A stretch of 64,000 nucleotides of DNA from Trichomonas vaginalis G3. Taxonomy: Eukaryota; Parabasalia; Trichomonadida; Trichomonadidae. Position numbers and translations under genes: made by a program. The stretch lies in assembly GCF_026262505.1 (NCBI RefSeq), contig NC_067207.1:22660082-22724081 (forward strand). Direction: 5' to 3'. The notes beneath the pieces were generated by a model. The model ran no database searches. It was not told the origin of the DNA and saw nothing but the letters and a program-made list of their open reading frames with translations. Shown here in pieces: positions 1 to 64,000 of the stretch (positions are counted from its first letter, which is position 1; every line of letters starts with the position of its first letter).

Positions 1-8978: not shown

Positions 8979-9029
8979 AGTTGATTATTTCATTAAAATT
9001 AAAAATTCATTTTTATCTTTCAATTTTGA

Positions 9030-9051
9030 TTTTTTTATTTAATAATAAATG
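9030..9051 (+). promoter_or_regulatory. T-rich tract plus ATAAATG start element (capsid gene)
   Basis: TTTTTTATTTAATAATAAATG at 9031-9051 directly abuts the capsid-gene start. The same arrangement occurs at the starts at 12564, 16518, 17907, 18101, 18912 and, on the minus strand, 8439, 20903, 24481 and 25670. Confidence 0.5.
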
Positions 9052-10689
9052 ACGACTAACTATTTGATGCCAAACACTAAACCGATTAATGGAAATGTGT
9101 TTCATTCATTCGAAAAGATAAATGAAATATTCGCAAAGAATGACGGAAGAAGATATTATAGAGAACTTGAAAGTTCATGCTATGACTCTGATGCTCCATA
9201 TTTTGATGATAAACAAACTCATTTAAGAATTACAAATCCGGCTCATGATGTGAACCAATTAGGTGACACATATATTAAACGCAAAGTTAAAGCAACTCTA
9301 GTTTCAAATAAAGCTTTCACATGCGATGCCGCTTTTAAATGCATGCGTTTATTCGTTGGTTACAAATCATCAAATCAAAGCTTTAAACAATTAGAAGTAG
9401 AAACCGAAAGAGGTGATGCCGGTTATCTTCAGATGGATTGTGCCCGTGAATCTTTCGCATTTGCAACATATAAACCAAAATCAGAAAGGAAAGTTAAAAA
9501 GTTTGTTCATTCGTTATATAATAATGTTCAAAAATATGATAACTCAGTATGTGGTAAATATATTGACCCTTCAGAAGTTTTCAAGAAAGCAAATGAAGAA
9601 GTTGATATCACTTTTGATATGATTATTCCGGTAAATGATTTGTTAGCATTTCAGGCGTTCGATGATTATCCTAAATCATTTGGTGAAATCATTCTTAAAT
9701 ATTATGTTTTCAGGGATACTTTAGTATTTTGTCAGGTTGACCCGTTAAGAGTTGCTGATTTACAAAATTACGTTTATGAAAAGATAACTGATGAAAATTA
9801 TGAAAAGATTATGAATCATGTTTATAAATATGATCGCAAATTCCAACAAATCGGACTTCCTACCAAATTAATTACAAGCTTAGCCGCTACATCTGCTGAC
9901 GCAACAGTTGATGACGTTATTATTTCATGCACAAAGATGGAAGTTTTAGAGGATAAATGCATTACACCAGGATACGGTTTAATTGAAGAATCAGTTAAAG
10001 CAATACCACGTTTATTTAGTAAGGAAGATCCATTCATGATTCCAGCTCAACATATTGACGTTCGTTCACTAAATGGAGGTTGCATCACTCCTGAAGGTAT
10101 CAGCTCAGATTTCTCATACGCTCTTCATAATGTTACAGATGTTGTGTTAACATTTCCGAAGAATGCAATGCAAAGAACAGTTTTAGAAAATCCAATGCTT
10201 CGAGGTCTTCAGGTCACTATAGATTCCAGAAACTTCCCCGATCAAGCGATGACCACAGTGGGTGACATATTCTTTACACGTATGCTTCAAGCTTCTGATT
10301 TAGATGGGGTGAATGAATGCACAGAAGAATACGAGGACTCATTAACTAGACCACTGAATGATGATAATGGCACGCCATTAGCTAGAACATGGAAAGACCA
10401 AACTTCATTCTTATGCACTATTCCAGTTCAACGTGATGGAGCGGGTATATTCTTTGATGGATTAGAAACTTTCAACTCACAAGTTACAGTACAAGTGAAA
10501 GCTTATCCAATCATTCAGGGTGAAAATGACACTTACTGTTCAAAAGTGACAAATCCTCCTCAGGTTTGGTTTACTAGGACTACATATTGGACATGGACAC
10601 CGGATGAAGGTTTGAAATATCATCCAACAGGTACACCACCGCAGTATAGAAGTTCATATGATGAAATATTGATGAATAGAAATGTATAA
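9049..10689 (+). CDS. Candidate major capsid protein (double jelly-roll type)
   Basis: 546 residues, no signal or membrane segment, beta-rich with many short strands. Size, position just upstream of the packaging ATPase and adjacency to small membrane-active proteins match the capsid gene of Polintons, whose capsid protein is a double jelly-roll forming pseudo-hexameric capsomers. A DITFDMIIPVNDLLAFQAFDDYPKSF-region near residues 187-212 and SLAATSADATV near 279 look like jelly-roll strands and loops. The reading frame is intact. I assign it by context and composition; a structural prediction would decide between capsid protein and another large virion protein. Confidence 0.6.
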   Translation: MTTNYLMPNTKPINGNVFHSFEKINEIFAKNDGRRYYRELESSCYDSDAPYFDDKQTHLRITNPAHDVNQLGDTYIKRKVKATLVSNKAFTCDAAFKCMRLFVGYKSSNQSFKQLEVETERGDAGYLQMDCARESFAFATYKPKSERKVKKFVHSLYNNVQKYDNSVCGKYIDPSEVFKKANEEVDITFDMIIPVNDLLAFQAFDDYPKSFGEIILKYYVFRDTLVFCQVDPLRVADLQNYVYEKITDENYEKIMNHVYKYDRKFQQIGLPTKLITSLAATSADATVDDVIISCTKMEVLEDKCITPGYGLIEESVKAIPRLFSKEDPFMIPAQHIDVRSLNGGCITPEGISSDFSYALHNVTDVVLTFPKNAMQRTVLENPMLRGLQVTIDSRNFPDQAMTTVGDIFFTRMLQASDLDGVNECTEEYEDSLTRPLNDDNGTPLARTWKDQTSFLCTIPVQRDGAGIFFDGLETFNSQVTVQVKAYPIIQGENDTYCSKVTNPPQVWFTRTTYWTWTPDEGLKYHPTGTPPQYRSSYDEILMNRNV

Positions 10690-10713
10690 AATTATAAATT
10701 TATTTTTGATTAA

Positions 10714-11541
10714 ATGGATTTAAATTCATTCACCCCTTATGAAGAATTAGCGGGAGTATATAATACATACGTAGATGATATGATTAATGAAGCATTGAGT
10801 GATAATAGAAATGCTCTATCTAAGGAAAAATTAATGAAAATTCCATATTCTGAATGTTACTTAAATTCAATCACTGCAGCAATTGGTAAACAAAATAAAG
10901 GTAAAACGTTAACGATATTAAAACAAATTATCATTATTGCTAACACTTCACCCCATTCACATGTGTTAATTTATATCAACCGTTCAGGTTCACCTTCAGA
11001 TAATACATTTGAATCTTTAAAGCATTTAATCAAAATTCCAATTATTTATTTATCACAAGAAGAAGCAGAAGATTATTTAAAAAACTTTTTAATGTATAAA
11101 GAATTATATAATACAATCAAGAAGCAAGGATTAGAGGATAAAATTATTGATAAACAACGGGATGAATTATTTGAAACACTTTCTATTTCAAATTTTGATA
11201 GAGAATTTTTGCATTCACTCATTTTTCTAGATGATGCAGTGAAATCAAAACTAATAACAAATGAGAAATCATATTTTAATCAGTTATTAACTCAATGTCG
11301 ACACATTCAGTGTTCATTCTTCATGGCTGTTCAATACTTCAAAGCATTAAGCACAAACATTAAATCAAATCTATCAACACTTTTCATTTTCAGTGGGTTT
11401 AGTCGTCAACAGTTGAACGTTATGCTTTATCAAGTGAATTTACCAATGAGCATTAATGAACTTTACACACAATATCAGCAATTAGGTGAACATGGAAAAA
11501 TAATAGTTGATTTAAATAAAGGAGGTGTTAAATTTGATTAA
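10714..11541 (+). CDS. Genome-packaging ATPase, FtsK/HerA (A32-like) type
   Basis: 275 residues. Walker A is GKQNKGKT at residues 58-65 after a beta strand; Walker B is LIFLDDAV near 168-175, followed by a conserved-looking QCRHIQCSFFMAVQYF segment corresponding to the sensor strand (CRHxxxSxxxxxQ), typical of the A32-like packaging ATPases of Polintons, virophages and nucleocytoplasmic viruses. It would translocate the element's DNA into capsids. It lies 24 bp after the capsid gene and in the same direction, the usual pairing. The frame is intact. Confidence 0.85.
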   Translation: MDLNSFTPYEELAGVYNTYVDDMINEALSDNRNALSKEKLMKIPYSECYLNSITAAIGKQNKGKTLTILKQIIIIANTSPHSHVLIYINRSGSPSDNTFESLKHLIKIPIIYLSQEEAEDYLKNFLMYKELYNTIKKQGLEDKIIDKQRDELFETLSISNFDREFLHSLIFLDDAVKSKLITNEKSYFNQLLTQCRHIQCSFFMAVQYFKALSTNIKSNLSTLFIFSGFSRQQLNVMLYQVNLPMSINELYTQYQQLGEHGKIIVDLNKGGVKFD

Positions 11542-11581
11542 CTTTTTATAATTAATTTTTATTTTTTATTTATAATTAAAC

Positions 11582-12526
11582 ATGACAGAAATAGCAAATC
11601 TTCTACAGGTTCCATTAAAACAAGGGACAAACAAAAGGGGTGCATATAATAGAACTATGAAAGTTCCAGACGGAATGAAAAGAATTAGTTCATATTGTTG
11701 CCGGTCTTCAAAAGGATGTTAAACAAATGAGAAACGTTTTAACATTACCAGAAGCTCAAGCATATGCCAAACGTCATGGTCCAAATTGGGAAGCACACGA
11801 AGCAGACATTACGGGTCCAAATGGAAAACCTGATGGTATAAATGAAGTTTTCGTTACTGATGGTCAAGGTAATATTAAAGTCATAAATGGGTATAAATTA
11901 ACTATATCTGATTATCCTAAACGTAAAGCATATAATGAACGTTATCCTATGCAATTTGATGAAAATGGAAAAGCTGTTAAACAATACATTGGAGAAGGTG
12001 AACATGGTCCAATTAATTCATACCGTCATAATCCATATTCTTATTTCAATGAAGAATTAAACGCTATTGAAGAGGGACCGGATGGATTACCACGATATGT
12101 TAATCAGTTTGATGGTCAATATACAATTTGAGACCTGAAATTCCAGCTAAGAAATTCTTTAAAGTTGCTTTATTCGATCCAGTGTTCAATGAACAGAAAG
12201 AAGCAATGAAAGCAGAATTTAAACCAATTCAAGTGGCAAGAATTTCTTCATCTTCACTTTCAGAAGCGTTCAAGGAATTGATAAAGAAACCACTTTATTC
12301 TCAACAAGGTTATAACTTTGATTTAATTAAAGAAAGTGATAGACGTAAATTAGAAAAATCAGATGGTTTTAAGAATGCATGTAATGAAATGATTAAAGAT
12401 ATTGTAAATGATAAAATAAGACTGGAAGAAACTCAAAGCAATATCAATAACATAATTGGTGCAGTTACAAAGAAAGTATAAGCAAACAATGATGAACCTT
12501 GGGATATTACCGTAACAACTAAATAA
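11582..12526 (+). pseudogene. Frameshifted structural-type gene of the Polinton
   Basis: Reads as one gene broken into pieces. Piece 1 starts at ATG 11582 ([15 protein letters not shown]) and loses sense near 11685-11700; piece 2, in another frame, runs to a stop at 12131 and includes ADITGPNGKPDGINEVFV and NGYKLTISDYPKRKAYNERYP; piece 3 returns to the first frame from about 12128 to 12481. An in-frame TAA there is followed by 14 more sensible codons ending at 12526. So two frameshifts and one nonsense change are visible. The family is not recognised; the GPNGKPDGI loop and the position after the ATPase suggest a virion protein. Indels could be sequencing errors. Confidence 0.55.
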
Positions 12527-12563
12527 AACTTTAAATATATTTTTCTTTTTTATTCAATTATAA

Positions 12564-13265
12564 ATGAGAAGACGTTTCACAAGTCAAAAGAACACAAACG
12601 CAAAAGCAGAGATTACGGTTGGTTATAACGTAAATGATGATAAATCACGAATTATTCAAAATGTTAAAGTTAATGTTAGCCCTGAATTAACAAGGTCAGC
12701 AACTCAACCAAATTTATTAACTCGTGACTTACCAAAGAATGAAGAGAATGAAGAAAACCATGAGAATGGAGACCCAATCATTTTATCTGAACCTGGTAAA
12801 GAACCTGTTGAAATTCCCACTTATCCAACATACCCCCCGCCTCTTTCATCAAACATCGAGAACCCAGGAATCTACGATTCCAGTCGCAATGCGCCATATA
12901 AAATAGACATTAATTCTGAATTAATGAAAATTTACCGTGATATAATAATTAATAATTATGATTCAATAATAAATTTAATTGATCAATCCGGTTTAATTAT
13001 TTTACCTTATGAATCATTAATTCACATTATCGCCATTCTTTGTGATGTTCAGGATTCAGACGTTAAGATTCAATTTTTCATAGATGATGAGGTTTCATGC
13101 TGCGGAACAGTTGCAAAAATAAATCCTATAAAGGATATTAGCACAATTAAGATATCAAAGAACGGAACAACAACTGAACTTCATTTAACATATAATGATA
13201 TTTATAATAAAATAGTTGATGAATATAAAATATCACTTGAAAAATTCTTTGTTAAGGCTATTTAA
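12564..13265 (+). CDS. Polinton protein of unknown function with a proline-rich segment
   Basis: 233 residues, not recognised. The N-terminus is basic (MRRRFTSQKN), then an acidic Asn/Glu segment, a proline-rich stretch IPTYPTYPPPLSS near residue 90, and a folded C-terminal half (INSELMKIYRDIIINNYDSIINLIDQSG...) with alternating helices and strands. Proline-rich YPPP-type stretches occur in viral budding motifs, but no canonical PPxY or PTAP is present. It starts at a T-rich tract plus ATAAATG. Same direction as the structural genes. Confidence 0.65.
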   Translation: MRRRFTSQKNTNAKAEITVGYNVNDDKSRIIQNVKVNVSPELTRSATQPNLLTRDLPKNEENEENHENGDPIILSEPGKEPVEIPTYPTYPPPLSSNIENPGIYDSSRNAPYKIDINSELMKIYRDIIINNYDSIINLIDQSGLIILPYESLIHIIAILCDVQDSDVKIQFFIDDEVSCCGTVAKINPIKDISTIKISKNGTTTELHLTYNDIYNKIVDEYKISLEKFFVKAI

Positions 13266-13350
13266 TATTCAAGCATTAACATTATTGAATAATAATCCTT
13301 TGAATCATAATCGATAATAATTGACCTTTCACCAGTTTCTATCGTTTGTT

Positions 13351-13740
13351 TTATTTCTTTTGTTCCCCACTATCTGGATCGGTCATTGTAATTGTTTTTG
13401 TTATAGTATCAGCTTTATCTTTAACTTCAATCTTTTTTCCATCAGGATATTTAAACCAAAATTCCAAAAATTCGATATTGTCAATCTGTTCATATTTTAA
13501 TCTATCAATTACATTTTTAATACCATCTGAAAATCTGATGAAATGGTCATTATATGGGTTTGATTGAACTAAATTTGAATGAAGTGAAATATAACCCGAT
13601 GATGAATATGACATTGACTCATATTTTCTGAAAACACTAAAATTTATAACATGAATGAATTTCTTATTCGTTGAATTTATGAATTCTTGAGGTAATCTTA
13701 TTCTAGTTTTATTTATCACTGGAAAATAACGCTTTACCAT
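13351..13740 (-). CDS. Small Polinton protein, possible minor virion component
   Basis: 129 residues from the ATG at 13740 (MVKRYFPVINK); the open frame upstream to 13767 has only a TTG. It is beta-rich: FIHVINFSVFRKYESM, GYISLHSNLVQSNPYNDHFI, IEFLEFWFKYPDGKKI, then a charged tail ending SGEQKK. No family recognised; the HSN...NPYNDHF and FWFKxxDG pattern looks like a capsid-associated beta protein. It diverges from the gene at 13761 with only 20 bp between starts, so the two share a promoter region. Confidence 0.5.
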   Translation of the reverse strand: MVKRYFPVINKTRIRLPQEFINSTNKKFIHVINFSVFRKYESMSYSSSGYISLHSNLVQSNPYNDHFIRFSDGIKNVIDRLKYEQIDNIEFLEFWFKYPDGKKIEVKDKADTITKTITMTDPDSGEQKK

Positions 13741-13979
13741 ATTTTTAATCGTAATAAAAAATGTCAATTATCAATATTATTTCGAATAATAACTGTGAAT
13801 TAAATTTAACAGTTAGCGGAATTTATAATGTTACTCTCGTTTCTGTGAGTGGTAAATTTAATCCCATTCTTTTAGACCCTTCAGATTATATATCATTTAT
13901 TAAAGATGACCTTGAAAAAACGTATGATATGTATATAAATAATGTGATAACGAAATGGGATATTAACATGATTATTGTT

Positions 13980-13985
13980 GCATGC
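13980..13985. repeat. 6-bp duplication GCATGC flanking the 2-kb insert (left)
   Basis: GCATGC at 13980-13985 and again at 15984-15989. Collapsing the two copies restores the reading frame of the interrupted gene, which supports this as the target duplication. Because GCATGC is palindromic, part of it could belong to the termini. Confidence 0.7.
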
Positions 13986-14289
13986 TAAGTTCGGTCAAAA
14001 TGTAAACCTCTCAATTTTATCGTCGGGGGAAGTAACTCAATTCCTTCAAAATTATTCTTTAAATATTGAATTTAAAGTTATTTAATTTGGATTATAAATA
14101 AATAGGCTAATACAATATTTAAAAATGAGAAAAAATAACTTTTCAAAGAACTTTTCATAATCTCAAAGAAAATTTTTTATTCAATAATTATATAAATTAA
14201 TTAACATTCATAATGAAATTGGATTTTTTTATAAAAAATTGGTCCTACTTAACTTTTTGAGAGAATTTGGCTTTCTCGTCAACGAAAAA

Positions 14290-15574
14290 GGGGATTTGAC
14301 GGAGTCAAATCCCCGCTCACAAAAAGTGGACTTTACATGTCAAATTTTATATGCATGTAATGTCCACTTTTATGAGTTTTAGGAAGGAATTGGAAGCCAT
14401 GAGTTACTGACATTGCATCAGTATCTCATAGCCTCCAATTCCTTCAAAAAATGGGAGAAACTTTGTCCGAATAGTTTAACATTCGGACAAAGTTTCTCCC
14501 ATTTTAAGAAGGAATTGGAGGGTAAGAGATATACCATATGAATGTATATCTCTTACCCTCCAATTCCTTCTAGAAAGTGTCCAAACTTTGGGTTAATTGC
14601 AAAGTATTAACCCAAAGTTTGGACACTTTCAAGTGGAGATGGAAGGCTTTGGGGTATATATTAATACAATATACCTCAAAGCCTTCCATCTCCACTACAA
14701 ATGTGAGAAACTTTGTCCGAATAGTTTAACATTCGGACAAAGTTTCTCCCATCTTTCAATGTAATTGCTACCTGTGAGGTACTGACTTGAAGTCAGTGCT
14801 TCACAGGTAGCAATATCCAAAAATTTAAAAACATTTTATCAGTTCGTTAGAGAACTAGAGCCTCCTAGGTACTGAACCAGAATCAGTGCCTAGGGGACTC
14901 TAGTGATCTATATAAATCTGAGAAACTTTGAGGAAATTGTTCGACATTTCCCTCAAAGTTTCTCAGCAATTTAGCGAGGAATGTTCGTTATCGTGTAGAT
15001 ATTTATAATATATACATGATAACAAACATTCCCCGCTAAAAGATGTAAAATCTTATAAGAAATAATTGCAAAAGAATAACAAATTGCAACAAATTTTATA
15101 TGAAACTGAACCTTATGAGGTAGTGATTCAAGATCACCGCCTCATAAGATTCAGTTTCAATCTCAAGTATCTCAAAAGTAAGGCTCTATTTTTTGCCATG
15201 TAAAGTGTCACTTTCCCTATCCAAATGATAAGTTATTCAGAGAAAGTTTCCCAGCTATCAAGAGGGAATTGTTCCTTATGAGGTATATATTCATACTGTA
15301 TACCTCATAAGGAACAATTCCCTCCTTAAAACGAGAAAACTTGTTCGAAATTGTTTATCATTTCGAACAAGTTTTCTCGTTTTTAATAAGAAACTAAAGG
15401 CTATGAGGCACTGATTATATATTAGTGCCTCACAGCCTTTAGTTTCTAATAGATAGCTGGGAAACTTTCTCCAAATGATAAGTTATTCAGAGAAAGTTTC
15501 CCAGCTATCAAGAGGGAATTGTTCCTTATGAGGTATATAGTTATAATGTATACCTCATAAGGAACAATTCCCTC
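14290..15574. repeat. Array of about 18 near-perfect hairpins of two alternating classes
   Basis: Units: 14290-14314, 14322-14371, 14383-14445 (B), 14450-14503 (A), 14507-14571 (B), 14573-14630 (A), 14633-14695 (B), 14701-14752 (A), 14764-14814 (B), 14854-14904 (B), 14918-14966 (A), 14973-15037 (B), 15103-15157 (B), 15262-15324 (B), 15330-15381 (A), 15390-15446 (B), 15454-15507 (A), 15512-15574 (B). Class A arms carry AAACTTTG/CAAAGTTT and mostly 8-nt loops; class B arms carry GAGGYACTGA-like cores and 5-9 nt loops. Outer arms differ between units yet stay complementary. Confidence 0.95.
15220..15539 (+). repeat. 69-bp direct repeat within the hairpin array, spacing 250 bp
   Basis: 15221-15289 and 15471-15539 are identical (starting CCAAATGATAAGTTATTCAG). 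The first copy contains only the right arm of a class A hairpin plus the left arm of the next class B unit, so it looks like a partial duplication that left one hairpin half without its partner. Confidence 0.9.
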
Positions 15575-16494
15575 ATTAAAATCGTAGATATTTTTTACTT
15601 ATTACTCATGCTTTCAAAATCACAATCCTCTGAAAAGTTATTTTTTATTAAGAATTTAGAATTTTGATAAATACCTTTTTTCAATTTGATATAATACTTA
15701 TATATTTTCAAAAAGACATTTTGAAAAGATATCTCAAAAGTTCTCTGAAAACCTATTTTTGATTAATTTTGAGAAATATCCGTATTAAATTAATCAATAA
15801 ATTCATTCAACACTACTTTAATTTTTAAATTCAAAAAATTATATGTGCTTCTTAAAATGTCTCACAAAAATTTTATTATAAAATTATATACAATATTAAA
15901 AATCCCACAACATTTTTTACTTTACATAATCGTACTTCCTCGACGATTAATCTCCCCTCAATTCCTATCGTTGACCGAACTTAGCATGCAACATTATAAG
16001 TTATTTAAATGAATCATTTATCGTATGGTATGAAGAAAATTTTAAATCAAAACCCGATAAACTTTTTGAACTTGATGAAATAAATAACCTTATTAAATTT
16101 CCGCTGAAAATTAAATTTTGTACTCCTCATCTTCGTTCATTGTTGGGGATATTAAATTTTGAAAAAGATGTTGGGGATGTTTTGTATTCTGACACTGGTT
16201 CCAATTTCATTTTAATCAAATGTGATAAAGTTAATACCCCAATGAGATTTTCACATCAAACATTAGACCCTAACTCTTACCCATCAATACAAAACATTTT
16301 ATCCATCAACTTAAACATATTTTCTTTATCATATCCGTTTCAATTATCCGGGAATTCATTTATTCTTCATTCAAAAGATTTATCAAATATTAAATTTAGA
16401 ATAACTGACCTATTTGATTGTGATTTAGAATTCATGAATGAAATATTATGGCAATTTCAAATAGAAAAAATAGCTGATGAGATAACGGATTAAA

Positions 16495-16520
16495 TATTTA
16501 TTTTTAAATCATAATAAATG
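16495..16520 (+). promoter_or_regulatory. T-rich tract plus ATAAATG start element (fibre gene)
   Basis: TATTTATTTTTAAATCATAA followed by TAAATG, ending at the fibre-gene ATG. Same organisation as at the capsid gene start. Confidence 0.45.
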
Positions 16521-17828
16521 ATTAAACAACAGCAACCACAGCAACTTAAGGCACAGACCATTACATACGCCATATATGCATATAATTCAAAGACGGCAGA
16601 ACAAACGCAAATGTTGAAATATGGAGATTTGGAGATAGTATTGAAAAATGACCATTTCGAATTCGTTTGCAAAGGTGGTGCAGTGATATCAAATATAAAA
16701 GAAATTTTATTTATGAATTCAAAAATTAAAGGAATAACGGATGATATAACATCAATTCCACCAGAAGAACAAAGATATTACGCATTAAATGCATTTCCTA
16801 AAGTTTTGAAGATTGGAAGATTTAATTTAAATGAGGAATTCATAAAAGGTTTCCTAAATGACATAATGAAGAAAGCAGATAAGGAATACGTGGATAGTGA
16901 GTTAGAGGAGAAAGCAGATAAGGGACTTGTGGCTAGTGAATTAATGAAGAAGGCAGATAAGGAATATGTTAATGAAAAAGATAATGAAATTATAGAAAGG
17001 GTTGAATGGTATCATGAACGGACATCGAAGATTCTTAAAACTAAAGCTGATACAGGATGGGTTTCAGAATGTTTAGACCTTAAAGCAGATAAAACTTATG
17101 TTAACAATGAGTTAGAGGAGAAAGCAGATAAGAACCATACACATACAAGTTTTACAACTGTTGCTATAGAAAGTATTGAAGGAACGGTTGAAGAAACTGG
17201 TGGGGATGTATTATATTGTAAACCTCCTAACTTTCCACAAGGTTTAACATCGGATGACGACATAACGACGATGAGAAACATTAGATGTAAAGATGTTTAT
17301 GTCATGAAGGATGAACATAATATTAAATTCACTGCTCAAGATTTATATGACAAGAAAGCAGACAAAAAAGAGCTTCAAACATTAAAGACAGAAATGCTTC
17401 AAACATTATATCCTATAGGCTCTATTTATACGTCAATGAACTCAACAAATCCAGAAGTAGTACTTGGTTTTGGAACTTGGACTCAAATAGTCGACAGGTT
17501 TTTGTATTGTGCAAACTCTTCAAAGGAAACAGGGGGAAGTAAAACGATTACAGGTGAAAATTTACCTGCACACAGTCACTACATAGATTTAAGCACATCT
17601 CAAGCGGGTTGGCATAAGCATAGATATTGGGATTGGTCAGGAATGATAAAAGGTAAAGGATATGATGTTAAAGACAACGTTAAGTTTGCCATAAATTGTT
17701 ACTGGAGTAACACTGAGGGAGGAGGAAACCATACACATCGCGTTTCAGGATATACGCAAACAACGGGACAAAGTAAAGATTACATGCCACCTTACATGAC
17801 AGTTTACGCATGGTATAGAGTTCAATGA
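16518..17828 (+). CDS. Fibre protein with phage tail-collar-type C-terminal domain
   Basis: 436 residues in three parts. Residues about 1-110 form a globular N-terminus. Residues about 115-200 hold repeated KADKEYVDSELEEKADK-like units, the pattern of trimeric coiled-coil fibre shafts. Residues about 298-436 match phage tail collar/baseplate receptor-binding domains: YPIGSIYTSMNSTNPEVVLG, GTWTQIVDRFLYC, ETGGSKTITGENLPAHSH near 351, GGGNHTHRVSGYT near 405, and the closing MPPYMTVYAWYRVQ. The HxH motifs correspond to the metal-binding histidines of T4 gp12-type tips. It is probably the receptor-binding spike of a Polinton virion, likely acquired from a bacteriophage-type source. Frame intact. 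Confidence 0.85.
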   Translation: MIKQQQPQQLKAQTITYAIYAYNSKTAEQTQMLKYGDLEIVLKNDHFEFVCKGGAVISNIKEILFMNSKIKGITDDITSIPPEEQRYYALNAFPKVLKIGRFNLNEEFIKGFLNDIMKKADKEYVDSELEEKADKGLVASELMKKADKEYVNEKDNEIIERVEWYHERTSKILKTKADTGWVSECLDLKADKTYVNNELEEKADKNHTHTSFTTVAIESIEGTVEETGGDVLYCKPPNFPQGLTSDDDITTMRNIRCKDVYVMKDEHNIKFTAQDLYDKKADKKELQTLKTEMLQTLYPIGSIYTSMNSTNPEVVLGFGTWTQIVDRFLYCANSSKETGGSKTITGENLPAHSHYIDLSTSQAGWHKHRYWDWSGMIKGKGYDVKDNVKFAINCYWSNTEGGGNHTHRVSGYTQTTGQSKDYMPPYMTVYAWYRVQ

Positions 17829-17857
17829 ACGCTCAATGTTTGTGAAACAAACTTTAG

Positions 17858-17899
17858 GAGCTCCAAAAGAGCAAACGGCATAATTTAAATTTTTATTTT
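17858..17899 (+). repeat. 42-bp direct repeat, copy 1 (copy 2 at 18862-18903)
   Basis: Starts GAGCTCCAAAAGAGCAAACG and ends in the T-rich start element of the next small gene. The identical 42 bp recurs 1004 bp downstream before the gene at 18912. The two copies bracket a cassette with two small genes and a tRNA-like sequence. Confidence 0.9.
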
Positions 17900-17906
17900 A
17901 GTATAA

Positions 17907-18041
17907 ATGAAGATTCTACCATATGGTGTTATTGGAAGAGATAAAGATGGAAACCCAATATTTGATCCAAAGTTAAAATTAAAGTTACTGACAAGACAAC
18001 AACTTGAAAAGTTGCTGAAACCAAAACAGAATGAAAAATGA
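17907..18041 (+). CDS. Small Polinton ORF, 44 aa
   Basis: MKILPYGVIGRDKDGNPIFD... then a Lys/Leu-rich helix (LKLLTRQQLEKLLKPKQ). Not recognised. It starts at a T-rich tract plus ATAAATG at the end of the first 42-bp repeat and is followed by short GAGAAAAT repeats. The RQQLEKLLK ending resembles the TKDELNKMMIK ending of the next small gene and the TREEMIKMMQE of the gene at 18912, so the three may be distant relatives. Confidence 0.5.
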   Translation: MKILPYGVIGRDKDGNPIFDPKLKLKLLTRQQLEKLLKPKQNEK

Positions 18042-18100
18042 GAAAATGAGAAAATGAGAAAGAAAAAAATTTAAATTATGCAATTTTATTTTTATCATAA

Positions 18101-18283
18101 ATGACCAAATTAATTAAGCCAACTATTTCTAAATTAATGATACCAATGAAATCATTTCATGGAGTACTTATCCCAGGTTCTTCACAATTAGCCGGGGCAA
18201 GTGTTGTGACTCAAGGTGGAACATTAGCGAATCCATTCAAATTATTAACTAAAGATGAACTTAATAAAATGATGATAAAATAA
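18101..18283 (+). CDS. Small Polinton ORF, 60 aa
   Basis: MTKLIKPTISKLMIPMKSFH... GSSQLAGASVVTQGGTLANP FKLLTKDELNKMMIK as successive segments. Not recognised. It follows a T-rich tract plus TCATAAATG. A short Gly/Ser-rich centre and terminal helix suggest a structural peptide. It shares the x-L-T-K/R-D/E-E/Q-L ending with the two neighbouring small genes. Confidence 0.5.
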   Translation: MTKLIKPTISKLMIPMKSFHGVLIPGSSQLAGASVVTQGGTLANPFKLLTKDELNKMMIK

Positions 18284-18911
18284 CTGATAACAAAATTTTA
18301 TTTCACTGCTACCATAAAAACAGGTGAAAAAACAGGTGAGATCTCACCTCTTCACCTAAAATATATTTTAGGTTAAAGCTTCCACGAGAGAAAAGATTCC
18401 TCATTCGCTAAGGATTCCAAAAATGAAAAAATCATTGATTTCGGCTGAGAAAAAATAGCAAAACCCTTCTTCCACGGGAACAAAGAAATAAAGAAGAAAT
18501 AAAGAAGAAATAAAGTAAATTTTTTATTTATTCCCGTGGAAGATAGAGCACTTTTATGACACTTTTTATTCACGACAAACAAGACAAACAAAGAAAATAA
18601 GAAAATACGGCGCCGTCGCGGTTCGAACCACAGACCCTGACCCCTCCATAACACTACCTTAGACCACTGTGCTACGTAGCCTGTCGACATAAGATTTTAT
18701 AAATTGCATATTTGACGTAAATTTATTTCCCAGTTATTCAAAAATAATTAATTATTGAATAACCTAAAATCATTAATGAAAACATAAACGATAACATTTA
18801 TTTCCTGTGTTGTTGTCAAAATGTCATGTTGTCTCAAACTTTAGAACGAACTGAAAGTCCTGAGCTCCAAAAGAGCAAACGGCATAATTTAAATTTTTAT
18901 TTTTATCATAA
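18284..18911. other. Non-coding stretch with palindromes and an inverted repeat
   Basis: 628 bp without a supported gene. It contains two perfect palindromes side by side, AGGTGAGATCTCACCT (18334-18349) and CCTAAAATATATTTTAGG (18355-18372), and an inverted repeat CTTCCACGGGAA (18469-18480) / TTCCCGTGGAAG (18531-18542) enclosing AAAGAAGAAAT repeats. A tRNA-like sequence follows at 18609-18682 and the second 42-bp repeat at 18862. The palindromes may end transcription or mark an old insertion. Confidence 0.7.
18609..18682 (-). pseudogene. Degenerate tRNA-like sequence (pol III A and B boxes)
   Basis: On the minus strand, 73-74 nt with an A-box TAGCACAGTGG (18664-18674), a B-box GGTTCGAACC (18620-18629) and acceptor-like ends GGCTACG / CGGCGCC pairing 5 of 7. 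The T arm can pair (TGTGG/CCGCG with GU pairs) but has a 6-nt loop, and I cannot fold a proper anticodon arm, so this is not a functional tRNA as read. It is markedly GC-richer than its surroundings. A tRNA-derived relic or short retroposon head is likely. Confidence 0.5.
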
Positions 18912-19076
18912 ATGAATACCCCACAAGCTCAAAATTTACCACGAATCATAACAAGGGAGGAAATGATAAAAATGATGCAAGAACATGTTAAAAATAACAA
19001 ACCACTAAAACTGAGAAAATGTGGTTATGCAGTAATGATGGAAAGAGAGATGTTGTCGAAGAGGAATAAAAATTAA
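18912..19076 (+). CDS. Small Polinton ORF, 54 aa
   Basis: MNTPQAQNLPRIITREEMIK then a charged helix and a basic C-terminus ending MLSKRNKN. Not recognised. It starts at the T-rich tract and TCATAAATG supplied by the second 42-bp repeat. Its stop overlaps the stop of the convergent gene at 19073-19336 by four bases. Confidence 0.5.
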   Translation: MNTPQAQNLPRIITREEMIKMMQEHVKNNKPLKLRKCGYAVMMEREMLSKRNKN

Positions 19077-19336
19077 ATTTGGATTGAGTTTAAAAATTCA
19101 TCTTTATTAAATTCATCTCTTCCAATCAATTTATTTATTCTATTAAATTCTTTTATTTTTGCTTCACTCAGTTTAAGGATTGAACGGTAAGTTTCTAATT
19201 TTTCGATTATTTCTTTATCGTTTTCAACCCCACCACATTGCGACTTCTTTTTGTAATAGCATATTTTTGATTTAATTCTGTTTAGTTTCTTTTTATATTC
19301 ATTGTCTGGACTCTTGACTGCTTTGTTGTCACTCAT
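19073..19336 (-). CDS. Small Polinton protein, 87 aa, coiled-coil
   Basis: A Lys/Glu-rich helical protein: KKLNRIKSKICYYKKKSQCG, then KEIIEKLETYRSILKLSEAK and a C-terminal NKDEFLNSIQI. No named family. It lies just downstream of the broken integrase in the same direction (21 bp after its stop), so it may be co-transcribed with it. Confidence 0.5.
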   Translation of the reverse strand: MSDNKAVKSPDNEYKKKLNRIKSKICYYKKKSQCGGVENDKEIIEKLETYRSILKLSEAKIKEFNRINKLIGRDEFNKDEFLNSIQI

Positions 19337-19356
19337 TTTCTTACGAAATAAAAAAA

Positions 19357-20903
19357 TTAAATATTATTTAAATATAATGGAGTAATAAAATAAATCGGAA
19401 TTTCTATTAATTTATTGTTAACCTCAACTAATGCATTGCCGTTAATATATCTAACAAATTCAGCTATTGTGTCAAATCTTCGTCTTCTTTTTGTCATTGA
19501 TTTATCAGTTTTTCCATAATCGAGATGAATCAAAACTTTATCCCCTTGTTTAAAATTCATGAGCCCCGAATTAATTTGTTCACGTTTAACATCATTCAAC
19601 CTTTCCATTTGCTTTCTAATATATTCCCATTCTTTTGAAATATCATTTTTCATTTCCACTGGTTTCATGTTTATAGTTCTATGCCATGTATTATTGTAAT
19701 AATATACTAACTGCTGTATGATGGAGTCATGATTTCCATCCCAGTATATCTGACCGTTAACCCCTAACGCATCTCTAAGAGTTCTCATTACTGCATCAAC
19801 TATTTTATTATGAAACGTATATGGAGAGGATGAAAAGTAAAAATTAATTTGTGGGAAATAATGAGTCATAGCTGCCTGAAATCCTTTATCACCATCACCC
19901 TTATATTATCTACTCTTTCATGATCTAGTAAGTATTGAATAGCTCTTCTTGTTTCCTGTTCTGTTTTCCCTTTCACTGGAATGCAATATAAATATCTGGT
20001 GTTAATGTTAATGGTAAATAAATAAGTAACGTTTCCTTTTGAATATTCCAGATGATCAATTTCATATGAATATGGATATGGTGCAAATGAAGGGCGACTA
20101 AATTTTTCCTTTAACGGTTGAATTTTTGGGTCAATTGGTTTATTTAATATCTTGAAATCCTTTTTAAAATCTTTTTGTTTCTTTAATGTTTGAAATGGAT
20201 ATAATAAAGTGAATGATGAAGGATTAACTGAAGGAGGAGGTGGTTTTGGTGTTGCAGGTACTGTCGTTAGAGGTTTTGGTGTTGCAAGTGGTTTAATTTT
20301 ATCTGCTTTGATTTTGGATGATGAAGTTTTGGAATTCATTCCTTCCTTCATTAATTCTGGATGTATTCTATTCATTTGTTTTAAATATGCTGTATATAAA
20401 GGTTTAATATACTTTCCCGCTTCGAGTTTATGTTGAAGGATGAATTCCAAAAGTTGATCTTCATTTAAAAGTCGGGCTGAATATGGTTTAACTAATGAAT
20501 CATAAATTAAAGCTTGTGCCTCATTTATGGTCTGAAGGACCTGGGCGTTTTGCACCTTTTGTTTTGCTCCTTTTGCTTTTGCGGCTCAGGATTATATAAT
20601 TTATATAATTCATCAATATCTTCTTCTGTTAATACTTTATTTTTAAAATCTTTCAATTGTTTAAGTTGTGATTTAGTTTTTCCCTTTGAATATTCATTAT
20701 TTTTAATTTTGTCTTTAATTTCAGAAATTATTTTATCATGATATTTCAAAATTTCATTTTTATAATACGAATAATAATAATCCATATCATCACCCGTTAT
20801 ATTTTTATTATATTTGGAGATATGCTTTTAAATCATAATAATCAAGAAAATTTTGATTAAATACTAAATCATCAATTAAAATTTTTAAATCTGTGTTATC
20901 CAT
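19357..20903 (-). pseudogene. INT: Retroviral-type integrase (Polinton INT), broken by three frameshifts
   Basis: Pieces in reading order: 20903-20811 (start MDNTDLKILIDDL at a T-rich tract and ATAAATG), about 20839-20525 (coiled-coil, YYYSYYKNEILKYHDKII), 20555-19866 (linker with a Pro-rich stretch TPKPPPPSV, then the core YSYEIDHLEY with the first catalytic Asp, VTYLFTININTRYLYCIPV) and 19869-19357, whose upstream frame reads GDGDKGFQAA (second Asp) and continues SPYTFHNKIVDAVMRTLRD and a basic SH3-like C-terminus FKQGDKVLIHL. The usual Glu appears as Asp in IVDAV. Total about 500 codons. Each junction is consistent with a 1-2 nt indel near A-rich runs. Integrase joins element ends to target DNA; this copy should be inactive as read. 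Confidence 0.8.
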
Positions 20904-21000
20904 TTATATAAAAATAAAATAAATGTTTTAAGGGTGCCCACCTCTTTGAATCATAGTACAAAACCATTATTAACGGTTCCTTTTGTCTCTTCTGTGGCAT
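20896..21000 (-). CDS. Possible 34-aa ORF between polymerase and integrase
   Basis: MPQKRQKEPLIMVLYYDSKR... encoded just after the polymerase stop and overlapping the integrase start by eight bases. Basic N-terminus, aromatic C-terminus. It lacks the ATAAATG start context of the other element genes, and may be only spacer sequence that contains the integrase promoter. Confidence 0.2.
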   Translation of the reverse strand: MPQKRQKEPLIMVLYYDSKRWAPLKHLFYFYING

Positions 21001-21004
21001 TTCA

Positions 21005-24000
21005 TTAAATAAATGGCATACAACATCCATTTTCACAACATACAGCCTTAGTGTGTGCTCCTGTTAATGCAGTCTTACCAATTGTTAAGCGAGTCATTGA
21101 CCCGTTTTTAAGTTGTAAATTAATATTCTGACCATCAAATATCACTTTATCATTTATTATATCCAAATAATTTTTAGGTGTTAATTGTTTATTTTGTCGT
21201 AAACTAACTCCTTTCATTTTTTGTGCAATCTTTTTAAAATCACCCCCATCAATTGAACCGTTGAATGATGTATAACACTTAGGACATAAAGCAACCATGT
21301 TATCACCTTGTTTCTCAATTGCTAAACCCAATAACTTCTTCTCATGTGCTTTTTCTTCAGCTTTATTCTTTAATTTAGGTTTAAATTTCTCATCAAAACA
21401 GAAGAAATCAAAAGGTGCGAATTTGTAAATGTTTTTATCATAAAATTGTTTATCGGTTACAATTGCTTGAAATGCTTGAGTGTTAGGAAGATTTGGGTCG
21501 CCAGCGATTGCCCAATAAGATGAATCAGTATCACCTTCAATGAAATGAAAACGATTAACATTCATGCATTTATACATAAAATCATAAATGAAAACCAAAT
21601 ACCAGTATTTTGCATTATCTAAAGTGAAGAATGCCTCTTGTAAACATGTATCACATCTATAAAATCTATCTTTAAGCATCACTTGATACGTATCTTCACC
21701 TATTTCTCTTATGTTTTTAAACTTATTTGACATACATGCAACGCGTGCCTTCTGTGCATTCATTATTTTAGTCTTTGCGTAATTTTGTGTATTCATTGCA
21801 TCGTAACCATATGATCCATTAAGTGAAATCTTGCAAAATAAACTTTTTCCTTTATTTCCTTCTAATTCCGCCTTTTGTCTTTCGTTCATAAATTCGTTCG
21901 CAAATTCATTAAAACAAGTATTTTTCGTAAATGTTAAAATTGATTGAATGTCATCAATGATAAAATGAAATCTGTCTATTAGATACCAAAGATAATAAGA
22001 AGAAAATGGTTGATATTGGTTGTGTGTTGATGCTAACTGAGTTAATTTTCTCTGTTTCTGGTCAACTGGTAGATTGTTTGATTTCATGTAATTATACATA
22101 AAACTGCCAATTGTTTTTTCATCTGTGATAATATCTAAGTTTCTTATTATCGGTAAAAAGTTTATGTAATCATTAATGTATTTTTCATCAATGTGACCCT
22201 TTACTTCAGCCACGAATAAAGTATTTTTCTTTCTAATTATTCCCAATGCTTTTGCTTTCTTTGTTGCTGTATCACAAATGATAACACCATTCAATCTTCC
22301 CGGCATATACATTTTATGGTCAGTATATTGAATGAAATCATGAGGATTAGATGAAAATGATGAAGGATATAATGAATTAAAGTCAACTCCAACAAAATGA
22401 GTCATAATGTTGGAAGTGTCCTCATTTGATACAGTTTTAGTTTCTGGACTATATGAAAGTTTATTAATGTGCGTGATTCCTTTAAGATTAACACGATGTT
22501 GAACATTTGATAGACCACCAGTAATTCCATTACGGAGAATGTGATAAGCTTCAACTGAATCTAAAGTCATTGGTAAATTATTTTTTAATGTATAATTTCT
22601 TAAATTGATTCTTAAACGTTGAACATCCTCATCTTTATTTGATTTTACGACATTGCAATAACAACACATTAACTGACAATTTTCTTTGGTATGTGGTTTT
22701 TCATTATCGATTCTATCCAATGTTGGTTTATTAGCATATGTAAACGCTTTACCACACATTTTGCATTTAGATGAAAGGATTAAATCGTGATAGTATTGAA
22801 AATCATCCATTGAAACATTGTTTTTAGTATCCCTTTCTGCTTTTTCATCTTGTTTCTTATATGATTCAATTTTATATTTCCAATACTTTTTCGTTAATTC
22901 AAAACTTGATTCCACATTTTCTTCTTCTGGATATTTTTCGTTAGGATTAAAGTCTTTATATGCTAAAGCGTAACGAATCATTGATGCATTCGATGATAAA
23001 GAAAGATTATGAAGCATGTCAATTTTATAAACAAATGTTTCTTCGATAATTTTATCAATTGGGTCAATCATAATTTCAACATCTTTATTGCAATAATGAA
23101 TAAAATATTCTAATCTATTCTTAAAGTTTTTAGCATCATTGAGATATATTTGATAATCACTATCTGATATAGTTTCTTGAGTTAATGCTGAATAAAATGA
23201 ATCTTGAGTGAATGGTTCCTCTTTATATAATTCTTCTTCGTAATTTTCCCATGTGATGAATTGATAAGGGAAAAAGGATTTAACACGTGATTTATTGTTT
23301 CCGAAATCTTGAGTGAATTGGTCTAATGTCCCACCCGCTATATAATTTCTGATGTCAATAAATCTCAATTCATATGGAACGTTTGTTTTCTTTACAATGA
23401 TTTGCTTAAATTGAGAAGATGAACCCAGCATTGATTTTATTTTCCATTTTGCAGTGTTTAAATCACGAAGAATTAAATTTAAATCAAACTTTCCCGAATT
23501 AAAACCTATGATATTCACTTTATTGAATTCCTCATCTAGAAGTTCTTTAAATGCTTCCTTTTGTTTCTCATTTAATGTTTGTGACTTCATTAATTCTTCA
23601 TATTGTTCAATATTTGATTTAGCAACTAATGAACAGGTTGAAAATAAAAACTCAATCCAATCAGAAATAAAAGAATCACTTGAAGTTAAGCAAAAATTCC
23701 TCGTAAATGTTTTATCACGGTCTACGACCTCGCCGCTTTGCGGCTTTATTTTGACAGTTGATGATACCATGAATGGTTTTAAGTAAGCATTCAAAGTTGC
23801 ACATTCAGAAAGTTGAAGTTCTTCTTTAGTCTCTAATGTTTCGAAGTCAAAAGTAATATAATATCTTGTTGGTTTATAATATTCCTGCAAATTATGTGCT
23901 AATAGCCATTGATATATCTTCTGTTTCGTGATATGTGGTGCATATGGTTGTTGTGTGTTTTGCAATTGAACGTCTTGAATTAATCTTCCATTATTTTCTT

Positions 24001-24481
24001 TACATTTCTCACAATGTTTTAAAAATCTTCTTTGGTTTTTCCTTTCTGGATCATCACGGATAGAATATACTTCTTCTTTGCAAAAGGGGCAAACTCTATA
24101 GCCGGTGAGTGCTTCAACGTCTGTTATTCTGTCAGCGTGAAGTTTTCCACATGGACTCTGTGTTAGTAAAATATTTACTGTTTCAAATTCTGGATCTATC
24201 ATTATTGATTCCACTAATGGAAAGTCTACCTTGTTAATGTCTACGTCTTCTGGTTGAGGGTCACAATAATAAAAATCAATATTAACGTTTAACATTCTTG
24301 CTAACCTCTCACTTTCTGATGAAATGTCAAACCCTTCATATGCATCTATTGCTTCATTTAAATAGCTTCTACGAGTTTTAGGATTAACACCATCAGGAAT
24401 GTTATAGAAGCGTTTAAATAACCTTCTACCTTCTGCTCTAATTTGATTATCATTCATTTTAGCTGTTCCGTTTTTGTTCAT
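21005..24481 (-). CDS. POLB: Protein-primed DNA polymerase, family B, with embedded HNH-like domain
   Basis: 1158 residues, intact. Exonuclease: ExoI ITFDFETLE (Asp near 211), ExoII FNSGKFDLNLIL near 325, ExoIII YCNKDVEIM near 460. Polymerase: motif A VDFNSLYPSSF (Asp near 699), motif B KISLNGSYGYDAMN near 883, motif C EGDTDSSYW near 983. Between exonuclease and motif A, residues about 570-625 carry a zinc HNH-like module CKMCGK...TLDRIDNEKPHTKENC...CCYCN. N-terminal CPFC...HCEKC (about 130-165) and C-terminal CPKC/CCENGCC clusters look zinc-binding. It replicates the linear element from a terminal protein. The gene starts at a T-rich tract and ATAAATG. Confidence 0.95.
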   Translation of the reverse strand: MNKNGTAKMNDNQIRAEGRRLFKRFYNIPDGVNPKTRRSYLNEAIDAYEGFDISSESERLARMLNVNIDFYYCDPQPEDVDINKVDFPLVESIMIDPEFETVNILLTQSPCGKLHADRITDVEALTGYRVCPFCKEEVYSIRDDPERKNQRRFLKHCEKCKENNGRLIQDVQLQNTQQPYAPHITKQKIYQWLLAHNLQEYYKPTRYYITFDFETLETKEELQLSECATLNAYLKPFMVSSTVKIKPQSGEVVDRDKTFTRNFCLTSSDSFISDWIEFLFSTCSLVAKSNIEQYEELMKSQTLNEKQKEAFKELLDEEFNKVNIIGFNSGKFDLNLILRDLNTAKWKIKSMLGSSSQFKQIIVKKTNVPYELRFIDIRNYIAGGTLDQFTQDFGNNKSRVKSFFPYQFITWENYEEELYKEEPFTQDSFYSALTQETISDSDYQIYLNDAKNFKNRLEYFIHYCNKDVEIMIDPIDKIIEETFVYKIDMLHNLSLSSNASMIRYALAYKDFNPNEKYPEEENVESSFELTKKYWKYKIESYKKQDEKAERDTKNNVSMDDFQYYHDLILSSKCKMCGKAFTYANKPTLDRIDNEKPHTKENCQLMCCYCNVVKSNKDEDVQRLRINLRNYTLKNNLPMTLDSVEAYHILRNGITGGLSNVQHRVNLKGITHINKLSYSPETKTVSNEDTSNIMTHFVGVDFNSLYPSSFSSNPHDFIQYTDHKMYMPGRLNGVIICDTATKKAKALGIIRKKNTLFVAEVKGHIDEKYINDYINFLPIIRNLDIITDEKTIGSFMYNYMKSNNLPVDQKQRKLTQLASTHNQYQPFSSYYLWYLIDRFHFIIDDIQSILTFTKNTCFNEFANEFMNERQKAELEGNKGKSLFCKISLNGSYGYDAMNTQNYAKTKIMNAQKARVACMSNKFKNIREIGEDTYQVMLKDRFYRCDTCLQEAFFTLDNAKYWYLVFIYDFMYKCMNVNRFHFIEGDTDSSYWAIAGDPNLPNTQAFQAIVTDKQFYDKNIYKFAPFDFFCFDEKFKPKLKNKAEEKAHEKKLLGLAIEKQGDNMVALCPKCYTSFNGSIDGGDFKKIAQKMKGVSLRQNKQLTPKNYLDIINDKVIFDGQNINLQLKNGSMTRLTIGKTALTGAHTKAVCCENGCCMPFI

Positions 24482-24506
24482 TTATGTAAGAATAAAAATT
24501 AAAAAA
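24479..24506 (-). promoter_or_regulatory. T-rich tract plus ATAAATG start element (polymerase gene)
   Basis: On the minus strand TTTTAATTTTTATTCTTACA runs into TAAATG at the polymerase start. Same layout as the rightward structural genes, so early and late-type functions share the element. Confidence 0.45.
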
Positions 24507-24563
24507 ATAAATAAAAATAAAGTTTATTTTTTTTTAAAAGTCCGAGACTCAGAGAGTCCAGGG

Positions 24564-25670
24564 CTAAAGTCCATAAAATGAATTAAGAACACATAAATTT
24601 TTATCATCTGCGACGTGACGAATACATTTTAATTTACTCAAGAATGCGTACCCTGATACATTAAATCTAATTCCTGTCTTATTTAATTTCACAACTTTGA
24701 AAAGGAATGTATGAATAGCTATAAAATGATGAGATGATGTTTTATGGGTTGCTTCCATTTTTTCTGAAATAAATGAATAAATATAATGCTTATAAGTTTT
24801 CATATCTTTTATGTTCTTAATAACGAATGGTATAGACCTTTCCACTTCGTCTTCCTTCGGTGCTGTTCTTTCATATGAAACATTATTGGTATCTTCAATA
24901 ATGAAACCACAATCGCATAAAATTTTATATGTTCCAATGGTTTCTTTTGATATTTTATCTAATAAATCAAAAACTTTATCAACACCTGTGCATTTATTTA
25001 AATAATAATTTGTGTAAATATCATGATCTTCTTTCTTAATCGTATTTGTTGCATATGTCACGTTTTTCAATGCTTTTTTGAATTTTTCAGAATCAAGAGG
25101 AGGTGAAAGTAATATACAGGGGTATTCTTCATTATCAATAAATTGTAACTTATGTTTACGAATAAATTTAGTACCTTCTTCTGAAAGTGTTTCGTTTATT
25201 TCACCATCTAATAAATTTTGTGTTGATTCCAAAAAGTAATTTTTATATCTTTCTTCATGAGATTTCTGTACTTCTGATTCTGAAGCTGGGATATTCATTA
25301 AACCCTCTACTTCATTTTCATTATATTTTTCAACTTCTCTTAATTCCTTAATTTTTTCATCTATTTCATCTCTTATTTTTTCCAGTCTTTCAATTTCATC
25401 ATATTCATCATCTTTAATCCGTTCTTCATAATATTCAGGGAAAACATCAGGTTCTTTAGGTTTTTCTTCTTCAGATGTAGGATATAAGAAATTTATAACA
25501 TCATCTTTATTCATTTTTCCATCATAATCTAAATCATTTAATAACTCCACGAATTTTTTACAATTTCTTAAATAATATTTACTAACTTCATAACCTGCCT
25601 CCTCTAATATATCCTTTATTTCCTCGTTTGTGAATCCTAATTTTTTAACGTTGTTAGTTGTGACGCTCAT
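24564..25670 (-). CDS. Polinton protein with charged coiled coil and OTU-like C-terminal motif
   Basis: 368 residues. The N-terminus LGFTNEEIKDILEEAGYEVS resembles a small helical domain; LDYDGKMNKDDVINFL looks EF-hand-like; residues about 85-135 form a highly acidic coiled coil. The C-terminus ends DDKNLCVLNSFYGL, similar to the D-x-x-C...F start of OTU-like cysteine-protease regions that precede polymerase B in related elements; the matching second half (LNEAIDAYEGFD...LNVNIDFYYC...KLHADRI) appears at the N-terminus of the next gene. So an ancestral fused protein may now be split. Terminal-protein function is another possibility. It starts at a T-rich tract and GATAAATG. Confidence 0.55.
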   Translation of the reverse strand: MSVTTNNVKKLGFTNEEIKDILEEAGYEVSKYYLRNCKKFVELLNDLDYDGKMNKDDVINFLYPTSEEEKPKEPDVFPEYYEERIKDDEYDEIERLEKIRDEIDEKIKELREVEKYNENEVEGLMNIPASESEVQKSHEERYKNYFLESTQNLLDGEINETLSEEGTKFIRKHKLQFIDNEEYPCILLSPPLDSEKFKKALKNVTYATNTIKKEDHDIYTNYYLNKCTGVDKVFDLLDKISKETIGTYKILCDCGFIIEDTNNVSYERTAPKEDEVERSIPFVIKNIKDMKTYKHYIYSFISEKMEATHKTSSHHFIAIHTFLFKVVKLNKTGIRFNVSGYAFLSKLKCIRHVADDKNLCVLNSFYGL

Positions 25671-25725
25671 TTATCATTAAATAAAAAAATAAAAAAATAA
25701 ATTATTCAAAAAATGTAAGACATGA

Positions 25726-26485
25726 ATTTTCAAAGTTTATTTTTCATTCATGAAAATAATTATTTCTAATTTCTTTTACTCTCTCGTACATACTAGATTT
25801 AAAGAATTCAGAACTTTTACCATAATCTCCTAAATGTTTTCTTATCCCTAACGTGTGCCAGTTATTATATGAAACTGAATAAACTTTATCTTTATCTTTA
25901 CACCTTTCATCACTTCCAATATATTTATATTTCAATTTTGATTTAGCATTTTCATATTCATTAACGTTTAATAATTCACAGTCTTCCTTTTTAAATAAAT
26001 GTTTTATGTATTCAGGATTTAATACTCTACGTTTATATGCTCCTAACTTAGTTCTAAAGGTTTTTCTACAAAATTTAGGAATTCCATCCTCTTTAATGTC
26101 ATCAATGATTTCCATTTCATTATTTTCAATTTCTTCTTCTCGTTTATGAGGTCTTTGATTATGACTCCATTGATTCCATGAAATTAAATATTCTTTATCA
26201 TTATATTTATACCTCATTAGCTTATTTTGGCTTTCATATTCATTTAATAATTCACAATCTTCATTTTTAAATTGAAGTTTAACCCATTCAGGATTTAAAC
26301 AATGTTTAATTAATCGCGGAATATCTGACATCATCTATATATAGCTTCTTTTATAAAAGATAAAAAAATAAATTATTTTAAAATTAATGTTAATTTTTTT
26401 AATGTGTTTATAAATTATATTTTAATGCATCGTCTATATATAGATGTAACAAAAAAAGTCACTAAACCCTTTCACATATACTACT
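25726..26485 (-). repeat. Right terminal inverted repeat (760 bp)
   Basis: Inverse of 7302-8061, same length, ending ...CACATATACTACT before the ATTTGT duplication. Inner boundary at ATTTTCAAAGTTTATTTTTC (from 25726). Confidence 0.95.
25744..26334 (-). CDS. TIR-encoded two-repeat protein (right copy)
   Basis: Identical 196-residue translation to the left copy at 7453-8043. Both copies point towards the element's interior. Identity of the two copies indicates a young insertion or homogenisation of the termini during protein-primed replication. Function unknown; two LNPExxK...EDCELLN...W modules. Confidence 0.7.
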   Translation of the reverse strand: MMSDIPRLIKHCLNPEWVKLQFKNEDCELLNEYESQNKLMRYKYNDKEYLISWNQWSHNQRPHKREEEIENNEMEIIDDIKEDGIPKFCRKTFRTKLGAYKRRVLNPEYIKHLFKKEDCELLNVNEYENAKSKLKYKYIGSDERCKDKDKVYSVSYNNWHTLGIRKHLGDYGKSSEFFKSSMYERVKEIRNNYFHE

Positions 26486-26491
26486 ATTTGT
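26486..26491. repeat. Right 6-bp target-site duplication of the Polinton
   Basis: ATTTGT directly after the right terminus, matching 7296-7301. The insertion point lies 83 bp beyond the 3' end of the adjacent Pmp-like gene, leaving it intact. Confidence 0.9.
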
Positions 26492-26574
26492 AATGCCCAA
26501 AACAATTTGAAGTAATTGTCATTCCAACATACTCCAAACATTTTTAATATATAACACACACACTTTCTAATAAT

Positions 26575-28338
26575 TTAGCCGAAATCTCCATCTAGTAGAG
26601 TACTTAGGTTATTTCTTTTTTCCAAGCGTTTTAATTTACATTGATGATATATTGCAATGGAAATAGTAATAATTGCAATAAAGACAAGGACACTAAGAAC
26701 AATCACAATGATCTTCCATGTTGTGAATTTAGAAATTGTGATATGAATCAATTTAGTATCACAGCCAATTTGTTTCGAAATAGCAAGATTGTGAACAAAA
26801 TCAATTGTTTCATTGTTGATAGAACAATTTGTAACATTAGAATCGGAAAAGTTGAATGATTGTTCAATAAGAAGATAACAATCGTGAAGTTCTAAATTGT
26901 CATATTCAAATGTAGAAACTGTTGATTCGTTATCGTCATCATATGAATTTTTATAAACAATGCAACTTGTCAAAGAGAGTGATGAACTCTTGATATATGA
27001 TATTCCTTGAATTAACGTGTTTGAAGCAATGACACAGTCTGTGAATTTGCTTGAAAAATCTGAAAAATGCATGTTTTCACCCATGCAGTTATTACTGATG
27101 TTGCATGAATTGAAAATGTTGTCATAGTAAATGTAATTTGTAGTTGATTCTGAGAAATGGGAATATGGTGTGCATTTAATGATTGTTGCCTTAGTAATAC
27201 TAGTAGGATAGTTAGAGTAGATATCGCAGAAATGGCCTCGACCGGCAAAGCAATTTTCACCAATGACATTAGTGATGCTAGTAAACGTTTTATGTCCAAT
27301 AATGTAGATAGCGCCACCGCATGTTTTCTTGGTATAAGTATTTGTAACGCATTGATCAAATTCACAGTTAGTAATGCAAATATTGGATGAGAAACAGCAG
27401 ATTGAGATGGAACCGCCATTATTTGAAGATGTGATGTTGCAAAAGATAACTTTATCGAGTTTAAATTCTCCTTTTATATCTTGGACGATGATTGGTTCTG
27501 ATTGATATTTATTAGTATCAATATATGTTTCTTCTTTGAGATAATTGAGTACTGCTTCTTCATAATATCCTGAAAATGGAACAATTTCTGTATAATTTGT
27601 CGATATTGCTTGTGCCGAGTAATTTCCTAGAATTGCAAACAAATTATCTGAGAAGATATTCTTAACTTCTATATACTGTGTTGAAACAAAATAAGCATTG
27701 CGATTATTTGTTATGTTTTTGAAATATATATTTTCAAAATACGCAAATTTAGTATAGCACGCAAAACATGTTATAGCCTTTGCATTTACTATTGATACAT
27801 ATTTGAAAAACATATTTATTTCATTTATTGGATTCTCACAATACACAATTACTTTATTTGATGAACAATTAATCAAAAATATATAGGATGAAACGGAAAA
27901 ATTAATGATTTCATAATATATGCAATTAGAAATGACATTAGCATTTGATATATTTAAATTTTTGAAATTGATATTGCTTAATCCGTCAATTACTTCTCCC
28001 AAAATGGGATCGGATGTGAATTTTTGTTCCATGTATGAGCAATGGTCCAATGTATTATTATCATATCTTATTACTAGAAGAGCATAATCAGATCTAGTAT
28101 TGAAAAAATTGCATTTGGAAATGTAAGATTGACTTCCGTGTTGAAACATTATTCCATCGCTGTTATATGAATTACATCCGTAGAAAAAACAGTTCTCGAT
28201 ATTTGTATTTTTGTAAATTGTTCTAATTAAGCCTTCTTCTTCGTTAAAGATATTTAATCGGATAAAATTGCAATTCATTACATCAAGAAAATCTAGATTA
28301 TAAATGACTATAGCTGATAAAAATGTCTGATTAGACAT
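26575..28338 (-). CDS. Pmp-like beta-helix surface protein, family A copy 1
   Basis: 587 residues. Dense Asn/Cys/Ser-rich beta-helix repeats with GGAIYI, NNGGSISI and F-x-x-C/N motifs (SNICITNCEFDQC, SKFTDCVIASN), typical of trichomonad proteins likened to chlamydial polymorphic membrane proteins. Near the C-terminus one membrane segment, WKIIVIVLSVLVFIAIITIS, then a short basic tail KLKRLEKRN and terminal DFG. Predicted type I orientation at the cell surface, possible adhesion role by family analogy. No classical signal peptide is visible, so the N-terminus may be incomplete. It diverges from family B copy 1, 140 bp away. Confidence 0.7.
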   Translation of the reverse strand: MSNQTFLSAIVIYNLDFLDVMNCNFIRLNIFNEEEGLIRTIYKNTNIENCFFYGCNSYNSDGIMFQHGSQSYISKCNFFNTRSDYALLVIRYDNNTLDHCSYMEQKFTSDPILGEVIDGLSNINFKNLNISNANVISNCIYYEIINFSVSSYIFLINCSSNKVIVYCENPINEINMFFKYVSIVNAKAITCFACYTKFAYFENIYFKNITNNRNAYFVSTQYIEVKNIFSDNLFAILGNYSAQAISTNYTEIVPFSGYYEEAVLNYLKEETYIDTNKYQSEPIIVQDIKGEFKLDKVIFCNITSSNNGGSISICCFSSNICITNCEFDQCVTNTYTKKTCGGAIYIIGHKTFTSITNVIGENCFAGRGHFCDIYSNYPTSITKATIIKCTPYSHFSESTTNYIYYDNIFNSCNISNNCMGENMHFSDFSSKFTDCVIASNTLIQGISYIKSSSLSLTSCIVYKNSYDDDNESTVSTFEYDNLELHDCYLLIEQSFNFSDSNVTNCSINNETIDFVHNLAISKQIGCDTKLIHITISKFTTWKIIVIVLSVLVFIAIITISIAIYHQCKLKRLEKRNNLSTLLDGDFG

Positions 28339-28478
28339 TATATCCGCAATTTATAAAATGCCCGAAATGACATAATAAATTTATACTCATTATAATTGAC
28401 ATCCTTATTATCACATAAATTCATGGGCCGCCTTTGATATTCAGGAAATTGAGAACTTTACAAAAATCAATAGTCTAG

Positions 28479-30293
28479 AATGGAATTTCAAAATCACCCC
28501 TAAATAGACTTGCATTTATTTCTTCTTTATACGATCGCTGTAGAATTAAAAACTGTCTGTTTATTCGTCTAGAAACGACTGTATTCTTTGGTGGAGCAAT
28601 CCGCATTGAACGAGATCTCCCTGAATTGCAAATAACTAATACTATTTTTACAACGTGCAATTGCAATAGCATGGGAGGTGGTATTTTTCTAAATGGAAAT
28701 ATAAATTCTAATTTTTCATATAATTCTTTTTTTGATTGTGAAGCCGCTTCAGGACTTGCAGCATATTTCAATAACGGAAACACTAAAATTGATAACTGCA
28801 TGGCAATGCCATATGAAAATCAAGATCAAACCTTATCTTTTCCTTTTCTTTTTAATGATTGTTCAATAAAACTTAATTCAATAAACATTTCACATTATGA
28901 AAATTTCAATAGCGGTATTTATTTTTATGGGAAAGATTTTTGTATTAAATATTCCTTTTTTGTAGATTTGCAGTCACAATCGATAAATTTTCAAGTTGAT
29001 TCTAACTATAACAGTTCAAATGGTTATTCACGATGCTTTTTTATAAACATTTCGGATGGTATTTGTTTCAATTCCTCAGACGTTCTCTTGATTTCAGAAA
29101 GTACAATCGATTCTGCTATTTTAGATGGAAACTTATATCAAGTTTATCTTTACAAATGCAACGTGATCAACTGTCTAATTGGTAATAGCTTTTATTTCAT
29201 CAATTGTACAAACGAAAGTATTCCTCCAATCGAAGTTGATGATTCATTTATCGAGAATAGTATTGAAAAGAATAATTATGGAAATGCAACATATATAAAC
29301 TATCATGAACCAATAATAAGTAGTCTACAAAACTCAAAGTTAATTGTTGACAGATGCTTCTTCCAAAACATTACTAATAGCATTCAATATGGAACATGTA
29401 TCTTATGTCGAGATTCAAAGAACTTCGTCAATATCACAAATTCAATTTTTCATCAAATTAATAACATTTATGGATTTTATTTTTCCCCTAGTACCATTTT
29501 CATTTCTTGTTATGCATGCAAAGTTTACGCATCAAACAATTGTTGTTCCGATAGTTCAGGCACATTTTTATCAATACAATCATCTAAGTTAATGACAGAT
29601 TCATCTTTTATCAATCAAACATCAATATTTAGCATAAATCAGCCAATTAAAAATAATGCACGTTTAATCATTTTAGATCGTATAGATACAATACTAAATA
29701 TCAACATTTCGAATCAAAACCAAATGATATTAGAAGCTTCAACAGTTTTAACCACAAAATTTTCTAATTTTGTCAATTGCACGGTTTATTTTGAAGATAC
29801 TTCCAATATGATTCATTTGATGGGTAATGCTACTTTCTTTAAAAACTGTTTTAATAATTTAAGATTCGCTCAACATCGTCAAGGAGAAAATTATTACGTC
29901 ATTCGATATTATTTTGAACAAGAATCATATCTCAACTTTTCGACGAACTATGTTGCTAATATTGATGAACGAGATTATGTTTTTCAAGTTATGTATCTAT
30001 TTCTTGAATATAATACACTACAATTTGGTGTAAAAACTCTATGTAACCAGACTCTTACAAACATATCAAATATATTCACAAATGATGTTGAATTTCCTCA
30101 ATTAGAATTTTTAGAATGCAAACTTCCTGAACAGAAACTTGCAATATACATCATTGTTTTGATATCAATAAGTGGTTTAGTACTTTTATCTATTATTGGT
30201 GTCATCTTTATCATTTTCTTCAAGAAGAGAAGGATAACTCAATTAGAAAGGAGACTATCAATTAAAACACAAATTGTTAATGATTTTGGATGA
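28479..30293 (+). CDS. Pmp-like beta-helix surface protein, family B copy 1 (start unclear)
   Basis: About 604 codons of open frame from 28479. Homologous in order to family B copy 2 (32848-34665), including FFGGAIRIERDLPELQITNT versus LYGAAIYIHRNISELQVTHT. Many N-glycosylation-type N-x-S/T sites and beta-helix repeats, then LPEQKLAIYIIVLISISGLV as start of a single membrane helix, a basic stop-transfer KKRR and terminal NDFG. The copy 2 start (ATG) is not conserved here: there is no in-frame ATG for the first third of the protein-coding frame upstream of the homologous region, so it is either a pseudogene that lost its start or has an unseen upstream exon. Confidence 0.6.
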   Translation, partial: NGISKSPLNRLAFISSLYDRCRIKNCLFIRLETTVFFGGAIRIERDLPELQITNTIFTTCNCNSMGGGIFLNGNINSNFSYNSFFDCEAASGLAAYFNNGNTKIDNCMAMPYENQDQTLSFPFLFNDCSIKLNSINISHYENFNSGIYFYGKDFCIKYSFFVDLQSQSINFQVDSNYNSSNGYSRCFFINISDGICFNSSDVLLISESTIDSAILDGNLYQVYLYKCNVINCLIGNSFYFINCTNESIPPIEVDDSFIENSIEKNNYGNATYINYHEPIISSLQNSKLIVDRCFFQNITNSIQYGTCILCRDSKNFVNITNSIFHQINNIYGFYFSPSTIFISCYACKVYASNNCCSDSSGTFLSIQSSKLMTDSSFINQTSIFSINQPIKNNARLIILDRIDTILNINISNQNQMILEASTVLTTKFSNFVNCTVYFEDTSNMIHLMGNATFFKNCFNNLRFAQHRQGENYYVIRYYFEQESYLNFSTNYVANIDERDYVFQVMYLFLEYNTLQFGVKTLCNQTLTNISNIFTNDVEFPQLEFLECKLPEQKLAIYIIVLISISGLVLLSIIGVIFIIFFKKRRITQLERRLSIKTQIVNDFG

Positions 30294-30409
30294 TATTTTT
30301 ATCATTCAACTTTTTAACTAGTCAAACTAAAAATTTATTGTTTGTTATAAAAATCAAAAGATATATCATTTAACGTGAATTTTGAAATGAATCACATAAA
30401 CACTCCTAA

Positions 30410-30620
30410 ATTGTTGTTTTCCCCGCATTATCAGTCCTCTGAATGCAAATTCTCTGGAAAACTTCCTATTTACATAATTTTTTTGATACGCATTAGTATG
30501 ATTTCTATTTTTGTTTTAATAAATATCATACATCAAAGAAAAAGAAAATAGGTAAAATTGAATTAGAAAAGGTTTTGAATACTATAATTGTCTCAATGTT
30601 TTGAAATTCGTTGTGGATAT
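30410..30620 (+). pseudogene. Relic of a family B C-terminus
   Basis: The plus strand frame reads SSECKFSGKLPIYIIFLIRI then a hydrophobic stretch and HQRKRK before a stop. This lines up with LECKLPEQKLAIYIIVLISI and the membrane anchor of the family B genes. Only the C-terminal anchor region survives, showing that the A/B cluster once had another copy here. Confidence 0.5.
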
Positions 30621-30770
30621 CAAAAGAAATTAATATATAACAAACTAATCATCAAAAATTAACATGAATTTGTAATCAAACATTGAGGGCAATAGAACTA
30701 TGATGGAGAAGAACTTATATGGAAAAAAGGAAAAATCCCGAAAATAACATTTATTATTATAACAATCAAA

Positions 30771-32701
30771 TTATCCAAAATCATTCATTACTAATTTGTC
30801 AATATTCTTTCTATCTTGTAAACGTTTATATTTGATATTTTGTGATTTGATAATAAAAACTGAAATAATTGCCATTAAAATGATGGCGCTTAAAATAATA
30901 ACTATTATTTTCTATACTGCAAACTTAGTCTTAATATCAACATGAACCAATTTTGTATTACAGCCGATTTGTTTCGAAATAGCAAGATCATGTACGTATT
31001 CGTATGTATTGATATTGATCGAACAATTAGTAACATTAGAATTGGAAAAGTTGTACGATGATTCAATAAGAAGATAACAATCGTTAAGTTCTAAATCGTC
31101 ATATTCAAATGTCGAAATTGTTTTGTTATTAGAAATACTGTGAGTATTGTTGTAAATAAAACAACGTGTTAATGAAAGCAATCATTAAACTCAATATTGA
31201 ATATTAGAAATGTACTAAATGTTACATTTCCTGGACCATGATATGTGTTATTATATATGATGCATTTGTCTAGCTTGATTTCAATTCCAACTATATAACA
31301 TTGCCCTTGAACTAATGTGTTAGAAGCTATAACGCAATCGGTGAAATTTATATCCTCGAATGAATAAATCAGGTATAATCCCATGTAGTTGTTTGATATG
31401 TTACATGACTCGAAAAAATTGTCGTAGAAAATGTATAATGTATCTGGATCAGAAATATAGTTATCTGGAGCGCATTTACAAACTGTAGTTCTTGTTAAAC
31501 TAGTCAAATAGTTCGAGTATATATAACAGAAATGGCATCGACCTGCCTGACAATTTGTAGATAAAACATTTCTTAAATTCGAATAAGTATTATGACCAAC
31601 AATATAAATTGCTCCACCACTTGTTTCTTGAGTAAAACTATTCGATGTGCATTGGTCGAACATACAATTTGTAATGAGTATATTAGATGAGAAGCAGCAA
31701 ATTGAGACAGCTCCGCCGTTATTCGTTGATGAAATGTTTTCAAAAATTACTGTATCAATTATAATTTCGCCTTTCAAATCTTTAATTGTTAAAGGTTTTG
31801 AAGCATATTTATTTGTATCAGTAACTGATTCTTTTAAGAGATAATCGAGAATCGCTTCTTCATAATATCCTGAAATAGGAATCGTATTTGTGAAATTAAA
31901 TAAAACATTTTTCATTGAACAATTTCCAACTGCCATGAAATATACATCTGAATAGCAATTATTGATGTCAACCGTGTATTGTGTATAGAAATATATATTT
32001 CTTAGGCAAGAAACGTTTTGAAAGTAAATATTTTCAAAATTGGAATAAGATGTCATGCAAATGAAGGCAGCGGCGGATTTTGATTTAGTAATTGATATGT
32101 ATTTGAAAAATGAGGATGATGCAGGATCTGTATTCACCCCAGTTAAAAAACATTCGAGGCTATAGCAATTATTCATCAGAAAGTAGGAAATATTGCAACA
32201 ATAGAACGGCTCATATATTATCTCAGAGACGTTAGCAGCACAGTTGGATATATTGAGATGTTTAATAGTACTATTCGAATTAAAATTAAAAATTACTTGA
32301 GGAAAGTATTGTAGATTAAGATGTGAATGCGCGAATGAAATGCAATCTAGCATGTTTGCTTTATCTGACATATCGACTGAAATACGTGTGCAAAATGAAT
32401 TATAAAAATTTGACTTTGTAAAATTAAACCTATTTCCCTTATTACATAATACCCCGCTCCTAGAGGTAGAGTAGCAACCGTAGAAAAAACAATTACTGAT
32501 CTTGGAATCAATTTTTTTTGATGTAACATAGATATAAGCGTTATCATCATTGATCGAACTGAGCCTTACAAAGTTGCAAGACATTACTTCGACGTAGCGG
32601 TCGAATAAAACATAAATTGGCCAATAAACTGTTTGGTGTGACAATGGATAGAATAAAAAAAAATGGTTAATTTTCAAACAAATTTGATTGTTACTTAACA
32701 T
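30771..32701 (-). pseudogene. Pmp-like beta-helix protein, family A copy 2 (frameshift plus nonsense)
   Basis: Homologous along its length to family A copy 1: GGAIYIVGHNTYSNLRN, NNGGAVSICCFSSNILITNC, SGYYEEAILDYLL. The frame is lost near 31170-31181, continues in another frame (LSLTRCFIYNN... DCYLLIESS), then meets a TAG at the start of the membrane segment where copy 1 has Trp (AV-stop-KIIVIILS versus TTWKIIVIVLS). Beyond the TAG the anchor, basic tail and NDFG ending remain readable to 30771. One frameshift and one nonsense codon thus remove anchor and tail. Recent decay or assembly indel. Confidence 0.7.
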
Positions 32702-32847
32702 TGAAACCTGGATCTTTTTTTTTTCAAAGTCTCTCTGAAAATTTCAATCATACTAATTTTATATCAAGTTCTAATGTAACTTGTACATTATAGATATCTT
32801 GGATTTAAATAAACCTTAAAATTCGATAACCCGAATTGATATATAAA

Positions 32848-34665
32848 ATGTCGGAAGCAATACTCAACAACTCAACTTCTAGTAGGATTAGTTTTATCGC
32901 AACTAAATATAATCGATTTACTATTAGAATTTGCTTATTCATTCATCTTACAAAGGATGTTCTCTATGGTGCCGCAATTTATATACATCGAAATATCTCA
33001 GAATTGCAAGTAACGCATACCGTTTTTGCAAGTTGTAAATCTCAAAAGTATGGTGGATGTATTTATACAAACGGCAATATAAATTCGAAAATTTCCTACG
33101 ATTCATTTTTTGATTGTAAAGCAAATTTTGGTTTATGTGCTTATTTCAAAGATGGATCAGCTGAAGTTCAAAATTGCATGAGTGTGCCAAGCAATGATGA
33201 GTACAATGCAATGTTATATCCTTTCTCATTTTACAAATGTCAAAATAAAGTCGATAAGGTGAATATTTCTCGATTTAACCTTCAATGTAGCGGAATTTAT
33301 ATAAGCAGCTATGAATTTACGGTTAAAAACTCTTACTTTATCGATTTGAAATCAAAATATTATAATTTTCAAGTCTTTTTGAGCAAATATGATTCGAACG
33401 GATATTTCAAATGCTTCTTCATAAATATTACTAATGCTACATGTATGTATTCCTCAAAAAAACTTTTAATTTCCGAATGTACCTTTGATACAGTCATTTT
33501 CAAAGATAATCCATCAGAAATACGGCTTCACAAATGTAATATCATTAATTGTACCATAGGAAAAGGCTTTATTTTAGAAGATTGTTTTAATGAAAGTATT
33601 CCTCACATAAAAGTTGATGAAACATTCATAGAAAGCAATATAGAGAAAATCTCTCGCAATAAGACATACATATATCATAGAGAGCCAATAATCAGCCATT
33701 TAAGTTATAATAATTTAATTATTGACAAATGTCATTTCCAAAACATCACAAACGGTATAAACTCGGGTACATGTATCATATGCCAAGATTCAATTCGTAA
33801 TATTGAGATCAAAAATTCATTTTTTTATCAAATTAAAAACGTTTACGGTTATCAAATCTCTCCGAGCACTATTTATATTAGTTGTTATAAAACCATCATC
33901 ACTACATCCGGGAATTGCTATTTAGAAAGTACAGGAACGTTTTTGTTTGTAAGAACTTCGAAGATTATGTCGATTTTTTCATTTATCAACCAAACATCGA
34001 CTACAAACTTGAATCCTATTGGTTATCTGGAAAAGAATACTTTGGAATTGCAAAATGCTCCTTTTAATGTGAATATCAACACATCAAATCAATACCAAAG
34101 AATTTTATTCAGTGACAACAAATTGATTTCGAAATTTTCTGTTTTTTCAAACAATTCCATTAATTTTTTGGAAATTTTGTATCATATTTACTTCAAGAAC
34201 TCAATGATTGCTTACATGAATTGCTTTAATAACTTGAAATTCAAAGAACATGATGAAGAAAACCAATATTGTGTCATTAGATCCAAAAAAGATGATTCTG
34301 TTTTGAATTTTTCAACAAATTTTGTTTCTGAAATTGATGAAAAATCATATTTGTTGGATGTCGATCATGTTTATCTTGAATACAATACGTTCCAAAATGG
34401 AATTAAACTGCTTTACGAGAGTTTGCTTTCTAATGAATCGAATGTTTATACTGAAAATGTTGTTTTTCCAAAACTTGAATTTAAGGAATGCAAAATCACA
34501 GAGCAGAAACTTGCTGTTTATGTGATTGTTTTGATTAGTATTGGTATTGTTTCAATAATAGTTGTGTTATCTCTCATTTCCTATATATGTTATAAGAAAA
34601 GAAAAATCGGTAAAATGCAATCGGATTTAATTCTTAAAACCTCGATTGTCAGTGATTTTGGGTGA
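32848..34665 (+). CDS. Pmp-like beta-helix surface protein, family B copy 2
   Basis: 605 residues from the ATG at 32848. Beta-helix repeats rich in Asn, Cys and N-x-S/T, including YGGCIYTNGNINSKISYDSF. A single membrane helix VIVLISIGIVSIIVVLSLIS near residue 565, a stop-transfer YKKRKIGK and terminal SDFG. Full-length counterpart of copy 1. No evident signal peptide. Divergent from the pseudogene copy of family A, so the A/B arrangement of 26.6-30.3 kb is repeated here. Confidence 0.7.
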   Translation: MSEAILNNSTSSRISFIATKYNRFTIRICLFIHLTKDVLYGAAIYIHRNISELQVTHTVFASCKSQKYGGCIYTNGNINSKISYDSFFDCKANFGLCAYFKDGSAEVQNCMSVPSNDEYNAMLYPFSFYKCQNKVDKVNISRFNLQCSGIYISSYEFTVKNSYFIDLKSKYYNFQVFLSKYDSNGYFKCFFINITNATCMYSSKKLLISECTFDTVIFKDNPSEIRLHKCNIINCTIGKGFILEDCFNESIPHIKVDETFIESNIEKISRNKTYIYHREPIISHLSYNNLIIDKCHFQNITNGINSGTCIICQDSIRNIEIKNSFFYQIKNVYGYQISPSTIYISCYKTIITTSGNCYLESTGTFLFVRTSKIMSIFSFINQTSTTNLNPIGYLEKNTLELQNAPFNVNINTSNQYQRILFSDNKLISKFSVFSNNSINFLEILYHIYFKNSMIAYMNCFNNLKFKEHDEENQYCVIRSKKDDSVLNFSTNFVSEIDEKSYLLDVDHVYLEYNTFQNGIKLLYESLLSNESNVYTENVVFPKLEFKECKITEQKLAVYVIVLISIGIVSIIVVLSLISYICYKKRKIGKMQSDLILKTSIVSDFG

Positions 34666-34895
34666 ATATTTTTTATGTTATTTTGTTTGTATATGTAAAT
34701 ATTATCATGTTTTTATAGAATATCCAATAATTTTATCTTGATTACTTTCAAGGATACTGCATTTATTTCATCTCAATTAGAACATGTAATCTATTTTTAA
34801 TTGTGTGCCCTGGCAATTGAGTGACAAGAATTGTGTAATCTGATAAGTTCGGAAGAATTTGATTTGGTTATTCCAGTAATGAAGATTGAAGATAG

Positions 34896-35237
34896 TATTG
34901 GAATAAAGAGTCTATTCATGAATATGAAATACGCTTGGAAACAATCTGGATTATGTTATGGCAGGCCATTTCAGATTCAATCAGATTCATTGAATGGCAT
35001 ATGGCTCAAAACCAAGAACCAAGCAACGAACAAAAATAAATCGAGATTGTTGATGAAATTGAGAAACAAAACATTGATGGATCAAGGAATATGTTTCATG
35101 CAATGGATTCCGAAATCCAAGAAAGGTATGGTGAAAAAGTTGCTGTTACAGTTGCAGTAATCCTTTATATTATGAGAAATTGCAAAAATCAAGTTGATGA
35201 GCGAAATTATTGCTCAAGACAGCTTATTTCTTCTTAA
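34896..35237 (+). pseudogene. Decayed coding remnant of unknown family
   Basis: A plus-strand frame with coding character, WNKESIHEYEIRLETIWIML... FIEWHMAQNQEPSNEQK, then an in-frame TAA, continuing IEIVDEIEKQNIDGSRNMFH... and VAVTVAVILYIMRNC to a stop at 35237. The internal stop and lack of a start indicate a relic. A longer open frame in another register (34831-35160) covers the same bases but looks non-coding. Family not recognised. Confidence 0.35.
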
Positions 35238-35463
35238 TGAAAGAAGTCAACAGTCAGCATTAAAATCAATTACAACATGTAACTGTCAATGCTTTTGCAT
35301 CACATGCAAAATCCAATATATAGAATAAATATATATATGCTATTATATAACGTGAAATGCCTAACAGTAATGAGCATTTGTTGTTTTTATTCGTTACATA
35401 AAAAGTCAAGATATAAATAAATACTTTAGTTTATTCTAATATAAATAAAAATAAATTAAAAAA

Positions 35464-38400
35464 TTAGTTTCCGTTTTCATCTACGACTTTTGTCAAAATC
35501 CTATTAGACTCTGACAATTTGATACCATTTCCGCAAAGTTTAGACTGTTCCATTATCAGAACCGCCCATCCATCACCAAATCCACCACTATCTACTGTAA
35601 CAGGAACTATTTCAATCTCATCAGGGTTCAAATTACCAATCTTAGTTCCAGTAAGAGAGCAGTGAACTAAAGAAGATCCGCAGCTATTTACAATTGGTCT
35701 ATCAGTAAATACATTGCATCTTGTTAATGAAATATTCGAAGGACCTCCATTAGAAAGAGCAGAACAAACAAACAAAGCAGAATTTCCTGGCAAATCATTC
35801 TCAAGTTTGCCACCAATGTTTGCTTCAATGTAAACATTGTTTATATACAAAGTTCCCAATCCATCAATCATTGCACGACTTGGATCGATTTTCTCGCAAA
35901 CTTCATTGAAATCAGACATAATAATCTTTGATTTCTTTCCTTCTCCTTCGATCTTGAGAGTTTGGAAGCTGTGCAAGTTAATCTTTGCATTCCAAGTTAC
36001 TCTGCAATTTGCTGGGATATGTAATATAACAGTTGTATTCGTCTTTAATTTGTCTTTTGCAATTTTTCCGATATCTTCATTTAATTCAACAGTTATTGTT
36101 GTTAATTTCTTCTGCATTTCTGTTTCTCCTTCTTCTGTTTGGCTTCTCTTTGATGCCTTCTTTATTGATTTATCTCCATAATTAGTGTATATTTCATTAA
36201 CATTGTTTTGAATGAAAGAAGACATTGTTTGTCTAAATTCATCAATAAATGAAATTGCTTCATCAAACTTGACTCTCAAACCTTCGATTTCTTTGTTATA
36301 TCTCTTGATTGACATCAAATCATTGATAGATTGTGAATGATTATCAATTTCTTGTCTTTGTGATTGATTTTCATTCATCAAATTGTTGAGTTGTTTCTCA
36401 AGATTTGTGAATTTTTCATTTGATTTGTCATTGTTTTGGTTGATCAAATCTTTAACAATATCTGCATTAGACTTGCTGTCTTTGAGAGCAGAGTTTGCTG
36501 TGTTCTGTGCTGTAGTAACTTTCTCTTGCAAATCTTTGAAATTAGATTCATTCTTGTTGTCATTTTCTTCAATTTCTTTGGAATGAGTTTCAACTTTCTT
36601 TGAAACATCATTAATTGATTGTTTAACATTGTGTTCGATGTCATCATTCATTTGTGACAATTTGCTTTGTAATCCATTGATGTCCTTCTGAAGAGATTTC
36701 TTGTTTTGACTTTGTAAACCATTCAAATCTGAAATTTGTTGTAAAATGTCAGAATTCTTTTTATCATTTGCATCTGTGATTTCTTTGATCTGTTTCTCAA
36801 GAGTATTCATATTGTCATCAATTGCCTTTTGAAGAATATTCTCTTGCTCAATCTCCTTCTGTTGATTTGTATCAATTTTGTCATGTAAGGCTGTCAGGTT
36901 TTCTTGTAAATCATTTTGTAAATCTTTTTGAAGTTGATTTACTGCTTGTTTGATTTCTTTCGTTGTCTGCTTGTTTGTTGCAATTATTTGGTCAATTGTC
37001 TTCTCATCTTCTGCGACTCTTCCTGACAATTGGTTGATTTGGTTCTGCAAATTATCTTTGTTTTCATTTAATTGTGAAGTGAAAAGTGAATTTGCATTTT
37101 CTGTCTTTTGATTCAATTTGTCGAATTCATCACTTAACTGTTTGATGTCATTGTTTGTCTGATCTTTAAATTCATTAAGTGAATTGATAATCTTGTCACT
37201 TTTTGCATGATTATCTTCGTTATTTTTGTCAATTTTTGTATTCAATGTTTGATTTAATTGGTCAATATTTTGTTTGATGTTTTGTTCAGTGTTTTGAAGA
37301 GAAGTCTTTGCATTAGTATCAACAGCAGTGATTTGGAGATTAAGATCATTAATCCTTTGATCAAATTCTGACTTAGTTTTCTGGTTTTCTTCTTTATTTT
37401 GTTGAATGTAATCATTTAACTTGGCCTTTTGAGATGAAAATGTTTCTTTGATCTTTTGATTGTTTTCTGCAATGAAATTGTTGATTTCTTGGATATCTTT
37501 GCTTGCTGACTTCTTGTTTGCATTGATTGTTTCTGTAAGATTCTGTTCAAGTGAAGTGATTTTAGATGAAAGATCTGTTTGAATTTGTGTCATTTTTTCA
37601 TCATTTGATTTAACTTTTCCATCAATTTCATCTTCTCTTATTGTTGCTCTTTGTGTCTCGTTTTCTATCTTCTTTGTAACTTTATCTTGCAATGTTGTCA
37701 TGTCATTTTGATAAGCGGCATTGAATTTCTCAAATTTCTTGTTCATTTGATCAATTAATGTCTTCAACGATAAAAGTGTCAAACCGTCTTCTCCACAAAT
37801 TGAATTTAAGAAGATATCAAGTTGGTCAATTCTCTTCTCAAGGTTATCATTGTTTTCTTTCATTGTATTTTGCAAATTGTTCTTATTTGTGTCATCATTT
37901 TGAACCAAGAAATTGTATTTATCCGTCAAAGATTCATTGAAATTGTTTTGAACAACTGCAACTCTCTTCTTTATGTAATCTTTGATCTCTTGATAGTCTT
38001 TAGGAAGTTGTTCTCTCATCTGATCAATCTCTTCCTTGTTTGCGATGTTGTCCATATCGCATTTGATCAAATGCTGGTTAATGAATGTGAATTGGTCATT
38101 CAAATATTTGGCAGTTTCATCATTAGCGTGTTGAACAGTTTGTACTTCAAGTTTCACTTCATCTGTCACTTTTGCATTTTGATCATCAACGTATTTTTGT
38201 GTTGAAGTTTGTTTGGAATCGATGACAATTAATATTTCATCGAATTTGGATTTCAGTTTCTCATCACTTTGTTTGAGTTTTTCTTGAGTATCAGCGAATT
38301 GTGCATCATAAACTTTTACGACTTTTCCAAGTTTCTTTTCCACAGAAGAGATTTTACTTTGGAGATCATTTTGGTCGTTGATCAAATCATTGTTTACTTC

Positions 38401-41400
38401 ATTGATTTTAGCTTTATTTCCTTCGATTTCCTGCAAAACTGCTGCAAGATTTGTATCAGATCCACCTTTGATTGCTTCGATTTCTTTCTGTAAATCAGAA
38501 ACGTCTTTGGCTTCTTGCTTGTTTTGATCATCTAAAAGTGACAAAACCGATTTCTGATTTGAAGAAACAGTTGATTTAAGTGAATCAATATTTTCTTGGA
38601 GTTTTGCGGCTCTTTCTTGCAAACTTTCTTTAATTGAATTGTCTTCGTTGGTCAGTTCACTTTTGTCTTTTTGACATTGATCTTTAAGTTTGTTTAATTG
38701 ATCAAGAAGTTCTTTCTTGTCATCATCAATCTTCGAAGACAATGCGTTCTCTTGTTTCTCAGTTTTATCAATGAAATCTGTCAAATTCTTTTGAAGATTT
38801 GTTATTTCTTCACTTGCTTTCTGACGGAGATTGTCGAATCTCTGTTTGAGCTTCTTCTCGTTTTCGTCAATCTTGGTTGTGATCTCAGGAAGTGTCTTAG
38901 TTTCATTTCCAACTAAAACAGTAAATGAATTTTGTAAAGTATTCAATTGTTTCTGTTGATTTGTCAATATTTCATCAAAAGCGTTTGACAAATCAGTTTT
39001 CATTGTTCTCATGTTATTATTGTTTTCTTCACTGAACTTATTGAAATCATTTCTCAATTGCGATGATTGTTGGATGTTTTGTTTGTTGTTTTCATCCAAT
39101 TTCGCAAAGATTTCTGTTCTCATTTTGTTCATTTGGTTTTCATTTGTTGTTTTATCTTCGGAGATCTTCTTTGTTATTTCGTCAATCAAAGAAACTAATT
39201 TAGGAATATCAATCTGGCTGTCACCCATCAAAGAATTGAAAATTGTTTCGATTTTACTCATTCTTGCATCCAATTCTTGTTTGTTTTGATCGACAGTCGC
39301 CAAAATTGATTTCTTAAGTTTCTCAATCATAGCAATCAGTTCTTGTTTGTTCTGTTCACTGAGCTGTCTGTTTTGTTGTATATCATCACTTTGTTTGGAT
39401 AAAATTGACTTCACATTTGCAATTTGTTTCAAAATTTCTTTTTGGTCATTTGACAAAGTTGCAAATTGATTGTCTTCTTTAGTTTCAACGTCTTTGATCA
39501 TAGAAACTAAATCATCATGGAGCTTGGTCTGTGATGTAACAGCATTCGCGATTTGTTTGTCACTTTCTTTCTTGTTTGTTTCAATTAAAAGTGACATTTC
39601 GGATTTTTCTTTGTTTATTTGGTCGATTTGGCCTTGAATGTCATTAAACATTTGTTGTACGCTCTGGAACTTTTCTCTCTGTCTTGAAGCGAACTGTTCC
39701 TGTTTCTGGGAGAGTTGATCTAAGTCTCCTTTGACTTTAGTTTGTGTTTCATTGATTTCTGAAACTTTTTGAGTGATTTCTTTTTCAGTTTCTTCTTTGT
39801 TTTGTTCGATAAGTTCTTTAACTGATAATATCTCTTTGTCAATCACACCTTGTGTTGTTGTTTGACTGACTTTGATATCAGATTCGATCTCTTCTTTCAA
39901 TGATTTCAGTTTTTCATCAGTTTTTGCAACAGTTTCGCCAAATTTCGCGTCAATTGCTGCTTTGTCAGCTTCGTAAGCAGATTTGAAGTCATTTAGGTCT
40001 TTATACAATGACTTAAGGCGTTTGTTGATCTTGGAAACATCAGAATCCTTGAAATTGTCAAGAATTGTTTGAAGAGCTGAAATTTTATCGTTTAATTCGG
40101 CAACTGACTTTGTTCTTTCGTCTTCAAGTTCGGCCTTTGTATCAGTAACAAGCTTTTCGAGCTCGTCGTGCTTGTTTTGTATCTCTTCATGGACATTTGC
40201 AAATTCATCGTTTGTAGATTTGACAAATGACTCGTGAGCCTTCTTGGATTCACTTATATCATCTGATAATCCCTTAAACTGTGCTTGAAGGTTAGTCTTA
40301 TACTGCTCAAATTGATTATTGATATCATCAATCTTTGATCCTACTTTTTGATCAATTGAAACAACTTTTTGGTCAATGTGGGCTATGTCTGTCTCCATTT
40401 TAGTTATTTGTTCATGGAAAACATCAATCTTATCTGATAATTCTTTGATTGACTCAAGTTTCGTATTAATTTTGTTGATTGCTTTATCCTTTGATTGCAA
40501 GTTCTTCTCGATATCAGCCTTGTATTCTGCAAAAGCCTTGTCTGTGTTAGATTTATCTTCTTTAATTGCTGCAATTTCCTTATTGATGTCATCAATCTTT
40601 TCGTTAACAGTGTTTATATCGTTCTGTTCCTTTTTGGATAATGATTTCTCCAAAGCTTCGATCTTTTCGGTTAATGATTCTAAGTTTTGATCAATTTGCT
40701 CTTGAAGATTTTCTTCCTTCTCTTCAAATGAGCGTATATATGTGGAATGTGTCTCCAATAACTCGTCATGCTTAGCTAATAATTTGATAACTTTATTATT
40801 GACCGTATCATTAACTTTTGTAATAAATTCTTTATTTTCTTGTATTTCTTGTGTGTTTTTATCGATGTCTTCGCGTTGCTTTTTGTCAACTTCTTCAATA
40901 TTTGTAATTGAAGTTAAAATTTGTTGAACATTTTGATTGATTGGCGCTACAGCTTCATCTGTGTACTTTGTTGCTTTCTTCAATGCTCTAACAGCATTAT
41001 CCTTTGCATTCTCGAGCAATTCTGACTTCATTGATTCAAGTTTCGGATCAATAGAATTCAAGATTTCTTTAATCGCAGCAATCTGATCGCTTAAACTTTT
41101 ATTAACACCTTGTGTTTCTTGACTTGCTTCTTCTCTTTTTTCATCGATTAGTGCGAGAAGTTGCTGTTTCTCGATATCTCTTTTCGATTCAAAGGATTCG
41201 AATCTCGTATTAAGTAATTCGATATTCTCTTGTGCAGAAGCTATATCTTTGTCGTGTTTATCTAATTGTTGATGAAAATTCGTTGTGTCGGTTTTAAGCT
41301 CATTCACTGTATCTATAACACCATCCATGTATTTCATCATCTTTTTAAGGTCTTTCATCTTCTTATTCATCTCACTTTCAAGATTTGTAACGTTAATGAC

Positions 41401-41496
41401 TTCATTTTGAAGATCATCAAGACGTTTTGTTAATTCATTATAGTGATCATCCTCACGCCTGTTCAATGCCTCAATCTGAACTGCCAGATTAGTCAT
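35464..41496 (-). CDS. Giant coiled-coil protein (2010 aa) with C-terminal beta-helix-like domain
   Basis: 2010 residues, intact. Residues about 1-1790 are nearly uninterrupted heptad-type coiled coil rich in Lys, Glu, Gln, Asn and Asp with repeated SLMGDSQIDIPKLVSLIDEI-like breaks (compare SICGEDGLTLLSLKTLIDQM near 1240). From about 1795 the character changes to beta-strand-rich: VELNEDIGKIAKDKLKTNTT, ILHIPANCRVTW, LKIEGEGKKSKIIMSD, VYIEANIGG, SLTRCNVFTDRPI, consistent with a right-handed beta-helix cap. No signal peptide or membrane helix. Similar trichomonad proteins are often annotated only as viral A-type inclusion proteins. A cytoskeletal or fibre-forming role is plausible; unproven. 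Confidence 0.8.
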   Translation of the reverse strand: MTNLAVQIEALNRREDDHYNELTKRLDDLQNEVINVTNLESEMNKKMKDLKKMMKYMDGVIDTVNELKTDTTNFHQQLDKHDKDIASAQENIELLNTRFESFESKRDIEKQQLLALIDEKREEASQETQGVNKSLSDQIAAIKEILNSIDPKLESMKSELLENAKDNAVRALKKATKYTDEAVAPINQNVQQILTSITNIEEVDKKQREDIDKNTQEIQENKEFITKVNDTVNNKVIKLLAKHDELLETHSTYIRSFEEKEENLQEQIDQNLESLTEKIEALEKSLSKKEQNDINTVNEKIDDINKEIAAIKEDKSNTDKAFAEYKADIEKNLQSKDKAINKINTKLESIKELSDKIDVFHEQITKMETDIAHIDQKVVSIDQKVGSKIDDINNQFEQYKTNLQAQFKGLSDDISESKKAHESFVKSTNDEFANVHEEIQNKHDELEKLVTDTKAELEDERTKSVAELNDKISALQTILDNFKDSDVSKINKRLKSLYKDLNDFKSAYEADKAAIDAKFGETVAKTDEKLKSLKEEIESDIKVSQTTTQGVIDKEILSVKELIEQNKEETEKEITQKVSEINETQTKVKGDLDQLSQKQEQFASRQREKFQSVQQMFNDIQGQIDQINKEKSEMSLLIETNKKESDKQIANAVTSQTKLHDDLVSMIKDVETKEDNQFATLSNDQKEILKQIANVKSILSKQSDDIQQNRQLSEQNKQELIAMIEKLKKSILATVDQNKQELDARMSKIETIFNSLMGDSQIDIPKLVSLIDEITKKISEDKTTNENQMNKMRTEIFAKLDENNKQNIQQSSQLRNDFNKFSEENNNNMRTMKTDLSNAFDEILTNQQKQLNTLQNSFTVLVGNETKTLPEITTKIDENEKKLKQRFDNLRQKASEEITNLQKNLTDFIDKTEKQENALSSKIDDDKKELLDQLNKLKDQCQKDKSELTNEDNSIKESLQERAAKLQENIDSLKSTVSSNQKSVLSLLDDQNKQEAKDVSDLQKEIEAIKGGSDTNLAAVLQEIEGNKAKINEVNNDLINDQNDLQSKISSVEKKLGKVVKVYDAQFADTQEKLKQSDEKLKSKFDEILIVIDSKQTSTQKYVDDQNAKVTDEVKLEVQTVQHANDETAKYLNDQFTFINQHLIKCDMDNIANKEEIDQMREQLPKDYQEIKDYIKKRVAVVQNNFNESLTDKYNFLVQNDDTNKNNLQNTMKENNDNLEKRIDQLDIFLNSICGEDGLTLLSLKTLIDQMNKKFEKFNAAYQNDMTTLQDKVTKKIENETQRATIREDEIDGKVKSNDEKMTQIQTDLSSKITSLEQNLTETINANKKSASKDIQEINNFIAENNQKIKETFSSQKAKLNDYIQQNKEENQKTKSEFDQRINDLNLQITAVDTNAKTSLQNTEQNIKQNIDQLNQTLNTKIDKNNEDNHAKSDKIINSLNEFKDQTNNDIKQLSDEFDKLNQKTENANSLFTSQLNENKDNLQNQINQLSGRVAEDEKTIDQIIATNKQTTKEIKQAVNQLQKDLQNDLQENLTALHDKIDTNQQKEIEQENILQKAIDDNMNTLEKQIKEITDANDKKNSDILQQISDLNGLQSQNKKSLQKDINGLQSKLSQMNDDIEHNVKQSINDVSKKVETHSKEIEENDNKNESNFKDLQEKVTTAQNTANSALKDSKSNADIVKDLINQNNDKSNEKFTNLEKQLNNLMNENQSQRQEIDNHSQSINDLMSIKRYNKEIEGLRVKFDEAISFIDEFRQTMSSFIQNNVNEIYTNYGDKSIKKASKRSQTEEGETEMQKKLTTITVELNEDIGKIAKDKLKTNTTVILHIPANCRVTWNAKINLHSFQTLKIEGEGKKSKIIMSDFNEVCEKIDPSRAMIDGLGTLYINNVYIEANIGGKLENDLPGNSALFVCSALSNGGPSNISLTRCNVFTDRPIVNSCGSSLVHCSLTGTKIGNLNPDEIEIVPVTVDSGGFGDGWAVLIMEQSKLCGNGIKLSESNRILTKVVDENGN

Positions 41497-42009
41497 TGAT
41501 TAACAGACTTAAGGAACTTTTTTAATGGCTGAATTCAATCCTTGACAAAAATTCACAAAAGGAAATAATTTTTTAAATTTATGTGATATTTTAAAACATC
41601 TTTATAAAATGGGTGTTATTCTTTTTGACTACTTTCAATTTTCCTTCGGCATTGAAAAATTGATCAAACATATATCCTATGATGGTTTTATGATCTCTGT
41701 AGAATGTATGATTCAAATATAATGGAAAGCCTGATTTTTGTCAAGGCATCTAATTATCATATTCTATATTTCGACTTTTTCATATAGAAATTGCTTTTTA
41801 TTCAAGATAAGTAGTTAATATTCCAATTAATAATGTCATTGATTGCAGAATTTTAAATGTTGTCACTTTTTGTGCCGAATATCAAAGATTTTTTGCATTC
41901 TATATGATTGGTATGAAAACTAGGCTCTCTTTTTATGAAATCTGCACGACATGAACCTAAGAAATAGAGGAAGCTTGTTAGGTTAATTTATTTTAGTTCG
42001 TGAAAAAAA
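41497..42009. other. Divergent intergenic region
   Basis: 513 bp between divergent genes for the coiled-coil and ankyrin proteins. It contains GTCACTTTTTGTG near 41861, an inverted match to the AAAAAGTGAC motif found at several gene starts. No gene seen. Confidence 0.4.
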
Positions 42010-42990
42010 ATGCCAATACTAACGTTCATCCCTCCACTAGATGTGGATTTGAAACAATTGATCGAAGAAAAGGATCTACAGAGTATACAAGAAATAGAAG
42101 CAATAGAGTACCATGTATCTACTTTAAATGGAGATTTGAACTATTTTCAAATAGCTTGTTTATATGGCTGCTATGAGATTGTAGTATTCTTTAGTAAAAT
42201 TAATAGATACATACATCTTTCGATTGATAAGTACGGAAATAATGCTTGTTTTTATGCAGCACTCTCAGATTCAGAAGAAGGAATACAAATTCTTCTTTAT
42301 TTTGCAGAAACATACGGTGATGACTATATAAAACATCGAAATCATTTGAATTTAAACTTGTTACATATATCTTGCTTAAGAAAACTTCCAAAAACATTAG
42401 AATTTATCTTAAAACACCAAATACATAATTTTGACTTTCAAGATAATCAAAATACTTTTAATAAAACTGCAATTAGCTTTATAATTCGCAATAAATCATT
42501 TGAAATGCTAGAAAAAATAAATGAAATTTTATTTAAAAATAATAATAACATTAAAACGATTATTGGTATTATTGAAGAACTAAGTCAAGCTATAAATGAT
42601 TTCAAAGCAAAGATACCGAGAAGTCAAATACCAATTTTGAACAACCATGAAATTGAGAATATTAATCAACTCGAATCTAAACTTGAACAAATTCTAACAG
42701 GACCTCAGCATCCAAATCAAAACATAATTTTACAAGAAAATACTTTTCAGATTATTTTAATAAACGAAGCTAAAGAAGAGTATAAAAAAGATATCGAAGG
42801 AATAAATCTCTTCAAGCCTAAGAGCATGTCATACCTTAGCATTCCTTTATCAATGCAAAATATGTTGCCACCATTAGAAAATCCTGAGAGCCCTGTTAAA
42901 AAACGTCAACCAACAAAAATTCCAAAGAGCCCTGTTAAAATACATCAACCAATTATTCAAAGATATTTCAGTAATTCAAAGAAGAAATGA
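42010..42990 (+). CDS. Ankyrin-repeat protein with C-terminal PIP box
   Basis: 326 residues. Residues about 45-180 hold ankyrin-type repeats of the DUF3447-like trichomonad kind (LNYFQIACLYGCYEIVVFF, NACFYAALSDSEEGIQILL, LNLLHISCLRKLPKTLEFIL, KTAISFIIRNKSFEMLEKI). The C-terminal 50 residues are disordered and basic with two SPVK sites (possible cyclin-dependent kinase targets). The last 14 residues read QPIIQRYFSNSKKK, a canonical PCNA-interacting PIP box (QxxIxxYF at 313-320). A replication- or repair-coupled role is suggested. The ankyrin part is common and uninformative. Confidence 0.7.
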   Translation: MPILTFIPPLDVDLKQLIEEKDLQSIQEIEAIEYHVSTLNGDLNYFQIACLYGCYEIVVFFSKINRYIHLSIDKYGNNACFYAALSDSEEGIQILLYFAETYGDDYIKHRNHLNLNLLHISCLRKLPKTLEFILKHQIHNFDFQDNQNTFNKTAISFIIRNKSFEMLEKINEILFKNNNNIKTIIGIIEELSQAINDFKAKIPRSQIPILNNHEIENINQLESKLEQILTGPQHPNQNIILQENTFQIILINEAKEEYKKDIEGINLFKPKSMSYLSIPLSMQNMLPPLENPESPVKKRQPTKIPKSPVKIHQPIIQRYFSNSKKK

Positions 42991-45360
42991 TATGATTTTG
43001 TATTTCGTGTAAATTCATTGCAATAAATACTTTGAGCAAAATGAGATTTCAGATTTTAATAAATGAATGAAGTCTTATCAATGTGTGAAAAAGATATTGG
43101 AATAACAACAATTCCCAAAAGCCACAAATAGTGCCAAAGAATGAATCTGATTCAAATGCATGCAAATATTCTAGAAAAAAAAATATAATCAACATTAAAG
43201 AATTCCCAAATTACCGAGAGAAATCAAAAGGAAAAGTGATATAATCTTATTGTTCATGTAAAATATAAATGTTGTTGATATGTTTAATTAGAAAATTAAA
43301 AAATTCGCTATTTTATTTCATATATCAATCATCGTTATTACTCACATATGAGATGGAATCTATTATATAGCGGAAGGACAAAAATGAACTGTAAGATTTC
43401 TTGGACAAAATTGTTTTTAAAATTGGTTAACTTTGATGTCATTGTTGAATCTTAAATCCATTGAATATAGTTATATAGATATAATTAATTAATTTAATAA
43501 AATAAAATAAAATAAAATAAAAACTAATAGTAATATCATTATTAATAGAAGTTATTAATATTTGTAATTAAAAATTTGAGGCCAATTGAATTATTCAATT
43601 GTTATGAACGCTATTTATTTTTTTGTATTTTAAATTAGTGCATAATAACTTTTTATTCAAAATCATTAATTATCAAAATGTCACTCAAAAGCGATAACTC
43701 CCAAATGTCATAATATGCCTGAATTAAAAAGTTGATATTTATTTAAAAACAATACTACACTTAACATGAGTAATTAGATTACAAAGTTTAAAAACGTTGT
43801 TCGATATACTTGAGGATATTGATTTCATTATTGGTCGTTAGTCCTAAAGATAACGAATACTAATAATTAGTAAGTTTTTCTAAACTATAATGGGAAAAAA
43901 TTATTTTTACTGTTATTTTCTTTCAATTTTCAATCCGATATAAATTGAAAATTAATTCAAGATGGCCTAGGTTTACTTATTTGATTCGATTTTACAAAGC
44001 CCGATCAATCTGATCATTTTATGGATTCAATTTCTTTCAATTTTGTCAAAGATTAAATTTTTGAACAGTCATTCTGAACAGCAAAGAATTTTATATTGTA
44101 ATAAACAGAAATTCATCAAAAGTGACAGCTCTCCATTTTTTGACATTTGTAAATTCTAAATTGAATGAGAAAAATGAAATAATACTAAGCATAATACATT
44201 ATTCTAGATTTAATTATAATTAGGAAAAAGTTAGTTTTGAGAGTACTTTTCATAGGCATATAGAATGAAATCTTCTGAAAAATAATATCACATAAACTCA
44301 TATTATTTTCTAATATATAACTATTTTATATAAAAATCAAATTCAATGATCTTAAAAGCGAAGGATAAACCTCAAAATTTACGAATATAATGAGTGGGAA
44401 TATAATGCTTATCTATCATAAAACCATATGAAATATCAATTTTTGCTTTACGCCTAATTTTTGACGACAATTAGCAAAAAATGTTAAATGTTAACACTCA
44501 GTCCATTTGAATATGAAAAATAAAATTGACTTTGATTAAATGTTTTTATTTATCATGCAATTCTTCTTGCGACCAAAGATTTGAATAAAAGTTCAAAAAA
44601 AAAGATAGCTTAAAAAATAATATACGGTAGTGTTTACTAATAGATGAATAGTATATAAATTCTATTAAAATGGATTTGATCCAAAAAATATATAAAATTT
44701 GATCATAAATAAAATCGTTTTAAATTACTTCTTCATTTAAATTATAACAATTATTTTTGATTTTATAATTTCTCCCTCAGAGTTCAGTCTCTGGAGAAAT
44801 TAATTCAGGACAAGCTCCAGAAATCCACGCTCGTGAATCGGATGATAATGCCAACATCGCATTCGCAGATAACGGCAAAGTTCCTAAGAAGAAGAATTCG
44901 AAAGGAAAAATATTTTATATATTGTATAGTGATTTTTTTAATATTTTTAACTCCAATTATTAATTTTAATCCTTTATGCAATCATTAATCATTAAAGCTT
45001 TTACACTATGCCATCACAATATAGTTCACTCAATATTTCAAATAATTATATCAAAATAATTTATTACGAATAAATTCAGTGAATTTCGACTGCAAACATG
45101 ATGGTATACTAGAATAAATATCGATTTCCATGAACTATTAACTGCCAATACGTTATCTTTTAAATGGTGCAAATAGTTCTAAAGATTATAATACCAAAAA
45201 AATTGTTGAGTTTCGACTGGAGAAATTTGAATAGTCTTAGAAAAACCAATATTGAAAAGATTAACAAATGTGGGTAAAAAATATTGCTAGATACTGAATT
45301 ATCTTTTAAGAATATCTTGTTTTCGAGCAAACTTTGACTCCTCCGGAAAATTTACAAATA
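42991..45360. other. Long AT-rich intergenic region
   Basis: About 2.4 kb. It contains an (AAAAT)n microsatellite around 43497-43523 and a short coding-like island at 44784-44961 (listed separately). Otherwise AT-rich sequence with many short T/A runs; I see no complete gene, tRNA or large hairpin. Confidence 0.5.
44784..44961 (+). pseudogene. Coding-like island, possible gene tail or exon
   Basis: The frame SSVSGEINSGQAPEIHARES then DDNANIAFADNGKVPKKKNS uses codons like the surrounding real genes and is less AT-rich than its flanks. It is preceded by TTTCTCCCTCAG, which resembles a 3' splice site, and lacks a start. It could be the C-terminal relic of a surface protein tail. A second open frame overlaps it, so the assignment is uncertain. 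Confidence 0.25.
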
Positions 45361-47460
45361 ATGTTTTGCTTAGTTACTCTAAGTATCTCCGCAGGAAACT
45401 TAGGTGGTCAATATTTGGAAGTTAAGACAACTCCAAATTCGTTAATTGCGCCCGTTGATATCAGGTATAAATATCTTGGCGCAAATAGAAATATTAAATA
45501 TGGTACTACAAGGCAAAACATGGGATGGTCGCCAATGGTTGAACTTGATCGAAAAGAGAGATTCTACGTCAGTGGCGCCAATGGTGGAAACATGACCTAT
45601 AAGGACACGGTTAAAATTACTACAGAATATGGTTTTCCATTTGAAAGAACTCAAAATCATCTTCTATTGAAATTTACAATTACAAATATTGACCCAGAAG
45701 AACCACATCGTATTTCATTTTCTCTCTCTTCAACAGTTAGTATTGATGGTCAACTTAAATCGAAAATCTCGTGGTATGGAGGGAAAGGAAATGAAAAGAG
45801 AGGAATGTTATGGGAACAAGACAATAATATCTATCCGAAACTATACGTTATTGCCAAAAATTGTTATGGTGTTGATGATGTTGATGATTTTTGGTTCGGC
45901 CCAACTAATTCAAATCACAATCATCACTTCGAGTATGCTAGAAATGATACGAGTCCCTCAAAATTTGAAGAGAACTCTTTCTCTTTAACATGGAGAGATA
46001 GAATTTTTGAACCAAATACATCCTTAACAGTTGGTGTCATGGTTTGTGTTGGTCTTGAGGACTTACATATCAATCCAGCTTATATTACATTTGATCCTGA
46101 CATTCCTACCAACTACGACTTAAATTCATCTATTGCTATTTCAGGAAACGTTACAGAAGTGGATGATGAAAGTGAAGTATCATTCTTTTATAAATTATAT
46201 ACAGACAGAGATCTCGAAAATAATTTACCAGTACAAGCACATCTTTATCCATCTGGTACAACAAAAGGAAAAGTAAATTATCATTTCAATATTGAATTAG
46301 GAAATCTTCCTGATTATGTGACTAGATACAAAGCAGAACTTTGGTGTACCGATAATTCCACATATAATAATGTTCAATATCATCTAATTTCTAACATGGC
46401 AACTCACTATTATCATGTAAACCATGTTCCTCTTCTAAAATATGTTCAAAACATTCCAACAATTTTTTACACAGGAGGATATATTGAATTTGCAGGCGAA
46501 GTTTGGGATGATAGATCTCTACGAGTTAGATATCAGTATGATGAAGATGGTCTTCCTCGTAATATAACAAGAGAATGGATACAAACAAACAGAGTTGCAA
46601 AATATGTCAGGCGCTCATTCAAAATTAGAAGTGATCTCATTAACTATGGAAAACATACACTTTATCTTTGGGCAGAAGATGATTATGGATTTAGATCTGA
46701 TTATATCAAACATGATTTCTATTATTATGAACAACTGGCACCTGAAATCAAATTCACTGATTATGATGAAACAGTAAAACTATTTGATCCCGAAAAGATG
46801 AAAGAATTTGAAATTGGAGTTTCTGTATTTGATAAAGATAGCGAACAAACAATCATAATATATCAAAGAAGCCCAGAAGATTCGATTTCACAAAGTGCAC
46901 GTCCAGTTTATTCATTAAATTCGGGACCTGAATGGCAAAATGTAACATTGAATTATGAAATTCCAAAAGGTGTATTGCAATATAATACATCTTATTCCAT
47001 TATTTTTAAGGCATCTGATAGTTTAACAGCAACTTCAAGAGAAATTGAATATAAATTTAAGTTGTTCAGCGAATCAGATCCAAATAAAAATGGAACATAT
47101 GGTGAAAAGCCGCAAATTGGCAAAAAAGATGAAACAAAAGATAATCTGATGGCAATAGATAGCACAGCTCCAAAGAAGAAGGTTGACTGGAAATGGATCA
47201 TAATTGGAGTTGCAATTGGACTTATAGTATTAGTTATTCTTATTTCTATTATTGTTCTTGCATGTGAAGCAAATAAGAAAGCAAATGAATTCTATTTCGA
47301 TGAAGAAAACGAAAAATTCGTAACAATTGATGGAAATATGGGATTCACGAATGAAAATCCAATTTATGATCCTGGAAAAGACAATGATCCATTTGCAAAT
47401 GAATTTGATGAAAATCAAGCAGCAAATGATAATGTGTTTGAACCGCCTCCTCAACCTTGA
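45361..47460 (+). CDS. Single-pass surface protein with cadherin-like ectodomain and endocytic tail
   Basis: 699 residues from the ATG at 45361 (MFCLVTLSISAG, short signal-like leader); the frame is open upstream to about 45313 without another ATG. The ectodomain is beta-rich with repeated immunoglobulin/cadherin-like units (DPDIPTNYDLNSSIAISGNV; HTLYLWAEDDYGFRSDY; YSIIFKASDSLTATSREIEY) and many N-x-S/T sites. Membrane helix IIIGVAIGLIVLVILISIIV near 612-634. The acidic cytoplasmic tail has NPIY near 666 (NPxY endocytosis signal), DPF near 676 and a Pro-rich end. It is a likely plasma-membrane receptor or adhesin of a trichomonad expanded family. The N-terminus may be truncated. Confidence 0.6.
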   Translation: MFCLVTLSISAGNLGGQYLEVKTTPNSLIAPVDIRYKYLGANRNIKYGTTRQNMGWSPMVELDRKERFYVSGANGGNMTYKDTVKITTEYGFPFERTQNHLLLKFTITNIDPEEPHRISFSLSSTVSIDGQLKSKISWYGGKGNEKRGMLWEQDNNIYPKLYVIAKNCYGVDDVDDFWFGPTNSNHNHHFEYARNDTSPSKFEENSFSLTWRDRIFEPNTSLTVGVMVCVGLEDLHINPAYITFDPDIPTNYDLNSSIAISGNVTEVDDESEVSFFYKLYTDRDLENNLPVQAHLYPSGTTKGKVNYHFNIELGNLPDYVTRYKAELWCTDNSTYNNVQYHLISNMATHYYHVNHVPLLKYVQNIPTIFYTGGYIEFAGEVWDDRSLRVRYQYDEDGLPRNITREWIQTNRVAKYVRRSFKIRSDLINYGKHTLYLWAEDDYGFRSDYIKHDFYYYEQLAPEIKFTDYDETVKLFDPEKMKEFEIGVSVFDKDSEQTIIIYQRSPEDSISQSARPVYSLNSGPEWQNVTLNYEIPKGVLQYNTSYSIIFKASDSLTATSREIEYKFKLFSESDPNKNGTYGEKPQIGKKDETKDNLMAIDSTAPKKKVDWKWIIIGVAIGLIVLVILISIIVLACEANKKANEFYFDEENEKFVTIDGNMGFTNENPIYDPGKDNDPFANEFDENQAANDNVFEPPPQP

Positions 47461-47682
47461 AATTTTAATAAAATTCTCTAGTTTTATGTTCTTATTTAAA
47501 TTCAAAACATATTTAAACATGTATTCTTGGCTTAAATCCATTCATTGTAATGCTTTGGAATAAAAAAAAAGAATTAATAAATTTATATTTATATAAATAT
47601 AATATTAATTTAAATTAATAATCTATTTATTCTCTAATACAAATAATAGTTCTATATACATACAAAAATAAGAAATATAAAA

Positions 47683-49563
47683 TTAAATATTATTTTGTTT
47701 GATTGAATTATTCAAAATGAACGTATATATCTTCTGGTTGATATAAAATTCTCCATTCCTGAAGCCTGTTATGATTGATTTGATAATTCCGACATCAATT
47801 TCTGAAATTACGCCGTTTGCTTGAACACCTTTGAATCCTTTCCTAATCAGAGCTGATTGTAGTTCAGTAACAAAGTGTACAAGCGCACTCTCAGCATCAG
47901 ACAAATTCACTCGCCATTTGTCAGTAAAAAGTGACAGTAAATTTTCTTTCAATTCAATTGAAGGAAATTTTACAAGCGAAGGAGTCATCAACAACAAATT
48001 TGAGATTATCGAGACATCACCATTATGTGAAGCCATGTCTCCGTCATTAACTTTTATCATCTTCCTGTCTTGTGCCTCATCGATATCCCATGTAAAAATC
48101 GTTCCGTCAACTGTTGGAATTGTCATAAATTCTTGTCCGAGTTTTACCATTGTTTCTGTTGCATCTTCTGAGATCTTGAACTTGTATCCTATTGCCGTAT
48201 CAGCCTGGGAACCTGTATACACGAGTACCGCGCTCACAACAGTGTTCTTGAACCGAGGAAACGCGTAGACCGTGAATCTTGGCAATATAATGTGTCCTTC
48301 ATCAACTCTTGACAAACCTTTGTTTTCTTCGGTTTTGTCGAAAGGAAAAATGAGAAAAGGAGGAACTCTGATTTGTCTTGTCTGCACAAATTCAACGGCA
48401 CTGGATAGCTGTGTCTTCAAATATTTATACCTGGCAGACATCAAATCTGTAACTGCGAAGTTATCCATCATTTTTATAAGTGTTGGTAAATGTAATAATT
48501 TCGCATTAACAATACAAGCGACGAAGAACTGGAATAGTTCATCGGCGCCGACTTCCATGCCTTCCTTTACCATAGCGGTCTTGAGCCAGTCAATGGCTTT
48601 AGAGATAATGACAAAGGATGATGTTGTTGATATAGAAACTGGAATTTTTCGGAGTAAAATCCAAACATGGTTCAGTTTTTTAAGGGGCATCTCAACGCCA
48701 TCGTCATCAAAGCATAGGGAAATGGTGTTGGGTGGTGTGTATTCAAGTGGATCGTAATAATCTTGATTAGGTTGGAAATCAATATTAAATAAATCTGATT
48801 TCTCCTTGTTTATACTTAAACTCGAGATGCCACCTGAAATTATGAGTTTGCAGTTCTGGAAAAATTGGACATCTGTAAGAATATAGTTCTTAAACATCGT
48901 TTTTTGATCTGATAATTTGATATCTCCGACAAAATAGTCAAGAATTACTTCTGAAACGACCATTTTTACGTATGGATTGAGATTTACATGCTTAAGGAGT
49001 TTGAATACTTGCGATATCGTCTTTTGAAAGTTGTCAGGAGTAAATGAAAACATGATTTTCATGAGATCTGTGAAAAATGATTGGTCAAACATCAGTGGAA
49101 GTATGGCATCGAATGGAAAAAACTTAGAAACTGATTCTACTGCTTGGTCTGATGTTGTCACATTTTTAGGTAAAGGGATTCCTGTAATTTGCGACAGTGC
49201 TTCTTGATGCTCTTTGATAACTTCTATAAAAAACGGAATATCAATTGATTTTAATGCATACATGTGAATGCTAATTGCTTGTTTAAAAGGACATACTTCT
49301 TTTACCATTTGTTTCATTACTTTAACGTAATCTACAAGCTTAATATAGAATTGTTGATGCGCACGATGCTCCATTACAATAACATCAATTTCATTTTGAT
49401 CTAAACCTGGAATTTTCGAAATGACATCAATTAGCTGTGAATCAATGATGGCAGCGCAATCAATTTGATACATAAGTCTGGTTGCAGCTTTAATCAAAAA
49501 CTCACTGGCATTCATAAAAAAAATTGGATACAAAAAAAATTCGAATGGTGTGTCATTCCACAT
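47683..49563 (-). CDS. VPS9-domain protein (Rab5-type guanine exchange factor)
   Basis: 626 residues. The central region about 325-410 fits the VPS9 domain: LKTAMVKEGMEVGADELFQF FVACIVNAKLLHLPTLIKMM as adjacent segments, then YKYLKTQLSSAVEFVQ, corresponding to the GADdLxPvlxYvxxxA...L...YyxTxlxSAxxFI pattern. VPS9 proteins activate Rab5-family GTPases on early endosomes. N- and C-terminal parts are not recognised. The residue-1 ATG is used, but the ATG at codon 17 (49515), preceded by a T-rich run, is an alternative. No membrane segment. Convergent with the surface-protein gene. Confidence 0.7.
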   Translation of the reverse strand: MWNDTPFEFFLYPIFFMNASEFLIKAATRLMYQIDCAAIIDSQLIDVISKIPGLDQNEIDVIVMEHRAHQQFYIKLVDYVKVMKQMVKEVCPFKQAISIHMYALKSIDIPFFIEVIKEHQEALSQITGIPLPKNVTTSDQAVESVSKFFPFDAILPLMFDQSFFTDLMKIMFSFTPDNFQKTISQVFKLLKHVNLNPYVKMVVSEVILDYFVGDIKLSDQKTMFKNYILTDVQFFQNCKLIISGGISSLSINKEKSDLFNIDFQPNQDYYDPLEYTPPNTISLCFDDDGVEMPLKKLNHVWILLRKIPVSISTTSSFVIISKAIDWLKTAMVKEGMEVGADELFQFFVACIVNAKLLHLPTLIKMMDNFAVTDLMSARYKYLKTQLSSAVEFVQTRQIRVPPFLIFPFDKTEENKGLSRVDEGHIILPRFTVYAFPRFKNTVVSAVLVYTGSQADTAIGYKFKISEDATETMVKLGQEFMTIPTVDGTIFTWDIDEAQDRKMIKVNDGDMASHNGDVSIISNLLLMTPSLVKFPSIELKENLLSLFTDKWRVNLSDAESALVHFVTELQSALIRKGFKGVQANGVISEIDVGIIKSIITGFRNGEFYINQKIYTFILNNSIKQNNI

Positions 49564-49932
49564 AATATTTTAATGATATGGTTTAATAAAGAAATTATCA
49601 TTCCTATAAAGAAATAATTATAATGATTAGCTATTGGTTTTAATCAATAACTTTCATGATCATCACTAGATATGCTATCCAAATATAAAAGCAATCTGGA
49701 TATTATCATATAACAAAATATTATGCTTACTTTATACTATTTAATGGTGCATATCTCATACTTGGATAAACACCATATATCTTAATGCTACTTGATTTAG
49801 GTTCCCGTGTCAAAAAAACTGAACTGGGATTAAATTTCATTTTCATTCGATTATTTTTACACAGTGATTCCAAAATAATAGACATTCAAATGTCCAAATT
49901 ATAATTTGATGAAAATATAAAAGGTGACAAAA
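49564..49932. other. Divergent intergenic region
   Basis: 369 bp between the VPS9 gene and the RRM gene. It ends with AAAAGGTGACAAAA directly before the ATG at 49933, another instance of the start-proximal GTGACA motif. Nothing else recognised. Confidence 0.4.
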
Positions 49933-50523
49933 ATGGGGAAACAAATTCTACAACTTGAACTAACGAACTTAAGCTTCTTGGTGACCGAAGAAGAACTTAA
50001 AGAGGCCTTTTCAAAATGCGATAACCTTACAGATATCAAAATTCACAAAAACTCCGTTGGATTATCGAAAGGAAGAGGAACAATTAAATTTTCCAAAATC
50101 AGTTCAGCAAAACAAGCTCTGAATACGGTAAATAATCTAAAATTAAAAGGAAGACAAGTAAAAGGTAATTTATTTGTTATTCAAAAACCACAACCTCCTA
50201 AATCAACATCAACTGCTAATCTAAATGCTCAAAATCTACCTCCTCCGATGTTAAGGCCGTCACCTCCTCCACAAAACCAGTCTAGAATTTCTCCACCTCC
50301 ATTACCATCTCAGCAGAGGTTCCCACGCGAAAGATCGAGATCTCCTTTGTATCAAATGTTAGATGACAGAGTTAGAGGTGACTCCCCACGTAGACGCGAA
50401 AGAGATTACAGAGACCCATATCGTAGGGAGATTGATGATAGAGATTTTCGAGATAGAGATGACCGCCTAAGGCCATCAAGAGATAGAGATGATGATCGTG
50501 ATAGGCGTCATGATAGAAGATAA
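49933..50523 (+). CDS. RRM and RS/RD-domain RNA-binding protein (SR-like splicing factor)
   Basis: 196 residues from ATG 49933; a GTG three codons upstream is part of the GTGACA motif, not a start. Residues about 3-78 form an RNA recognition motif: LELTNLSFLVTEEELKEAF (RNP2 region) and SKGRGTIKFS (RNP1 region). Then a proline-rich linker (LPPPMLRPSPPPQN) and a C-terminal RS/RD/RE-rich domain (RERSRSPLY, RDYRDPYRREIDDRDFRDRD). This is the layout of SR or SR-related splicing proteins that bind pre-mRNA in the nucleus. Only one RRM, with a shortened RNP1 lacking the usual aromatic pair, so affinity or specificity may differ. Confidence 0.8.
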   Translation: MGKQILQLELTNLSFLVTEEELKEAFSKCDNLTDIKIHKNSVGLSKGRGTIKFSKISSAKQALNTVNNLKLKGRQVKGNLFVIQKPQPPKSTSTANLNAQNLPPPMLRPSPPPQNQSRISPPPLPSQQRFPRERSRSPLYQMLDDRVRGDSPRRRERDYRDPYRREIDDRDFRDRDDRLRPSRDRDDDRDRRHDRR

Positions 50524-51102
50524 CTCTTTATTATTTATTATTAATACTTTTCATAAAAATTGTTAGTTGTCAACTTGATTTATACTTGAATTTTGATTTT
50601 TTATTCTCTTTAATCAATTTATAAATGAATAAATTGAGATTTTTTTCTTTTTTTGAATAATCATTTGAAATATTTCGGTTTGTATTATCATTCCCGATTT
50701 GGTTACTCGTTAGATCATCTGTAAAAGCATTAATTCGGTGTGCCCAGCCGACGATAGGTAAAACTTATTGCAATGTGTGGAATTGAAAGTTTAGAAGCAT
50801 CCATTATATTAATCTTAATAGCGCTTTTTTGAGAGTGACTTATCGTCAATCTCACACCCTTAAAAGATCGTAAAAAATTTAAATTAAATTTTAAAAGGTG
50901 ATCTTATAATAGTTACAGTTTTCAATAAGTTCTCTACCATCTTCGGAAGATTGTGATACCTTTTAATATCATATTTTATCGATGTCATAGATATTTATTT
51001 ATGTGCAAAAACATTACGGCCTTTAATTTCGGTATAAAGGTGGCACCTGAGTACTAATAAATTGTTGCCAAAATTTATATGTAACAAAATTGACAAAAAA
51101 AA
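50524..51102. other. Intergenic region with a stem-closed non-coding RNA candidate
   Basis: 579 bp without a gene. At 50750-50847 a 98-nt segment is closed by GACGATAGGT and ACTTATCGTC (10 pairs with one GU) and contains GCGCTTTTTTGAG near its 3' side. Its base composition is less AT-biased than the flanks. This could be a small structured RNA; I could not assign it to a known snRNA or snoRNA. Confidence 0.3.
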
Positions 51103-53757
51103 ATGAATGAACCCATTCATGACCCAACACCTATTGAAATTGAAACTCTCAAAGGATTATTTTTAGAAACAGGGCTAAACCCTGAAGCAAATCTGGAATT
51201 AAAAAGAATCGCAAGCCAAGATCAAATTCAATTTTTTTATTCAACTTCAAAAATCATCTCGTCACTCCCAATTCCTAAAAACGATGAAAACTCTGATTCA
51301 AATGAATACCGTATCTTTAAAATCGCAATTTCATTGATCACAAGTTGTCTCAAACCATTTCAGAATTATGATAGAGATATAGATCAAGAATATCTTAATA
51401 GAGTCGTTTCTTCTATTCATAATAACATTTGTATCACATTTTATAACATTTTAGGGTGCCCAATAGATGAAATTCGATCTCAAGCAGCTGTTATTGCTTC
51501 ACAACTTATAAGAATTGACTTAAAGCAAAAAAGGGAAGCAAAATTTGGATTTTCTCAAAAACTTATGGATGATTTTAAAAACACCAATGATAATTTTATT
51601 AAGTTAGGAGATCTCGAAACTTTTATATTATGCATCGAAGAAGATACAATTAATAAAAAAATTAGAGAATATCGAATTTTCGTCATGAATTTGTATGAAA
51701 TTACTCCCATTATTTTTAATTCAAATATTTCTAAGAAAAACAAGATCATTTGCTTAAAAACTTTTCATCTTTTGTTCACAAAAATTAAATTTGAAAGAGT
51801 CAAAAAAGACCTAGCATTTAACTGCTTGACTTTATTATTAAAAGAATTCACAGCAAAGCCAGATTCTATAGAATTTTACACATCATTGTGTTCAGCTACC
51901 AAAGCTATAATCTGTTATTTGATTCCATTTATGACACAAGACATATTTGATCAATTACTCGAAGTAATTAGTTTGAATTATCTTGATGGGGAAACAGATT
52001 TGCAGTTCCTCGCAATGCGAATCAAAATTTGGAAAGCTATTATAAAAACCGAAAAAGAAATACGACAATCTAATTTTTTGCAGCAAATTGCCACTAATCT
52101 TTGCGATGGCCTTCTTGAAACGATTTGTGCCGGAGATTATTCCAATTGTGCTAATGTTGACACTTATTTGGCACAGTATGAAGCTCTGAAAGCTCTAAAA
52201 ATTCTTGGAGAGATGATTCCAGAATATTTGGTTAGTAAAGCTTTCGAAATTTACTCAGAAGTTAGTACAGAAAATTCTAACCAAGTTGTTTTATCCATGT
52301 GTATATTGCAAGTTTTGATTCAAATAAATGAAATTAGTGCACACGAAATTAAAAGGCATATGGATCAAGTTTTTGAAATTTGTCAGAATCCAAATATAGA
52401 TGCAAATACAAAAAATGCATGTCTTAATGTAATGCATTCATTTATCGAATGCAGATTAAATGACGATGAAAACAAAGTTGAAATAATCGAAAAACTGTTT
52501 GCAACATTCGATATCTTATTCCAATCTGGAAATATCCAATTATACTCTAGTATTTTCAAAATATTGGTGGTTTTCTTCGGAGTTTTCAAGCATCTTGACT
52601 ATGATTCTTATGTGCAAGTGCATGCATCTAAATTATACGAAAAAATTGAACAGTATTTGACAATTTCTCAACACACAAACAATGTGGAATTAATTATAGC
52701 TGGATACAAATCTTTGTACGATTTTGTAAAAACTTTAAACTTTTCGGACTTCATTATGCGTATATACTCGATTTACGCACAGAAGTTTCAAGAACATGCT
52801 CAGCAGTTTATTCAAACTAGAGGAATATCAGGAGAAACAGGAATTTTTGAAGGAATTTCTCTTGTTCTGAGAGCAATCTCAGTTAAAATGATCCTCAAAG
52901 TTGAAAATGAAGTTTTCATTGATATTATAGAAATAATATTCCAAACACTTGAAGTTTCGCTAGAACCTTACTTGATTAATCTTTTAGCTCAGCTAGTTGC
53001 ATGTTTGGGACCGGCTTCATCAAATTATGACGAAAAAATATGTCAGATCTACAATTCCTGTATGGAAACAAACAACCTTTTAATCATTTGTAGCTGTTGC
53101 AACCTTATTTCCATTACATTCGAAGAAGCTAACCAGCAAACCAATTATTTGAGAACTGTAGCTATAAATATTTGGGATTCGCTTTATTCCTTCTTCACAA
53201 GCAACTATCCTGGAGACTTAGAAACAGATTATTTCAACTTGATCTTACATGGCCTTACAAGCATGATTTCATTTTTGCCACCCCAATATTTTGTTGAAAA
53301 GAGAGATAATTTCTTCAATTCACTTGACTCGATCACAAGAAATATCCCTAGGTTCAAGAAAATTGACTTCGGCGATGATGATTATTTGGTAACTTTGGCA
53401 CTTCTTTTCCAAGGTTACGGCAAAGTTATTGAGATGTACAGAGAAGATGAACATTCATTAATAATGGATCGAAATAGACAAAATGAGAGCTTTCTTTATG
53501 CAAATCGCCAAAGATATACAACTTTATTCAAAATTGCTGATGAAAACTTTGATTACAACAGTTCAAAAAATGCTGATAATATGGTTGCTGCTTTCTTAAT
53601 ATTCTTGGATGTATTGATCAAAGGAATTGGCCAATCAATTTCGCTGGAACTCAACGCCAAATGGGTTAGGAAATTGTTTGATTTTGCAAGCAGTTCTACA
53701 AATCGCTTTATCAATAATCAAGCATATCATATGAGAGAGAGATATTTAAACTTATAG
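51103..53757 (+). CDS. Importin-beta-like karyopherin (HEAT repeats)
   Basis: 884 residues, all-helical HEAT repeats, no signal or membrane segment. The order resembles importin beta-1/Kap95: an N-terminal repeat with GCPIDEIRSQAAVIASQLIR (compare the x-Q-V-R-x-A-A-A-Q-x-V-A-x-I-A motif), DGETDLQFLAMRIKIWKAII (compare the VQ-LAxEFWSxI segment), an EPYLINLLAQLVACLG segment and a C-terminal GQSISLELNAKWVRKLFDFA. Importin beta (about 861-876 aa) carries cargo through nuclear pores with Ran. Typical acidic-loop residues are not obvious, so another karyopherin or divergent HEAT protein is possible. Intact. Confidence 0.55.
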   Translation: MNEPIHDPTPIEIETLKGLFLETGLNPEANLELKRIASQDQIQFFYSTSKIISSLPIPKNDENSDSNEYRIFKIAISLITSCLKPFQNYDRDIDQEYLNRVVSSIHNNICITFYNILGCPIDEIRSQAAVIASQLIRIDLKQKREAKFGFSQKLMDDFKNTNDNFIKLGDLETFILCIEEDTINKKIREYRIFVMNLYEITPIIFNSNISKKNKIICLKTFHLLFTKIKFERVKKDLAFNCLTLLLKEFTAKPDSIEFYTSLCSATKAIICYLIPFMTQDIFDQLLEVISLNYLDGETDLQFLAMRIKIWKAIIKTEKEIRQSNFLQQIATNLCDGLLETICAGDYSNCANVDTYLAQYEALKALKILGEMIPEYLVSKAFEIYSEVSTENSNQVVLSMCILQVLIQINEISAHEIKRHMDQVFEICQNPNIDANTKNACLNVMHSFIECRLNDDENKVEIIEKLFATFDILFQSGNIQLYSSIFKILVVFFGVFKHLDYDSYVQVHASKLYEKIEQYLTISQHTNNVELIIAGYKSLYDFVKTLNFSDFIMRIYSIYAQKFQEHAQQFIQTRGISGETGIFEGISLVLRAISVKMILKVENEVFIDIIEIIFQTLEVSLEPYLINLLAQLVACLGPASSNYDEKICQIYNSCMETNNLLIICSCCNLISITFEEANQQTNYLRTVAINIWDSLYSFFTSNYPGDLETDYFNLILHGLTSMISFLPPQYFVEKRDNFFNSLDSITRNIPRFKKIDFGDDDYLVTLALLFQGYGKVIEMYREDEHSLIMDRNRQNESFLYANRQRYTTLFKIADENFDYNSSKNADNMVAAFLIFLDVLIKGIGQSISLELNAKWVRKLFDFASSSTNRFINNQAYHMRERYLNL

Positions 53758-54377
53758 AGAATGTCTATAAAAGGTACTATTAATCATTACTTTTTAACTA
53801 TATTTTGACTTGAATTATCATGGGTTTTAATAATAATCATATTTTCCTACGTGTAAATTAATGTGATTTATTGTGCAGAGATCAGGTTCTGTAGAATCAC
53901 CTAATTGTTAAGTGTTAAAGATGTCTCAGGATGAAAAAATCTGATGGTCATATTTGGGATCTTAGAACTGTACCGAAATTTTTTTGCATTGCTTTTTTTG
54001 GGATCATAGAGTTGAGATCTAGCTTAATGGTTGAATTATATTGGGCAGTTCTGGCTACAGTATATATGTGTGTACATAAAATTGCTGAAATTTATATAAA
54101 TATGCCAATTATGTTTCATATAATAATTTATACATATAAACATATTTTAAAAACAGAATGATATCAAGTTTAGATCATTATTAAAATATGTATGACCTTT
54201 GTATCATACTCAAGAATAGAAGACTATTTTAATGAAATTCCATCATTTTATGCTGTTTATGATAATATTTTATGTTCGTTTTATAAATTATTGCATGCAC
54301 ACAACAAATTCATGAAGAATTTCAAATAATGGAAATAAAAGGATGCCGTTTATAAATTTTCGCCTCACGCTTGAAAA
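53758..54377. other. Intergenic region
   Basis: 620 bp. A 76-codon open frame (53931-54161) starts KKSDGHIWDLRTVPKFFCI and ends in low-complexity aromatic/Ile codons; I see no domain and regard it as probably non-coding or relic. The rest is AT-rich. Confidence 0.4.
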
Positions 54378-56594
54378 ATGTTGAAGAAGAATGCGTCTTT
54401 ATCAAAGTTATTGAGCATGGATCTTGATCCAGACCTTCAGAGCCCATCTGATATATCAGAAGATGTGAATGCTGAAGAAGAAAGAAGACTTCTTGAGCAA
54501 TTAAAACAACAAGATCACCTAAATAATCGCGAAAGACAAATGTTAAGGCTTAAAAACAATTCACTAACAGATGAAAACTTCAGACTTAGAAGTATGCTTG
54601 AAGCGCACGGTATTGATCCGAATGGAAGAGCAATGATTAAGATAAGAATGGCCCCGTCATTCAGGGAAACTGATTCTGAGCCAGAATTAGGAAATAATGA
54701 GTTTTCGGATAAATCAGACGATTCTTGTATATCATTACCACCTCCAATTACAAAATTCGAACCATATCCACGAAATAGGTTATCTATTCCGGTTTCTATT
54801 TTTGAAAGAGAGCAAAATGATACATTTACTGCAGAAATTCAGACAGAGCCATATCAAATCGACTTCGAACACATGGGATCTTCAGTTGAACTGTCATCAT
54901 CTACATCAGGATTTACATTTGAGGATAGTTCAACACCTTCCAAAGTTACCCCTACTAAATCTTCACAAAGAAGTTCAAAATCAAGCTATTCATCAGCAAA
55001 ACAGAATGTCTCTGATTCAACATTCAATTTATCATCAAGCTCTGCAAATTCAACTCCAGTTTCGTTTAAATCATCAATTTCAACTAAATCCTCACATCAT
55101 TCTAGCAAATCTAATAAATCTAGTTCATTTAATATCTCTTCTAGTTCAGAATTGCGTTCTTCGTCCTCAAAAAGAAATAATTCCACTACAAAATCTTCAT
55201 CTTTTGGAACTCCAGTTTCAAAGCCATCATACAATGATTCATTATCAGACATTTCATCTTCTCCTATTATTACATCATCTAGGTCATCAAAGAGCTCTAA
55301 ATCATCACTCGATTCTGATCAAAAATCTACAAAATCAAGCATTACATTTAACAGCTCAATTGATCAACCAAAGAAGAAATCTGAATCTTCTTATTCATCT
55401 TTATTGACTCCTTCAAAAGAATCCCAGAGTTTTGATTCATCAAATGAAATCAAAACTAAAGAATTTAATACGAAATCTAATTCTTCTTCTTCTTTCTTAG
55501 ATACAACACAAGATTCTTCATTACCCAAAAAGACATCCTCATTCTTAGAAACATCTAAACAAGAAAATGATTCGTTATTATCTCTTGAATCTTTTCGTGA
55601 ATCAATTAGTCAGATGAAGAAACCAATTAAGTCATTCATGAAGAAGAAAGAATCAATTGAATCTGATTCAGAATACGAATCAGAACCAAGTTGGATGAAA
55701 ACAAGTAGTGGAGATGAAGAATCAGAAGAAACTCCAGTCAAGAAATCTGAAACTGTTGTCTCATTATCATCTGATTCTGATTCAGACTTTTTGTCGTCAA
55801 TGAGTAAATCATCGCATAAAAAAGCTATCAGAACAAAAGTTGTAAAAGCTGATAGTGAATCTGATGAAAGTTGCAGTGAATCTCATTCAACTTATTATTC
55901 TGACTCTGATGTTTCATCTGATTATGATTCCGAAAGTGAGGAAAATATCAAAACTCGTAAGAAATCAAAGAAAAACTCAATTTCTGAATCTTTGTCTTCT
56001 TATTCAAGTGATGATTTTGAAGTTAACAGTAAGAAGAACAATATTAATGAGTACTTAAAACATGAAACAAAGAGACTCCCTGTTCAACAATCTTCTTCTT
56101 CTTCTGATTCTGAATTCTCAACATCAGAATTATTAAGTGATGATGATGACGAAAAAGAAATTCAAATGAAAAATAAGAAGTGCAAGAAATCTGATGCTAA
56201 AAAATCAAAGAAAGAAAAGATTCAGCCAAAGAAGATTAAAGCTGAAAATCAGGAAGACAATGAAATCGATATTATTGATTATATCGAAAAGAAACGCGAA
56301 ACATCAAAGAAGATTCTTGATAACTTCGAATTTTTTGTTGCAATTAAATTCGAAGAAATGGATAGAATTCTTAATTATGTAAATTCAAAGCCAAACACGC
56401 CAAAACAAGAAACTCTAAAGGATAAAATGGCTCTGATAAGAGATTCTTTGAAAGATGATGTAAATAAGAAAAAGATTTTAAATTACATCAAAAAATACCA
56501 AATAGATTTTCTCAAGAAATGTAAAAACTTCCAAAAGGCTGATGCACTTTGGATGATCGAACGTGCTAAAAAGCAAATTGAAATCTCTGTTTAA
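54378..56594 (+). CDS. Serine-rich low-complexity protein with coiled-coil N-terminus
   Basis: 738 residues. The N-terminus (about 30-75) forms a short coiled coil, EEERRLLEQLKQQDHLNNRE RQMLRLKNNSLTDEN as successive segments. Residues about 150-430 are extremely Ser/Lys/Thr rich (SSKSSKSS-type), 430-620 alternate acidic and Ser-rich clusters (DSDSDFLSS, SDSDVSSDYDSESEEN) likely heavily phosphorylated, and the last 110 residues are folded and helical (DNFEFFVAIKFEEMDRILNY; ILNYIKKYQIDFLKKCKNFQ). The composition recalls nucleolar Nopp140-type proteins, but no signature motif is present. Unknown function. Intact. Confidence 0.7.
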   Translation: MLKKNASLSKLLSMDLDPDLQSPSDISEDVNAEEERRLLEQLKQQDHLNNRERQMLRLKNNSLTDENFRLRSMLEAHGIDPNGRAMIKIRMAPSFRETDSEPELGNNEFSDKSDDSCISLPPPITKFEPYPRNRLSIPVSIFEREQNDTFTAEIQTEPYQIDFEHMGSSVELSSSTSGFTFEDSSTPSKVTPTKSSQRSSKSSYSSAKQNVSDSTFNLSSSSANSTPVSFKSSISTKSSHHSSKSNKSSSFNISSSSELRSSSSKRNNSTTKSSSFGTPVSKPSYNDSLSDISSSPIITSSRSSKSSKSSLDSDQKSTKSSITFNSSIDQPKKKSESSYSSLLTPSKESQSFDSSNEIKTKEFNTKSNSSSSFLDTTQDSSLPKKTSSFLETSKQENDSLLSLESFRESISQMKKPIKSFMKKKESIESDSEYESEPSWMKTSSGDEESEETPVKKSETVVSLSSDSDSDFLSSMSKSSHKKAIRTKVVKADSESDESCSESHSTYYSDSDVSSDYDSESEENIKTRKKSKKNSISESLSSYSSDDFEVNSKKNNINEYLKHETKRLPVQQSSSSSDSEFSTSELLSDDDDEKEIQMKNKKCKKSDAKKSKKEKIQPKKIKAENQEDNEIDIIDYIEKKRETSKKILDNFEFFVAIKFEEMDRILNYVNSKPNTPKQETLKDKMALIRDSLKDDVNKKKILNYIKKYQIDFLKKCKNFQKADALWMIERAKKQIEISV

Positions 56595-56690
56595 ATATAT
56601 AATTTTTGTTTTCTATTTCCTAAATTGTTTATTTTACCATATGTTAATCACTGTTTTTCTTATCCTTGAATTGAATCGAGCTTGCTCACC

Positions 56691-57220
56691 CAATAAACTT
56701 TTTACTCGTTCTCTGATCGACAAAGAGCCAGAGAACAGCATCCAAAGTTATCTGAATTTCCTTCCTTATTTGAGGAACACCCAGATATCTTCAGCATTAA
56801 CGAGTTACAGACATATTCTCTCATTCTTTACGGGCCAAGAACTACAACTACATTATACTAGGGCAAAATTTTTCTCTACATTAAATGAGGGACTTTGGAA
56901 AAATTTTATCCTATATGATTAATTATAGAATCCTAGGCCTTTTGGGAACCAGAAAAGCGTACATTAAGGCAATGTTCATTACGAAAATTCTCGTCGAATG
57001 AGAGATTTCGTAATGAATATTGACCCTCAATGGCTCATAGAGTAGTACAATAGTCCACTAGGGCAATTACGAATAACTAATATCGCTAGAAGCCACACTC
57101 TCCTAGCATATGGGCTGCATAGATATTGTGCATCTGGCTTGAAGAATCTTTTGACTGAAATAACAAAAATTATAATTACATACATCAATTCAAGCAAATT
57201 TGAATTCAATCAAAAATAAT
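56691..57220 (+). pseudogene. Decayed gene remnant
   Basis: Coding character persists across frames: SDRQRAREQHPKLSEFPSLF EEHPDIFSINELQTYSLILY (two adjacent segments, about 56715-56850) ends at a TAG; later, in another frame, MRDFVMNIDPQWLIE, an in-frame TAG, then YNSPLGQLRITNIARSHTLL and AYGLHRYCASGLKNLL to a stop near 57220. The middle includes a 23-bp hairpin. At least one frameshift and two stops are present. Family not recognised; it may belong to an expanded host gene family or an old transposon. Confidence 0.4.
56970..57022. repeat. Isolated hairpin, 23-bp arms
   Basis: CAATGTTCATTACGAAAATT (left arm, continuing CTC) pairs with a right arm ending TTTCGTAATGAATATTG across a 7-nt loop, with two mismatches or wobble positions. 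It lies in the middle of the decayed remnant. It lacks the class A and class B cores of the hairpin arrays. Confidence 0.7.
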
Positions 57221-57284
57221 GTTAATTTTCGGTAGAATAATCTAATACAAAAACATTTATTAAATAAAAAATAAAAAATAAAAT

Positions 57285-58742
57285 CTAATATTTTGGAAGT
57301 TGAGTCCTCATCAATGCAGTTTTGTACATAACGCGATTAAAGTACTTCAACGCTGGTTTAAAGCCATCATTCCATTGATGAAGCCATCTCCTTGCGTTGA
57401 TAGCATCTTTTGCAAAAGTTCCGTAAACAATTGGACAAAAGAACCAATAACAGAGTATTACTGTGATTATAAAGAAGGTAGCTGCGAATCCTCTCATTGA
57501 ATTTCTCCGTGAAAAAACGTTTTCAATCAATATTCCGAAATTTGCGCATGCAAATTCAAGAGGAATCAAATAATGGTAGTTGAACATTGTTCTAGGTACC
57601 ATAATAAATGGGAAATACGATACAGCCCATCCAAAAGTGAATAATAAATCTCTCCAATCAGCAAATCTTATCAAAAACAAGAAAGGAACTAGAATAACTC
57701 CAGCTGTAGATGGCCAGTAAGAAGCAGGAAGTCCTGTACATGTGATTCTTCGATGACTTTCCTTTGAATAAAATAAAATTTGTTTATCTGTCATAAATGG
57801 CCAATATTCTGGATACGATTGCCAAGGATGAGGTATGTTTGATCTGAAATTGATCCTATGCATGACCTTTATCCATCGATATGTCCTTAAAAGTAAAGGA
57901 GAGTTAATTAATCTGTTTCCCCAATAAGAAGTATTAACTTTGTTGAAGTCAAACACTGTATTCTTATCTGGACCTTCCAAATAATGCGCGTTTTTGCCTG
58001 CAAAAGGACATAATGCAAAATGAAGGACAAATGAGAAGAAAAAGACGAAAGCGGCAGGAGCGAGAAGCAGAGTGGCTCTACTTATGATTGCTACTATGTC
58101 TGGTCGCTTAATGAGAATCCAAAAGATTTGAGAAATTCCATCTAAAGCAAATAAGCCAAGCGCTGTAAATTTGCAGGATGACGCGCAGCCAAGTGTGATA
58201 CCTGCTAGTAGTACATGAAAATTGTCTTCAGTCCGAAGGAATAAAGAAAAAGCAAAAATATGAAGAGCCGTGAAAAAGTGTAAAATACCGTCTGTAAGTA
58301 TAAATTTGGACTCTACTATCATTGATGAATCTAGTGCTAACATTATTGATCCTAATAAAGCACAAATAGGAGAAACTGCAAAATTTCTAAGAGAACAATA
58401 GATTAATGGGGCAACTCCAGCGGAAAATATGGCTGGTATGTATCTCTGTGTAATGTAATGCGTTTCATTTTTCTCATATGGTATACCTAGCTTGTAAAAT
58501 CTTTGAATATCTCCTTTGTATTGTGCAGATTTTGCAATGTATGCCATAATAAGTTTTGCTAAAGGAGGGTGAATGTCGAAATGAAAATATTTTGTATTAT
58601 ACCACTTTGAAAAATTTCCAAAATGAACTTCATCGAAAATAACATCTGAAGGCCTTTCAATTGTCCATAATCTAACATACAAAGACACAATTGCAATGAT
58701 AGCGACTAATACGGAGTCTATAAATGTAAATTCGCTACTCAT
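57285..58742 (-). CDS. Protein O-mannosyltransferase (PMT, GT39) without MIR domain
   Basis: 485 residues from the ATG at 58742 (MSSEFTFIDSV); upstream codons reach only a TTG. Multi-spanning ER membrane enzyme transferring mannose from dolichyl-phosphate mannose to Ser/Thr. Signature: RLWTIERPSDVIFDEVHFGN with the catalytic Asp-Glu pair, then FHFDIHPPLAKLIMAY, LDSSMIVESKFILTDG, GCASSCKFTALGLFALDG, SYWGNRLINSP, HPWQSYPEYWPFMTD and PRTMFNYHYLIPLEFACAN. About ten hydrophobic segments. Eukaryotic PMTs usually have 700-900 residues with a luminal MIR domain; here that loop is short, as in bacterial PMTs. A separate MIR protein (SDF2-like) is encoded at 4218-4811. Confidence 0.88.
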   Translation of the reverse strand: MSSEFTFIDSVLVAIIAIVSLYVRLWTIERPSDVIFDEVHFGNFSKWYNTKYFHFDIHPPLAKLIMAYIAKSAQYKGDIQRFYKLGIPYEKNETHYITQRYIPAIFSAGVAPLIYCSLRNFAVSPICALLGSIMLALDSSMIVESKFILTDGILHFFTALHIFAFSLFLRTEDNFHVLLAGITLGCASSCKFTALGLFALDGISQIFWILIKRPDIVAIISRATLLLAPAAFVFFFSFVLHFALCPFAGKNAHYLEGPDKNTVFDFNKVNTSYWGNRLINSPLLLRTYRWIKVMHRINFRSNIPHPWQSYPEYWPFMTDKQILFYSKESHRRITCTGLPASYWPSTAGVILVPFLFLIRFADWRDLLFTFGWAVSYFPFIMVPRTMFNYHYLIPLEFACANFGILIENVFSRRNSMRGFAATFFIITVILCYWFFCPIVYGTFAKDAINARRWLHQWNDGFKPALKYFNRVMYKTALMRTQLPKY

Positions 58743-58882
58743 GCAAATTGTTTCTGAAAAAAAAATTAAAAATTGATCAGCAAATGAATAAAACAAGAGT
58801 AATAATCGAACTGTAAATGAATTTCAAAGGAAATCCAATTTATTTTCCAAAATTCAAAACGTGACAACTCAAATTTTTTTTT

Positions 58883-59749
58883 ATGTTTTTAGGAGGTTAC
58901 GCAGGTGCAAATAAAGATATTACACCAGATTTTCTCAACGCAAGAGATGGTTCCACGTTTAGATCAGGTCGAGTAAGGAATGAATCCTCAGATACGGCGC
59001 AATTACTGAATCATTCTTATCAACCTGAGTCACCACTGGATGAAATCTTCAAGAGATCGAGCTACATCAAGAAAAGAATGCGAGAATGCCAAAGCCGCAT
59101 TAAAGAACTGAAACCGATTCAAAATAAATGTTTAGAACAAAATTTTGAAATCAAAACCGACCTTTTAGCGAATGTTAGTAAGTCATCTCAAGAAATATCA
59201 TCAATCTTGGAAGATATCAACAACAGTTTAAACGCTCTGACGGTATATTCCTCTCCTCAGTACCCAGACAGAGAAATGATCGTTAAAAACATACATCATT
59301 CTCTCTTTGATGAATATAAGAAATTAAATCACAAGTTTAAACTGCAACAAACAACTTTCCAGACACAATATTACAGTCGTGAGTCTCAGAAGAAAAATGA
59401 GACCAATTTATTGATCGACCTCGAAGGTCTTTATACAGGAAATGATGCACCAAGTCAGAGAACGCTAGAAACCCAACAAAGACAAAGTAATAACGAATTG
59501 GAAGAATTAGTACGAAGAGCAAGGGAAGTTCAACAGCTTTTCTCTGATCTAGCAACAATTATCGTTGAACAAGGAACAATTATTGATAGAATTGATTATA
59601 ATATTTCAGAAGCTTTGACAAACGCTCAGAAGGGACACGAAGAAGTCCAAGAAGCAGAAAAATACCAAAAAGGATCGAAGATGTGGATTTGCGCAATTAT
59701 TATGGGTATTTTAGTATTTATTCTTTTTATTGCAGCTTTATTTAAGTAA
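58883..59749 (+). CDS. Syntaxin-type Qa-SNARE
   Basis: 288 residues. An N-terminal loop with NARDGSTFRSGR, an Habc-like helical region (about 50-160), then a SNARE motif at about 195-255: QQRQSNNELEELVRRAREVQ QLFSDLATIIVEQGTIIDRI (adjacent segments) with the zero-layer Gln in VEQGTIIDRIDYN. C-terminal anchor WICAIIMGILVFILFIAALF at the extreme end. The DYNISEALTNAQKGHEEVQEA ending is typical of Tlg2/syntaxin-16-like or related Golgi/endosomal syntaxins. It mediates membrane fusion. It shares a 140-bp divergent promoter with the mannosyltransferase gene and has CGTGACAACTC just upstream. Confidence 0.88.
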   Translation: MFLGGYAGANKDITPDFLNARDGSTFRSGRVRNESSDTAQLLNHSYQPESPLDEIFKRSSYIKKRMRECQSRIKELKPIQNKCLEQNFEIKTDLLANVSKSSQEISSILEDINNSLNALTVYSSPQYPDREMIVKNIHHSLFDEYKKLNHKFKLQQTTFQTQYYSRESQKKNETNLLIDLEGLYTGNDAPSQRTLETQQRQSNNELEELVRRAREVQQLFSDLATIIVEQGTIIDRIDYNISEALTNAQKGHEEVQEAEKYQKGSKMWICAIIMGILVFILFIAALFK

Positions 59750-60048
59750 ACGACTTAACATTATTGTATCCTGATGATTTTTATAATAATCCTATAAAAC
59801 AAATATAAAATAGATAAAAATATTTTATATTTTGAAGATATTTGGCCAAAAAAAACAGAAATTATATGCATACCTTACATAACTCTAGTTTGTATTCATA
59901 TTTCTTATCTGTGAATTGAATGATTTAGCAGAGAAAACAAAATTTACAATCAAATTCTCGAAATTCTTTTGCAAATATATAGTTATAATATGTAAAAACA
60001 ATTTATGTACGTATAAAAAGTTTTTTAATCAACAATAAGCATGATCAA

Positions 60049-60447
60049 TCAGCAAACTACTAAATTGAAAGGAAATTCATATTCTGAAAAGTCAAACATA
60101 TCATACATATTAAAGTCAGGCAATGTATTTGGAATATTATAAGGGCATTCAATTTCATCAGGCGTTGTAGTGGGCTTTTTTAGATAGAATTCTAGAAAAG
60201 CAGCATCATGTTTGCAGATCCAGGTTACTGTCATTGACAATTGACGACGTGTTTCACGAGTGTAGGGTATGTTGTTTCGTCTTGATATATCATCACATAT
60301 CTTTTTAAGTTGAGAAAAGGTATATTTCTCAAGATTAAGATATCTAACTACACTGGGGACTGAATTTCCCTTTTCCATCCTATCTGGATCGATCCAGCGT
60401 AATGTGCAGTTATATATTTCATCCTTGAACTTGACTATTTTGGTCAT
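60049..60447 (-). CDS. Hypothetical protein, 132 aa
   Basis: Not recognised. It starts MTKIVKFKDEIYNCTLRWID, continues with a helical centre (LEKYTFSQLKKICDDISRRN; RRQLSMTVTWICKHDAAFLE) and ends with an acidic/aromatic tail (LPDFNMYDMFDFSEYEFPF). The central part could be a small helix-turn-helix-type domain and the tail resembles a transactivation-like segment, but this is speculation. ATG-initiated with good coding character; no neighbours in operon-like arrangement. Confidence 0.55.
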   Translation of the reverse strand: MTKIVKFKDEIYNCTLRWIDPDRMEKGNSVPSVVRYLNLEKYTFSQLKKICDDISRRNNIPYTRETRRQLSMTVTWICKHDAAFLEFYLKKPTTTPDEIECPYNIPNTLPDFNMYDMFDFSEYEFPFNLVVC

Positions 60448-61092
60448 GATGCAATGAGAAAAATGAATTTCGTTTTCTAATTATTTGAATGAAAAAATGG
60501 AAAATTGAACCATTATTTACTATCTAGACTCAAAGACTTATTATTGATAGAATTGGCTTTGCAAATACATTATATTTTATCACATTGAATCACAAATCTC
60601 ATATTTCAATAGAAAAAACCGTTTGAATTCAAATTGATGATAAAGTTTTTATTATAAAATTTGTTATTGAAAATAGCTTGTACTATGATTAAGTATATAT
60701 ATTATGGAAAATGACATTTGAAAGGCAAAATCTGTGAATAAAAACACTTTGAAAATCAAATAATTCAAATACTGAGAGATCAAGATGATTTGTTATGTGC
60801 CATATGTCTTAAGTAAAGGAAAAAATTGCAAATAAATCTGAAATGTGCTCAAATTCATTTAACAAAATGTTCACGGGAAACGAACTTTAAATCAAACTCT
60901 CTCAGATATGATTAAATTCTCTTCATTTCAGGTATTGAAGGTAATTTTATAATATATTATTTTTAATATAGCATTTATTTAAACACTGACAGATTAACCG
61001 TACCTCAAATGGCTTTGCCACACCTTCAGCATCTCTAAATAAAGCAAAATGCTAATTCAGCAAAAGGCGGCATTCTCGACGATTATTTTTCA
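60448..61092. other. Divergent intergenic region
   Basis: 645 bp. AT-rich to about 60900. Sequence between 60985 and 61092 looks coding in several frames (TSNGFATPSASLNKAKC, and NSAKGGILDDYFS directly in frame before ATG 61093) and is preceded by ACACTGACAG, so the downstream gene may have a missed 5' exon or a frameshifted N-terminus. Confidence 0.4.
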
Positions 61093-63375
61093 ATGCTGAA
61101 AGATTGTTGGAACAAAAACTTGCCTCCAAGCGAGTTTGCAGCCCTTCTCTTTAAGCCAAATACAAACACTCAACAGATATTAACTGAATTAGTTTCTTAT
61201 TGTTCAACTCCCGAAGATCCTCCAGCATTATTTCTCGATTATTTAAACGAGGCTGTCATGAGAACGCCCCATATGGCAGTAGGAGTGATAACTAAGGATA
61301 CTGAAATAGAAAAGCTTATTACTCAAAGGATAATTAGTCGGAATCCTGGTTCGTTTTTCGCAAATTTTCCATTTGATGATGAATGGCCAATCAAGTTTGC
61401 GTTAAATCTCCTAAGATCTCTTATTGATGACAAAGCAATATATACAATTCAACAATTATCGCTTGATTCACATTTTAGTGCGTTAATTGCAAAATCTAAT
61501 ATGTTATTTCCAAAAGAAATGGATGAAATACGTGAATTATTCCCTATAGAACAGTTTTACGAGTTTATTGGTTACTCAATTCCATATCCATCAAATTTAC
61601 TTAAAAAAGCGATTTATATGGAGAACTCCTCGTCATCACTAATCGGTGGATATCATGATGTTCTCAAAATTGTTATTCCAAACATTTCAGCAATTTTAGG
61701 AATTCCACATTTCTTCCATTTAATCAATCTCGAGCAATTCGCGCATATTTACATACACTTTGTATACGACTTTATTAATAACCCTACGATTGTCAACGCT
61801 TTTTACATTACAGACTATTTTCCGCGCATGAGGAAATATTTTGAAACTGGAGAAACCCCAGACAAAAGAGATGGAGAGCTCCATGCAGGCGAAATCTTCA
61901 AGACATTAGATTTATGCAAGGAATACATCTCTAAAGCCGAATTTTTAGCAAATCATTCAAAAAGATCAGATTGCGACATATTATTCAATAAAGAAGACAT
62001 TGAATCCCTCAAAAACCTACTCACAACGATCCCAGATACGATTGATCCCGATAAAATCATTGATTTAACGCTAATGTACCCAGCATTATCAATATCTCTG
62101 TATACAACCATTACTAAATCGATCAGCATTGATACAGCTCAAGTCTTTGCCATGTATGCCCAACAGTTACTTAATATCCATAACGATTTCGCCACATTTT
62201 TGTTCCAACAAGATTTATTTTTTGATTTTTTGAACTTGGTCATACCAGTTGTCACTGCTGTCACGGATAGATTTGCATTCTGTCCCATATGGATGCTGTT
62301 TCTCACTCTAATAAGGGATTCCTACGGTTTAGGATGGCAAAAATTAAATAATGAAATCGTCGAATTCATAAATAGCCTTGAAAACCAAGCCCTCAAGTAC
62401 TTCCTTACATTGTTAATACATCTCAACCCTCAGGAGTACGAATGCCCCAAGACAGCGAAGACTCCGTTTTTAGAATGCGTAATTACGATGCAGAAACTCA
62501 TTTACGACGAAGTTTCGATAGAAAGCATTGATATGAAACTTGATTCCAGACCATATCTTGCTCCTTCCCTACTTATTTTCTGCTTATCAAATCCATCAGA
62601 AGAAATTAAGAAATATTTTTCAGTCAAACCGTCTGATTTATATCTTAATAACTTGTTCATATACCATCTGATGATTTACTGCAATAAGCAACAACAGCCT
62701 TGGGTTGCAGGCTCCGAATTACCTGATTTCATTTTTATGAAACACGAAAGTCCACAAAAACTCGATAGTATCAACCAGATTCTTTCCAAGATGTTTGATA
62801 GCATAATATTCACCATTCCTCTGACATCTACCATCATTTGGCACATTGTTTGCGCTTGGAGAGCTTGGGGAAACATTTTTAGAATTACAACTTTCGTTAA
62901 ACATTTATTCGGCCAATTATTATGGAAAGCGAAATTGTTGGCAAACCAACAATGCGCGGAAAACCTTTTCTATAATGTGGCCATTATAATGTGCATGGCT
63001 TTCGCTGAAGAAGAGAATTTCGTGAATGACATCAATTCTATCGTTGATTATTTCCTTGTTGAAGGTGAAAATGATAAAATTGATGGTCAAAACATCGCCG
63101 CTTTCGTGTTGATACTTATAGCTGCAATGATGAATGATGATACTGCAAAGGCATTCGATAAACTAATGGTTACATGCGTGGAAATCATTGATAAAGGTCA
63201 AAACGTTTGGAAAGTGAAATTTGCTTTGACACTTTTATCATTTGCAATCAACAATGTAAAACTTGTTGGCAAACTGGGCTTAAATGTCGAACTATGCCTT
63301 CAGAAGGCCAATGAAATGGAGTTGTTGAGTAATTATTACATAATGAAAGTAATTACACAAGAAAAATCAAAATAA
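61093..63375 (+). CDS. Large helical protein of unknown function (760 aa)
   Basis: Not recognised. It is helical throughout without signal peptide, membrane segment or low-complexity regions: LPPSEFAALLFKPNTNTQQILT, EWPIKFALNLLRSLIDDKAI, FALTLLSFAINNVKLVGKLG. Its general look (HEAT-like repeats, many Cys and aromatic residues) suits a scaffold subunit of a nuclear complex such as Mediator or CCR4-NOT, but I see no diagnostic motif. The in-frame sequence NSAKGGILDDYFS upstream of the chosen ATG also looks coding, so the true start may lie upstream behind an intron or frameshift. Confidence 0.6.
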   Translation: MLKDCWNKNLPPSEFAALLFKPNTNTQQILTELVSYCSTPEDPPALFLDYLNEAVMRTPHMAVGVITKDTEIEKLITQRIISRNPGSFFANFPFDDEWPIKFALNLLRSLIDDKAIYTIQQLSLDSHFSALIAKSNMLFPKEMDEIRELFPIEQFYEFIGYSIPYPSNLLKKAIYMENSSSSLIGGYHDVLKIVIPNISAILGIPHFFHLINLEQFAHIYIHFVYDFINNPTIVNAFYITDYFPRMRKYFETGETPDKRDGELHAGEIFKTLDLCKEYISKAEFLANHSKRSDCDILFNKEDIESLKNLLTTIPDTIDPDKIIDLTLMYPALSISLYTTITKSISIDTAQVFAMYAQQLLNIHNDFATFLFQQDLFFDFLNLVIPVVTAVTDRFAFCPIWMLFLTLIRDSYGLGWQKLNNEIVEFINSLENQALKYFLTLLIHLNPQEYECPKTAKTPFLECVITMQKLIYDEVSIESIDMKLDSRPYLAPSLLIFCLSNPSEEIKKYFSVKPSDLYLNNLFIYHLMIYCNKQQQPWVAGSELPDFIFMKHESPQKLDSINQILSKMFDSIIFTIPLTSTIIWHIVCAWRAWGNIFRITTFVKHLFGQLLWKAKLLANQQCAENLFYNVAIIMCMAFAEEENFVNDINSIVDYFLVEGENDKIDGQNIAAFVLILIAAMMNDDTAKAFDKLMVTCVEIIDKGQNVWKVKFALTLLSFAINNVKLVGKLGLNVELCLQKANEMELLSNYYIMKVITQEKSK

Positions 63376-63845
63376 GATATCATTTGTTGTTTTAAAGATT
63401 AAATATATCAAATATTGTTTTAAATTTTAAAAATTAGCATAGATTCTTCGAAGATTATCTTATTTTAAGATGTTTATATGTCTATTATGAGTGCGGATGT
63501 AATACATGAAGATAGCTTACTGATAATGTGTATTGTTTTATGAATAAAATCCCAAATATCTTGTTGTAAAAAGCTGAATATGTTTATGTGTTTGTTAAAA
63601 GTATAAATGCAAGAGGTGAAGCTAAATAAATAATATGGTGCCTAGTTTTATGTACAAAAATGGTACAGAAAAAAGATCATTATGCATAAGATATCTGTTT
63701 TTCTCTATATATATATTGACAAATTTCAATTTTTTTATGTGGAGCTTTATATATTTCATGAAAGGTTTAATTTTCAAAATTTATTTTTGAATCAACTCAA
63801 CGCAATTCGTCTATTGATGAAAATAAAAAAAAATCCGTTTATCAA
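63376..63845. other. Intergenic region
   Basis: 470 bp of AT-rich sequence following the 760-aa gene. No gene, hairpin or repeat recognised. Confidence 0.5.
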
Positions 63846-64000
63846 ATGTGGCTCTCGTCGGAAGCTTTACCTGTCCCCAGGACGAGAAAGCCCATGTATA
63901 TTACATCTAAAAATGGCACGCTTTTCTGTATAAAACCGGGTAAAGGTTATGTTTATCATGAAAATGCGTGGATGATTGAAAAATCTCTCAACATGCTTCA
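63846..64000 (+). CDS. 5' part of a gene truncated by the window end
   Basis: An ATG at 63846 opens a frame to the last base (51 codons): MWLSSEALPVPRTRKPMYIT, then SKNGTLFCIKPGKGYVYHEN AWMIEKSLNML as successive segments. Coding character and base composition differ clearly from the AT-rich upstream spacer. The overlapping frame from 63682 that ends at 63933 is judged a shadow. Family not recognised from this fragment. Confidence 0.55.
   Translation, partial: MWLSSEALPVPRTRKPMYITSKNGTLFCIKPGKGYVYHENAWMIEKSLNML

Follow-up and report, generated by a model that had tools for sequence, protein, structure and literature searches.

A Two-Class DNA Hairpin Array inside a Non-Autonomous IS481EU-Type Transposon of Trichomonas vaginalis

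Introduction

We show here that a dense array of 18 hairpins in the genome of Trichomonas vaginalis is the interior of a young, high-copy, non-autonomous IS481EU-type DNA transposon. The palindromes belong to two classes, called A and B, and the same two classes recur in several transposon families, mostly with a spacing of about 62.5 bp between the centres of neighbouring units. As the reading of this arrangement that we prefer, with a probability of roughly 0.4, we propose that the array is a cis-acting series of DNA hairpins (cruciforms) that would aid the spread of some IS481EU elements. The window referred to below is the whole stretch of DNA that was analysed, 64,000 nucleotides in length.

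The IS481EU superfamily was defined by Kojima and Bao in 2023 (PMC10045372), and the terms 'hairpin', 'palindrom' and 'stem' are absent from the main text of that paper. The openly accessible papers and listings that we consulted yielded no description of such a hairpin array in transposons of T. vaginalis, with a possible exception in the CRISPR-like arrays of PMC10696477.

Results and Discussion

The array occupies positions 14290–15574 of the window, in exact agreement with the initial annotation, with the first hairpin beginning at 14290 and the last one finishing at 15574. The 18 hairpins, close to the number estimated at that stage, have arms of 11–34 bp and consist of P0, P1, ten class B units and six class A units. 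P0 (14290–14314, 11-bp arms) and P1 (14322–14371, 18-bp arms) are followed by the series B1 (14383–14445), A1 (14448–14505), B2 (14508–14570), A2 (14573–14630), B3 (14632–14696), A3 (14705–14748) and B4 (14764–14814), then by B5 (14854–14904), A4 (14918–14966) and the diverged B6 (14970–15040), and by B7 (15101–15159). Next to B7 is a broken A unit (15220–15259) that has lost its left arm and copies the loop and right arm of A6 (repeat D2, inverted pair I10), and the array is closed by B8 (15262–15324), A5 (15328–15383), B9 (15389–15447), A6 (15452–15509) and B10 (15512–15574). The unit order bears out the proposal of two classes that mostly alternate. The gaps between units are mostly 1–15 bp, with three longer ones of 39, 60 and 102 bp.

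By an automatic count, which fuses B1-A1-B2 into one long hairpin and omits P0, the array has 15 hairpins with arms of at least 18 bp, while 30 dinucleotide shuffles of 14290–15574 gave none. The same count finds seven hairpins in the rest of the window (62 kb), four of which make up a second A/B array. The stems have a G+C content of 40%, compared to 24% in the remainder of the element. Folded as DNA, six single units give -21.0 to -28.4 kcal/mol. The core AAACTTTG/CAAAGTTT, originally ascribed to class A as a whole, is present in four of the six A units; A5 has AAACTTGTT instead and A6 has AAACTTTC.

We now consider the element that carries the array. It is a non-autonomous transposon of 2018 bp on the plus strand (13976–15993), whose boundaries are common to different insertion sites. 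Its terminal inverted repeats (TIRs) are 23 bp long, the left one, TGTTGCATGCTAAGTTCGGTCAA, at 13976–13998 on the plus strand and the right one at 15971–15993 on the minus strand, and they are flanked by the 4-bp target site duplication (TSD) TTAT at 13972–13975 and 15994–15997. Among 58 elements of the retrieved loci, the 4-bp TSD is exact in 52 and has one mismatch in three, with neither in the remaining three. Membership in IS481EU is well supported: the termini TGT..ACA conform to the TNT..AYA of the superfamily, a 4-bp duplication is one of its TSD lengths (about 4, 15 or 25 bp), and a single IS481-type DDE transposase is found in same-ended relatives (see below). The element can also be described as a MITE, as it is non-coding, has TIRs and a TSD, and is present in high copy; there is no open reading frame of 100 amino acids within 13976–15993.

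In the genome searched (180.9 Mb, six large contigs), assigned to strain G3 by a protein search (P0002, TVAGG3_0696070), the TIR pattern with up to three mismatches occurs at 373+378 places, against two for the reversed control, which, at two ends per element, amounts to some 375 elements. In the initial annotation, the array corresponded to no named nuclear element. A stand-alone element has to be rejected, since the bounding TIRs and TSDs and the copies at many sites place it inside a transposon. The same observations exclude an assembly artefact, the other concern raised at the outset; 44 copies of at least 1.3 kb, the one in the window included, could be aligned.

It can be mentioned that Maverick-like or virus-like genes adjoin the element (window positions 16518–28338), among them a protein with a Gp10_C domain at 16518–17828 and a PolB-type polymerase with a weak HNH match at 21005–24481. 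The transposon may lie inside a gene of this region.

The elements with the same ends in the retrieved loci range from about 0.94 to 3.2 kb. An end variant that marks the short type is found at 108+130 places genome-wide, with none in the control. Among the matches listed there are 64 short-type ends, of which 56 are paired and eight unpaired, and the paired elements comprise 44 of 939–964 bp, five of ca 698 bp, three of 258 bp and four longer ones. The type of about 948 bp, with five hairpins, outnumbers the one with 18, and a larger number of hairpins thus does not go along with a higher copy number. In one 948-bp copy (L048), the longest frame does not exceed 54 amino acids, and any selection on its array would therefore act in cis.

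Two relatives of ca 2.2 kb (L051 and L061) contain a transposase frame followed by seven hairpins. The frame of L061 is uninterrupted and matches Pfam integrase cores (7.7e-10) as well as the NCBIfam models for IS481 (1.2e-27) and IS3 (3.5e-15), in both of these latter cases below the models' own cut-offs; it has at least 125 genome-wide matches (123 of 990 candidates scored). This frame is absent from the window's copy, which is accordingly non-autonomous, and the common ends suggest that the 2018-bp element would be mobilised by a transposase of the L051/L061 type.

Each of 20 further loci (L048–L067), selected for these ends, carried hairpins. The exception among the same-ended elements is the 258-bp form without an array, known from three places. 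These three derivatives (two read whole, the third at its right end only) share one flank and hence represent one insertion. In this small sample, no independent spread of array-less copies was seen.

Two further variants were encountered. The five elements of ca 698 bp (G000 C1:10512585, C1:13723016, C1:15721395, C2:4334037 and C2:14286128) are 250 bp shorter than the 948-bp type and, judging from the lengths, have perhaps lost one four-hairpin period. At L066:501-3727, a copy of the 948-bp type has about 2.3 kb of other DNA within its array; this insert has inverted ends GGATACCCTTAC and, by eye, TTAA on both sides, and looks like a TTAA-targeting transposon.

Hairpins of the same two classes are found in other elements as well. 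The second array in the window (6249–6487) has four hairpins in the order B A B A, spaced by 62.5 bp, and lies between inverted ends of 24 bp (6076–6099 and 7096–7119, 88%); it belongs to a different element of the same kind, probably an older one. At L068, the one locus read of its family, an A/B array is located 3' of a transposase gene with 49% identity. This array lies in inverted orientation and shares 92.7% identity with ours over 329 bp, compared to 70% for the right flank. Whole arrays have thus been exchanged between families, as seen once, and the inverted L068 array shows that both orientations are possible. A third element, whose ends resemble TGTTATATACGAAAA, lies within the L064 copy of our element and carries arrays of its own, and in a fourth element (L057 and L069) a 250-bp unit of four hairpins is repeated. 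The nested element (L064:3275-6001) has, by eye, the duplication ATTT, and it contains about three near-identical 250-bp hairpin repeats.

The genome-wide search for the hairpin cores that had been called for showed both classes to be abundant. The class A pattern, AAACTTTGN{18,32}CAAAGTTT, occurs at 2,267 places (control 12), and the class B pattern, TGAGGYAYN{10,30}RTRCCTCA, at 1,165 (control 2). In two more distant families, L073 (32% transposase identity) and L075 (39%), there are no A/B hairpins in the 0.9–1.1 kb 3' of the transposase, with one locus considered for each, and on this basis the hairpins are dispensable for IS481EU in general. At L073:520-1101 there are instead 121-bp tandem repeats (4.8 copies) 3' of the gene, with a period near that of the 125-bp array dimer. 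A G+C-richer alternating hairpin pair, CAGGAGCCCCAAGGCTCCC and ATCAGCAGAGGCC, was observed at L015:3041-3255 and L063:1917-2093.

We also considered a spread outside Trichomonas. The viral contigs gave no match to the TIR core or the class A pattern. In prokaryotes, there were matches to the class A pattern in three contigs, two of them without a hairpin by the criterion used and the third with one matching hairpin next to two that are unrelated; these matches are probably due to chance.

The covariation of the arms was quantified in alignments of distinct units. In class B (23 units), 95.1% of 552 cells are paired and 128 cells have changed on both sides, compared to 36.2 after shuffling; in class A (15 units), the corresponding values are 94.2% of 359 cells, and 89 against 27.3. 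None of 500 shuffles reached the observed number in either class. Changes on both sides affect 22 of 30 pairs in class B and 20 of 27 in class A, and the signal is lost in both alignments when the partner is shifted by one to three columns. It is important to point out that the rows were chosen as distinct and come from one genome with ancestry by duplication, so the cells cannot be counted as independent. The alignments exclude near-identical repeats within L057, L051 and L048 as well as one L068 unit with a shortened loop.

The arms of different units thus do covary, far beyond the shuffled expectation, as the initial annotation had supposed. Its wider statement, that structure is conserved while sequence changes, has to be qualified in two respects: a DNA-level process may cause the covariation, and the stems are unchanged between the two subfamilies compared below.

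The copies of the element are young enough for individual changes to be followed. In the 44 aligned copies, which are about 99% alike, the number of substitutions per kb is 2.19 in the stems, 1.95 in the element outside the array, 4.1 in the linkers and 7.4 in the loops, where the loop value is inflated because variants common to several copies were counted each time. Within the stems, 76 changes are one-sided and four are two-sided. Three of the four constitute a single coordinated three-pair change, in A2 of copy L039, and the fourth (L032) is not clean when inspected. Independent mutation of the arms, which had been named as evidence against a conserved structure, is therefore seen in part, namely within young copies.

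Other changes bear the marks of hairpins acting as DNA. Exact inversion of the loop with an intact stem was found for B2 in one of the 44 copies (L035), for P0 in three of the 44, where the loop GGA has become TCC, perhaps in one event, and for B9 in one of 13 copies of the 948-bp type (L057). Among the matches listed, there is also a site (C1:92522-92809) with two TCCGAAT units that have opposite loops. In five copies the loop of B8 is of the B10 type, once with an extra base, which points either to one unit having been converted by another or to an older form of the loop. Template switching is described as leaving inverted loops and several simultaneous compensatory changes (PMC8794818). In single cases, our data show that the palindromes are subject to hairpin-type events at the level of DNA: a loop can turn around while its stem stays intact, and both arms can be altered at once, as is expected from template switching or arm-to-arm recombination. 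The complementarity of the arms is thus, at least partly, kept at the DNA level. Arm copying or inversion of this kind can give covariation without selection on RNA, and because such events occur in copies of the array, covariation alone is no proof of an RNA.

Next, 38 copies of the 2018-bp type were compared with 13 of the 948-bp type. Fixed differences between these subfamilies number 0 of 250 sites in the stems, 5 of 49 in the loops, 0 of 14 in the linkers and 47 of 417 to the right of the array. The polymorphic cells are 22 and 51 in the stems and 38 and 29 outside, and the contrast between stems and outside is significant (Fisher 3.9e-7 and 5.7e-15). Of the five loop differences, four are clustered in B8 and probably go back to a single event; when B8 is left aside, only one loop site differs. 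This clustering weakens the use of the loops as neutral controls. As loops without B8 and linkers barely differ, it is the whole array that is little diverged, not the stems alone. In the stretch beside the TIR (15892–15981), 2 of 90 sites differ, and the conservation of the array is thus similar to that of the terminal region of the transposon itself. It can be explained either by selection in cis or by arrays having been exchanged recently.

If the hairpins functioned as RNA, G.U pairs might be expected to be favoured. The strand-true mismatches of the 18 units in the window are seven G.T against 11 A.C (p = 0.48), which gives no sign of G.U selection on the plus strand, and the corresponding one-sided changes at the copy level are 11 and 21 (p = 0.11). 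In the unit alignments, where strands are mixed and rows are oriented by the loop, the numbers are 28 and 23. Together with the occurrence of the array in either orientation and the inversion of loops, these counts lean toward a DNA structure rather than an RNA, with the caveat that RNA made from both strands would likewise show no G.T/A.C bias.

Taken together, the favoured mechanism can be formulated as follows. Template switching or arm-to-arm recombination would keep the arms complementary, which would account for the covariation. In addition, the array would be retained because it benefits the element in cis through a structure of the DNA, either hairpins on single strands or cruciforms, perhaps bound by the transposase or by host factors, and copies with a good array would spread. 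The conservation of the stems, the DNA-level events, the two orientations, the lack of a G.T/A.C bias and the derivation of the array-less forms from one insertion all fit with this cis-acting role. A recent exchange of arrays between the subfamilies, of the kind seen between families, could explain the low divergence as well, and this speaks against it, as do the lack of A/B hairpins at L073 and L075 and the greater abundance of the five-hairpin type.

The most serious competitor is one in which the array does nothing and is carried along by successful ends. A 125-bp A-B dimer would have been amplified in tandem and exchanged between elements, and its arms kept by template switching or recombination. 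The loop inversions, the one-step change of two arms, the B10-type loop of B8, whether through unit conversion or as an older state, the exchanged and inverted array of L068 and the tandem amplification of 250-bp units are all consistent with such neutral, self-made palindromes, and so is the one-sided decay in single copies (76 to 4). We nevertheless regard this scenario as rather unlikely, because no stem site of 250 is fixed for a difference although stems are polymorphic among copies; by reasoning, arm copying by itself should not slow substitution. Moreover, the A/B alternation and the spacing recur in diverged families, and all 20 further loci, selected by their ends, have hairpins, with the 258-bp form as the exception.

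A role of the array as RNA is, in our judgement, unlikely. In that case the array would be transcribed as a row of hairpins of about 60 nt and serve as a source of dsRNA or small RNAs, or as a structure that protects the transcript. The fold of 14376–15162 as RNA is indeed very stable, at -432.5 kcal/mol compared to -165.9 kcal/mol (sd 6.6) for 20 shuffles. The strong covariation in both classes would also be in line with an RNA, and T. vaginalis is reported to have a putative RNase III, two PIWI-like Argonautes and PIWI-type small RNAs of ~34 nt that map to both strands of repeats (PMC7845603). Against this, G.U is not in excess over A.C mismatches, which RNA from both strands would equally fail to show, the loops can invert, and at L068, one locus of another family, the array is inverted relative to the gene. 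In addition, deep sequencing is described as having yielded few miRNAs (0.0046%; PMC7844918). No Rfam family matches the window at the gathering score, which argues against a known structured RNA, and no tRNA was found.

The spacing of the units raises the option that they are inverted pairs of sites in duplex DNA, about six helical turns apart, bound by a transposase or host protein with no hairpin in the working state. In ten stretches from eight arrays, 44 of 61 distances between neighbouring centres are exactly 62.5 bp and 58 are within 61.5–63.5 bp, and the aligned units have cores around AAACTTTG and GAGGTA in common; this option is nevertheless improbable, as the complementarity extends far past any common core and the arm sequences differ between units. 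Since the sequence outside the array has no more than two fixed indels by our analysis, the units may simply have inherited their regular distances, which also weakens the spacing as proof of selection.

A comparison with known systems helps to place the element. It resembles the IS481EU elements of PMC10045372 in species, in its TGT..ACA ends, TIRs below 50 bp and 4-bp TSD, in the IS481-like transposase of same-ended relatives and in the existence of non-autonomous forms, whereas the hairpin array comes in addition, in some of the families. The bacterial REP/BIME/REPIN sequences also consist of many short palindromes with regular spacing and alternating orientation (PMC2817692), and REP-type palindromes are regarded as non-autonomous mobile DNA (PMC8266576). 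Unlike them, the present palindromes are internal to a transposon that has TIRs and is related to DDE transposases, and a REP/RAYT system could be discarded, as PF01797 (Y1 HUH) has no match in the genome while being positive in five of 14 control genomes. A broader formulation, possible but in our eyes doubtful, is that a modular, exchangeable DNA hairpin array of two alternating classes acts in cis, in a eukaryotic cut-and-paste lineage, as a structural enhancer of the lineage's own spread, as the DDE counterpart of REP/BIME, and is kept near-perfect by template switching.

Hairpins made by template switching (PMC8794818, PMC8604942) have in common with ours the inverted loops, the extension of stems and the simultaneous occurrence of several compensatory changes; in the work cited they are described for RNA and protein genes and not for tandem palindromes that number in the thousands within transposons. 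Internally structured foldback and MITE elements are likewise non-coding, bounded by TIRs and of high copy number. Foldback elements carry repeats within long TIRs, whereas the TIR is 23 bp here and the hairpins are internal.

The 'CRISPR-like' arrays of T. vaginalis, with 20-60-bp repeats and short inverted repeats over 600-1500 bp (PMC10696477), may be of the same kind, as compared by description only; the present array differs in belonging to a transposon and in having units that are not identical repeats. CRISPR itself can be set aside, since there are two differing unit classes, mostly 1-15 bp apart, rather than identical repeats with unique spacers. Of the roles suggested in the initial annotation, hairpins of replication or transposition and hairpin RNA are possible, whereas an integron-like attC role finds no support; the units lie within a TIR/TSD transposon.

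Conclusions

If the array does act in cis, DNA secondary structure would be part of the success of a DDE transposon in a nuclear genome, and T. vaginalis, with its thousands of such hairpins, would be a natural place to study this. Even if the array is idle, it serves as a warning that strong covariation in tests designed for RNA may come, at least partly, from arm copying at the DNA level, and the dozens of young copies make single events of this type visible. Finally, part of the unclassified repeats of T. vaginalis may gain a name.
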